Below, piece by piece: positions 1-53,243 of a DNA stretch of 53,243 nt. The position numbers and the translations under genes are program-made. Below the pieces are notes generated by a model. That model was not told the DNA's origin. It did no database searches and saw nothing but the letters and a program-made list of their open reading frames with translations. The stretch lies in the NCBI GenBank assembly GCA_902559815.1, contig CACEJE010000006.1, positions 10,001-63,243 on the forward strand, written 5' to 3'. Each line of letters begins with the position of its first letter. Position 1 is the stretch's first letter. Origin of the DNA: an uncultured Thiothrix sp. (GTDB lineage: Bacteria; Pseudomonadota; Gammaproteobacteria; Poriferisulfidales; GCA-002705445).

Positions 1-2
1 TT

Positions 3-494
3 TTACGAGCACCTATAGATTTTTACAGAATTTCTTCTCACTTCAATAGAAAAAGGCTTCATCCAATATTTAAGACTGTAAGGCCGCATTTAGGCACGGA
101 TTATGCTGCACCAAAAGGTACGCCTATATATTCTACTGGTGATGGTACAATTATCTTTAAAGGCAGAAAAGGTGGTTACGGTAAAACGATAATAATTAAA
201 CATGGGAATATTTATACTACCTTATATGCACATATGTCTAAATATAAAAAAGGTATGCATGTCGGGAAAAAAGTTAAGCAAAAACAAATTATAGGTTATG
301 TAGGTTCAACAGGATATTCAACTGGTCCACACCTGCATTATGAATTCAGAGTAAGAGGAAAACACAAAGATGTAATGAAAGTAAAATTTAAAAAAGGAAA
401 AAAATTAAATAGTAAAAGTATAATTAAAATGAAAGAAAACCATAAATTAAACGAAACAATTTATCTATGGCTAAGAAATAATTACTCAATATGA
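3..494 (+). CDS. M23/LytM-type peptidase, C-terminal part (5' end outside window)
   Basis: Frame open from window start; translation includes HLGTDYAAPKGTPIYSTGDG and ...STGPHLHYEFRV (zinc motifs HxxxD and HxH). The ORF-track Met at 234 is internal. Confidence 0.88.
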   Translation, partial: LRAPIDFYRISSHFNRKRLHPIFKTVRPHLGTDYAAPKGTPIYSTGDGTIIFKGRKGGYGKTIIIKHGNIYTTLYAHMSKYKKGMHVGKKVKQKQIIGYVGSTGYSTGPHLHYEFRVRGKHKDVMKVKFKKGKKLNSKSIIKMKENHKLNETIYLWLRNNYSI

Positions 495-498
495 AAAA

Positions 499-1641
499 AT
501 GAATTATAAAGATTTATATATAGGGATTTTGACAGGCACAAGTATGGATTCAATAGATTGTGGAATATTTCATTATAATGATAATGAATATAAAATGATT
601 GCCTTTTATGAAAATAATTATCCAGATGATCTAAAAAAAAGAGTTATAAAAAATTATGAAAATTTAAAAAAAGGTCAAAAAAATAGTGTTTTGGATACTG
701 AATTTTCTAAGTTATATGCTAAATATATAAATAAAATACTAATTAAGGAAAACATATCCTCAGCTGACGTTAGAGCGATTGGTATGCACGGACAAACTAT
801 TTCTCATGGTAAACGTAATGGTAAAAATTTTTCTATACAAATTGGATGTCCTGATACTTTAAAAAAAGCAACAAATATATCTGTGATATCAAACTTTAGG
901 CAAACAGATATTGAAAATGGTGGTGAAGGCGCACCCTTAGCTCCGCTGTACCATAATTATATATTTCAACACAAAAGTAGAAATAGAGCTATCATAAATA
1001 TTGGGGGTATTGCCAACATATCATTTATTCCAAAATTTAATTCAAAATTAGCAATCAAAGGATTTGATGTAGGGCCCGGCAATACATTGATAGATTTGTG
1101 GGCTAACGAAAAGTTTCAAATAAAATATGATAAAAATGGCGACATAGCAAAAAAAAATAATATCAATAAAAAACTTTTAAATTTGTTATTAGATGATAAA
1201 TACTTTTCACATAATACAAATACTAAAAGTACTACCACTGAATATTTTTCAAGAGAATGGGTGGCGGAAAAATTAAATAAATTAAATATTAAAAATTTAG
1301 ATGATGGTGACATTCTAGCTACTCTAACTGAACTTACGGCAGTGACAATTTTTAAAGCTATTAGTAAGTATGAAAATATTGATGATGTATATATTTGCGG
1401 TGGTGGAGCATTTAATAAAACTATTTTAGACAGTATTAAGGAAAAAATTTCTTGCCATCAAAATAAAAATAAAATAAAACCTATAACCGTAGAATCTACT
1501 TCAAAAATAAATATTAATCCAAAAAGTGTCGAATCTGGTTTATTTGCTTGGCTTGCGTATAAAAGAATTAAAAATAATGAACTTGACTACTCCAGAATAA
1601 CTGGATCGAAAAAAGTAAAAACTGTTGGCATTATTTACTAA
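499..1641 (+). CDS. anmK: Anhydro-N-acetylmuramic acid kinase
   Basis: GILTGTSMDSIDCGIF start, IGMHGQTISH, FDVGPGNTLIDLW, ICGGGAFN motifs. Confidence 0.93.
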   Translation: MNYKDLYIGILTGTSMDSIDCGIFHYNDNEYKMIAFYENNYPDDLKKRVIKNYENLKKGQKNSVLDTEFSKLYAKYINKILIKENISSADVRAIGMHGQTISHGKRNGKNFSIQIGCPDTLKKATNISVISNFRQTDIENGGEGAPLAPLYHNYIFQHKSRNRAIINIGGIANISFIPKFNSKLAIKGFDVGPGNTLIDLWANEKFQIKYDKNGDIAKKNNINKKLLNLLLDDKYFSHNTNTKSTTTEYFSREWVAEKLNKLNIKNLDDGDILATLTELTAVTIFKAISKYENIDDVYICGGGAFNKTILDSIKEKISCHQNKNKIKPITVESTSKININPKSVESGLFAWLAYKRIKNNELDYSRITGSKKVKTVGIIY

Positions 1642-1644
1642 GTT

Positions 1645-2016
1645 TTATGTAGAAAACGATGACCCGCATCCACAGGTAGTTGTAGCATTAGGGTTTTTAA
1701 TTACAAATTGTGACCCTTCCAAATCTTCTTTATAGTCTATTTCAGCTCCAGAGAGATATTGGAAACTCATTGGATCAACTAATAATGTTACGCCGTTCTT
1801 TTCAATTTGGGTATCGCCGTCCTGGATGTTTTCATCAAATGTAAAACCGTATTGGAATCCAGAGCATCCTCCTCCAGACACAAATACTCTTAATTTAAGA
1901 GAATCATTTTTTTCTTCTTCAATTAAATCTTTTACTTTATTAGCAGCTGCATCTGTAAAAATTAAAAGATCATTACCGTTATAATTTGTTAAGTCTACTT
2001 GCGAAGTTTCTGACAC
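1645..2016 (-). CDS. erpA: Iron-sulfur cluster insertion protein ErpA
   Basis: A-type carrier: [13 protein letters not shown] ... [12 protein letters not shown]. Confidence 0.9.
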
Positions 2017-2038
2017 AATATTCTCCGTTTAATGTTAA

Positions 2039-2440
2039 TTAAGTAATTGTATTACTATTTTCCTTAGATTCAATATCTATTTTGTGTAGGTCTAACTCTT
2101 CTGCTGAATTACATACTATCAGCCTTCCATCAACTTTTGCACCAACCTCCATTTCTATAGATTTATAATATATATCGCCTTTTATAAGGGCATCTGAGCC
2201 CAATTGTAATAAATCATATGCATAGACATTACCATTTACGGTACCATTAATAGCTAAATTTGTACCATCAACATAACCTTTAACTTTCGATTTATTGTTT
2301 ATATAAAGCATAGATTTAGCACTTTTATCAGCAACTAAAGATCCATCTACTGAAGCTTCAAGGTGCATAGTTCCCTTATAGAATATATTGCCAACTATAG
2401 AGACATCTGAACCTATTAGTGTATTTATTTTTTCAGCCAT
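2039..2440 (-). CDS. Bactofilin family (polymer-forming) protein
   Basis: Short repetitive beta-helix-like sequence GSDVSIVGNIFYKGTMHLEASVDGSLVA...GTVNGNVYA. Confidence 0.8.
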   Translation of the reverse strand: MAEKINTLIGSDVSIVGNIFYKGTMHLEASVDGSLVADKSAKSMLYINNKSKVKGYVDGTNLAINGTVNGNVYAYDLLQLGSDALIKGDIYYKSIEMEVGAKVDGRLIVCNSAEELDLHKIDIESKENSNTIT

Positions 2441-2445
2441 AATAT

Positions 2446-3195
2446 TTAGTTAGGTTTTAAATTGTATACATGCTTGTAATTATATATCTTACCATTACAT
2501 TGTACATCAATATATAATGCGATAATTTCAATTCCAGCGGGCAAATTAACAGCACCTTCTAATTTTAAATAATTTTTAAAAGATATACTATTATTGGATA
2601 AATTTATTTTTTTTCTTTTAATTGATTTATTATTTTTTTTTATAAAACCATCAATGTAAAATTTATAATTACCCTTAATTTTTTTTTCACTTACATTAGA
2701 AAGCAAAAGAAAAGAATAATTTAAAATACTATTTTTTTTAGCAATACTTGTTTTTACTTGACTTATTGAAATAGGCTCCTTATTTTCTTTACCGTTTAAA
2801 AGAAATTTATAATAATTAATGTCTCTATTAAGTTCTAAAATTTTTTCATCTTTTTCAAATAATCTTGATTGTATTTCTTCAGCTGTTGCAATTTTAAATT
2901 TTACTGCATCTGTATACTTATTAAATATTCCACTAATTTCCTTATTATTATCTTCAAGCTTTTTTATATATAGGGTTTTTTTATCTAAAATATTCTTTAG
3001 TTCATTGACTTGATTGTTTAAAATATAATTTCTCTCATAAGAACTCTTTAAATTACTTAGTAAAAAATTATTTGAAAAATAAATAAAAATAACCGAAGCT
3101 AAAATAACTAGTATAAAGATTATAGTAAATTTTATATATACTGCCTTTTTTGAGGCTATATACAGATTATTATTTTTTAAAAATTTATTACTCAT
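2446..3195 (-). CDS. Membrane-anchored coiled-coil protein, DUF6776-like
   Basis: Single N-terminal TM, coiled coil, C-terminal beta region with INYYKFLLNG...NLPAGIEI; adjacent to the bactofilin gene. Confidence 0.55.
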   Translation of the reverse strand: MSNKFLKNNNLYIASKKAVYIKFTIIFILVILASVIFIYFSNNFLLSNLKSSYERNYILNNQVNELKNILDKKTLYIKKLEDNNKEISGIFNKYTDAVKFKIATAEEIQSRLFEKDEKILELNRDINYYKFLLNGKENKEPISISQVKTSIAKKNSILNYSFLLLSNVSEKKIKGNYKFYIDGFIKKNNKSIKRKKINLSNNSISFKNYLKLEGAVNLPAGIEIIALYIDVQCNGKIYNYKHVYNLKPN

Positions 3196-4202
3196 TTTAA
3201 TGATGTTTTTTCATCAACTCCTAACATTAAATTCATATTTTGAATTGCTTGCCCTGCCGCCCCTTTTAAGAGATTATCTATTGCTGAAACTATTATAAGT
3301 TTATTTTTTTTATTCGCGTGACAAGAAATTGAAACATTATTTGTATTAACTACATCTTTTAGTTCTACAATTTTTGATTCCTCTATATTTATAAAGAATT
3401 CATTTTCATAAAAATTTTTATAAATATTTATAATTTGCTTTTCTGAAATTTTTTCAGTCAAATCTACATATATTGTTTCTATAATTCCTCTGTACACTGA
3501 GAGAACGTGAGGTGTAAAAGTCAATTCAATTGGATTATTTGAAGCTTTACTTAGCTCTTGTGAAATTTCAATTTGATGCCTATGTTGAAAAATATTATAT
3601 GGTATAAGATTATTTTTAATTTGACTTCCTAGCCCAGAATCAATTTTTTGTTTTCCGGCTCCACTAAATCCTGACTTTGCGTCTACTATTATTGTTTTAT
3701 GATCTATAACATTATTTTTCAATAAAGGATAAATTGCTAGTATAGCAGCAGTTGGGTAACATCCCGGGTTGGCTATTATTTTTGATGCCTTAATTTTTTC
3801 TCTATTTAACTCAGTTAAGCCATATACTACATTACACAAATCTTCTGGATGTAAATGTTTTATTTTATAAAAATTTTCCCAATCTTTTTCTGAATCTAGT
3901 CTGAAGTCTGCTGCTAAATCAATTACTTTAGTTCCTGATTTCATTAAAGCGTCATAATACTTCATTACAGTTCCGTTAGGACAAGCAAAAAAAACCAGAT
4001 CATAATTTTCAAAATTTATATCATTAAAATTATTTAAAACATCATCATGTTCTATTAAGTCATTTGAAAATTCTTTAATCTTTTTTCCTGCATTGGTAAA
4101 AGAAAATAAATCTACTTTCTCAATACTTTTGTGTTTTTTGATTAGTTTTACTAACTCTGTTCCAGTTATTCCAGATGCTCCAACTATTGCAATTTTAAAC
4201 AT
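3192..4202 (-). CDS. argC: N-acetyl-gamma-glutamyl-phosphate reductase
   Basis: MFKIAIVGASGITGTELVKLI, ANPGCYPTAAILA; start trimmed to internal Met (track start 4253 looks too long). Confidence 0.92.
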   Translation of the reverse strand: MFKIAIVGASGITGTELVKLIKKHKSIEKVDLFSFTNAGKKIKEFSNDLIEHDDVLNNFNDINFENYDLVFFACPNGTVMKYYDALMKSGTKVIDLAADFRLDSEKDWENFYKIKHLHPEDLCNVVYGLTELNREKIKASKIIANPGCYPTAAILAIYPLLKNNVIDHKTIIVDAKSGFSGAGKQKIDSGLGSQIKNNLIPYNIFQHRHQIEISQELSKASNNPIELTFTPHVLSVYRGIIETIYVDLTEKISEKQIINIYKNFYENEFFINIEESKIVELKDVVNTNNVSISCHANKKNKLIIVSAIDNLLKGAAGQAIQNMNLMLGVDEKTSLK

Positions 4203-4280
4203 TTTTATCTCTTTTTTTTGGTTTAGTATAATTATACATATATTTGGCGTCAAAAATATTGTAAATAATAATCTAAATTT

Positions 4281-4934
4281 TTAAGCTTTTTTTGTCTTTA
4301 CAGGCTTTTTTCTGCCTGGATAACAAAGAGTACATATTTTGCAACTTAATCCAAAACAACTTCTTGCCTTACAATATTCCCTTCCATAAAATATTATTTG
4401 CAAATGCAGCTTATTCCACGATTTTTTTGGAAATATATTCTTTAAATCCTTTTCTGTTTGCACTACATTTTTCCCACTTGTTAAACCCCATCTTTGTGCC
4501 AACCTGTGTATATGCGTGTCAACGGGAAATGCTGGATGACCAAAACCTTGTGACATCACAACACTTGCTGTCTTGTGTCCAACACCCGGTAGTTTCTCTA
4601 GCTCTTCAAAACTTTCAGGAACTTTTCCATTAAAATCTTTATAAATGATTTTTGAAAGATTTGATATTGCTCTAGATTTTTTTGGAGCTAAACCACAAGG
4701 TTTGATAATCTTATAAATTTCTTCTGTATTAAGTTTACTCATATCTAAAGGATTATTAGCTTTTAAGAAAAGATTTGGGGTAATTTTATTGACCCTCTCG
4801 TCTGTACACTGTGCGCTTAAAAGAACAGCAATTAATAATTCATAAGTATTCCTATGTTTTAAAGGTATAGGTGTATTTGGATATATTTTATTCAAATTTT
4901 TAAGAATAATTGCTGCTCTATCTTGTTTTTTCAT
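4281..4934 (-). CDS. nth: Endonuclease III
   Basis: LPGVGHKTASVVMSQGFGHPAFPVDTHIHRLAQRWG and C-terminal 4-Cys Fe-S motif CKARSCFGLSCKICTLC. Confidence 0.95.
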   Translation of the reverse strand: MKKQDRAAIILKNLNKIYPNTPIPLKHRNTYELLIAVLLSAQCTDERVNKITPNLFLKANNPLDMSKLNTEEIYKIIKPCGLAPKKSRAISNLSKIIYKDFNGKVPESFEELEKLPGVGHKTASVVMSQGFGHPAFPVDTHIHRLAQRWGLTSGKNVVQTEKDLKNIFPKKSWNKLHLQIIFYGREYCKARSCFGLSCKICTLCYPGRKKPVKTKKA

Positions 4935-4966
4935 TATTACTTAATGTTAATATTTAGATATATAGT

Positions 4967-5422
4967 GTGAATTTTATTATAATTATACATATAATGATAA
5001 GTATGATGCTAATTAAAACATTACATATATTTTTTATGACAGCTTGGTTTGCGGGTCTTTTTTATTTACCAAGACTATTTGTTTACCACTCTATGGCAGA
5101 TGATAAAATAAGCCTTGATCGATTCATTGTTATGGAAAAAAAGCTACTTTATGGAATTATGACCCCGAGTGGTATTTTAACAATTTTTTTTGGTCTTTTA
5201 TTAACATATTTTTATTACCCAATTTATCTTGAGCAAACTTGGTTAGCGCTAAAAATGCTTTTAGTAGCAATTCTAGTCTTTTATCATATTTGGTGTATAA
5301 ATTTATATAAAGATTTTTCAAAAAATGAAAACAAACATTCTCATATTTGGTACAGATGGTTTAATGAATTTCCAGTAGTAATTTTAATATCAATTATCGC
5401 ATTGGCTATATATAAGCCATGA
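4967..5422 (+). CDS. hemJ: HemJ-type protoporphyrinogen oxidase (UPF0093/CopD-like membrane protein)
   Basis: KTLHIFFMTAWFAGLFYLPRLFVYH, MTPSGILTIFFG, multi-TM, RWFNEFPV. True start may be a later Met. Confidence 0.82.
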   Translation: MNFIIIIHIMISMMLIKTLHIFFMTAWFAGLFYLPRLFVYHSMADDKISLDRFIVMEKKLLYGIMTPSGILTIFFGLLLTYFYYPIYLEQTWLALKMLLVAILVFYHIWCINLYKDFSKNENKHSHIWYRWFNEFPVVILISIIALAIYKP

Positions 5423-5424
5423 TT

Positions 5425-5898
5425 CTAATTATCTAAAATTGGTAACAGTTCTTTTAATGCTTGCGTGTACACATTTTTTTTAAAATCAATTACAACTTCT
5501 AGTGGCTTATTTGGCGATGTCCATTGCCAGTCATCAAATTCTGGTCTATTAGATTTATTTAAAATTATACATTTATCGCTAGATGTTAGCCTTAGTAAAA
5601 ACCAAATTTGCTTCTGGCCTAAACACAATTGATTATTTGTTTTTCTTTGGTATTTTTTTGGCAAATCATATTTTAACCAATTTTTTGTTTTACCTAAAAT
5701 TAATACATCATTTGCTTCTAGCCCTACTTCCTCAAACAATTCTCTATACATAGCCTTTTCAGGAGACTCATTCTCAATAAAACCGCCTTGTGGAAATTGC
5801 CAAGAATTTTCTCCATATCTTTTACACATTAAAAGTTTATTTTTAGAGTTGCATATAATAATTCCAACATTTTTTCTATAACCTTTACTATCAATCAT
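5425..5898 (-). CDS. rppH: RNA pyrophosphohydrolase (Nudix)
   Basis: MIDSKGYRKNVGIIICN, WQFPQGGFIENESPEKAMYRELFEEVGL Nudix box. Confidence 0.93.
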   Translation of the reverse strand: MIDSKGYRKNVGIIICNSKNKLLMCKRYGENSWQFPQGGFIENESPEKAMYRELFEEVGLEANDVLILGKTKNWLKYDLPKKYQRKTNNQLCLGQKQIWFLLRLTSSDKCIILNKSNRPEFDDWQWTSPNKPLEVVIDFKKNVYTQALKELLPILDN

Positions 5899-5961
5899 AT
5901 TATTTCCAAATATAATATTAATTAATACATATTACATAAGATATAATATAAAATAAACATT

Positions 5962-6618
5962 ATGAATATAGCTTTATTTGATTTAGACAATACTCTTATT
6001 AAAGGAGATAGCGACCACGAGTGGGGTAATTTCCTTGTTGAAAATAACTACGTAGACAAAAAATCATATAAAATAAAGAATGATTATTTTTTTGAGCAAT
6101 ATAAAAAAGGTGTTTTATGCCCTAAAGAATTTGCAAAATTTTCATATGAACCCTTAACAAAATATGATTATGAAAATCTATTGATGATGCGTAAAAATTT
6201 TTTTAAAGAAAAAATAAAGCCTTTGGTTTTACCTAAAGCACAAGCATTAATCAAGAAACATAGGGATAATAACGATGTTATAGCTATAGTAACATCTACA
6301 AATTCCTTTATTTCAAAAATTTCTGCTGAATTCTTTAATATTAATCATCTTTTAGCAAGTGAGCCAGAGTTTATTAATAATAAGTTTACTGGCAACCTAG
6401 TTGGTGAGCCCTGTTATCAAGATGGAAAAGTATCAAAAGTTAAAGAATGGATAAAAAATAATAAGTTAAAAAACTCTAAAGATATTTATTTTTATACGGA
6501 TTCGCACAATGATATAAAGTTACTTGAGTTCTCAACTGTTCCTATAGCTGTAGATCCAGATAACATTCTTAAAAAAATATCTATTGAAAATAATTGGAAT
6601 ATAATAAGTCTTAGATAA
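5962..6618 (+). CDS. HAD-IB family phosphatase (SerB-like)
   Basis: FDLDNTLIKGDSDHEWGNFL, VTSTNSFI, YTDSHNDIKLLE motifs. Confidence 0.85.
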   Translation: MNIALFDLDNTLIKGDSDHEWGNFLVENNYVDKKSYKIKNDYFFEQYKKGVLCPKEFAKFSYEPLTKYDYENLLMMRKNFFKEKIKPLVLPKAQALIKKHRDNNDVIAIVTSTNSFISKISAEFFNINHLLASEPEFINNKFTGNLVGEPCYQDGKVSKVKEWIKNNKLKNSKDIYFYTDSHNDIKLLEFSTVPIAVDPDNILKKISIENNWNIISLR

Positions 6619-6621
6619 ATA

Positions 6622-7527
6622 TTATAATAATTTTTTTATCTCATTCGATAATGTGTGATTCTGTGTTCCGTAATGACTGACTTTTAATGCACCTAAAGCA
6701 GATGACAATTCACCAATCTTCTCAATTGGCATTTTATTCATAATCCCATAAATCAAACCTGCTCTATATGCGTCGCCGCATCCAGTTGGGTCCTTTGCAT
6801 CACTAATTTTTTTTGTAGGAATATTATGTATATTTTCTTTATCGTAAATTACCGAACCATCTTTTCCCTTAGTTACAATTAAAATTTTACCCTGCTGGGT
6901 GATATCTTTATAATTTATTCCAGTAACTTCATTGTAAAGTTTAAATTCGTAATCATTCATAATAATCCAATTAGCATTATCTGAAAAAAATATTAACTCA
7001 TCACGATTAAACATTGGCATTCCTTGCCCTGGGTCAAATACATAAGGAATTTTCATATCTATTAATTGTTTTGTGTGCTCGAGCATTCCATTTCTACCAT
7101 CAGGGGATATTAGTCCAAGAACTATTGATTGATCATCTGGAATTATTAATTGATTAGAATATTGCATTGCACCTGGGTGAAATGTTGTAATTTGATTTGA
7201 TTGATTATCGGTAGTTATATATGCCTGCGCTGTATAGCTATCCTCAATGACTTTAATAAAATCAGTTATGATGTTATTTTTTTTCATCCAGTCTAAGTAT
7301 GGTTGTGCATCCTTACCAAGAGTTCCTAGAGCTATAGCGTTGCAGTTAATTAGACTACAGTTATATATAATATTCCCCGCACATCCTCCAAATTCCCTTC
7401 TTAAGCTATCACAAAGAAAAGAAACATTTATATTATCAAGTTCAGTAGCAATCAAGTGGTCCTTGAAAGCTTTTTCAAAACTCAAAATATTGTCATAAGC
7501 GAAAGAACCGCAGACAACAGCTTTCAT
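6622..7527 (-). CDS. PfkB-family carbohydrate/nucleoside kinase (adenosine kinase-like)
   Basis: REFGGCAGNIIYN, DPTGCGDAYRAGLIYGI. Confidence 0.85.
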   Translation of the reverse strand: MKAVVCGSFAYDNILSFEKAFKDHLIATELDNINVSFLCDSLRREFGGCAGNIIYNCSLINCNAIALGTLGKDAQPYLDWMKKNNIITDFIKVIEDSYTAQAYITTDNQSNQITTFHPGAMQYSNQLIIPDDQSIVLGLISPDGRNGMLEHTKQLIDMKIPYVFDPGQGMPMFNRDELIFFSDNANWIIMNDYEFKLYNEVTGINYKDITQQGKILIVTKGKDGSVIYDKENIHNIPTKKISDAKDPTGCGDAYRAGLIYGIMNKMPIEKIGELSSALGALKVSHYGTQNHTLSNEIKKLL

Positions 7528-7609
7528 ATAATAATCTCCAAAATTTTAAACTATAATAATAATAAGTATATTATACTATATGTTATACATATAAAGATTT
7601 AATTAACAA

Positions 7610-8383
7610 ATGAAGAAAAAGAAAATTATACTCCTTATTGGAGGTCATGATCCAACCGGTGGAGCAGGAATTGGAGCAGATATTGAAACTGCCAGTTACT
7701 TTAATTTTCATAGCCTATCAATTTTAACGTGCTCAACAATTCAAAATAGTAACGGAGTATATAAAATAAATAACATGCCAAAAAATTATATATACGAATC
7801 ATATAAAAAAATAATTGAAGAATTTAAAATAAATGTCATTAAGATAGGATTATTACCATCTATACAGTCTTCAAGTGAAGTATTAAAGATAATAAATGAT
7901 AAAAAACTTAAAAACATACCTATAATTGCTGATCCTATTATAAGATCTGGCAGAAATAATATTTTAAATTCAAATAAAAATTTAAAATTTCTTATTGAAA
8001 ATATATATCCAAAAGTCAAATTAATAACACCAAATTTTTATGAATATGAACAACTAAAAAAATTTACAGATAATTTTAAGAAAAATAAATTTAAGAATAT
8101 TTTAATCACAAATTATGAAAATAGCACAAAAACAATTACGTTAAAATTAAAAAAAAATAGTGTTACTAAGCAAAAAAGTTATTTTATAAAAAAATATAAT
8201 AAAGACTTTCACGGCACAGGGTGCACTTTTTCTACAGCATTAGCTTGTAATATTGCAATGAAAAATAGTATAGAAAATTCTATAGACATTTCTTTAGATT
8301 ATATTTCTAAAACATTAAAAACATCAACAGTATCTGGATTAAGCCAAGATTATTTGAATAGAACAACAAAATGGTTTACTTAA
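7610..8383 (+). CDS. thiD: Hydroxymethylpyrimidine/phosphomethylpyrimidine kinase
   Basis: GGHDPTGGAGIGADIET, ADPIIRSGRN, FHGTGCTFSTALACN. Confidence 0.9.
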   Translation: MKKKKIILLIGGHDPTGGAGIGADIETASYFNFHSLSILTCSTIQNSNGVYKINNMPKNYIYESYKKIIEEFKINVIKIGLLPSIQSSSEVLKIINDKKLKNIPIIADPIIRSGRNNILNSNKNLKFLIENIYPKVKLITPNFYEYEQLKKFTDNFKKNKFKNILITNYENSTKTITLKLKKNSVTKQKSYFIKKYNKDFHGTGCTFSTALACNIAMKNSIENSIDISLDYISKTLKTSTVSGLSQDYLNRTTKWFT

Positions 8384-8985
8384 TGAAAGGCATATATGCA
8401 ATACTAGATGAGGGTAACTTTAATTTTAAAAAATTAGATATCTATATACATAAAATGATTGATATGAAAATTAAATTCTTCCAAATAAGAATAAAATCCT
8501 CAATTACTAAAGAAAAAATAAATGCTATCAGGAAAATAAAAAAATTGTGTTTAGAAAAAAATTGTATACTTTTAATAAATGATAATATTGAATTAGCTAA
8601 AAATTTAGATTTAGATGGAATTCATATAGGTGCAAATGATATTGATATAATAAATGCTAGGAGGATACTAGGAGAAAAAAAAATTATAGGTGTTTCTTGC
8701 TATAATAATGTTAAGTTAGCCTTACAAGCAGAAGAACGAAATGCCTCATACGTATCATTTGGCAGTTTATATAAAACCAAAACTAAAGAAAAACCTGTAG
8801 AATTAGAAATAAAAACTGTAAAAGAAGCTAAAAATGTTATAAAAATTCCTATTTGTGTAATAGGAGGTATTAATAAAGATAATATTCATAAGGTAATTAA
8901 ATTAAATTGTGATCTAATTGCTATATCGAACGGTTTATCGTCTATTGACAAGATAAATAAAATATCAAAAATATATTATGGTTAA
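8383..8985 (+). CDS. thiE: Thiamine phosphate synthase
   Basis: FQIRIKSS, LLINDNIELAKNLDLDGIHIGANDI, ISNGLSS; start placed at the TAATG overlap with thiD. Confidence 0.88.
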   Translation: MKGIYAILDEGNFNFKKLDIYIHKMIDMKIKFFQIRIKSSITKEKINAIRKIKKLCLEKNCILLINDNIELAKNLDLDGIHIGANDIDIINARRILGEKKIIGVSCYNNVKLALQAEERNASYVSFGSLYKTKTKEKPVELEIKTVKEAKNVIKIPICVIGGINKDNIHKVIKLNCDLIAISNGLSSIDKINKISKIYYG

Positions 8986-10279
8986 AAATAAAAAAATTTC
9001 AAAAAAAGCATTTGATGAATCCAATAAATATTTTCCTGGAGGAGTAAATTCGCCCGTAAGAGCTTTTAAAAATGTTAACTCATTGCCAGTTTTTATAAAA
9101 AAGGGTAAAGGTTCATATATATATGATTTAGATGGAAATAAATATATTGATTATATAGGGTCTTGGGGTCCTATGATCCTTGGTCATGCAGATAAAAGTG
9201 TGATCAGTTCAATTCAAAAAGTTGTAAAAAATAGTACTAGTTTTGGTGCCCCAACATTATTAGAAACAACATTGGCAAAGTTAATTAAAAGAAGTTTTCC
9301 TGCAATGGAAAAAATGAGAATGACAAGTTCAGGAACTGAAGCGACAATGAGTGCTATAAGATTAGCAAGAGGTTGTACAAAAAGAGATAAAATCATAAAG
9401 TTTGAGGGTTGTTATCACGGTCACGTAGATTCTTTATTAGTAAATGCAGGATCAGGTGCTGCAACATTTGGAGTTACGTCATCACCAGGAATTCCAAATG
9501 ACTTAACAAAACATACAATGTCACTTGAATATAATAATCTCGAACAAGTTGAAAATTGTTTTAAACGATATGGTGCAAAAATTGCTTGTGTTATTGTTGA
9601 GCCAATTGCTGGAAATATGAATTGCATAATCCCTAGTAAAAAGTTTTTAAAAAAATTAAGAACTTTATGTAATAAATATAAAACTATACTAATATTTGAT
9701 GAAGTGATGACTGGATTCAGAGTTGCAAGAGGTGGTGCACAGGAAGTATTTGGAATTGAGGCTGATATAACAACTTTAGGAAAAATTGTAGGTGGTGGTA
9801 TGCCAGTAGGTGTTTTTGGCGGGAAAAGAAAATATATGGACCAATTAGCTCCAAATGGTCCAATTTATCATGCTGGAACACTATCTGGAAATCCGGTAGC
9901 TATGACAGCTGGTATAAAGACAATTGAAATGTTATCAAAAAAAAGTTTTTATGTTAATTTGGAAAATAAAAATAAAAAGCTTATAAACGGATTATGTGCC
10001 TTAGCAAAAAAACATAATATTGACTTTACTGGAAACTATGTAGGCGGTATGTTCGGGTTCTTTTTTACAAAAAACAAAAAGATTTGTAATTTTGAAGATG
10101 TATCTAATTGCGATAAAATACTTTTTGAAAAATTTTTTAAAATAATGCTCTCGAAAGGCATATATTTTGCCCCCTCCTCATTTGAAGCAGGATTTATATC
10201 TATAAAACACTCAGATAAGGATATTAACTACACATTACAGTGTGCTGATGAAACTTTTAAAATGATGTCGAATATATAA
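8978..10279 (+). CDS. hemL: Glutamate-1-semialdehyde 2,1-aminomutase
   Basis: FPGGVNSPVRAFKNV, SSGTEATMSAIRLARG, FEGCYHGHVDSLLV, LGKIVGGGMPVGVFGG. Confidence 0.96.
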   Translation: MVKNKKISKKAFDESNKYFPGGVNSPVRAFKNVNSLPVFIKKGKGSYIYDLDGNKYIDYIGSWGPMILGHADKSVISSIQKVVKNSTSFGAPTLLETTLAKLIKRSFPAMEKMRMTSSGTEATMSAIRLARGCTKRDKIIKFEGCYHGHVDSLLVNAGSGAATFGVTSSPGIPNDLTKHTMSLEYNNLEQVENCFKRYGAKIACVIVEPIAGNMNCIIPSKKFLKKLRTLCNKYKTILIFDEVMTGFRVARGGAQEVFGIEADITTLGKIVGGGMPVGVFGGKRKYMDQLAPNGPIYHAGTLSGNPVAMTAGIKTIEMLSKKSFYVNLENKNKKLINGLCALAKKHNIDFTGNYVGGMFGFFFTKNKKICNFEDVSNCDKILFEKFFKIMLSKGIYFAPSSFEAGFISIKHSDKDINYTLQCADETFKMMSNI

Positions 10280-10280
10280 T

Positions 10281-10850
10281 TTATATAGTTTTTTTTGAAT
10301 CAATATAATCTTTAATTCTATAAAGTCTAACCAAATAATCCTCTGTTTCTAATAAATTTTGCTTTTCATTGAGCGGCATAGGTAATATTTCTGCAAGTCT
10401 AGAGCCTACCCAACCTGACTCAGTAAAATATTTTGGGGCATCATCGTGATAAAATTTTGGGTACTGCTCTAAAATATTTTTTAAAAAGTCTGAATATGGC
10501 ATTAATTCTTTCGGAATATCCTTGAAATTAGGCTCATCCATTTCCACAACATTTGCTGTTATTAAGTTATCTGGTTGCACATTATGATTTAATATCTGAA
10601 ATCTACACTTACCTCTTACCGTTATTCCTAGCAAACCATCTTGCATTTGCTCCCAATCAGCTATTTTGCAATATGTTCCAATACTATAAAATCCTTCATT
10701 TGATTTTGTTAAAGATATACCAAAACCTGAATTATTTTTAACGCAATTTTTTACCATATCTAAATATCTAGTTTCAAAAATCCTTAAAGGCATATATCCG
10801 CCAGGAAAGGTAATGGAGCTTAAAGGGAATATAGGTATATTATTTTCCAT
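10281..10850 (-). CDS. LON peptidase substrate-binding domain protein
   Basis: IPIFPLSSITFPGGYMPLRIFETRYLDMV. Confidence 0.85.
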   Translation of the reverse strand: MENNIPIFPLSSITFPGGYMPLRIFETRYLDMVKNCVKNNSGFGISLTKSNEGFYSIGTYCKIADWEQMQDGLLGITVRGKCRFQILNHNVQPDNLITANVVEMDEPNFKDIPKELMPYSDFLKNILEQYPKFYHDDAPKYFTESGWVGSRLAEILPMPLNEKQNLLETEDYLVRLYRIKDYIDSKKTI

Positions 10851-12120
10851 AATTTATTATTTTATTTATAACATCAGCAGTATCGCCGTTAGACATCAAA
10901 ATAACAATATCAACATTTTCTGTATTACAATTTATTTTTTTTACTAGATCATCAATTTCAATATTAATATCAAAATATGGAGTATTTTCCAGCCAATTCA
11001 GTTCTTTTTTGCAATAAATATATAGATTTTCTGTTTTCTTAAAAATATCAATTAAAGCATTCTTATGGGCTCCATTAATCATGCTATTTGATCTAATTTC
11101 TATTATTTTTACAATTTTAGCTTCTGGATGTTTTTCTTCAATAGCTTTTATACTGGCTTCGATCTCTGTTGGATGGTGCGCAAAGTCATCGTAGATAATT
11201 AGATTTTTATGCTGTTTTTTTTCAAGTCTTCTTTTTACTCCTGAAAAATTTTCTAAAGCATCAGCTGCTTGAATTTCTTTAACACCAATAATTTTGGCCG
11301 CAGCAGCAGCTGCACCGGCATTTTGTATATTGTGATCGCCAATAATATTTTTTATATTTTTAATAGGGTAAAAATTAATTTTATTTGACCAACAACCCAT
11401 TTCTAATAATGATTTGGTGTTGATATCCTTTGGGTTGCAAATAATGTTAGCATTACTTGGCATAGATCTAATCAAAAAATGAAATTGTTTTTTGATTTGT
11501 TCAATATCTTCAAAAATATCAGAATGGTCATATTCTATATTATTTATGATTAGGACATTTGGCTTATAGTGAATAAACTTTGATCTTTTATCAAAGAAGC
11601 TTGTATCGTATTCATCGCCTTCTATTATAAAATAATCAGAGTCAGTATATCTATAACCTTTATTTTCATTTTTTAATATCCCCCCAACTAAATACGATGG
11701 GTTAAACCCACAGCCATTTAAAATTTCTATTAACATTGCTGTTGTTGTTGTTTTTCCGTGAGTACCAGCGACTACAAAAACAAATTTATCTTGCAGAATA
11801 TTATTTCTAATCCACTCAGGACCAGAAAAAAAAGATAAATTATTTTTTAAAACATATTCGACAGATTTATCGCCACGTGATAATGAATTACCAATGATAA
11901 CTGAATCACAATTCTTCAAGTCATCAGTTATATCTTCTGTTAGATTTTCTTTAATATTAAGGTCTTGAAGTTGATTACTCATCGGTGGGTAATAAGCTTT
12001 GTCCTGGCCAGTTACCTTAATACCTTTTTCTTTAGCTATTCCAGCAAGACTTGCCATAAAGGTTCCACAAATTCCTAGGATATGTATATGCAAAATATTA
12101 CCTTGTAAAAACCCAGTCAT
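10840..12120 (-). CDS. mpl: UDP-N-acetylmuramate:L-alanyl-gamma-D-glutamyl-meso-diaminopimelate ligase
   Basis: IHILGICGTFMASLAGIAKEKG, VAGTHGKTTTTAML, NNIEYDHSDIF, YDDFAHHPTEI. Confidence 0.93.
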   Translation of the reverse strand: MTGFLQGNILHIHILGICGTFMASLAGIAKEKGIKVTGQDKAYYPPMSNQLQDLNIKENLTEDITDDLKNCDSVIIGNSLSRGDKSVEYVLKNNLSFFSGPEWIRNNILQDKFVFVVAGTHGKTTTTAMLIEILNGCGFNPSYLVGGILKNENKGYRYTDSDYFIIEGDEYDTSFFDKRSKFIHYKPNVLIINNIEYDHSDIFEDIEQIKKQFHFLIRSMPSNANIICNPKDINTKSLLEMGCWSNKINFYPIKNIKNIIGDHNIQNAGAAAAAAKIIGVKEIQAADALENFSGVKRRLEKKQHKNLIIYDDFAHHPTEIEASIKAIEEKHPEAKIVKIIEIRSNSMINGAHKNALIDIFKKTENLYIYCKKELNWLENTPYFDINIEIDDLVKKINCNTENVDIVILMSNGDTADVINKIINYGK

Positions 12121-12856
12121 TATTAGAAGATAAAATTTTATTATATTTATAACCTTCTAAACTGAATTTTTTCAACTTTTGTGGATTAATAATTTTATTT
12201 TTTATAATATATCGACTCATCAAACCTCTTGCTTTTTTTGCATTAATGGCAATTATTTTATATCCATTATCCCTTTTTTCTTTAAAAATTATATTAATTA
12301 ACTTAGGCTTTAAAGAATTAGTATTTATTGATTTAAAATACTCAACAGAAGCTAAATTTATTAAATAGTCACTATTGCTATCATTATTTATTTTTTTTGT
12401 GATTTCATCACCCCAGAAATCATATAAATCATTATGTTTTCCAATTTTAATCTGAGTGCCCATTTCTAATCTATACGGTTGTATTAAGTCTAGAGGTTTT
12501 AAAATTCCGTATAATCCAGATAATATTCTTAAAGATTTTTGTGCAAATAAAAAATCTTCAGAATTAAAATCTTCTACAGATATACCTTTGTAAACATCAC
12601 CTTGAAATAATAATATTGCAGGATGAGAATTTTTTTTATTAAATGGTAGAGACCATTTAATATATCTTTCATAATTTAAAATTGAAATTTTTTCACTAAT
12701 ATTCATAAGTGAGGATAATTTTTCTACTGAATATTTTCTTAATGCGCTAACTATTTTTTTTGAGTCATCAAGAAATGGAGGCTTAGTATAACTAGATATT
12801 ATACTTTGATCACAATTTTCATTAAGTTTTTTTGCTGGTGATATTACAACTAACAT
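12098..12856 (-). CDS. yaaA: YaaA family (DUF328, peroxide stress) protein
   Basis: MLVVISPAKKLN start, LSGLYGILKPLDLIQPYRLEMGT. Confidence 0.92.
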   Translation of the reverse strand: MLVVISPAKKLNENCDQSIISSYTKPPFLDDSKKIVSALRKYSVEKLSSLMNISEKISILNYERYIKWSLPFNKKNSHPAILLFQGDVYKGISVEDFNSEDFLFAQKSLRILSGLYGILKPLDLIQPYRLEMGTQIKIGKHNDLYDFWGDEITKKINNDSNSDYLINLASVEYFKSINTNSLKPKLINIIFKEKRDNGYKIIAINAKKARGLMSRYIIKNKIINPQKLKKFSLEGYKYNKILSSNNDWVFTR

Positions 12857-12872
12857 TTTCTATTTCCAAAAT

Positions 12873-16367
<3,495 letters not shown>

Positions 16368-16386
16368 CTTTATTAACCTGAATAAA

Positions 16387-19185
16387 TTATGATTGTTCCT
16401 GCATACTTACGTTCACTAGTTTTGAAACTCCCTTTTCACCCATTGTAACACCAATTAATTGCTCAACATATTCCATTGTAATTTTTTTATGGGTAATAAT
16501 TATAAATTGAATTTTTTCACTCATTTCAGTAAATAAATTGCAAAATCTTTCTATATTTGCATCATCTAATGGAGCATCAACTTCATCCAGCATACAAAAC
16601 GGTGATGGATTAAGTGAAAAAAGAGCAAATACTAGCGATAAGGCTGTAAGCGCTTTCTCTCCACCTGATAAAAGATTTATTGATGTGAGTTTTTTCCCCG
16701 GAGGGCTTGCATATACCTCTACACCAGTTTTTAATAAGTCATTTTCAGTCATTTTTAGATATGCTTTACCGCCGTTAAATAATTTTGGAAAAATTTCTTG
16801 CAGTTTATTATCAACTTTATCAAAAGTTTCTTTAAATCTCTCTTTGGTATCTTTATCTATTTTTTTAATTGCCTCTTCAAGAGATTCAAGAGCATCAAGC
16901 AAGTCATCTTTTTGCATGACTAAGTATGATTTTCTTTCTTCATATTCTTTAAATTGATCTATAGCCGCCATGTTTATAGCACCCATTCTTTCTATAGCAT
17001 TAGTTAATTCATTCTCTCTTTTTTTCCATTTAGATAAATCATAATTTATATCTGCATCTAATATTGATATATTATCAATTCCCATTTCTGCTAATTGATC
17101 TTTAATGCCTTTTACTTGCCCAATAATGCCTTGTATGTCTTTCTCGTCATCCGAAATTTCATTTCTTAAATTTTCTACTAATAAGGATTTCTCAGATTTT
17201 TCACTTTCGAGTAATGAGATATTTTCAGATAAATCTGATATCTTTTCTCGAATCGATTTTAATTCGGTGTCTTTGATATTCTGTATTTTTAACTTTTCAT
17301 TTAGCTGATTTTCTAGATCATCCAATTTATTATCGGGTGCACTAGAATTATCTTGCAGAATCTTTATATTACCAGACAATGACTGCAATTCATTATTGTT
17401 AATACTTATATTATTTTCCAAATTAACAACCTGAATCTTTTTCGTTTCAATGCCAAGCTCATTTTCTCTAAAAGATATATTATTTGCATCCAAATTACTA
17501 AGAATAATATTATGATTTTTTTCTAAATCTTCAATAGTTTCACTTGTTTGCTTGCAAATATTTTCAAAATTTTTGATTTCGCCGTCTGAGATATTTATCA
17601 AATTTTTTATTTCCGCTACATTTGAAATTAATTCATTCAATCTTTTTGTTTCAGAGTTAATTTTGTTATCAATGTCTTTTTTAATTTTCTCATTTTTTTT
17701 TGCTAAATCATATTCATTTGACTGTATATTTTTAACAATATTTTGAATACTTTCTAATATCTCTTGAATTTTTTTAGCTATGTCACGAATGTCACTATGA
17801 TCCTTTTTTTCAAAATGATTTTTAAGTTTATTTATTTCATCTTTATAGTTTTTTATTTTTAAATCTAGTTCATAAGATTCAATTTTTTTTAATTCTATAT
17901 AGATCTGTTCTGATGTTTTCGAGTATTCTATTATGTCTTCTTTTATTCTTACAATATTATTATCATAGTCATTAAGTTTTTCTTCTTTTAATTTTATATC
18001 TTGATTGTATTCATATAAATTTTTTAGATTTTTTTCTAAATCATTTTTTTTAGTAATTATTTCGTTTTTTACATTGTTCGAATCTGATTCTAGTTTTAAT
18101 TTTTTATCCTCATATTGCTGCTGCTTAGTATGTAGCTCTTTAATTTCTTTTTGAAATAGTACTAATTGATCATTATCTGAATTTAATCTATCTTGAAGTT
18201 TTTCAATTGACTTTAAGGCATCCTCATACTGCTGCTTATTTCTTTCTGCGCCAGCTTTTTCGTATTCAATAGCTTGCTCAGTTCTACCTACTTCGCTTAA
18301 AGCATCATAGTATTCTTTTTGTATATTGTTCATATTTTCGCTTTGCTCTTGGTATGCTTCTTTAATTTTATTAATTTCCAAATTTGTATTACTAATTTCA
18401 AGTTGCCTTTTTTCAAGCTTTGTCTTTTTTGTTTCAATTTTTTTATTATTATTCTCTATTTTCTCTTGAAAATCTCTAATACTTATAGCTAAAATTTCTG
18501 CTTTAATTGATTTTTTTTCTTCAGATAATTTTTTATACTTGTCTGCTTGTATTGCTTGTCTCTCTAAGATTTTAAGTTGCTTTGTTACTTCACTTACAAC
18601 ATCATTTAATCTATCAAGATTTTCTTTTGTGTGTTTTATTTTATTTTCTGTTTCTCTTTTTCTTTCTCTATATTTTGAAATTCCTGCTACTTCCTCTAAA
18701 TATACTCTAAATTCTTCTGGTTTTGATTCTATCAATTTTGAAGCGGTGCCTTGGTTTATAATTGCATAGCTTTTTGGACCAAGCCCTGTTCCCATAAAGA
18801 TATCTAGTATATCTCTTCTCCTGCAATGAGAGTTATTTAAAAAATATTTTGAAGCACCATCTCTTGTTACTTCTCTCTTAACAGAAATTTCATCATATTG
18901 AGCATACTGGCCACCTATTCTATTTTCAGTATTCGAAAACAATAACTCTACGTTTGCATAATCATTTGGCTTTCTTGTGTCTGTTCCGTTAAAAATAACA
19001 TCGTCAATATTATCACCTCTTATATGTTTTGAAGTCTCACCTAAGACCCATTTAACTGCATCTATTATGTTAGATTTTCCACATCCATTGGGGCCAATTA
19101 TTGCGGTTCTTTTTGTGGATAATGTGAGCTCAGTTTTATCTACGAAGGATTTAAACCCTGAAATTTTAATATTTGTTAGCCTCAA
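16387..19185 (-). CDS. smc: SMC-family chromosome segregation protein, short form (932 aa)
   Basis: Walker [21 protein letters not shown]; signature [14 protein letters not shown]; Walker [17 protein letters not shown]; long coiled coils; no visible hinge. Confidence 0.93.
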
Positions 19186-19247
19186 AATCTTTCCTTAAAG
19201 TAATAATAAGTTGTTTTGTTATAATACTTACATATAATGCTAAAATC

Positions 19248-19592
19248 ATGAGTAATAATATATTAGAAACATTTGAAAATCCAAAAATTGATAGGAGCTA
19301 TTCTATTAATTTTGAGATACCTGAATTTACTAGTTTATGCCCAAAAACTGGTCAACCAGATTTTGCTAATATTGAAATAGAGTATATACCAGACAAACTT
19401 TGTGTGGAATTAAAATCATTAAAACTTTATTTTGTATCTTATCGCGATAAACCAGGTTTTCATGAAGATTTAACAAATCAAATACTTGACGATTTAGTTG
19501 CTTTACTAGACCCCAAATATATTAACATAAATGCTGAATTTAATGTTAGAGGTGGTATTTATACATCAGTTAATGTCACACATGAAAAATAA
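19248..19592 (+). CDS. queF: NADPH-dependent 7-cyano-7-deazaguanine reductase, short QueF type
   Basis: [23 protein letters not shown] (catalytic Cys), [26 protein letters not shown]; start trimmed to MSNNILETF. Confidence 0.92.
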
Positions 19593-19599
19593 AAAACTT

Positions 19600-20904
19600 T
19601 TAATTAAGCTTATTTTTTAATTCAAAAAAGATCGTAAACCCAGAAAGCTCTATTTTTTTTCTAATATAGCTAGATAAATATCTCAAATAATCCTTAGATA
19701 ACTTATCTACATAGGTTCCATGCACTATAAGTCTTATTGGGTTATTACCACCTTGATGTACAAATCTAATTTTTATTCGTTTGCCATTATATGCTGGTGG
19801 TTGATGGTGAAATACAGCATCTTGTACAATTTTATTTAATAATGATGTATTAATTGATTGGCCGCATTGCTTATATATCTGCATAACAGTATTTAATAAT
19901 TTTTTTAGCCCTGTTCCTTTTAAAGCAGAAACTCTATGCATTGGAAGATAATTTATAAATCTTAGCTTAGTATCAATACCATAATCTAATAAGTGTTGTT
20001 GATAATCATCTATAGCATCAGATTTATTAAGAGCAATAAGTGCTGGTTTTCCAATTTCTAGAACTCTAGATATCAATGATAGATCCTGATCAGTTATTCC
20101 ATCAATTGAATCTATCAGTAATATTACAACATCTGAAGACTCTATAGTTCTTAAAGTTTTGATAACGCCGATAACCTCTATATGTTCTTTTGTTTTACTT
20201 TTTTTTCTTATACCCGGTGTATCAACAATATTAAACTCATAACCATATTTTTTTACAGGGATTTTAATACAATCCCTTGTTGTCCCAGGTTTATTTTGTG
20301 TTATTTGCTTTTCTTTACCAAGAAATGAGTTCACTAATGTTGACTTTCCAACATTCGGCTTGCCTAATATTGCCAGATTTAATTTATCTTCGTAATTTTT
20401 CTTATTATCTAAATCTAAAATATTTTCGGTAATTTTTTGAAGTAACTCTTTTACCCCTGTACCTTTCTTTGCAGATATTGGAGTGATATTATTAAATCCT
20501 AGTTCAGAAAATTCTCCAATAACTATATCATTTTGTGTTTTATCAACTTTGTTTATTACGAGAAAAATATTTTTTTGAAGCTTTCTAAGATTATTTGCAA
20601 TTTCAATATCACTTGAAACTAGTCCTTCAGTACTATCAACAATAAATAAAATTATATCTGAATCAATAATAGCTTCATATGTATTTGCTTCGCTAATATT
20701 ACTAATTTCATCATCTTTATAAAATAGGCCTGCTGTATCAACGGTATAAAAAGTTTTGTTATTATAATTACAAATACCTTGCTGAGTATCTCTAGTATAC
20801 CCTGGCATATCAGCAACTATAGCGTTGTTTGTTTTAGTAATTTTATTAAATAATGTAGATTTACCAACATTTGGTCTACCGACAAGTGTCACAATATTAT
20901 TCAT
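19600..20904 (-). CDS. der: Ribosome biogenesis GTPase Der (EngA)
   Basis: Two GTPase domains: GRPNVGKSTLFNKI and GKPNVGKSTLVNSF; GTTRDCIKIPV; KH-like C-terminus. Confidence 0.96.
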   Translation of the reverse strand: MNNIVTLVGRPNVGKSTLFNKITKTNNAIVADMPGYTRDTQQGICNYNNKTFYTVDTAGLFYKDDEISNISEANTYEAIIDSDIILFIVDSTEGLVSSDIEIANNLRKLQKNIFLVINKVDKTQNDIVIGEFSELGFNNITPISAKKGTGVKELLQKITENILDLDNKKNYEDKLNLAILGKPNVGKSTLVNSFLGKEKQITQNKPGTTRDCIKIPVKKYGYEFNIVDTPGIRKKSKTKEHIEVIGVIKTLRTIESSDVVILLIDSIDGITDQDLSLISRVLEIGKPALIALNKSDAIDDYQQHLLDYGIDTKLRFINYLPMHRVSALKGTGLKKLLNTVMQIYKQCGQSINTSLLNKIVQDAVFHHQPPAYNGKRIKIRFVHQGGNNPIRLIVHGTYVDKLSKDYLRYLSSYIRKKIELSGFTIFFELKNKLN

Positions 20905-20919
20905 TTTTTCAAGCTCTAT

Positions 20920-22116
20920 TTATTCATTAATAATGCTACTAATTTCATATTTTTTCAGCATAAAATCTTTATCAAGCAAATATAAATAACCATACTCGAT
21001 ATAACTAGATTGTATTGGATATTTAATTTTAAGTCTTCCAACAATAGAGCCATCACTACTATCTAAAACATGAAGGTAATTTTCTACATCTTGAGCTATT
21101 ATATAATCATTATAATATATTGGTGTCCCATATACCCTTTTATAAAATTGGTCCTGACTCCAAACCTTTCTTCCAGTGGATTTATCTAAACATTTGATGA
21201 TTCCATCATCATTTATATAAAAAATATTATATTTACTTTCAGCAAGGCCAAATATCGAGGATGCTTGTTTAGTCCAAAGAATTTGACCTGAATAGCTATC
21301 TATTGCAGCTATACTTCCTTGATAAGAGATTGCATATAAAACACCATTGCTTAAAATCATTTTGCCGTCAATATCATTGAGTCTATCAATTATTGTTTCT
21401 TTTTTTGGAGATTCGAGCTGAATAGTCCATAAAACATCTCCAGTTACAGCTTCGAAACATATAATTTTACCGTCCTCAAACCCAACATAAACTTTTTCAT
21501 CTTCAGCTAATGGCTTACTTGATCCTCTTATTGAAAGTTCTGTTGGAATTTGAGAATTAATCCAAAGGAATTTTCCTGTATTAATATCTATAGCCGTAAT
21601 TTTACTATCGTTTGTTCTTACATAAATAGCTTCATTTACTACATTAGAAATTGACATAACTTCACTAGACATTACTCTCTGCCAAAGAATTTTCATATCT
21701 GAATATTTTACTGCTGTGACAGTATCCTGTTTTGAGCCAAAATAAAAAAGATTATCATCAGTAGATATCCCAGAAAATATATCTAAATTAAGTTCTATAG
21801 TTTTGTTTAAGTCCCCGGTTTCCAAATTTATAATATGAACTTTTTTTTCAGTTGTTGGGATAAAGATGTTATTAGAATAAATTGATAAATTTAAAAAAGA
21901 ATATTTGTCTTCAATTTCACCAGAAAAATTTTTTTTCCAAATAGTTTTAACTTTTACACTTTCAGTTAAATTTGGAAGATCATTATACGGTTTCTCGTCC
22001 TCTGCGAAATAGTCTTCAATAAAATCAGGTATAATCGAACTAAAGCCTGGTAAATAATCATTGGTTGTTGAGCAAGAACTTAAAAATGCAAATATAAAAA
22101 TTAATATTTTTTTCAT
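20920..22116 (-). CDS. bamB: Outer membrane assembly lipoprotein BamB
   Basis: Lipobox FLSSCSTT; PQQ-like beta-propeller repeats; between der and yfgM. Confidence 0.92.
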   Translation of the reverse strand: MKKILIFIFAFLSSCSTTNDYLPGFSSIIPDFIEDYFAEDEKPYNDLPNLTESVKVKTIWKKNFSGEIEDKYSFLNLSIYSNNIFIPTTEKKVHIINLETGDLNKTIELNLDIFSGISTDDNLFYFGSKQDTVTAVKYSDMKILWQRVMSSEVMSISNVVNEAIYVRTNDSKITAIDINTGKFLWINSQIPTELSIRGSSKPLAEDEKVYVGFEDGKIICFEAVTGDVLWTIQLESPKKETIIDRLNDIDGKMILSNGVLYAISYQGSIAAIDSYSGQILWTKQASSIFGLAESKYNIFYINDDGIIKCLDKSTGRKVWSQDQFYKRVYGTPIYYNDYIIAQDVENYLHVLDSSDGSIVGRLKIKYPIQSSYIEYGYLYLLDKDFMLKKYEISSIINE

Positions 22117-22124
22117 GGTAAATT

Positions 22125-22736
22125 TTAATTCTTAACAGAGTTTTGTTTCATCAAAAGATTTTCTTTATTGATTGCTGTTGCCTCTAAGGCTTCATTATAA
22201 AATTCTAAAGATTTTACTTTATCACCTTTATACTTATATATATCACCTTTTATTTCTAGCAATACTTGTTTGAATGCCTCTTTCATTTTTACCATTTCTA
22301 GATACTTTAATGCCTCATCATAATTCTTTTCTTCAATATTTATTAATGATATTTTTATTTTTGCTAAATCGTTATAGGATTTATTTATATCTAAATCAAT
22401 AATATCTTCTAAATATTTTTTTGATAAAGTATAGTTTTTTTTCTCAAATTCTTCTTTTGATAAAACAAATTTTGATAATAATTCATATATTGTTCCATCG
22501 TGCTCATCAAACATTTGCTTTTCTATTCCAGTATCAACATTTGAACTATTTCGGTTTTCAATTAATTGACTATATAAATCTGAAGCAATAATATTTTGTT
22601 TCTCTTTTTTAAATTCAAGATAATTCCAGGATAAAGGTATTGCTATTCCTATAAATACACCTATTGCGATATATTTAATATTCTGCATTACCCAATCAAG
22701 TATCTTATTTGTAAAATCTAATTCGTTATCACTCAT
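22125..22736 (-). CDS. yfgM: YfgM-like TPR membrane protein
   Basis: N-terminal TM, TPR-like C-terminus (LLEIKGDIYKYKGD), position between bamB and hisS. Confidence 0.82.
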   Translation of the reverse strand: MSDNELDFTNKILDWVMQNIKYIAIGVFIGIAIPLSWNYLEFKKEKQNIIASDLYSQLIENRNSSNVDTGIEKQMFDEHDGTIYELLSKFVLSKEEFEKKNYTLSKKYLEDIIDLDINKSYNDLAKIKISLINIEEKNYDEALKYLEMVKMKEAFKQVLLEIKGDIYKYKGDKVKSLEFYNEALEATAINKENLLMKQNSVKN

Positions 22737-24003
22737 TTTCTTTATATTCCAAGTTTTTATCAGGTTTTAAATATTTGTTTAATTCATCAATATTAACTGT
22801 TTTTTGGCTACCCAACGCCATATCTTTAATTTGGCATTCATTATTTTTTACTTCTTCATCGCCAATTATAACACAATAGTTTGCTGAAATTTTATTAGCT
22901 TTTTTAAGCTGAGCCTTTAAGTTAGAAAAATTATAACTTGTTGAAACATTATATTTTTTTGATATATTTCTTATGATGTTTGAAACTTTTTGCGAATAAC
23001 TAAAATACTTTTCATCTAAAATCGCCATATAAAAAGAGACAGTATCACTACTTTCTATTTTATAATCTATATGCTCTAATAATCTTTCCATTCCTATTGC
23101 AAAACCCAGTGCAGGAATCTCTTTATCACACATACTTTTAAATAAAAAATCATATCTTCCTCCTGCGCATAAAGTATTCTGAGTAACGTCTGTATCATCA
23201 GTATATTCAAAAACTAAATTATTATAATAATCTAGACCTCTAACAAGTTTATAATCTCTTGTATAAGATATATTTTCATCGTTTAATAATTTCAAAAGTT
23301 TTTGAAAATTCTTTTGTGACTCAGATGAAATATAGTCTTCAATTCTTGGTGCAGATTCTATAATTTCTTTTAACTTTGGATTTTTTGAGTCTAAAATTCT
23401 AAGAGTATTATTTATTAATTTATTTTTTTCATTATCATCAAAATCGCTTTTATATTTATTTAAATATGTTTTAAGAATTTCAATATATTTTTTTCTATCA
23501 TTAGGATCACCAATATTATTTATTTTTAATTGTGGAGAGATCCCTATATTTTTCCATATTGAATTAGCAAGATTTATTATTTCAAAATCTGCTACATGTG
23601 TTTTAACTCCAATAAACTCTATTCCAAATTGGTGGAACTGCCTATATCGGCCCTTCTGTGGTCTCTCATGTCTAAAAAAAGGGCCGGAGTACCATAATTT
23701 ATTTATAGATTCTTGCAAACCGTTTTCGATAATAGCTCTAACACAAGATGCAGTTCCTTCAGGCCTCATTGAAAATGATTTACTTTTACTATCTACAAAT
23801 GTATACATTTCCTTATCTACAATATCTGTTCCATTTCCTATGGATTTTATAAATAAATTTGTGTCCTCTAATATTGGTGTTTTTATTTCTTCGTAACCAT
23901 ATTGTTGAACAGTTGATATAAGAATGTTCTCAAGTGCTCTATAAGCTCTTGATTCAGATGGCAAAATATCTCTCATACCTCTAACAGACTGAAACTTTTT
24001 CAT
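22729..24003 (-). CDS. hisS: Histidyl-tRNA synthetase
   Basis: VRGMRDILPSE, SMRPEGTASCVRA, RHERPQKGRYRQFHQFG, CAGGRYD, GFAIGMERL. Confidence 0.97.
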   Translation of the reverse strand: MKKFQSVRGMRDILPSESRAYRALENILISTVQQYGYEEIKTPILEDTNLFIKSIGNGTDIVDKEMYTFVDSKSKSFSMRPEGTASCVRAIIENGLQESINKLWYSGPFFRHERPQKGRYRQFHQFGIEFIGVKTHVADFEIINLANSIWKNIGISPQLKINNIGDPNDRKKYIEILKTYLNKYKSDFDDNEKNKLINNTLRILDSKNPKLKEIIESAPRIEDYISSESQKNFQKLLKLLNDENISYTRDYKLVRGLDYYNNLVFEYTDDTDVTQNTLCAGGRYDFLFKSMCDKEIPALGFAIGMERLLEHIDYKIESSDTVSFYMAILDEKYFSYSQKVSNIIRNISKKYNVSTSYNFSNLKAQLKKANKISANYCVIIGDEEVKNNECQIKDMALGSQKTVNIDELNKYLKPDKNLEYKENE

Positions 24004-24009
24004 TATAAT

Positions 24010-24849
24010 TTATTTTATTATTTTATATTTACCAACATTTGTATCTGGATTTATATATGGTACTGCTATAATATCATTATTATACTTAATCTTAACTACT
24101 CTTGCGTTACCTAATAGTACCTCAAATGGAGTAGCTATATTAAATTTTAACGTATCACCATCTTTTACCAAATCAAAAAAAACAATATCTCCATTAGAAT
24201 CAAGTATTTCTGTCCATGAATCCCCATTATACTCAATCTCAAGTAATTTTTCGTCAATTACATCACTAATTTGTACATTTGATTCAGGAATACTTATGGC
24301 AATATCAGTTTTATTATCTAGCTTATCTTTTTGTTGGAGATCTGCATTAAACTCGGCTATTGGAATATTACTTTGATCTTCTTCAACTTCAAGTGAAGAA
24401 TTATCTTTTTCTTTGTTTAAATTAGTATTGCCAATATCAATACTTTTGTTTTTTTCTAATACCGCATTATTTTCAACAACCAGATTTGTATTTGTTTTAT
24501 AAAATAAAAACGTAATTGTAATAAAAAATAAAAGCAGTATTCCTTTGAAAAGACTATTTTTTTTAATTTTACTCTTATACTTATTTTTTTTTATTTTAAA
24601 TTTAATAGACTTTTTTTTCTTTAATTCAGGCAGATAAACTTCTATATTTAAAAAATTTGCATAATTATTTAAATATCCTTTTAAAAATAAATAGCTTTTA
24701 AACATAGAAAAATTATTATTTTCAATACTTAGTATTATTTCTTTTTCTAGTTTTAGCTCAGCTGAAACTTCCTCGATTGTTATGTTTAACTTTTCTCTCT
24801 GTGATTTTAATTTGCTACTAGCAATTTTTAGAGCGTCTAAATTTTCCAT
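24010..24849 (-). CDS. rodZ: RodZ-like cytoskeletal/cell-shape protein (HTH + TM + DUF4115)
   Basis: N-terminal HTH LKSQREKLNITIEEVSAELKLEKEIILSIE; TM; C-terminal DSWTEILDSNGDIVF...GNARVVKI. Confidence 0.88.
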   Translation of the reverse strand: MENLDALKIASSKLKSQREKLNITIEEVSAELKLEKEIILSIENNNFSMFKSYLFLKGYLNNYANFLNIEVYLPELKKKKSIKFKIKKNKYKSKIKKNSLFKGILLLFFITITFLFYKTNTNLVVENNAVLEKNKSIDIGNTNLNKEKDNSSLEVEEDQSNIPIAEFNADLQQKDKLDNKTDIAISIPESNVQISDVIDEKLLEIEYNGDSWTEILDSNGDIVFFDLVKDGDTLKFNIATPFEVLLGNARVVKIKYNNDIIAVPYINPDTNVGKYKIIK

Positions 24850-24857
24850 ATATTAAA

Positions 24858-25289
24858 TTATCTAGTTCTTTTAAAAATCTCATCATTGTTAAAAAAATAA
24901 GCGATTTCTATTTTTGCGGTCTCTACGGCATCCGAACCATGAACTGCATTTTCGTCTATACTATTTGCAAAATCTTTCCTGATCGTATTATCTTTTGCTT
25001 CTGTTGGATTTGTTGCTCCCATTATTTCTCTATTTTTACTAATTGCATTTTCTCCTTCAAGAACCTGAACAATTACCGGCCCAGAAGTCATAAAGTCAAC
25101 TAATTTATTGAAGAACGGTTTTTCTTTATGTATATCATAAAAGCCCTCTGCTTTTTCTCTAGATAAATGAAGCATTTTTGTTGCTACTATTTCTAGATTT
25201 TGCTCTTCAAACCTTTGTATAATTTTGCCAATAACATTCTTACTTACGGCATCTGGTTTTATTATTGACAGTGTTCTTTCTAATGGCAT
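24858..25289 (-). CDS. ndk: Nucleoside diphosphate kinase
   Basis: [26 protein letters not shown] active-site His. Confidence 0.97.
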
Positions 25290-25305
25290 TTTTTTCTCCT
25301 TTTTT

Positions 25306-25506
25306 TTAATTTGCTTCTTCTATCCAGTTCATTTGAATAGCTTCAAGAATTTTTTCGCTTGACCTTTCAGGATTATCTTCAAAACTATCAAGATCACATA
25401 TCCACTTATGTAGATCAGTAAATCTAATATATTGTGGATCGACTTCAGGATATTTTTCACATAACTCAATCGCGATTTCTAAACTATCTTCCCATTTTAA
25501 ACTCAT
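25306..25506 (-). CDS. iscX: IscX
   Basis: [64 protein letters not shown]. Confidence 0.95.
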
Positions 25507-25515
25507 TTTTTACCT

Positions 25516-25854
25516 CTAATGATTTTCTGAAACCATATTAATAGTATATTTTGGTATTTCAATAACTAAATCGTCTTTTCCAACTAAAGTTTGGCAGCTT
25601 AATCTTGAATCTGGCTCTAATCCCCAAGCCTTATCAAGCATATCGTCCTCATTTTCAGTTGAGTCTTCAAGAGATTCAAAACCTTTTCGAATATATACGT
25701 GGCAAGTGGTGCAGGCACAAGATTTTTCGCAAGCGTGCTCTATTTCTATATTATTTTTTAATGCTATATCGCAAATACTTTCACCTTCCTTTGCCTCTAT
25801 TTCTAATCCATTTGGGCAAAGATCCTTATGTGGTAAAAACTTAATTTTTGGCAT
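25516..25854 (-). CDS. fdx: ISC-type [2Fe-2S] ferredoxin
   Basis: [20 protein letters not shown]...[10 protein letters not shown]; between hscA and iscX. Confidence 0.95.
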
Positions 25855-25855
25855 T

Positions 25856-27703
25856 TTAACTATACTCCTTGATTTCTTTTCCTTTCATAATACTTTTAAT
25901 GCTTGAATTCATTCTTCTGGAAACAAATTCTTCAGACCTTTTTTCTAAATTTTTTATTGCTTCTGTAATCATATCTTTATTTTTAGAATGTATTTTCTCT
26001 TTTAAATTATCTCTTGCAACACATATTTCTTTATATTCATTTTTATTTAATAAATTATCACCATCTAAGTCAAGAGCTGAATCAATTGCAAGTATTACTC
26101 TTTCTGCTTCAACTATTGCTTCATTAAGATGACGCTTTTCTATATCTTTTTCAGCATTATCAAAAGAATCTTTTAACATATTTTCAATATCTCTATCACT
26201 AATACCATATGATGGTTTTACTTCTATAGATGTGAATTTACTTGTCATAGTTTCTATTGCACTTACATTTAAAATACCATCTGCATCTATTTGAAATTCA
26301 ACTTTTATTCTTGCAGCTCCAGCAACCATCGGCGGAATATCATTAAGTGTGAATTTTGCTAGAGACCTACAGTCACTTACAACATCTCTTTCTCCCTGAA
26401 CTACGTGAATACTCATAGCATTTTGCCCATCCTTAAAGGTTGTGTATTCTTTACTACTCGTAACAGGAATTGTGCTATTTCTTGGTATGATGACTTCTAC
26501 TAATTCTCCCATGGTTTCAATACCTAATGAAAGAGGTGTAACATCTAATAATAATAATTCCTCCTGTGAATTTCCTGAAAGGAGGTCTGCTTGAATAGCT
26601 GCGCCAATTGCCACAACATTATCAGGATTAATATTTGACAACGGTTTTTTATTAAAATAATCCTCTATAACTTTTTTAACATAAGGGGTTTTGGTTGAGC
26701 CTCCAACTAAAACAATTTCATCAATATCTTTAATTGATAAATTTGAGTCAACCAAAACGTTATTGCTTATTATTAAAGTTTTTTGCAATAAATTATTTAT
26801 CAATAAATTAAAATCATTTTTTGTTATAACAAGACTCTCGCTCTTAATTCCAATATCAATAAGATTAACTTTCACTGAATCCCTAGATGTTAATAAAGCT
26901 TTTAATTTTTTGGCATATAAATAAAGCTCGTGTTTTTTATTTTTATCAATATTTAAATTAAGCTTATTTTCTATAAATGCGGCAAGTAAATGGTCAAAAT
27001 CATCGCCGCCAAGACTGCTATCACCTCCTGTGGAAAGAACTTTAAAAATACCATCTTTTAAATCAAGGATTGAAACATCAAAAGTTCCACCTCCTAAATC
27101 ATAAACCATGATTTTAGAATTAGTTTTTCTTTCTAGACCATAGGCTAAAGCTGCTGCAGTTGGTTCGTTTAATAATCTTAAAACATTCAACCCACTAAGT
27201 GTTGCAGCATCCTTTGTAGCTTGCCTTTGTGAGTCATCAAAATATGCTGGAACAGTTATAACGCAACCAGCAATTTCTCCGGCCAAGCTAAGTTCTGCTA
27301 CTTTTTTTAGAAATTTTAGAATCTCAGAAGATATCTCTATAGGGGTTAATAATTTATTATAAACATTAAACCTAATAATGTTGTCATCGCTTATGATTTC
27401 ACAAGGAGAAAAAAATTTATTATCTACAAAATCTTTATAATTTTTACCAATGAGCCTTTTTACTGATCTAAAAGTTATGGCATCGTCAGATTTTATAGGA
27501 ACTCCTATAGAAATATTTTCTTTCGTATAATTTACGACAGATGGAATTAATTCATTATCATTTTGATCTTTTAAAATAGTAGGAGAGCCATTCTGAACTA
27601 ATGATATTAAAGAGTTAGTTGTGCCAAGGTCAATTCCAACAAAATACTTTTTGTCATGCGGGTCTTTTGTTTTACCAGGTTCTGATATTTGTAATAGAGC
27701 CAT
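25856..27703 (-). CDS. hscA: Fe-S protein assembly chaperone HscA
   Basis: Hsp70 motifs [28 protein letters not shown] context. Confidence 0.96.
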
Positions 27704-27708
27704 ATTTA

Positions 27709-28224
27709 TTAACCGTCTTTCTTTATATCATTTTCAATTGATATATAAAATTTCATTTTTTTTATTTTTTTTGAAGCATCACCAAATGCTTCGTTTTTAA
27801 AATATTTTGTAAAATCTAATAAACAATTTTTTTTTAAATCAATAATTTTTTCTGTAAATTTATCTTTTTCTATCTTGTTTTTAGTTTTTTTTAAATTCTC
27901 AAGTTCTTCTCTTAACTCCATTTGATGCATTAAAAAATCTGGATCTGATATTGTGTTATTTTGATCGTTAATTTCATATCCTTTTATTTTTAAGAGATAT
28001 AAACTTTTTAAATATTCATCTTTTAATGTTTCATACGCTTCATTAATATAAGAAGTAATTTGCAGAGATAGTCTTTTTTCGTAGTCAGTTGAGTTTACAA
28101 ATTTGTCAGGATGAAATTTTTTTTGAAAATCTAAATATTTTTTTTCTAACTTCTCTTCGTCAATCTCTACAGAACAATTTATTTCAAAAAGTTGAAAATA
28201 ATCTTGATTAAAATCAATTGCCAT
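27709..28224 (-). CDS. hscB: Co-chaperone HscB
   Basis: NYFQLFEI-like J-domain start with HPD in [32 protein letters not shown]. Confidence 0.93.
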
Positions 28225-28261
28225 GTGAAATTACCAGTAAAAATTAAATATTATTTTTTAT

Positions 28262-28585
28262 TTAGACACTAAAACTTTCACCGCATCCACATCTTGCCTT
28301 TTCATTTGGATTAATAAACTTGAAGCCTTCATTTAATCCTTCTTTTCCAAAGTCAAGTTCCGCGCCATCTAAGTATAATAGACACTTTGGGTCAACTACA
28401 ATCTTTATTCCTTTTTCTTCAAATACTGTATCATCTTTGTCAACTTTATCTGCAAACTCAATTACATATGCCATTCCTGAGCATCCTGTTGTCTTGACAC
28501 CAAGTCGAAGACCTATACCTTTACCTCTATTATTTAGGAAAGTTTTTACTCTGCTTGCTGCATTGTCTGTTATAGTTATTGCCAT
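28262..28585 (-). CDS. iscA: IscA
   Basis: [16 protein letters not shown]...[11 protein letters not shown]. Confidence 0.95.
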
Positions 28586-28591
28586 TTTTAG

Positions 28592-28987
28592 TTAAGCTAT
28601 TTCCTTTTTATTATTTTTTTCATAATAATCATTTACAGCAGCTTTAATAGCATCTTCAGCTAAAACTGAACAATGAATTTTTACTGGTGGTAATGCCAGT
28701 TCTTCAGCAATCTCGCTATTTTTTATCTCTTGTGCTTGTTCAACAGTTTTACCTCTAACCCATTCTGTCAATAAACTTGAAGAAGCTATAGCTGAGCCAC
28801 AACCATATGTTTTAAATTTTGCATCTTCAATTACACCATCATCATTTACTTTAATTTGTAATTTCATTACGTCTCCGCAAGCCGGAGCTCCTACCATGCC
28901 AGTTCCAACAGACTTATCATCCTTGTCTAATGTCCCAACATTTCTTGGATTCTCATAATGATCTAAAACTTTTTTTCCGTATGCCAT
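28592..28987 (-). CDS. iscU: Fe-S scaffold IscU
   Basis: VLDHYENPRNVGTLD, GAPACGDVMKLQI, LPPVKIHCSVLAEDAI. Confidence 0.97.
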   Translation of the reverse strand: MAYGKKVLDHYENPRNVGTLDKDDKSVGTGMVGAPACGDVMKLQIKVNDDGVIEDAKFKTYGCGSAIASSSLLTEWVRGKTVEQAQEIKNSEIAEELALPPVKIHCSVLAEDAIKAAVNDYYEKNNKKEIA

Positions 28988-29013
28988 CTCTGTTTCTCCT
29001 AATTAATTATTTT

Positions 29014-30237
29014 TTAATGAGCTGCCCACTCAATTTTACTTATATCTATTCCATCTTTATACATTTCCCATAAAGGTGATAATGCTCTTAATTTTTCCAC
29101 AGCTTTTGTAACAGTATTTATTGTCGCATCTATATCTTGCTCAGTTGTAAATCTTCCAATAGACATTCTTAATGAGCTATGTGCTAATTCATCAGATCTT
29201 CCTATTGCTCTTAAAACAAAACTAGGTTCCAAGGAAGCAGAAGTACAAGCAGAGCCACTTGATACAGCTATATCTTTTGTTGCCATAATTAAAGACTCAC
29301 CTTCAACATAATTAAAGCTTATATTCATAATGCCCGGGTATCTGTTTTCAAAATCACCATTTAGATATACCTCTTCCATATCTTTAACACCATTCCATAG
29401 TCTATTTCTTAATTGTGAAATTCTATCATAATCTTTTTTCATCTCATCCTTTGCAATTCTAAATGCCTCACCCATTCCAACAATTTGATGAGTTGGTAAA
29501 GTGCCAGATCTAAGACCTCTTTCATGTCCGCCGCCGTGTATTTGTGCTTCTAATCTTACTCTAGGCTTTCTTCTTACATATAATGCACCTATGCCTTTTG
29601 GTCCATATATTTTATGAGCTGAAAAACTCATCAAATCTACCTTCATTCTTTCTAAATCTATTTCAATTTTGCCGGCACTTTGTGCAGCATCTACATGAAA
29701 AATTATATTTTTACTTCTTGCTAGTTCGCCAATTTTTTCAATATCCTGAATCACTCCAATTTCATTATTTACATGCATAATAGATATTAAGATAGTATCT
29801 TCCCTAATTTCTGACTCAAGTTGTTTAAGATCAATTAAACCACTTTCCATTGGCTCCATATATGTAACCTCAAAACCTTCTCTTTCTAGCTGTCTACAAG
29901 CATCTAACACTGCTTTATGTTCAGTTTTAACAGTTATTATGTGCTTACCCTTTTTTTGATAGAAGTGTGCAGCTCCTTTTATGGCTAGATTATCTGACTC
30001 TGTTGCACCACTTGTCCAAACAATTTCTCTTGGATCTGCATTAATAAGATCAGCAATATGTTTTCTGCTTTCAGAAACTGCCTCGTCGGCATCCCACCCA
30101 AAAGCATGAGATCTAGACGCAGGATTTCCATATTTGCCATCCATAGTCATGAACTCTAACATTTTATCAGCAACTCTTTTGTCTATTGGTGTTGTTGATG
30201 CATAATCTAAATAAATTGGTGTTTTTGAATCCTTCAT
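29014..30237 (-). CDS. iscS: Cysteine desulfurase IscS
   Basis: [47 protein letters not shown]. Confidence 0.97.
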
Positions 30238-30675
30238 TTAATACTCCGATAATTTAATTTCTTTAACATTACTATTATTTTTTGAAATAACTTGTTGCAA
30301 GGTAACATCTGATAAATAATTTTTTATTTCTTCATCTAAATCTTCCCATAAATTATGTGATAAACATTGACGATTATTATTACAATTTGATTTTCCACTA
30401 CAAGCCATTGTTTCAATATTTTCATCAACAGCCTGGATTACATCAGAAATTACAATGTCATCAGCTCGCTTAGAAAGCTTATACCCACCACCAGGTCCCT
30501 TGATACTTTGAACAAGACCACTTTTTTTCAGCCTTGAAAATAATTGTTCAAGGTAAGACAGAGAAATATTCTGTCTTTCTGAAATATCAGGCAATGATAC
30601 AGGGCTACCTTGGTTATAATAAGCTATATCAAGCATAGCTGTAACTGCATATCTACTTTTAGTTGTTAACTTCAT
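30238..30675 (-). CDS. iscR: Rrf2-family regulator IscR
   Basis: MKLTTKSRYAVTAMLDIAYY; Fe-S ligand pattern C-x5-C-x5-C-x2-H in CSGKSNCNNNRQCLSH. Confidence 0.95.
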   Translation of the reverse strand: MKLTTKSRYAVTAMLDIAYYNQGSPVSLPDISERQNISLSYLEQLFSRLKKSGLVQSIKGPGGGYKLSKRADDIVISDVIQAVDENIETMACSGKSNCNNNRQCLSHNLWEDLDEEIKNYLSDVTLQQVISKNNSNVKEIKLSEY

Positions 30676-30715
30676 ATTTTAATAAGTCATAATTTACTAA
30701 TATTGCAATGATGAT

Positions 30716-30740
30716 TTAACCCACTAATCTTGTCAACTAT
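30716..30740 (-). promoter_or_regulatory. Candidate IscR type 1 operator upstream of iscR, overlapping a TTGACA -35-like hexamer
   Basis: Minus strand ATAGTTGACAAGATTAGTGGGTTAA matches the known type 1 consensus ATASYYGACTRWWWYAGTCRRSTAT at 20 of 25 positions by hand count; starts 41 nt upstream of iscR ATG. Confidence 0.6.
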
Positions 30741-30763
30741 TATTTAGCTGTATATTATTGATT

Positions 30764-31483
30764 TTATTGAGAATGCTTCTCAATTGCGGTTAAAATCCCA
30801 CGAAGTATATTTATTTCTTCCTCAGTGAGTGATGCTTTTTTAAAAATATGATTAATTTTTCTTATAATCATTGGCCTATCGTCTTTAATAAAATTTACAT
30901 CTCTTAGTAAGCCATCTATGTGACCAAATAATCCAATCAATTTTTCATTTGATGCTAAATCAGATTTTGTAATTTTGTTTATATCTGATTTATTATTACC
31001 AATCTTACAAAAAACTTCATATAAAATTATTTGAAGTGAAGATGCTATATTTAAACTTGAGTAATCTTTATTAGACGGTATGTGTAATCCTTGTGTGCAT
31101 AATGACAATTGTTCATTAGTTAAACCCCTAGCCTCATTACCCAAAAGAATTGCAATTTTCTCATCATTATATATGCTGATTTTTTCCGCAAATCTTTTCG
31201 GGTTAATTATCTCAATTGGTATATCTCTTTGTCTTGCTGTTGCTCCAATAATATATTGGCAATCCCCTATAACCTCTAGTAAATCTTCTGAAATAATTAC
31301 ATTATCTAAAATTTCTCCAGCATTTGAAGCCATAGCATATGATATTTCATTTATTTTACATTTTGGGTTTACTAAAAATAAATTATTAAAACTCATTGTT
31401 TTCATTGCGCGAGCTACGGAACCAATATTTCCAGGATGGCTAGTTTCTACTAAAATAATTTTTATTTTCGAAAAATCTTTCAT
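30764..31483 (-). CDS. trmJ: tRNA (cytidine/uridine-2'-O-)-methyltransferase TrmJ
   Basis: IKIILVETSHPGNIGSVARAMKTMSFNNLFLVNP, ILLGNEARGLTNEQL; start trimmed to MKDFSKIKI. Confidence 0.9.
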   Translation of the reverse strand: MKDFSKIKIILVETSHPGNIGSVARAMKTMSFNNLFLVNPKCKINEISYAMASNAGEILDNVIISEDLLEVIGDCQYIIGATARQRDIPIEIINPKRFAEKISIYNDEKIAILLGNEARGLTNEQLSLCTQGLHIPSNKDYSSLNIASSLQIILYEVFCKIGNNKSDINKITKSDLASNEKLIGLFGHIDGLLRDVNFIKDDRPMIIRKINHIFKKASLTEEEINILRGILTAIEKHSQ

Positions 31484-31565
31484 AATGTAAATAATATTTA
31501 TATGATAATGTAAGTAATTATGTATTATAGTAACATTAATCATTTATCTTAAAAAAAAGATTTTT

Positions 31566-32366
31566 ATGAATAGTTCAAATAGCCCCCAGTTAAATATTGC
31601 AATTAATGCTGCTCTAGCCGCCGGAAAATCAATAATGAGATTTTATTCAAGGCTTGAAAATTTAAAAATTCAAGAAAAGGGATTTAATGATTATGTTTCC
31701 GAAGCTGATCAAGAATCTGAAAAAATAATTACCACTGCCTTGATGAAAGCATACCCAAAATATAAAATCACTGCTGAAGAAAGTGGTTCTAATTTAATTG
31801 AGTCTGAGTATGAATGGTTCATTGATCCATTAGATGGGACTACAAATTTTATTCACGGTATTCCTCAATTTGCAATTTCAATAGGGTTATGTAAAAACAA
31901 AGTACCAATCCTTGGTGTGATTTATGACCCTTTTAAAAATGAATTATTTACTGCGGAAGAAGGAAAAGGTGCGTTGATGAATGATAAAAAAATTAGAGTA
32001 TCAGCTGCTAAATCTATAAAAACATCAGTTTTTGGTACTGGAATACCTTATAGAAAGAAAGATCACGCTGGTGTTTATATTGAAACTCTAAAAACTCTTA
32101 TGGATGCAAGATGTGGAAGTATTAGAAGACTAGGTGCAGCTGCACTAGATTTATCATATGTAGCTTGTGGGCGTCTTGATGGATTTTGGGAATTCAATTT
32201 AAAACCATGGGATATTGCTGCAGGATCAATAATTGTTACTGAAGCAGGAGGACATATAAGCGATATTAATAATACTGAAAAATATTTTGAAAATGGTAAT
32301 GTGCTTGCAGCGAATATTAACTTACACCAAGAAATAATTAAAAATTTATCTGAAAAATTAATATAA
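31566..32366 (+). CDS. suhB: Inositol-1-monophosphatase SuhB
   Basis: ITAEESG, WFIDPLDGTTNFIHGIPQFAISI, FNLKPWDIAAGSIIVTEAGG. Confidence 0.93.
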   Translation: MNSSNSPQLNIAINAALAAGKSIMRFYSRLENLKIQEKGFNDYVSEADQESEKIITTALMKAYPKYKITAEESGSNLIESEYEWFIDPLDGTTNFIHGIPQFAISIGLCKNKVPILGVIYDPFKNELFTAEEGKGALMNDKKIRVSAAKSIKTSVFGTGIPYRKKDHAGVYIETLKTLMDARCGSIRRLGAAALDLSYVACGRLDGFWEFNLKPWDIAAGSIIVTEAGGHISDINNTEKYFENGNVLAANINLHQEIIKNLSEKLI

Positions 32367-32371
32367 AATAT

Positions 32372-33289
32372 TTAAGGCCTATCTTCATCAACCTCGATTG
32401 TCACATCTTTAACAGAAATATTCATTAAAAGTAATGTCGAGCTGGCAATGTATATTGATGAGTAAGTCCCAATAATTACCCCAATAATTAAAGCAAAAGA
32501 AAAACCAAAAAGAACCTCACCACCAAATAAAATCAGTGAAAATAAAACTAACAATGTTGTTAAGGAAGTTATCAACGTCCTAGATAATGTTTGATTAATA
32601 GAATCATTTGTAACTGTTTCAGTATTAACATTTTCTATAATTGAAGCCTTAAAATTTTCTCTTATCCTATCAAATACAACTATTGTGTCATTTAATGAAT
32701 AACCAATTACTGCAAGAAGCGCAGCAAAAACACTTAGGTTGAATTCAATTTGAGTTATAGAAAATATACCAATAATAAGAAATATATCATGCAACAAAGC
32801 TAAAATAGCCCCAACAGAAAACCTATACTCAAACCTTAGAGCTATATAAATCATTATAAGAAATAAAGCAATTAATGCAGCTAGTATACCTTGATCTCTA
32901 AGCTCATCTCCAACCTGAGCACCAACGTATTCAACTCTTTTTAGAGAAAAAGAATATTTTTTATTTAAGTCCTCTACAAGTGTGTTACTTAATGTTGCTT
33001 CATTTTCAGAGACAATATTTGGCATTCTTATTAGAATATCTTTTTTTGATCCAAAGTATTGAACAGAAGATTGTTTGAAATTATTTGTTTTTAAGTGATC
33101 TCTAATCTCTTCAATAGGTGCTTTTGATTCAAATCCTAATTCAATAATGGTGCCACCATTAAAATCAATACCATAGTTTATACCTCTTACAAATATACTG
33201 ATAAATGATATTACCAATAATATAGAAGAAATATAAATGGCTTGTTTGTGCCATTTCATAAAATTGAAATTTATGTTTATTGTTTTCAT
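32372..33289 (-). CDS. secF: Protein translocase subunit SecF
   Basis: GINYGIDFNGGTIIELGF, VIGYSLNDTIVVFDRIREN, TSLTTLLVLFSLILFGGEVL. Confidence 0.96.
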   Translation of the reverse strand: MKTININFNFMKWHKQAIYISSILLVISFISIFVRGINYGIDFNGGTIIELGFESKAPIEEIRDHLKTNNFKQSSVQYFGSKKDILIRMPNIVSENEATLSNTLVEDLNKKYSFSLKRVEYVGAQVGDELRDQGILAALIALFLIMIYIALRFEYRFSVGAILALLHDIFLIIGIFSITQIEFNLSVFAALLAVIGYSLNDTIVVFDRIRENFKASIIENVNTETVTNDSINQTLSRTLITSLTTLLVLFSLILFGGEVLFGFSFALIIGVIIGTYSSIYIASSTLLLMNISVKDVTIEVDEDRP

Positions 33290-34908
33290 ATGTTTAATTT
33301 TTTTATTTTAAGTTCTAAGTTTCTTTCATACGCTAAAGTAGCTAAAATTCTCGTAACAACAATTGCGGTAAACATTGATGAAATAACTCCAATAGATAAA
33401 GTTACAGCGAAACCCTTAATTGGACCAGTGCCAAAAATAAATAAAATTATTGAAGCAATCAATGTAGTTATATTAGCATCTGCAATAGTTGAAAAAGCCT
33501 TTTTGTAGCCAAGTTCTATAGATGCTAACGGCGTTGATCCATTTTTAATTTCTTCTTTTATTCTTTCAAAAATTAAAACGTTAGCATCAACGGCCATACC
33601 AACTGTTAATACTATGCCAGCAATACCTGGAAGAGTTAAGGTTGCTCCGATTAAAGACATTACAGATATGATTATTAATAAATTTAATACTAATGCTGTA
33701 TTTGCAAATAAACCAAAAACTCTATAATAATAGATCATAAATATTAATACTAAAATCAAGCCAATAATTACAGAAATTTTTCCTTTTTCAATATTGTCAG
33801 CTCCTAAGCTTGGGCCGACAGTTCTTTCTTCTATAATGTACATTGGTGCAGCCATTGATCCAGCTCTTAAATATAACGCTAAATCCCTAGCTTGTTTGGG
33901 ACTATCTAAACCAGTTATTTGAAATGTTTTTGAAAGTCTCTCTTGAATAGTTGCAATACTAATAATTTTTTCATATTTTTTAGTAATCCTTTTATCTTTA
34001 CCATTAATTAATCTTCTTTCAGATTTGCTTTCAATAAAAAGTACTGCCATTAATTTGCCAATGTTATCCTCGGTAGTATTAGCGAATCTTTTTGCGCCAG
34101 GGCCATCTAAAGTTATATTTACCGATGGCCTCGAGTTTCTGTCAAAACCTGAAGATGCATCAACAATATTTTCACCTGTCAATATTATGTTTCTTTTTAA
34201 AAGAATTGGATCTCCATCCTCATCATAATATAATTTAGAACTTAATGATGTTTGATTTGACTCCTCTACTGCATATGGATCAGATTCTTCGTCAACCATT
34301 TTAAACTCTAATGTAGCAGTAGCCCCAAGAATTTCTTTTGCTCTAGCTGTATCTTGGATACCAGGTAATTCAACAACAATTCTTGTTTTGCCACTTTGTT
34401 GAACAATAGGTTCAGCAACGCCTAATTCATTTACTCTATTTCTTAGAGTTGTTGTATTTTGTTTAATAGCAGCAATTCTAAGTTCATTGATTGCAGTTTC
34501 GGAAATAACAAGTTTCATTTTATTATCGCTTAAACTAATTAAATCAAATGTATCTTGATAATTTTTGCTAATAAGCTCCGCCGCTTCCTCAAAAGATTCT
34601 TGATTAGCAAATTGAATTTCAATATTTGTTTTTTGATATGAATAATTTCTATATCTTATTTTTTCATTTCTTAATTGAGATCTAATATCATTTGATAACT
34701 TTTTAGATTTTGTGGTAACTACCTCATCTAAATCAACTTCCATTAGGAAATGAACACCACCTTTTAAATCTAAGCCTAAATTCATTTTCTTAGCATTAAC
34801 CGAATTAAGCCAATCTGGTGCTTGATTATAAAATGTTGGCAAAGAGTAAATGATACTAAAAACCAAAATAAAAACAGCTATAACAGTCTTAAAAGAGAGT
34901 AATTTCAT
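33286..34908 (-). CDS. secD: Protein translocase subunit SecD
   Basis: NLGLDLKGGVHFLMEVD, VVELPGIQDTARAKEILG, GMAVDANVLIFERIKEE. Confidence 0.97.
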   Translation of the reverse strand: MKLLSFKTVIAVFILVFSIIYSLPTFYNQAPDWLNSVNAKKMNLGLDLKGGVHFLMEVDLDEVVTTKSKKLSNDIRSQLRNEKIRYRNYSYQKTNIEIQFANQESFEEAAELISKNYQDTFDLISLSDNKMKLVISETAINELRIAAIKQNTTTLRNRVNELGVAEPIVQQSGKTRIVVELPGIQDTARAKEILGATATLEFKMVDEESDPYAVEESNQTSLSSKLYYDEDGDPILLKRNIILTGENIVDASSGFDRNSRPSVNITLDGPGAKRFANTTEDNIGKLMAVLFIESKSERRLINGKDKRITKKYEKIISIATIQERLSKTFQITGLDSPKQARDLALYLRAGSMAAPMYIIEERTVGPSLGADNIEKGKISVIIGLILVLIFMIYYYRVFGLFANTALVLNLLIIISVMSLIGATLTLPGIAGIVLTVGMAVDANVLIFERIKEEIKNGSTPLASIELGYKKAFSTIADANITTLIASIILFIFGTGPIKGFAVTLSIGVISSMFTAIVVTRILATLAYERNLELKIKKLNI

Positions 34909-34913
34909 ATATT

Positions 34914-35225
34914 TTATATTGACCCTTTAGGTAATACTGTCGTGACTGAGTTTTTTCGAACTTTTATATTAACTCCGTTTGAAACTTCTAACTCTATAAT
35001 ATCATCTTTTATTTTGATAATTTTTCCCATAATACCGTTTGATACAACGACTTCTGTCCCATTAGATAATGATTCTATAAGCTTATTATGTTCTTTTACT
35101 CTTTTATTTTGAGGTCTAATTATCATAAAGTACATAATAATAAAAAATATACCTACCATAATTAGCATGCTCATCCCGCCATCAGCAGACGAAGATTGAG
35201 CATATGCGTTATTTATTATATTCAT
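34914..35225 (-). CDS. yajC: Preprotein translocase subunit YajC
   Basis: IMYFMIIRPQNKRVKEHNKLIESL; next to secD. Confidence 0.95.
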   Translation of the reverse strand: MNIINNAYAQSSSADGGMSMLIMVGIFFIIMYFMIIRPQNKRVKEHNKLIESLSNGTEVVVSNGIMGKIIKIKDDIIELEVSNGVNIKVRKNSVTTVLPKGSI

Positions 35226-35237
35226 ATTATTTCTCTT

Positions 35238-37390
<2,153 letters not shown>

Positions 37391-37446
37391 TTTATTATTT
37401 TATAATTAAAATTTAGCTATATAATACAATATTTAGAGGCAAATTT

Positions 37447-38391
37447 ATGAAAAAAATTTTAATTTGCGGTGCGACTGGTTTTATTGGAAAAAATATCACA
37501 ATCGCTTTAGCAAAAAATAAAAATTATGAAGTCCATGCTGTCAGATTTAAAAGACCAGCATATAAATTATCATCAAATGTTAAATGGCATAAAGCTGATT
37601 TAAGAAATCCATTATTAGTTGATAAATTAATGAAAGGAATGGATATTGTAATTCAAGCTGCAGCAACAACTTCTGGCTCAAAAGATATTGTGTCAAAACC
37701 ATATATTCATGTAACAGATAATGCTGTTATAAATTCTTATATGTTTCGTTCTGCATATAATAATAATATTAAACACTTTATTTTTCCAAGTTGTACTGTT
37801 ATGTACCCATCTTCAAAGAATGCAACCAAAGAAAAAGATTTTACAGGAAAAATAATAGATAAGTATAAAGGAGCTGGAGAAACAAAGGTTTATTTAGAAA
37901 AAATAGCAAAATTTTATTCAATGCTAAGCGATACAAAGTTTACAATAATTAGACACTCAAACATATATGGTCCACACGACAAGTATGATTTGGATAAAAG
38001 CCATGTTTTTGGTGCTACCATTACCAAAGTTCTTACTGCAAAAGATACTTTAGAGGTATGGGGTAATGGGAAAGAAATAAGAGATTTTTTATATGCAGAT
38101 GATCTTGTTGATTTCATAAAAGCTGCTATAAGAAAGCAAAAAAAACAGTACGAAATTTATAACTGTGGCTCTGGAGAACCTGTTAGCGTTAAAATACTAT
38201 GTGAAAATATTATAAAAATATCGAAAAAAAATATAAAAATTAAATTTAATAAAGCAAAACCATCTATTCCGTTTAATTTATATTTAAATTGCTCAAAAGC
38301 AAAAAAAGATTTAGGTTGGGAAGCTAAAACTAATTTAAACGAAGGTATAAGTAAAACAATAAGTTGGTGGAAAAATAATATAAAAAAATGA
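37447..38391 (+). CDS. NAD-dependent epimerase/dehydratase (extended SDR, non-canonical YxxxK region)
   Basis: GATGFIGKNI Rossmann motif, SCTVMYPSS, KYKGAGETKVYLEKIAKFY, HSNIYGPHDKYD, REIRD-like FLYADDLVDFI. Confidence 0.85.
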   Translation: MKKILICGATGFIGKNITIALAKNKNYEVHAVRFKRPAYKLSSNVKWHKADLRNPLLVDKLMKGMDIVIQAAATTSGSKDIVSKPYIHVTDNAVINSYMFRSAYNNNIKHFIFPSCTVMYPSSKNATKEKDFTGKIIDKYKGAGETKVYLEKIAKFYSMLSDTKFTIIRHSNIYGPHDKYDLDKSHVFGATITKVLTAKDTLEVWGNGKEIRDFLYADDLVDFIKAAIRKQKKQYEIYNCGSGEPVSVKILCENIIKISKKNIKIKFNKAKPSIPFNLYLNCSKAKKDLGWEAKTNLNEGISKTISWWKNNIKK

Positions 38392-39098
38392 CTAAAAAAT
38401 ACCCAACGATTACGCTTGTAATACCAACTATAAATGAAATTGAAGGTTTACAAGTAGTATTTCCTAGAATTGATAGAAATCTATTTGATCAAGTTCTTGT
38501 TATAGACGCAAATTCAACTGATGGTACAGTTGAATATATATCAAAGTATAAAGATGTCACATTAGTTAATCAAAAAAGTCGCGGCATGCAAAATGCTATG
38601 ATGGAAATGTTAAGCATTGTAGACACTGATTATATTATTGAATTTAGTCCAGACAATAATTGTATTCCTGAGCAACTACCTGATATTGTAAAAAAAATTC
38701 ACGAAGGATATGAAATGATTGTTGTATCTAGATATTTAGATGATGCAGTATCTGAGGACGATACTTTAATTTCAGGATTTGGAAACTGGATGTTTTCAAA
38801 AATGATAAGATATTTAGGTAAATACCCAGTAACGGATGCATTAACAATGTATAAGGGCTATAAAACATCAATACCAAAAGAGTGGTTGTTCAAAAAATAT
38901 TTGTCTACGGATTTAATTTATGAACCACTTTTATCTGCTTATGCGAATTTACAGGGACATAAATACATTGAAATACCTGGGACTGAACCAGCAAGAATTG
39001 GAGGAACAAGTACCCTGCCTTGGTTTAAAGCTGGCTTATGCATTTCTTTATTTATTGTGCGTTTATATTTAAGAAAGATATTTAAAATTACACTATAA
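38388..39098 (+). CDS. Family 2 (GT-A) glycosyltransferase
   Basis: ITLVIPTINEIEGLQVVFPRI, VLVIDANSTDGTVEYI; no canonical C-terminal extension. Confidence 0.83.
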   Translation: MTKKYPTITLVIPTINEIEGLQVVFPRIDRNLFDQVLVIDANSTDGTVEYISKYKDVTLVNQKSRGMQNAMMEMLSIVDTDYIIEFSPDNNCIPEQLPDIVKKIHEGYEMIVVSRYLDDAVSEDDTLISGFGNWMFSKMIRYLGKYPVTDALTMYKGYKTSIPKEWLFKKYLSTDLIYEPLLSAYANLQGHKYIEIPGTEPARIGGTSTLPWFKAGLCISLFIVRLYLRKIFKITL

Positions 39099-39115
39099 AA
39101 TATTTTAATAATCTT

Positions 39116-41137
39116 ATGAAAATAATTGAAAAATTCTCAGATTTAAAAGTTGCCTTAATAGCAACAATAATTCCATTAATTTTAATGATTTTATGGCATG
39201 CAAATAATATTGGATTACCTGTCGCTGATGCTTTTGATTTTATGGGAACAGCCGGCACTATAGTAAATTATTTTTATGACGGTAATATCGATAGAGGTTT
39301 TTATGCATTATATGCTGAAAAACCTTGGAGGCCAGTTTCTTTTTATTTATTTTTGTTTCCACTAATGCTCTTATCAGGAAATAATATTTTATTCACTTTT
39401 GCTGCAATTCATTCCATAGCACTATTTTTTACTACTATATATGGATATTTTATATTTCGAATTGTAAGTTCATCAAAGTTTTTATGTTTATTAGGAGCTG
39501 TAATAATTGGAACAATATCAAACTCTTTTTTTCCTGGAGGAACACATGCTTTTGCAGAAACAATACTTACGCCTGCAGTTTTAGCAACATTATTTCACTT
39601 AATAAAATCAAATTTTATGATTAACAAAACGCAAGCAGTATATGCTTTATTTGCAATGACAATATGTTTTACAGTAAGACCAATTGAAGCAATTCTATAT
39701 ATACTTCCTATAATGCTATGTTTCTTTTATTTTGGTACCCGTGAAAAAATTTTTAAAGTAAATGATTTGATAAAAATTATACAATTTATTTTTATTTTAT
39801 TTTTGCTTGCAGCATTAGTAAAAGGTATAGATATATCCTTTGACGCAAAAACTCAAATTAAATCCTTACATGATGGTAAAGCTGAAGCACTTTATATAAC
39901 TATTATTAAATATTTTTCTATATTAGTATCTATATTGTTAATTCCATATATTATTATATTTTTTAAAAATTTATTTTCGTGGATTAAAAATTCTGTAAAA
40001 CAGAATAACAATTCATATGTAGTAATTATATTTACATCACTTGCATCATTAGTATTTATTTGGTATTTGGAGTCATGGCGAGACCTTTATATATGGATTT
40101 ACCAAACAAATTTTGGACAGGTAGCAAAAGCTAATGAATTGGTTAATTATTTTTTTAATTTTCCAAGTTCTTTTTACGATCTTTATATTCGTATTTTTGA
40201 ACAATTAAAGTTCTCTGGATTATTACCATTCATAATAATCTTCTTTATGTCATTATTTGTTCTAATATACAAAGTCTTATACAAAATAAAAGATGATAAA
40301 AAAATTTATTATTATGTATTATCGTCATCTTTAGTTGCTAGTATTCCTGTTTTTATTACAATTTCGAATACATCTAGGAAATTTGCCTTAACTTATATAC
40401 TACTTATTTTACTAGGTATGCTTATTATTTTATCAATACAGAAACTTGATAAAATAAGTAAAACTGTTTTTTCAATACTATCTTTAATTCAAATAGTATC
40501 AATTACATTAATTATTAATGGCACGAGTTTCCTAGTTTTTGATAATAGTGATAAATCATTAAGCTTATCAAGAAAAATAGACGGTACATTTAGTGGTTAT
40601 AATATAGTTTCTGGCGGGAACATAGCTAACCCTGTAGAATTTTCTTTTGAACCAAAAATTGCAAATCTAATCCACAAAAGTTCTAGTGAATTAAATTACA
40701 ATAGCTCCGCTATAGATTTGCCATTTATGCACCCTGATTTAAGTAAAGCTGGGAATATTGATATTTTTACTACAAATTTGTTAACTAGAATAAAAGGAAA
40801 TAATAAAACTTATTACACCTACTTGCCAATAATTCTAAAAAATAATCCAAAAGAAGTATTAATAAAGAGAAGTAAAGAGTCTGATGCTATGTTTTTAATT
40901 AATCCATATGGAAGCATGGAAATAACGTCAGGAAATTTAAAAATATTTGATGATAAAATAAAACAATCTAAGTATCCGCAGGAAATATTCTATGCAAACC
41001 TTATGTATTCATATTTTAAAGGTAAACTTACTAATAACTACAATTTTAAAAAATATAAATGTATTGATTTATCATATAAAAATAATAAAAGAGAAGGTTG
41101 TTTATTAATTAAGAATACAATCAAGATAAATAAATAA
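39116..41137 (+). CDS. Large polytopic membrane protein, possible GT-C-type glycosyltransferase
   Basis: 673 aa with many hydrophobic segments and N-terminal ADAFDF acidic motif after TM1; in a glycosyltransferase operon. Confidence 0.5.
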   Translation: MKIIEKFSDLKVALIATIIPLILMILWHANNIGLPVADAFDFMGTAGTIVNYFYDGNIDRGFYALYAEKPWRPVSFYLFLFPLMLLSGNNILFTFAAIHSIALFFTTIYGYFIFRIVSSSKFLCLLGAVIIGTISNSFFPGGTHAFAETILTPAVLATLFHLIKSNFMINKTQAVYALFAMTICFTVRPIEAILYILPIMLCFFYFGTREKIFKVNDLIKIIQFIFILFLLAALVKGIDISFDAKTQIKSLHDGKAEALYITIIKYFSILVSILLIPYIIIFFKNLFSWIKNSVKQNNNSYVVIIFTSLASLVFIWYLESWRDLYIWIYQTNFGQVAKANELVNYFFNFPSSFYDLYIRIFEQLKFSGLLPFIIIFFMSLFVLIYKVLYKIKDDKKIYYYVLSSSLVASIPVFITISNTSRKFALTYILLILLGMLIILSIQKLDKISKTVFSILSLIQIVSITLIINGTSFLVFDNSDKSLSLSRKIDGTFSGYNIVSGGNIANPVEFSFEPKIANLIHKSSSELNYNSSAIDLPFMHPDLSKAGNIDIFTTNLLTRIKGNNKTYYTYLPIILKNNPKEVLIKRSKESDAMFLINPYGSMEITSGNLKIFDDKIKQSKYPQEIFYANLMYSYFKGKLTNNYNFKKYKCIDLSYKNNKREGCLLIKNTIKINK

Positions 41138-41139
41138 AA

Positions 41140-42105
41140 ATGAATTTAAAAAATGCATTAAAAATATTTATATCTTTAATACTAATATATTTTTTAATTA
41201 AATATAATTCTCTAGATTTATCAGTAATCACAAAATTAGATTTTATAATACTAATTAAATTATTTATACTATTTATATTCATATTAATATTTGGTTCACT
41301 TAAATGGTATTTTATTTTAAAAGTTCAAAATAAAAATATAAATTATAAAGAAACTTTTGAAGCTTACTACATTGGATATGCATTAAACTATTATTTATTT
41401 GGTGTAGCTGGCGATTTAATTAAAACTTTTTTTATTGCAAAAAAAAGGAGTAATAAGACCGGCATAGTATTATCTGTTTTGCTTGATAGATTTTTAGGTA
41501 TGATTTGTATGTTGGTTATTATACTTTTTTTTATTCCAAATGTTTTTAAGGAATCTGTTATTTTAAAAGAATTTTTTGTTAACTATACTACTTTTTATTA
41601 TATATTTTTATGCTCAACTATTTTTTTATTTTTATATTTTTTTTACAAGTTTCTTAATAGTCGAAGAATCAATAAACTTCTTACTTATAACACTAAAAAT
41701 AAAATTATCTTAATTTTAATTAAAATTTTAAATACTTTTTTATTTTATAAAAGTTCATATTTAAATATACTGATTAATATGATTTTTTCTATAGTTATTC
41801 AATTTATTATTGCTCTTTCGCTTTTTTTGATTTCGCTAAGTATAATAAATGAAGACTTATCGTTTGTTAGCCATATTTTATCAAGTGTATCTGTTCAGGT
41901 GTTAACAATTCTTCCTATATCGCCTGGGAATATTGGAGTAAGTGAAATTGCTTTTGCTCAATTAATGCAAATAATGAATGAAAATAAGTTTCTACCATTT
42001 GCGTCTGTATATTTTATCTATAGAATATTTAGTATGTTAGTTTCAATTCCTGGTTTTTTTATTTATTACATTTATTTAAGAAGAGATGCAAAAAATGAAA
42101 AATAA
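41140..42105 (+). CDS. Flippase-like membrane protein (LPG_synthase_TM / UPF0104 type)
   Basis: Polytopic; FGSLKWYFIL, YYIGYALNYYLFGVAGDLIKTFF, SVLLDRFLGMI, LPISPGNIGVSEIAF. Confidence 0.75.
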   Translation: MNLKNALKIFISLILIYFLIKYNSLDLSVITKLDFIILIKLFILFIFILIFGSLKWYFILKVQNKNINYKETFEAYYIGYALNYYLFGVAGDLIKTFFIAKKRSNKTGIVLSVLLDRFLGMICMLVIILFFIPNVFKESVILKEFFVNYTTFYYIFLCSTIFLFLYFFYKFLNSRRINKLLTYNTKNKIILILIKILNTFLFYKSSYLNILINMIFSIVIQFIIALSLFLISLSIINEDLSFVSHILSSVSVQVLTILPISPGNIGVSEIAFAQLMQIMNENKFLPFASVYFIYRIFSMLVSIPGFFIYYIYLRRDAKNEK

Positions 42106-42646
42106 AAAATGGGAGCTATTAAAAAGAACTATTATGTATGATGGTAGCCCTTATATTAAAATTTATATGGATAAAATAAAGCTTCCAAATGGTAAGATTG
42201 TTGATGATTACCATAGAATTGAAGTTAATGATGCCGTTATGCTTCTTGTTGAAAATAATAAAGGCCAGCTTCTTGTATATAACGAATATAGGCATGGTAT
42301 TGGTGATTTAAGTTATACATTTCCAGCTGGTGGCATAGAAGAAAACGAAAGCCTTGAAGATTGCTGCAAAAGGGAATTATTAGAAGAAATGGGTTATAAT
42401 TTTAATTCATATAAATTATTAAAAAAATATACAGTTAGTGGCAGTTATAGATTTTCTGAGTTAAATATTATTTATATTAGCGATATAAATAAAATAGCGC
42501 CACCAAAAAGTATTGATATTGAACAGCCGGAACCTATGTGGCTCACAAAAAATCAAGTGATAGAGGCTATTGAGAAAAACAAGTTCCAAGGTATGACGTA
42601 TGTAACAACAGCTTTATTATGGTTATTTTATAATGAAAAAAAATAA
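42086..42646 (+). CDS. Nudix hydrolase (ADP-sugar pyrophosphatase-like)
   Basis: Nudix box GGIEENESLEDCCKRELLEEMGY. Confidence 0.88.
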   Translation: MQKMKNKKWELLKRTIMYDGSPYIKIYMDKIKLPNGKIVDDYHRIEVNDAVMLLVENNKGQLLVYNEYRHGIGDLSYTFPAGGIEENESLEDCCKRELLEEMGYNFNSYKLLKKYTVSGSYRFSELNIIYISDINKIAPPKSIDIEQPEPMWLTKNQVIEAIEKNKFQGMTYVTTALLWLFYNEKK

Positions 42647-43556
42647 AATTTGGATTACAGGCTCAGGAATGGTTGGTAAAGCTTTAATTAAAAAATTATC
42701 AACTAATAAAAAATATCAAATACTTAGATCAAGTAAAAATAAACTTGATCAAATAAATCAAACAAAAACTGATAGCTGGATCAAAAAAAATAGACCAGAT
42801 ACTATTATAATAAGCTCAGCACTTGTAGGAGGCATACAACTTAACTCAAGTATACCCGCTGATTTTTTGTATCAAAACTCAATGATGTATTTAAATATAA
42901 TAAATTCCGCGCATAACTATGGTTGTAAAAAAATTATTTTTCTAGGAGCAAGTTGCATGTATCCTAAATTAGGTAAACAACCGTTCAAAGAGAATTTAAT
43001 ACTCAATGGTAAAATTGAAGAAACAAATGAAGGCTACGGAATATCTAAAATTCTTGGTGTTAAATTTTTAGAACTAATTAACAAACAATATTTAACAAAT
43101 CATATATCTATTATACCAGCTGCTAGCTATGGGCCTAATGATTGCTATGATGAAAATAAAAATCATGTTATACCTGCGCTAATCAATAAATTTCATACAG
43201 CAAAAATAAAAAAAAGAAACCAAGTAAATATATGGGGCTCAGGAAATGTAAAGCGCGAATTTATTCATGTTGATGATATGGCTTCTGGAATTATACATAT
43301 TATCGAAAACTATAGAGAAAATTCACCCATAAATTTAGGAACAGGTGAAGAATTTACTATTAAAAAATTAGCGAACATAATTAAAAAAGTAGTAAATTAT
43401 AAAGGCAAAATTGAATTTGACAAATCAAAACCAGATGGAATAAAAAGAAAAATCTTAGATAATTCTAGGTTAAAAAAACTTGGTTGGAAACCAAATATTT
43501 CTATTGAAGAAGGAATAAAAAATACTTATCAAGATTTTTTAAAAAATAAAATCTAA
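42633..43556 (+). CDS. GDP-L-fucose synthase-like SDR epimerase/reductase
   Basis: ITGSGMVGKALIKKL, FLGASCMYPKLGKQPFKEN, ETNEGYGISKILG (YxxxK). Confidence 0.83.
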   Translation: MKKNKIWITGSGMVGKALIKKLSTNKKYQILRSSKNKLDQINQTKTDSWIKKNRPDTIIISSALVGGIQLNSSIPADFLYQNSMMYLNIINSAHNYGCKKIIFLGASCMYPKLGKQPFKENLILNGKIEETNEGYGISKILGVKFLELINKQYLTNHISIIPAASYGPNDCYDENKNHVIPALINKFHTAKIKKRNQVNIWGSGNVKREFIHVDDMASGIIHIIENYRENSPINLGTGEEFTIKKLANIIKKVVNYKGKIEFDKSKPDGIKRKILDNSRLKKLGWKPNISIEEGIKNTYQDFLKNKI

Positions 43557-44758
43557 GCAAAAAATTTATTTACAACGCTTACCACATATTTAACTTCAGA
43601 TTTTGTCATATCAGGTGAACTTCCCCAAAAAATACCTCTATCCATTATAATATCGGCACCAGATAATTTTCCAGAAATCCTATATTTAATATTTTTTATT
43701 CCTGGCTGTTTTGTCATATTCCCACAAATTATGGGTCTAGTTTCAATTCCATTTTTTTCAAGATGTGTTCTTAAATTATCTCTGATCTCTTGTGATTGAC
43801 ATATTATTGGAAAACCAAACCAAGAAGCTTTTGCGCCTCTTGTTATTTTCATAGGTTGTATAACTTTTTTCTTTGTTAAATATTGAAACTCTGAATTCCA
43901 GTATTTACCAATCTCATGTCTTCTTTGATTAAATTTTTCTAGTTTTTTTAATTGTACTAAGCCAATAGCTGCATTCATATCTGTTGACCGTAAATTATAA
44001 CCTACATTTACAAATAAGAATCTTGGGTCTATGTCTGGGAATTGCTTTTCATACTCTGACGAATTATTCATATCTCTTGTCCAACCATGAGATCTTAAAG
44101 ACATAATTTTATTTGCTATATAATCATTATTTGTAACAATCATTCCACCTTCAACGGTTGTAATATGATGTGAAAAGTAAAAACTATATGTACCTATATC
44201 CCCAAAGGTACCTAAATATTTATTTTTATTTTTTACACCTAGCGATTCACATGTATCTTCTATTAACCAAATTTTCTTCTTTTTACATATTTCTTTGACT
44301 TCATTTATATGTCCTGAATTTCCAAGAACATGAACCATACATATTGCTTTAGTTCTTTTTGTTATTGCCTTTTTGATTGCGTCTACATTCATCTGTAAAG
44401 TATCTGGATCACTATCAACAAATACAGCCTTTGCTCCAGTTTGTGCAATTGGCCAAATTGAAGTTGACCAAGTGACTGCAGGAACTATTATTTCGTCCCC
44501 TGGCTTCAAGAATGTATTTTTAACACTTTTTGGTTTAAATTTATCATTATCTTGTATTGCCGAGAATGCTAACAAATTAGCTGAAGAGCCTGAATTTACG
44601 TAAATTGCATGTTTAACACCAAGATGTTTTGCAAATTTTTTTTCAAACTCTTTGGTGACTTTCCCCATAGTCATGTAACCTGAATCAAAAACTTTAATTA
44701 ATGCTTTTTTTTCAGCTTCACCTATAGTATTTTTATTTAATGGAATTCTTATGTTCAT
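43553..44758 (-). CDS. PLP-dependent sugar enzyme of the DegT/StrS family with His at the Schiff-base position; ColD-like sugar 3-dehydratase predicted
   Basis: IVPAVTWSTSIWPI, IEDTCESLG, GTYSFYFSHHITTVEGGM (HH instead of K), NLRSTDMNAAIGLVQL. Confidence 0.82.
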   Translation of the reverse strand: MNIRIPLNKNTIGEAEKKALIKVFDSGYMTMGKVTKEFEKKFAKHLGVKHAIYVNSGSSANLLAFSAIQDNDKFKPKSVKNTFLKPGDEIIVPAVTWSTSIWPIAQTGAKAVFVDSDPDTLQMNVDAIKKAITKRTKAICMVHVLGNSGHINEVKEICKKKKIWLIEDTCESLGVKNKNKYLGTFGDIGTYSFYFSHHITTVEGGMIVTNNDYIANKIMSLRSHGWTRDMNNSSEYEKQFPDIDPRFLFVNVGYNLRSTDMNAAIGLVQLKKLEKFNQRRHEIGKYWNSEFQYLTKKKVIQPMKITRGAKASWFGFPIICQSQEIRDNLRTHLEKNGIETRPIICGNMTKQPGIKNIKYRISGKLSGADIIMDRGIFWGSSPDMTKSEVKYVVSVVNKFFA

Positions 44759-44836
44759 TTATAAATATTATATTTAATTATATTAATAGAAGATGATATT
44801 ATATGTATTATAAATAATAAGTAAATAAGGAAAATA

Positions 44837-45406
44837 ATGAAAGTAACAATTAAAGACTATCTAACTTCAGTCGCACAGAATTTTGAAGAATTAAAACAAA
44901 ATAGTTCTGCTATTGAAAATGCAGCTAGTGTAGTTATTACAGCACTAAATAATAAAAATAAAATTATTTTTTGTGGTAATGGTGGTTCTGCAGCTGATTC
45001 TCAACACCTCGCAGCAGAATTAATGGGTAGATACAAAGTTGATAGATCTCCTTTACCAGCGATTGCTGTAACTGTAGATACCTCTGCCTTAACAGCAATA
45101 GCAAATGACTATGGTTATGATAATGTATTTTCAAGGCAGATAAATGGATTAGGCACTCAAGGTGATGTCCTTTTTGCATTATCAACTAGTGGCAAAAGTG
45201 AAAGTATTTTGGGCGCAATAAAGACTGCCAAAAATATTGGCATGAAGATTATTAGCTTAACTGGTTCGTCTATAAATGAAATGAATGACTTGTCTGACGT
45301 ATGTATAAATGTACCTAGCAAGGAAACCAATCATATACAAGAGATGCACATTACTATTGGTCATCTAATCTGTGGATTAGTAGAAGATGAGCTTTTCAAA
45401 AAATAA
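44837..45406 (+). CDS. SIS-domain phosphoheptose isomerase (GmhA-like)
   Basis: IIFCGNGGSAADSQHLAAELMGRYK, ALSTSGKSESILGAI, HITIGHLICGLVE. Confidence 0.87.
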   Translation: MKVTIKDYLTSVAQNFEELKQNSSAIENAASVVITALNNKNKIIFCGNGGSAADSQHLAAELMGRYKVDRSPLPAIAVTVDTSALTAIANDYGYDNVFSRQINGLGTQGDVLFALSTSGKSESILGAIKTAKNIGMKIISLTGSSINEMNDLSDVCINVPSKETNHIQEMHITIGHLICGLVEDELFKK

Positions 45407-45440
45407 TCTAATTTAAAGAGCGAGAATTAATTTTTTTAAA

Positions 45441-46496
45441 TTACCAAAATTTTTTTGATACTAATCTATTATAAAAATCTTTTAAACCATCAAAGCATTT
45501 ATATCTGTAATTTAAATACCAACATATATTAAAAAGCAAAGAATAATTTTTAAATTTAAATCCTGAACCAGCATAATTTAAATAATAAAATTTTCTATAA
45601 AAGTTAGTTATATAATACTTAAAATTATTTACATTGAAATTTAATTTTAAAAAAATTTTATTATCTTTATATAGTGTATAGTTAGAATTATTAGAAATAT
45701 ACGATATATCATTATGTTTTCTCTGCAGTATATTTAAAATTAATAACATAGCATTTTTTTTTGCATTTTTTTGCGTAATTGGAGAAACCAAAATATCCCA
45801 TGCTTTTAGCTGACCGTAAAATCTTTCGTATTCATCAATTTCACTTTTTGCTTCAGGATATTGACCTTCAAAATCTAAATCATGCAAACTAATATCTCTT
45901 TTAAAATGAGAGCTAGAAAAATTATCATATATCATCATATAGTAAGAGATTGATTGTTGAAAAGCATCAGCTGAGAAGACAGGACTCCATTCATTTCCAC
46001 AAATTTCAATCCACTTTCTCGTTGTAAAAACAATATTGCTTGGAGCAAAACAGGATTCCCAATAATCAATATAATTTCTATTATTATTTGCGGAACAAGT
46101 TATTCTAAAAATATCATCTTTATAAAAATTTATATATTTTTCAAGAATTTTATCCCAATTTTTTGTTTTGATTTGCATTCGATCTGTTAAACAAGAAATA
46201 AAATATGATTTTTTATTTGATAACTGCTGCGCCATATTATTATGAACATGCCCATTAAAGTAACCAGGTGGTGACTCAATATATTTGATTTTAAAACTTC
46301 TATTCTTAATTTGATCTTTGACAAAATCAATCATAATTTTATCGTTATAATTAATATTAATTATGACTTCAAAATTTTTTGGATTTGATGCGTTATTTTC
46401 AAATGAGTTCAAAAACTCATTTAAATTACTTTTATTTTTTGAAGGAACAAGTATGGATAATAATATATTTTCTTTATTCATTTCTATTTTTTTCAA
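45441..46496 (-). CDS. Divergent family 2-like glycosyltransferase
   Basis: LLSILVPSKNKSNLNEFLNSFENN...FEVIININYND N-terminal GT-A pattern; middle and C-terminus divergent. Confidence 0.6.
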   Translation of the reverse strand: MKKIEMNKENILLSILVPSKNKSNLNEFLNSFENNASNPKNFEVIININYNDKIMIDFVKDQIKNRSFKIKYIESPPGYFNGHVHNNMAQQLSNKKSYFISCLTDRMQIKTKNWDKILEKYINFYKDDIFRITCSANNNRNYIDYWESCFAPSNIVFTTRKWIEICGNEWSPVFSADAFQQSISYYMMIYDNFSSSHFKRDISLHDLDFEGQYPEAKSEIDEYERFYGQLKAWDILVSPITQKNAKKNAMLLILNILQRKHNDISYISNNSNYTLYKDNKIFLKLNFNVNNFKYYITNFYRKFYYLNYAGSGFKFKNYSLLFNICWYLNYRYKCFDGLKDFYNRLVSKKFW

Positions 46497-47292
46497 GACT
46501 TATCACTTTTCTTTTAGCATTTTTCCCTGGTATAAAAGATTCACCGTCACTTATATAAGATACAGAAAGCAAAGGTCTTGATATATTTGAATTATTTGCA
46601 TAAGAGCCGTGAATACAATTACCATTTAAAACTAATAAATCACCTTTATTAAAACTACAATCAACTTTTTCAAATTGTTTCAAATATTTCTCTGGTATTT
46701 TATTTCCAGGATTTGAATTTTTATTTTCTCTGTAAGAAATATGTGCTTCAGCATTAAACAAGCCTTTTTTATGAGATCCAGGATATATATAAAGCGATCC
46801 GTTATCTTTATTAGCATCTTTGAGAAAAAAATTTGTTGTTAAATATTGCGTGGTAAATCCATTTTTTAAAATAGAATTATTTTGTGGGTAAATGTTATCC
46901 TGATGAGGATTCCATGCTTGGCTTGCGTATCGTGTATTTGCTTCCTTAAAAAGCATTTGTGACATCAAGCCAACAATTTTACTGTCTTGTAATTCCTCTA
47001 AAATACTCACAGCAGTTTTGTTAGCCATAATTTCAAAAGTTGCTTGAGCTGTTTTTCTGCATTCCTCTACATGTTCAACTCTTTCTGATAAACTCAATCC
47101 GCTAACAATATTTTCTAAACTTTGAGCTACTAAAAAGTCAAACCTATCAGGATTCATTATTGCAGCAAAGTCACTATTTGCATGTTTTTTTATTTGCGAG
47201 AGATAATTATCACATTCATTTTCTGGCAAAACATCTTCGACTATTAAATAGCCGTTTTCCTTATAAAATGTATTTTGTTCTTTAGTAATCAT
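46474..47292 (-). CDS. Phytanoyl-CoA dioxygenase (PhyH) family Fe(II)/2-oxoglutarate oxygenase
   Basis: ENGYLIVEDVLPENECD, NPHQDNIYP (HxD), LNGNCIHGSYANNSNISRPLLSVSY (distal His and Arg). Confidence 0.83.
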   Translation of the reverse strand: MITKEQNTFYKENGYLIVEDVLPENECDNYLSQIKKHANSDFAAIMNPDRFDFLVAQSLENIVSGLSLSERVEHVEECRKTAQATFEIMANKTAVSILEELQDSKIVGLMSQMLFKEANTRYASQAWNPHQDNIYPQNNSILKNGFTTQYLTTNFFLKDANKDNGSLYIYPGSHKKGLFNAEAHISYRENKNSNPGNKIPEKYLKQFEKVDCSFNKGDLLVLNGNCIHGSYANNSNISRPLLSVSYISDGESFIPGKNAKRKVISLEKNRNE

Positions 47293-47932
47293 TTATTCTG
47301 CCGTCTAAAATTAATTCTTCTTCATTTGATATCATTGAGTCATATATTTTATTTACAACTACATTTACATCCATTGCATTTTCTCTTTCTGGCCAAGTTT
47401 TAATATTTGTAGGATAAACATCTAATATATTATAAGGATTATCTTCCATTTTTAAACTATTTGAAAATCCTCGCAAACCCCATTTACTAGCTGCATATAA
47501 TGTTCTATTTTTTTTTGCCTCAATTCCTACCATTGAGTTTATATTAACTACATATTTTAAGTTGCCTGATAATTTGTTTATAATTTTTATTGGCGCAATC
47601 AAATTTACAACTATCATAGAATCTATTATGTCATCAGTTATTTTAGAAAATGATAAATTTGGACATATAATACCAGCATTGTTAATAAGAATTTTTACAT
47701 TCTCACTTGAAGAATACTCGCATAAATTAGCTAAATCTTTTTCATTATTTAAATCTGCAATTATATATTCTGCTTTATTACCGCTTCTAATAATATTTAT
47801 CTTTAAGGACTCAAGTTTTTCTTTATCTCTGCCATGCAATATTATTTCATGTCCCTTATTAGCAAAAAATTTTGCTAGATGCATTCCAAGACCACCACTT
47901 GATCCGGTAATTAATACTTTATTTAATGACAT
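47282..47932 (-). CDS. Short-chain dehydrogenase/reductase
   Basis: ITGSSGGLGMHLAKFFANKG, NNAGI, LYAASKWGLRGFS (YxxxK). Confidence 0.88.
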   Translation of the reverse strand: MSLNKVLITGSSGGLGMHLAKFFANKGHEIILHGRDKEKLESLKINIIRSGNKAEYIIADLNNEKDLANLCEYSSSENVKILINNAGIICPNLSFSKITDDIIDSMIVVNLIAPIKIINKLSGNLKYVVNINSMVGIEAKKNRTLYAASKWGLRGFSNSLKMEDNPYNILDVYPTNIKTWPERENAMDVNVVVNKIYDSMISNEEELILDGRINDY

Positions 47933-48160
47933 TATACTCCTCTTTTTTTCTGCATCTTTTTATCATAAGTAATATAATATTTTAAGATAGACACATAGTA
48001 TTTTGTTATGCCTTAATTAATTATACTAATAATTTGATTAAATGTCAGATATATGCATTAATATTATAGAAAAACGATCTAATTATTTTTAATAAATGCA
48101 CATAATTATCGCATAACTATTATGTTCATAAAGAAAAGTGAGTTTCTAAACAAATAAAAA

Positions 48161-48640
48161 ATGTCAAAAGTATATTGGATTACAGGAATTTCGGGTGTTG
48201 GAAAAACAACATTTTCAAATATTCTTAAAAAAGAATTAGATAGGAGAAATATTAATAGCATTATAATTGACGGAGATCAAATAAGAAAAATATTAAAAAA
48301 ACAAAACGAATTTTCTAAAGAAAGTAGGTTTGAAATTGCAATGATTTATTCAAGACTAGCAGAGCTGTTTTCTAAACAAAATATAACTGTAATAGTCTCA
48401 ACCATTTCTTTAATCAAAGAAATTCATTCATGGAATAGAAAAAATTTAAATAACTATGTAGAAATATTAATAAAAAGAGATATGAATAAAATCTTAGAAA
48501 GTGATTCAAGAGATATTTATAATAAAAACAACGTAGTTGGCAAATCAATTGATGCTGAATACCCAAAACAGCCTGATTTTACAATAGAAAATATTAGTAT
48601 AGATAAAATTGAAAGTTATATCAAAAATAATATATTATAA
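48161..48640 (+). CDS. APS-kinase-like P-loop kinase; predicted cytidine diphosphoramidate kinase (Cj1415-like)
   Basis: VYWITGISGVGKTTFSNILKKEL (P-loop), IIIDGDQIRKIL, VIVSTISLIKEIHSWNRKNLNNYVEILI; function assigned by neighbourhood. Confidence 0.75.
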   Translation: MSKVYWITGISGVGKTTFSNILKKELDRRNINSIIIDGDQIRKILKKQNEFSKESRFEIAMIYSRLAELFSKQNITVIVSTISLIKEIHSWNRKNLNNYVEILIKRDMNKILESDSRDIYNKNNVVGKSIDAEYPKQPDFTIENISIDKIESYIKNNIL

Positions 48641-48643
48641 AGT

Positions 48644-49462
48644 TTAATTTAAAATAGAATTTGTAATTATAAACTCATCAATGCGAAAGTCATTATTTGA
48701 AATGTTTTTTAAATATTTTTTTTTCAAAAAATATTCGTAAAGATTATCACCTTTTGTATTTAAAACATTTAAACCTGCATTTTTTGATATATGAAAACCT
48801 GCTGCAACATCCCATAATTTTATATTTTCCTTCCTTATATAAACATCAGCTTGACTAAGTGCTACATAACAGAATTTTATTGAACTACTTACATGCATAA
48901 AGTCGTATGAAAAATTATATTTCGATAAAAAAGATTTTATTTCTATTATTTCTTTCTCTCTTTTTGTCGTGATAATTTTTATACGTTTATCCAGATTAGT
49001 TATAATTTTATTTTTAATTTGAGTTTTATTGATATTTCCATTATCTTTAGTAACTTTATAAGTATTATTAATATCTGCATACAACATCAATTCCAAATTT
49101 GGAGCATAAATTATACTAATGCATGGCGCTTGATCATAAATTAACGTGAGATTTATTGTATAAAAATCTTTTTTCTCAATAAATGAATTTGTTCCATCAA
49201 TAGGATCAATGATAAAAAAATTATTACTTTGAATTGCTTGATTTTGATTTTTAAATTCATCCTCTTCTGATAAAACTTTTATTGTTGGAAATTTTTTTTT
49301 CAAGAACTTCCTAATATAGTCATTTATTTTAATATCAGCATCGCTGACTTTGGTTTTATCATTTTTTATATTATATGGTATATCTGTCATAGCTTGATAC
49401 TTCTTTGCTATTTCGCCAGACTCAAAAAACATATTAATAAAATCATCAATGTTAAATATCAT
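48644..49462 (-). CDS. CysQ-like 3'(2'),5'-bisphosphate nucleotidase / inositol monophosphatase family
   Basis: VLSEEDE, FIIDPIDGTNSFIEKKDFYTINLTLI, SSSIKFCYVALSQADVYIRKENIKLWDVAAG; start trimmed to MIFNIDDF (track start 49519 overlaps the upstream gene by 68 nt). Confidence 0.83.
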   Translation of the reverse strand: MIFNIDDFINMFFESGEIAKKYQAMTDIPYNIKNDKTKVSDADIKINDYIRKFLKKKFPTIKVLSEEDEFKNQNQAIQSNNFFIIDPIDGTNSFIEKKDFYTINLTLIYDQAPCISIIYAPNLELMLYADINNTYKVTKDNGNINKTQIKNKIITNLDKRIKIITTKREKEIIEIKSFLSKYNFSYDFMHVSSSIKFCYVALSQADVYIRKENIKLWDVAAGFHISKNAGLNVLNTKGDNLYEYFLKKKYLKNISNNDFRIDEFIITNSILN

Positions 49463-50174
49463 ATTCATTCTCATAAAGCATGATATCTTTAGGTGTATCA
49501 ACTTCTCCCCAAACCTCACTATTTTGAACTACTTTAATCTTTATTTTTTCTTTTATAGCAATATTTAACAACTGTGTCATATCTAGGTTATCAAAATTAA
49601 ATTTACACAATAGCTTATTTATTGTTTTCCAACCATCGCGTGTTATTTTTAATAACCCCATATACTGTCCCTGTATATTTTTTATTTCACTCGGTTTTTC
49701 GCCAATGCCTAGCAAAAAATTATTTTCATCAATTTTAAAAGTTTCCAAATCATCTAAAGGATTTTCAAATCTTTTAGTCCACAAATTTTTAAAATTAATA
49801 TCATATGCTACAACTATGTCATTAGGATCACTAATTAAATCTTTTATAATTTTTTCACCAAAAAAAATATCTCCATATGAGATTATACTATCTCTTTTAT
49901 TCAATATTTCTCTACTAGAATATAATGAAGACACCATATTTGTGTTTTCCCATTTATGGTTTTCAAAATATTTATTAATTCTATAATCTTGTATTTGATC
50001 CTTAAGATATCCTCTAACAATTGCTATTTTTGAGATTAAATTTATTGAATTGTATATATCTAGCTGTCTAGAAAGCAGTGATTTATCATTTATTTCAATT
50101 AAGCATTTTGGCATTGTATCTGTTAGATTTTTTAATCTTGAGCCACGGCCAGCCGCTAAGATAATAGCATTCAT
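49452..50174 (-). CDS. Nucleotidyltransferase; predicted CTP:phosphoglutamine cytidylyltransferase (Cj1416-like)
   Basis: MNAIILAAGRGSRLKNLTDTMPKCLIEIN; SYGDIFF; position between GATase and CysQ-like genes. Confidence 0.82.
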   Translation of the reverse strand: MNAIILAAGRGSRLKNLTDTMPKCLIEINDKSLLSRQLDIYNSINLISKIAIVRGYLKDQIQDYRINKYFENHKWENTNMVSSLYSSREILNKRDSIISYGDIFFGEKIIKDLISDPNDIVVAYDINFKNLWTKRFENPLDDLETFKIDENNFLLGIGEKPSEIKNIQGQYMGLLKITRDGWKTINKLLCKFNFDNLDMTQLLNIAIKEKIKIKVVQNSEVWGEVDTPKDIMLYENEYDI

Positions 50175-50758
50175 ACAAAAAATTCCCCAAATAACTTAAT
50201 GTCAAAATTATTAAATGGATCATTTCTTTCTGGATGCCACATTATACCTTTAATTTTATGTTCTTTATGTGATATAGATTTAATAATATTGTCTGATGAG
50301 CGTGAAGTAACCACTAAGTTATCAGCTGTATCTTCCGTTCCATAATTATGAAAACTATTAATAGTTATTTTATTATTTTGATAATTTATTTCAAATTTAC
50401 TGTTAACATGTCCATTAATTTTTTTAAGTTTAATTTTAAAATATGATTGTATTTGTTGCATTCCTCTACACACTCCAATAAGAGGAATATTATTAGATAA
50501 CGATTTAGATATTAATAATTTTTCTATTTCATCTCTTGGGCTTGCACCACCTAAGCTTGATATTAGGCCACCTCCAGTAAGTAAAATCCCTACATATTTT
50601 TCTTCATCCACGTATTGTTTAGCAAGATTAATATTATTTGGTATTAAAATAGGAATGAGATTGCACTTTTCAAGAAAATAAATCCATCTTATATCAAGAC
50701 TATCTCGGTACTCATTTTCAAATAAATCTTCTCTTTGAGTGACAATGATTTTTTTCAT
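50171..50758 (-). CDS. Class I glutamine amidotransferase-like hydrolase; predicted gamma-glutamyl-CDP-amidate hydrolase (Cj1417-like)
   Basis: LLTGGGLI, PLIGVCRGMQQIQ (nucleophile Cys), GIMWHPERNDPF (His-Pro-Glu); 4-nt overlap with nucleotidyltransferase gene. Confidence 0.82.
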   Translation of the reverse strand: MKKIIVTQREDLFENEYRDSLDIRWIYFLEKCNLIPILIPNNINLAKQYVDEEKYVGILLTGGGLISSLGGASPRDEIEKLLISKSLSNNIPLIGVCRGMQQIQSYFKIKLKKINGHVNSKFEINYQNNKITINSFHNYGTEDTADNLVVTSRSSDNIIKSISHKEHKIKGIMWHPERNDPFNNFDIKLFGEFFV

Positions 50759-50776
50759 AAGATATAATAATTTTTT

Positions 50777-53116
50777 TTAATTGATAATTATAATATTCTC
50801 TTCAATCGCATCAATTTTAATTTTTTTTGCATTAATTAATTTATCATACAATAAACCAACACCAATTACCGAAGGAATACCCAACTCAGCTGATCTTATA
50901 GCCATATGTGAATTTGATCCACCATATTTAGTTATAAACCCAGATATCTTATGTGAAAAAATCCAATCATAACCAGGATCTGCATTTTCAATCAAAACAA
51001 CCTTATTTTTAATACTAGCACTTTTTTTATTATCTAAAACAATAACATCTGCGATAACACTTTTTTGTGTAATAAAATTTGGTTTTGATTCATTTTCATA
51101 ATAAAAAAATATATCATTTGTGCTAGATATTAGATTAGGAAGATTAATTAATTTAGTATAACCAAATCTTTTTTTTCTTCTTTGAATTGATGCATTAATA
51201 ATTTTTTTTGGATCACTTATAATGCTATTAAGTGACATTATTGACCCTATATGAGTGTATGAAGAATCATCTTCTGATATATCAAGTTTTCTTGAAATAT
51301 CTTTATAAATATTTAATATTGAGCTAACGTTTTTTGTAAATATAAATTTTGAATATTCTCTAGCTTCTATTGCTTCCTTGATAAAAGTTATTAGTTCGTT
51401 TGCATTGATTCTTAATTTTGTTTTTTCTAAGAAACTGTCTAAATTTTTGATAGATTCTTTAGAAAATTTAAAATATTTTTTTTTATTATTTGTATTTTTT
51501 ATTTCTTTAAATTTAAAATATGAATTATAATATTCGCTATAAGATTTAGATAAGATATCATATGTCCCAGGTCGTAAATGTCCATATTTTTTTAAAAATT
51601 GGTTTTTAGATAATTTATTAATGTCTGTTACCAATAGACCACTAATAGTATTTAAAGATTCTAAGAATAAATTATATTCAGTTTTACTTATAATATTTTT
51701 ATTAACAAAAGATTTTAACATTTCTATAGCAATGAAACCTGCTCTTGCGAGACCAGCAAATGGTAGTGTTCCGTATCTTTTACAGTCCTCTATTAGCCAG
51801 TAAATTTTTCCGTAATCATCTAATTTACTATTCATTATTATTTGATACTTTTCTTCTAATATATCAATTTTTTTAATATCACTTTTCCATAAACCATTGT
51901 TTGTATCTATTATGTTGTTTGTTAGTGATAAAAGAGATTTCTTGATTTTTTTTATTTCTGTTTTAGTAAAATTAAAATCTTCAAGGATTTTTAATTTTTT
52001 ATCTGTATCTAATGTGTAACATGAGTAAATTATTTCAAATTCTATTTTGTCATGAAGCTCAGGATTTTTTTCCAGTTTATTTAAATAATAATCAACTAAT
52101 TTTTCTGCAATACCATCATCAAGAAGTTTTGGGATAAATGAGTTAAAGCTTACTCTTACATCAATATAAGGTATTCCTTCAAATTCAACTATAAGAGGAA
52201 AACTTCTAAGATTCTTATACCCATAATTATCTCTTTGGTACGCCCAAATTGAGTTTGTAATTAGTTCTCTATAAAGTGAAATAGATAAAGGTCTTGGCTT
52301 ACTCCCAATTATCTCTGCAGGGTTCCAATCTGGCATTAGACCATAAATTGCTTTTTTCCCATATAAGTATGGTTGTCTTTTAAACCAACTGCTAACTCTT
52401 TTATTTATATTAACTAAAATATCGTAATGCTCACTATCTGAAATCTTTCTCAAATAGGAAATTACTAATGGTCTAACTTGGGTAAGGTATATTTTTCCAG
52501 ATTTTGAAATAACATATTCAATATCTAATGCATCATTATCAAAAATTTCCTCAAGTTCTTTACTTAGATCAATTAATTTTCCTAAACTCCCCTTAATTTT
52601 TTTATTATGAAGCTTATGATAACAAAATAATTTATTTTTTTTACCAATCCCAGAAGTGATTGTGTCAGTTCTTCCACTAGTATCATCATAATTTATCTTT
52701 ATATAAGGTGTATTATATTTTATATCTCTAGTAAATATAACACCTGAGCTTTTAACATTTTTAATGAATGGCTGAATGAAAACTTCATCCTCTGGGCTAA
52801 GATCATCATAACTATTAAAAATTTTTCTAACAGCAGTATTAATTTCATTTTCACCTTTAATATTTGAAACTGTTAAAAACTTTCCTGCTTTTGAGTGTAT
52901 TTTTTGATCTTCTAATTTAGTTGAGCTTCTAGCTATCAATAATGAATCTTCCCATTTTTTATTTTTAATACTTCTCAATATAGTATTAGAATCTTTTTTA
53001 TATTGCATATAAGTAATTACAACTTGATCTAAAACTTCTGCATTTTTTAGTTTTCCTTTTAGATTTAAAAGATTTCTTGATTTTGTTGAGAATATTATTT
53101 TTTTTGAAGTCTTCAA
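50777..53116 (-). CDS. PEP-synthase/PPDK-like phosphotransferase; predicted L-glutamine kinase (Cj1418-like)
   Basis: N-terminal ATP-binding domain (LIARSSTKLEDQKIHSKAGKFLTV, IQPFIKNVKSSGVIFTRD, ITLTQVRPL-type), central GLMPDWNPAEIIGSKPRPLSISLYRELI, C-terminal phospho-His domain GGSNSHMAIRSAELGIPSVIGVG; no PEP-binding barrel follows. Confidence 0.82.
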   Translation of the reverse strand: MKTSKKIIFSTKSRNLLNLKGKLKNAEVLDQVVITYMQYKKDSNTILRSIKNKKWEDSLLIARSSTKLEDQKIHSKAGKFLTVSNIKGENEINTAVRKIFNSYDDLSPEDEVFIQPFIKNVKSSGVIFTRDIKYNTPYIKINYDDTSGRTDTITSGIGKKNKLFCYHKLHNKKIKGSLGKLIDLSKELEEIFDNDALDIEYVISKSGKIYLTQVRPLVISYLRKISDSEHYDILVNINKRVSSWFKRQPYLYGKKAIYGLMPDWNPAEIIGSKPRPLSISLYRELITNSIWAYQRDNYGYKNLRSFPLIVEFEGIPYIDVRVSFNSFIPKLLDDGIAEKLVDYYLNKLEKNPELHDKIEFEIIYSCYTLDTDKKLKILEDFNFTKTEIKKIKKSLLSLTNNIIDTNNGLWKSDIKKIDILEEKYQIIMNSKLDDYGKIYWLIEDCKRYGTLPFAGLARAGFIAIEMLKSFVNKNIISKTEYNLFLESLNTISGLLVTDINKLSKNQFLKKYGHLRPGTYDILSKSYSEYYNSYFKFKEIKNTNNKKKYFKFSKESIKNLDSFLEKTKLRINANELITFIKEAIEAREYSKFIFTKNVSSILNIYKDISRKLDISEDDSSYTHIGSIMSLNSIISDPKKIINASIQRRKKRFGYTKLINLPNLISSTNDIFFYYENESKPNFITQKSVIADVIVLDNKKSASIKNKVVLIENADPGYDWIFSHKISGFITKYGGSNSHMAIRSAELGIPSVIGVGLLYDKLINAKKIKIDAIEENIIIIN

Positions 53117-53187
53117 GTTACAAATATTATAAAAATTAGAATTATTTGTATGATATAATTTATTTTTTATAATAACAAATTAAATAC

Positions 53188-53243
53188 ATGAAAACTGACT
53201 GGGATTATTCCGAAAGAGCTGCTACTTATGACAAAAGAGCTGA
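53188..53243 (+). CDS. Start of a SAM-methyltransferase-like gene, truncated by window end
   Basis: MKTDWDYSERAATYDKRA...; open to the window edge; divergent from the glutamine-kinase-like gene with a 71-nt gap. Only 18 codons are visible. Confidence 0.45.
   Translation, partial: MKTDWDYSERAATYDKRA

Follow-up and report, generated by a model that had tools for sequence, protein, structure and literature searches.

A predicted phosphoramidate-activation module with a CysQ-type nucleotidase in a polysaccharide region of an uncultured Thiothrix sp.

Background

In Campylobacter jejuni, Cj1415 to Cj1418 are, in that order, CDP-amidate kinase, phosphoglutamine cytidylyltransferase, gamma-glutamyl-CDP-amidate hydrolase and glutamine kinase; Cj1421 and Cj1422 are transferases. 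PAPS-dependent sulfation relies on ATP sulfurylase, APS kinase, a PAPS sulfotransferase and CysQ. PMC6429109, PMC9561416 and PMC11924219 give accounts of the O-methyl phosphoramidate (MeOPN) of the C. jejuni capsule and of the pathway that makes it; the late steps are still named as future work by a 2025 paper (PMC12409886). A lipooligosaccharide phosphoramide is on record for Xanthomonas campestris (Silipo et al. 2005, as cited in PMC8042644 and PMC3655273), and our literature search found no description of its biosynthesis.

Results

Layout of the cluster

The window, that is, the whole stretch of 53,243 nucleotides that was analysed, has its right edge at the end of its contig (G000:C6, 63,243 bp), and the cluster found there is therefore incomplete. 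It comprises the following genes:

48161-48640, plus strand: P-loop kinase of the APS-kinase superfamily, predicted CDP-amidate 3'-kinase, 159 aa (APS_kinase, E 7e-22)
48644-49519, minus strand: CysQ-type 3'(2'),5'-bisphosphate nucleotidase, inositol monophosphatase superfamily, fourth gene of the operon (TIGR01331)
49452-50174, minus strand: nucleotidyltransferase, predicted CTP:phosphoglutamine cytidylyltransferase, LicC-like, 240 aa (NTP_transf_3)
50171-50758, minus strand: class-I amidotransferase (GATase), predicted gamma-glutamyl-CDP-amidate hydrolase, 195 aa (Peptidase_C26/GATase; NF045546)
50777-53116, minus strand: glutamine-kinase-family protein, 779 aa, TTG start, first gene of the operon (NF004508/PRK05849)
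53188-53243, plus strand: start of a class-I SAM methyltransferase gene (MKTDWDYSERAATYDKRA...), oriented divergently to the kinase and truncated where the contig stops (short BLAST)

From 53116 down to 48644, the glutamine-kinase-family, GATase, cytidylyltransferase and CysQ-type genes form a tight operon with overlapping genes (4 bp between cytidylyltransferase and GATase), and the small kinase lies on the strand opposite to these four. The initial annotation had recognized four of the ORFs, namely the two kinases, the amidotransferase and the nucleotidyltransferase, and both their coordinates and their families agree with the ORF list and the profile searches. The CysQ-like gene was missing from it; the likely true ATG of this gene is at about 49462-49474. 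No RNA families were found in the window.

Enzymes of the predicted activation pathway

The large kinase joins a PPDK_N ATP-binding domain to a PEP-utilizer phospho-His domain, and its nearest solved structures, 5fbs and 2ols, are filed as PEP synthases. Its score of 928.7 bits against NF004508/PRK05849 (cut-off 501) is nevertheless to be set against at most 56 bits for PEP synthase models (cut-offs 598 to 1063) and 28 bits for the rifampin phosphotransferase model NF041857 (cut-off 999). With 929 bits in its own family and tens of bits elsewhere, these NCBIfam scores place it among neither of the latter two groups, and the likeness to glutamine kinase drawn in the initial annotation survives. 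In the family alignment, S736-H737 of the GGxxSHM phospho-His motif are among the invariant columns. Relatives, about 31 to 55% identical to the window's kinase, number at least 565 in GTDB genomes, span more than a dozen phyla and mostly keep the same partners; no Campylobacter plasmid was among the matches of a plasmid search with the kinase.

For the GATase, the best named NCBIfam model is NF045546 ('gamma-glutamyl-CDP-amidate hydrolase'), at 117 bits, under the cut-off of 250. Relatives in Campylobacterota likewise fall below this cut-off (147 and 190 bits), and the model ranks first among named models for every member scanned. The Cys and His-Pro-Glu motifs noted earlier correspond to the predicted catalytic residues C97, H175 and E177, whose alignment columns show a conservation of 93% or more among 90 sequences. 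The nucleotidyltransferase belongs to the expected superfamily but matches no specific family model in the libraries searched; its closest solved protein is a CTP user, the CTP:phosphocholine cytidylyltransferase 1jyk (E 4e-11).

It could be that the true substrate is a different amide or amine, leading to some other P-N or P-O metabolite, and that the likeness to Campylobacter is one of fold only. The sub-threshold GATase score, the breadth of the kinase family and the second nucleotidyltransferase-like domain present in several relatives leave room for this, but the four families remain associated from phylum to phylum, their catalytic residues conserved, and gamma-glutamyl-CDP-amidate hydrolase is the constant best name for the GATase, so that we consider a different substrate improbable.

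The small kinase scores 137.9 bits against NF004041/PRK05541 (cut-off 127) and 82 bits against the true APS kinase model TIGR00455, below its cut-off of 138.7. A true APS kinase is encoded separately, on contig 2 of the genome (172 bits with the same model). In a tree of 73 cluster kinases, 20 reference APS kinases and the genome's own APS kinase, the small kinase sits on a long branch and groups with the 73 'APS kinases' that adjoin glutamine kinases, outside the true set, whose support is 99%. At most diagnostic columns it carries the cluster-type residue and not that of APS kinases. On the separate clade and the residue comparison we reject a true APS kinase (CysC), and we predict a CDP-amidate kinase candidate distinct from APS kinase, its substrate being inferred. 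In nine loci the small kinase is fused to the glutamine kinase.

Recurrence of the partners

Related loci were picked by similarity to the window's kinase, so their frequencies are not unbiased, and from the clusters of neighbouring ORFs those lacking a protein-family match were dropped. Among 93 glutamine-kinase loci, the GATase is present in 89, the NTP transferase in 88 to 89 and the APS-kinase-like gene in 75, a recurrence that puts the grouping far beyond chance. All four core genes occur in 56 of the 64 well-flanked loci, which belong to many phyla. Cultured carriers of the cluster include Chitinibacter tainanensis and Andreprevotia lacus. Two Campylobacterota other than Campylobacter (L089 and L105) have the same gene set. 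The proposed correspondence with Cj1415-Cj1418 rests on this last observation and on the NCBIfam models, no direct protein comparison being involved.

The last 56 bases of the window are the beginning of a methyltransferase, whose reading frame opens 71 bp beyond the kinase start. One methyltransferase family accounts for 29 of the 30 short-BLAST matches of this fragment among 5450 ORFs, and it occurs at 63 of the 93 kinase loci. In the well-flanked set, 57 loci have the small kinase and seven lack it; a methyltransferase is present in 49 of the former and none of the latter (Fisher p = 1e-5), a sulfotransferase-fold gene in 33 and none (p = 0.004). Both are thus confined to loci with a CDP-amidate-kinase candidate. 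The sulfotransferase-fold proteins of these relatives find their matches among solved PAPS-dependent sulfotransferases, with both the Arg and the Ser of the 3'-phosphate site retained.

No phosphoramidate transferase was found in the available sequence of this genome, where a PF00685 search was without match. The sole sulfotransferase-like gene seen is on contig 2, beside the true APS kinase. The edge of contig 2 was considered as the missing upstream part of the cluster, and rejected: it starts with unrelated genes, and its kinase is the true APS kinase.

Genomic surroundings

The region next to the cluster contains the following genes, and also a sugar aminotransferase:

42633-43556, plus strand: GDP-L-fucose-synthase-like sugar-nucleotide enzyme (NF047922, 385 bits, cut-off 500)
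44837-45406, plus strand: sedoheptulose-7-phosphate isomerase-like (GmhA) protein (TIGR00441, 201.8 bits, cut-off 209.45)
45441-46496, minus strand: glycosyltransferase-like protein without Pfam match; relatives in congener G001 and near the L044 kinase cluster
46474-47292, minus strand: PhyH-type dioxygenase of the flanking region (family match; comparison with G001)
47282-47932, minus strand: short-chain dehydrogenase of the polysaccharide region that flanks the cluster, 65% identical to its G001 counterpart

The initial annotation had called the gene content gammaproteobacterial, and the gene orders queA-tgt-yajC-secD-secF and iscRSUA-hscBA-fdx are consistent with this. A search of the assembly for 16S rRNA found none. 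Could the cluster be a chance assembly of unrelated neighbours, or a contaminating contig end? It lies at the end of the contig, its G+C content is 24.5% against 27.3% for the window, and a glutamine kinase was found in none of 10 congeners. Such an artefact is contradicted by synteny, as the flanking polysaccharide genes are 45 to 65% identical to those of G001; moreover, secDF, tgt, queA and isc on the same contig are housekeeping genes, and more than 50 loci share the gene set. We give this explanation hardly any credence.

That the cluster serves a surface glycan is an inference from the neighbouring genes. Alternatively, its product may be a secreted or intracellular phosphoramidate small molecule. 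Some clusters elsewhere, such as that on an Agrobacterium vitis plasmid (L039), stand beside exporters or CDP-alcohol phosphotransferases, not polysaccharide genes, and on a C. taiwanensis plasmid the kinase occurs alone, its partners missing. In the window, however, the neighbours are glycosyltransferases, the GmhA-like and GDP-fucose-synthase-like enzymes and the aminotransferase, and the same locus in G001 is a polysaccharide region that carries a sulfation module (sulfotransferase-like gene, APS kinase, CysQ). A small molecule is accordingly judged unlikely here, and decoration of a polysaccharide remains the preferred reading.

The CysQ-type nucleotidase

The CysQ-like protein falls within the CysQ clade (98%), pairs with that of L040 (99%), conserves the metal-site residues E86, D105, D108 and D237, and has 3b8b as its closest solved CysQ. 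Its substrate is not fixed, as it reaches 149 bits with TIGR01331 (bisphos_cysQ), under the equivalog cut-off of 228.8.

The question arises as to whether this enzyme belongs to the pathway at all. The core pathway may be real and CysQ a sulfation enzyme that hydrolyses PAP and sits in the operon by happenstance. It is the only CysQ copy of a genome that also has an ATP sulfurylase (contig 13) and the true APS kinase beside the sulfotransferase-like gene, and may for that reason serve PAP from sulfation. Furthermore, in G001, whose genome lacks a glutamine kinase, the orthologue (47% identical) comes immediately after a sulfotransferase-like gene and an APS kinase. Against happenstance, CysQ recurs inside the glutamine-kinase operons of L040, L051, L069 and L118; together with the window these occupy at least three places in the CysQ tree, and in all four loci the kinase neighbouring CysQ is of the cluster type. 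The reaction logic also demands removal of 3'-phosphorylated CMP, and one enzyme could serve both pools. We regard a purely sulfation-related CysQ as possible, though the less likely option, and retain a role in the phosphoramidate pathway. Sulfate reduction was also considered as the reason for CysQ and discarded, the PAPS reductase/CysD family being absent. ATP sulfurylase is present in all congeners.

Discussion

We propose that the locus is a phosphoramidate-activation module for a surface polysaccharide, with a PAPS-like pathway including methylation, transfer and recycling by CysQ. In the absence of biochemistry we hold this with good, not full, confidence. Family assignments, model scores and the small-kinase tree support the phosphoramidate interpretation put forward initially. 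The analysis establishes which genes are present and to which families they belong, that their catalytic residues are conserved, how the operon is laid out, where the proteins fall in the trees and that the partnership recurs; the reactions without exception, the methyl group, the acceptor and what CysQ acts on are inferred.

The 779-aa enzyme would use ATP to phosphorylate the amide nitrogen of glutamine via a phospho-histidine, and the resulting phosphoglutamine would be coupled with CTP by the cytidylyltransferase. The amidotransferase would strip off the glutamyl group to give CDP-amidate, onto which the APS-kinase-like enzyme may place a 3'-phosphate, making 3'-phospho-CDP-amidate, a cytidine analogue of PAPS. 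The cut-off methyltransferase could supply the O-methyl group, either ahead of transfer or following it. Transfer of the (methyl)phosphoramidate to a sugar would fall to a sulfotransferase-fold enzyme of the kind present in related clusters (none was found here). The released 3'-phospho-CMP would then be hydrolysed by the CysQ-like enzyme, as PAP is by CysQ after sulfation.

A broader hypothesis, on which we are evenly divided, is that a cytidine version of PAPS metabolism is widespread in bacteria. The 3'-phospho-CDP-(methyl)amidate would be the common donor, sulfotransferase-fold enzymes would be phosphoramidate transferases reading its 3'-phosphate, CysQ-type enzymes would recycle 3'-phospho-CMP, and within one genus the same polysaccharide locus would be equipped with a sulfate module in some members and a phosphoramidate module in others.

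In a 2022 review the glutamine kinase is termed 'C. jejuni-specific' (PMC9561416), in contrast with the 565 or more kinase-family stretches seen here. Given that close relatives of the gene set occur in more than a dozen phyla, the tag is probably widespread; if so, phosphoramidate is likely a common glycan decoration and not a Campylobacter oddity. Many phages recognise phosphoramidate in Campylobacter (PMC9561416), and it may therefore bear on phage-host contact in other bacteria. The partners that recur, namely the methyltransferase, the sulfotransferase-fold proteins and CysQ, are testable candidates for the late steps.

Among known systems, rifampin phosphotransferase and PEP synthase share with the window's glutamine kinase the ATP-binding and phospho-His domains, but their models remain at about 28 to 56 bits where NF004508 gives 929. 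The X. campestris phosphoramide is alike in being a substituent of a Gram-negative surface glycan outside Campylobacter. PAPS-dependent sulfation resembles the predicted pathway in its nucleotide-activated group, its 3'-phosphate added by an APS-kinase-superfamily enzyme, its sulfotransferase-fold proteins (in related clusters) and its CysQ clearing a 3',5'-bisphosphate; it differs in that the nucleotide predicted here is cytidine, the group is phosphoramidate and the small kinase is not a member of the APS kinase clade. In the MeOPN system of C. jejuni, the same four enzyme families are grouped in a polysaccharide region with a methyltransferase alongside, and the kinase, GATase and cytidylyltransferase genes are likewise consecutive. 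Unlike it, the window's operon, in a different organism, includes a CysQ-type nucleotidase and has its small kinase on the other strand. What is new is thus a better-stocked variant, with CysQ, of the known phosphoramidate pathway.

Gene set and predicted operon

All four ORFs named in the initial annotation are present as described, and Pfam and NCBIfam place them in the same families. A CysQ-type gene, flanked by those of the nucleotidyltransferase and the small kinase, had been overlooked. The features are as follows:

48161-48640, + strand: small kinase of the APS-kinase superfamily, predicted CDP-amidate 3'-kinase
48644-49519, - strand (operon strand): CysQ-type nucleotidase (149 bits with TIGR01331, whose equivalog cut-off of 228.8 it does not reach; CysQ 3b8b is the closest solved protein)
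49452-50174, - strand: nucleotidyltransferase (NTP transferase)
50171-50758, - strand: amidotransferase (GATase)
50777-53116, - strand: large kinase (glutamine-kinase family)
from 53188, cut by the contig end, + strand (opposite to the operon): start of a class-I methyltransferase, reading MKTDWDYSERAATYDKRA

The strongest match among the four ORFs is that of the large kinase, which scores 928.7 bits with NF004508 (PRK05849; cut-off 501) and 56 bits or less with the models of PEP synthase, rifampin phosphotransferase and pyruvate phosphate dikinase. The best model for the amidotransferase is gamma-glutamyl-CDP-amidate hydrolase (NF045546, 117 bits, below the cut-off of 250), and the solved structure nearest to the nucleotidyltransferase is a CTP:phosphocholine cytidylyltransferase. 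Since 18 bp separate the end of the large kinase gene from the amidotransferase gene, the latter overlaps the nucleotidyltransferase gene by 4 bp, and this in turn overlaps the CysQ gene, all on the same strand, these four genes look like a single operon.

The genome (906,583 bp in 34 contigs) is about 80% complete; the window spans positions 10001-63243 of its contig 6, and the right edge coincides with the end of that contig. The truncated methyltransferase reading, used as a short query against the 5450 ORFs of 93 related loci, gave 30 matches, 29 of them in one class-I methyltransferase family; the window therefore contains the start of a methyltransferase gene.

Small kinase and true APS kinases

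A tree of 97 sequences groups the window's small kinase with 73 cluster kinases, and a separate set with 99% support unites 20 reference APS kinases, the genome's own contig 2 copy and the APS kinase part of a bifunctional L044 protein. With 172 bits the contig 2 copy exceeds the equivalog cut-off for APS kinases (138.7); the window's small kinase, at 82 bits, falls below it, and in the columns that separate the two groups it mostly carries the cluster residue. Its exact neighbours are unsure because of its long branch.

On contig 2 (L142:1443-3085) the true APS kinase adjoins a 377-aa protein that has a sulfotransferase-type P-loop and no Pfam match. ATP sulfurylase is also present in this genome; no member of the PAPS reductase/CysD family was found in it.

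Recurring neighbours and possible transfer routes

At the 93 kinase loci, the GATase recurs 89 times, the NTP transferase 88 to 89 times and the small kinase 75 times; the methyltransferase family is found at 63, mostly adjoining the kinase, and two groups of sulfotransferase-fold proteins at 32 and 11. Nine loci (L026, L047, L052, L053, L057, L061, L064, L082 and L094) encode the two kinases as one protein, with the small kinase N-terminal to the glutamine kinase. Other architectures were seen: glutamine kinase ORFs of 1026-1073 aa with an N-terminally fused second nucleotidyltransferase-like domain (L027, L028, L036, L037), and, in L193, a different, cytidylyltransferase-like N-terminus in its place.

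Among 64 well-flanked loci (flanks of at least 5 kb and 3 kb), 56 have the complete core of four genes, and in 48 the methyltransferase is present as well. The methyltransferase accompanies the small kinase in 49 of 57 loci and is absent from the seven without it (p = 1e-5); the sulfotransferase-fold genes do so in 33 of 57 versus 0 of 7 (p = 0.004), so that both occur only where the small kinase does. In a second set of nine loci with longer flanks, taken from the class sample regardless of similarity and outside the 64, the methyltransferase was again absent from the three loci that lack the small kinase, and among the other six it was clear in three and weak in two; alone, this set is not significant by a strict count (p = 0.46) and borderline by a loose one (p = 0.05). 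Most of the loci were chosen for their similarity and do not count as independent, which makes the p-values indicative only.

The two sulfotransferase-like groups have weak to moderate PF00685/PF13469 matches, and CurM, tyrosylprotein and cytosolic sulfotransferases are hit by a profile built from one of them. A nine-sequence alignment has an invariant Arg and an invariant Ser, at the spacing that they have in the 3'-phosphate site of sulfotransferases. Sulfotransferases read the 3'-phosphate of PAPS, and by analogy we infer that these proteins read that of 3'-phospho-CDP-amidate. We found no paper joining MeOPN and sulfotransferases in the literature searched. The wider PAPS-like reading of the pathway we regard as evenly balanced.

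Where the small kinase is missing, other candidate transferases appear, CDP-glycerol glycerophosphotransferase-like in Vibrio L036 and in L188 and L190, and CDP-alcohol phosphotransferase-like in A. vitis (L039). These could use CDP-amidate directly, and the kinase-GATase-NTP trios of these four loci suggest a second transfer route straight from it.

Distribution and the congener locus

The glutamine kinase was found in none of ten congeners and, in a sample of 369 genomes spanning the class, in 10, the window's own among them. A scan of GTDB representative genomes gave at least 565 relatives, the best 80 of which come from Pseudomonadota, Bacillota, Acidobacteriota, Nitrospinota, Nitrospirota, Bacteroidota, Balneolota, Verrucomicrobiota, Campylobacterota, Omnitrophota, Ignavibacteriota, Thermodesulfobacteriota, Melainabacteria and a Bacteriovorax. 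The gene is also carried on plasmids of Azospirillum, Vibrio, Agrobacterium and others. On a Cupriavidus taiwanensis plasmid (L038), an 810 aa member of the family has nif genes and transposases close by, and no GATase or NTP transferase nearby. In the phage collection, a 9.5-kb record from human faeces labelled Bacteriophage sp. (MT837632.1), which may be a mislabelled bacterial contig, also carries the gene.

The closest kinase among the matches listed (55% identity) is that of an alphaproteobacterial MAG, L040, where the order kinase-GATase-NTP-CysQ is as in the window and the small kinase is on the opposite strand. The window, L040, L051, L069 and L118 all have CysQ within the kinase operon; in L044 it is located close to that operon. 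In the CysQ tree, the window's copy groups with those of L040 and of congener G001 (99%), and those of L051/L069 and of L118 fall at other places within the clade; this scatter suggests about three separate recruitments into kinase operons.

G001, in which no glutamine kinase was found, shares the polysaccharide region with the window (identities of 65% for the SDR, 62% for GmhA, 48% for a glycosyltransferase and 45% for PhyH). There it holds three consecutive genes, for a sulfotransferase-like protein, a true APS kinase and CysQ (L184:7500-10063). Of two members of the genus, one thus carries a sulfation module and the other a phosphoramidate module in the same locus, an apparent swap, with CysQ common to both. 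The window's CysQ is the only copy in its genome and may serve PAP too, because ATP sulfurylase, a true APS kinase and a sulfotransferase-like gene are present. A 351-aa glycosyltransferase-like protein (45441-46496, - strand) without Pfam or NCBIfam match is related to proteins of G001 and, close to the cluster, of L044.

Comparison with known pathways

Reviews describe C. jejuni as the source of MeOPN and the glutamine kinase (PMC6429109, PMC9561416), the kinase being termed C. jejuni-specific in the latter; the family may already have been reported from outside Campylobacter. Recent papers attribute the synthesis and transfer of MeOPN to the whole gene group (PMC11924219, PMC12409886), and a phosphoramide is also known on the lipooligosaccharide of Xanthomonas campestris (PMC8042644, PMC3655273).

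What the initial annotation observed is confirmed, and its interpretation as a MeOPN-type cluster is supported as far as families, trees and gene partnership go; a core phosphoramidate pathway is very probably encoded in the window. Without direct comparison of the proteins, the predicted module represents the same kind of pathway as that of C. jejuni, from which it differs by the addition of CysQ.
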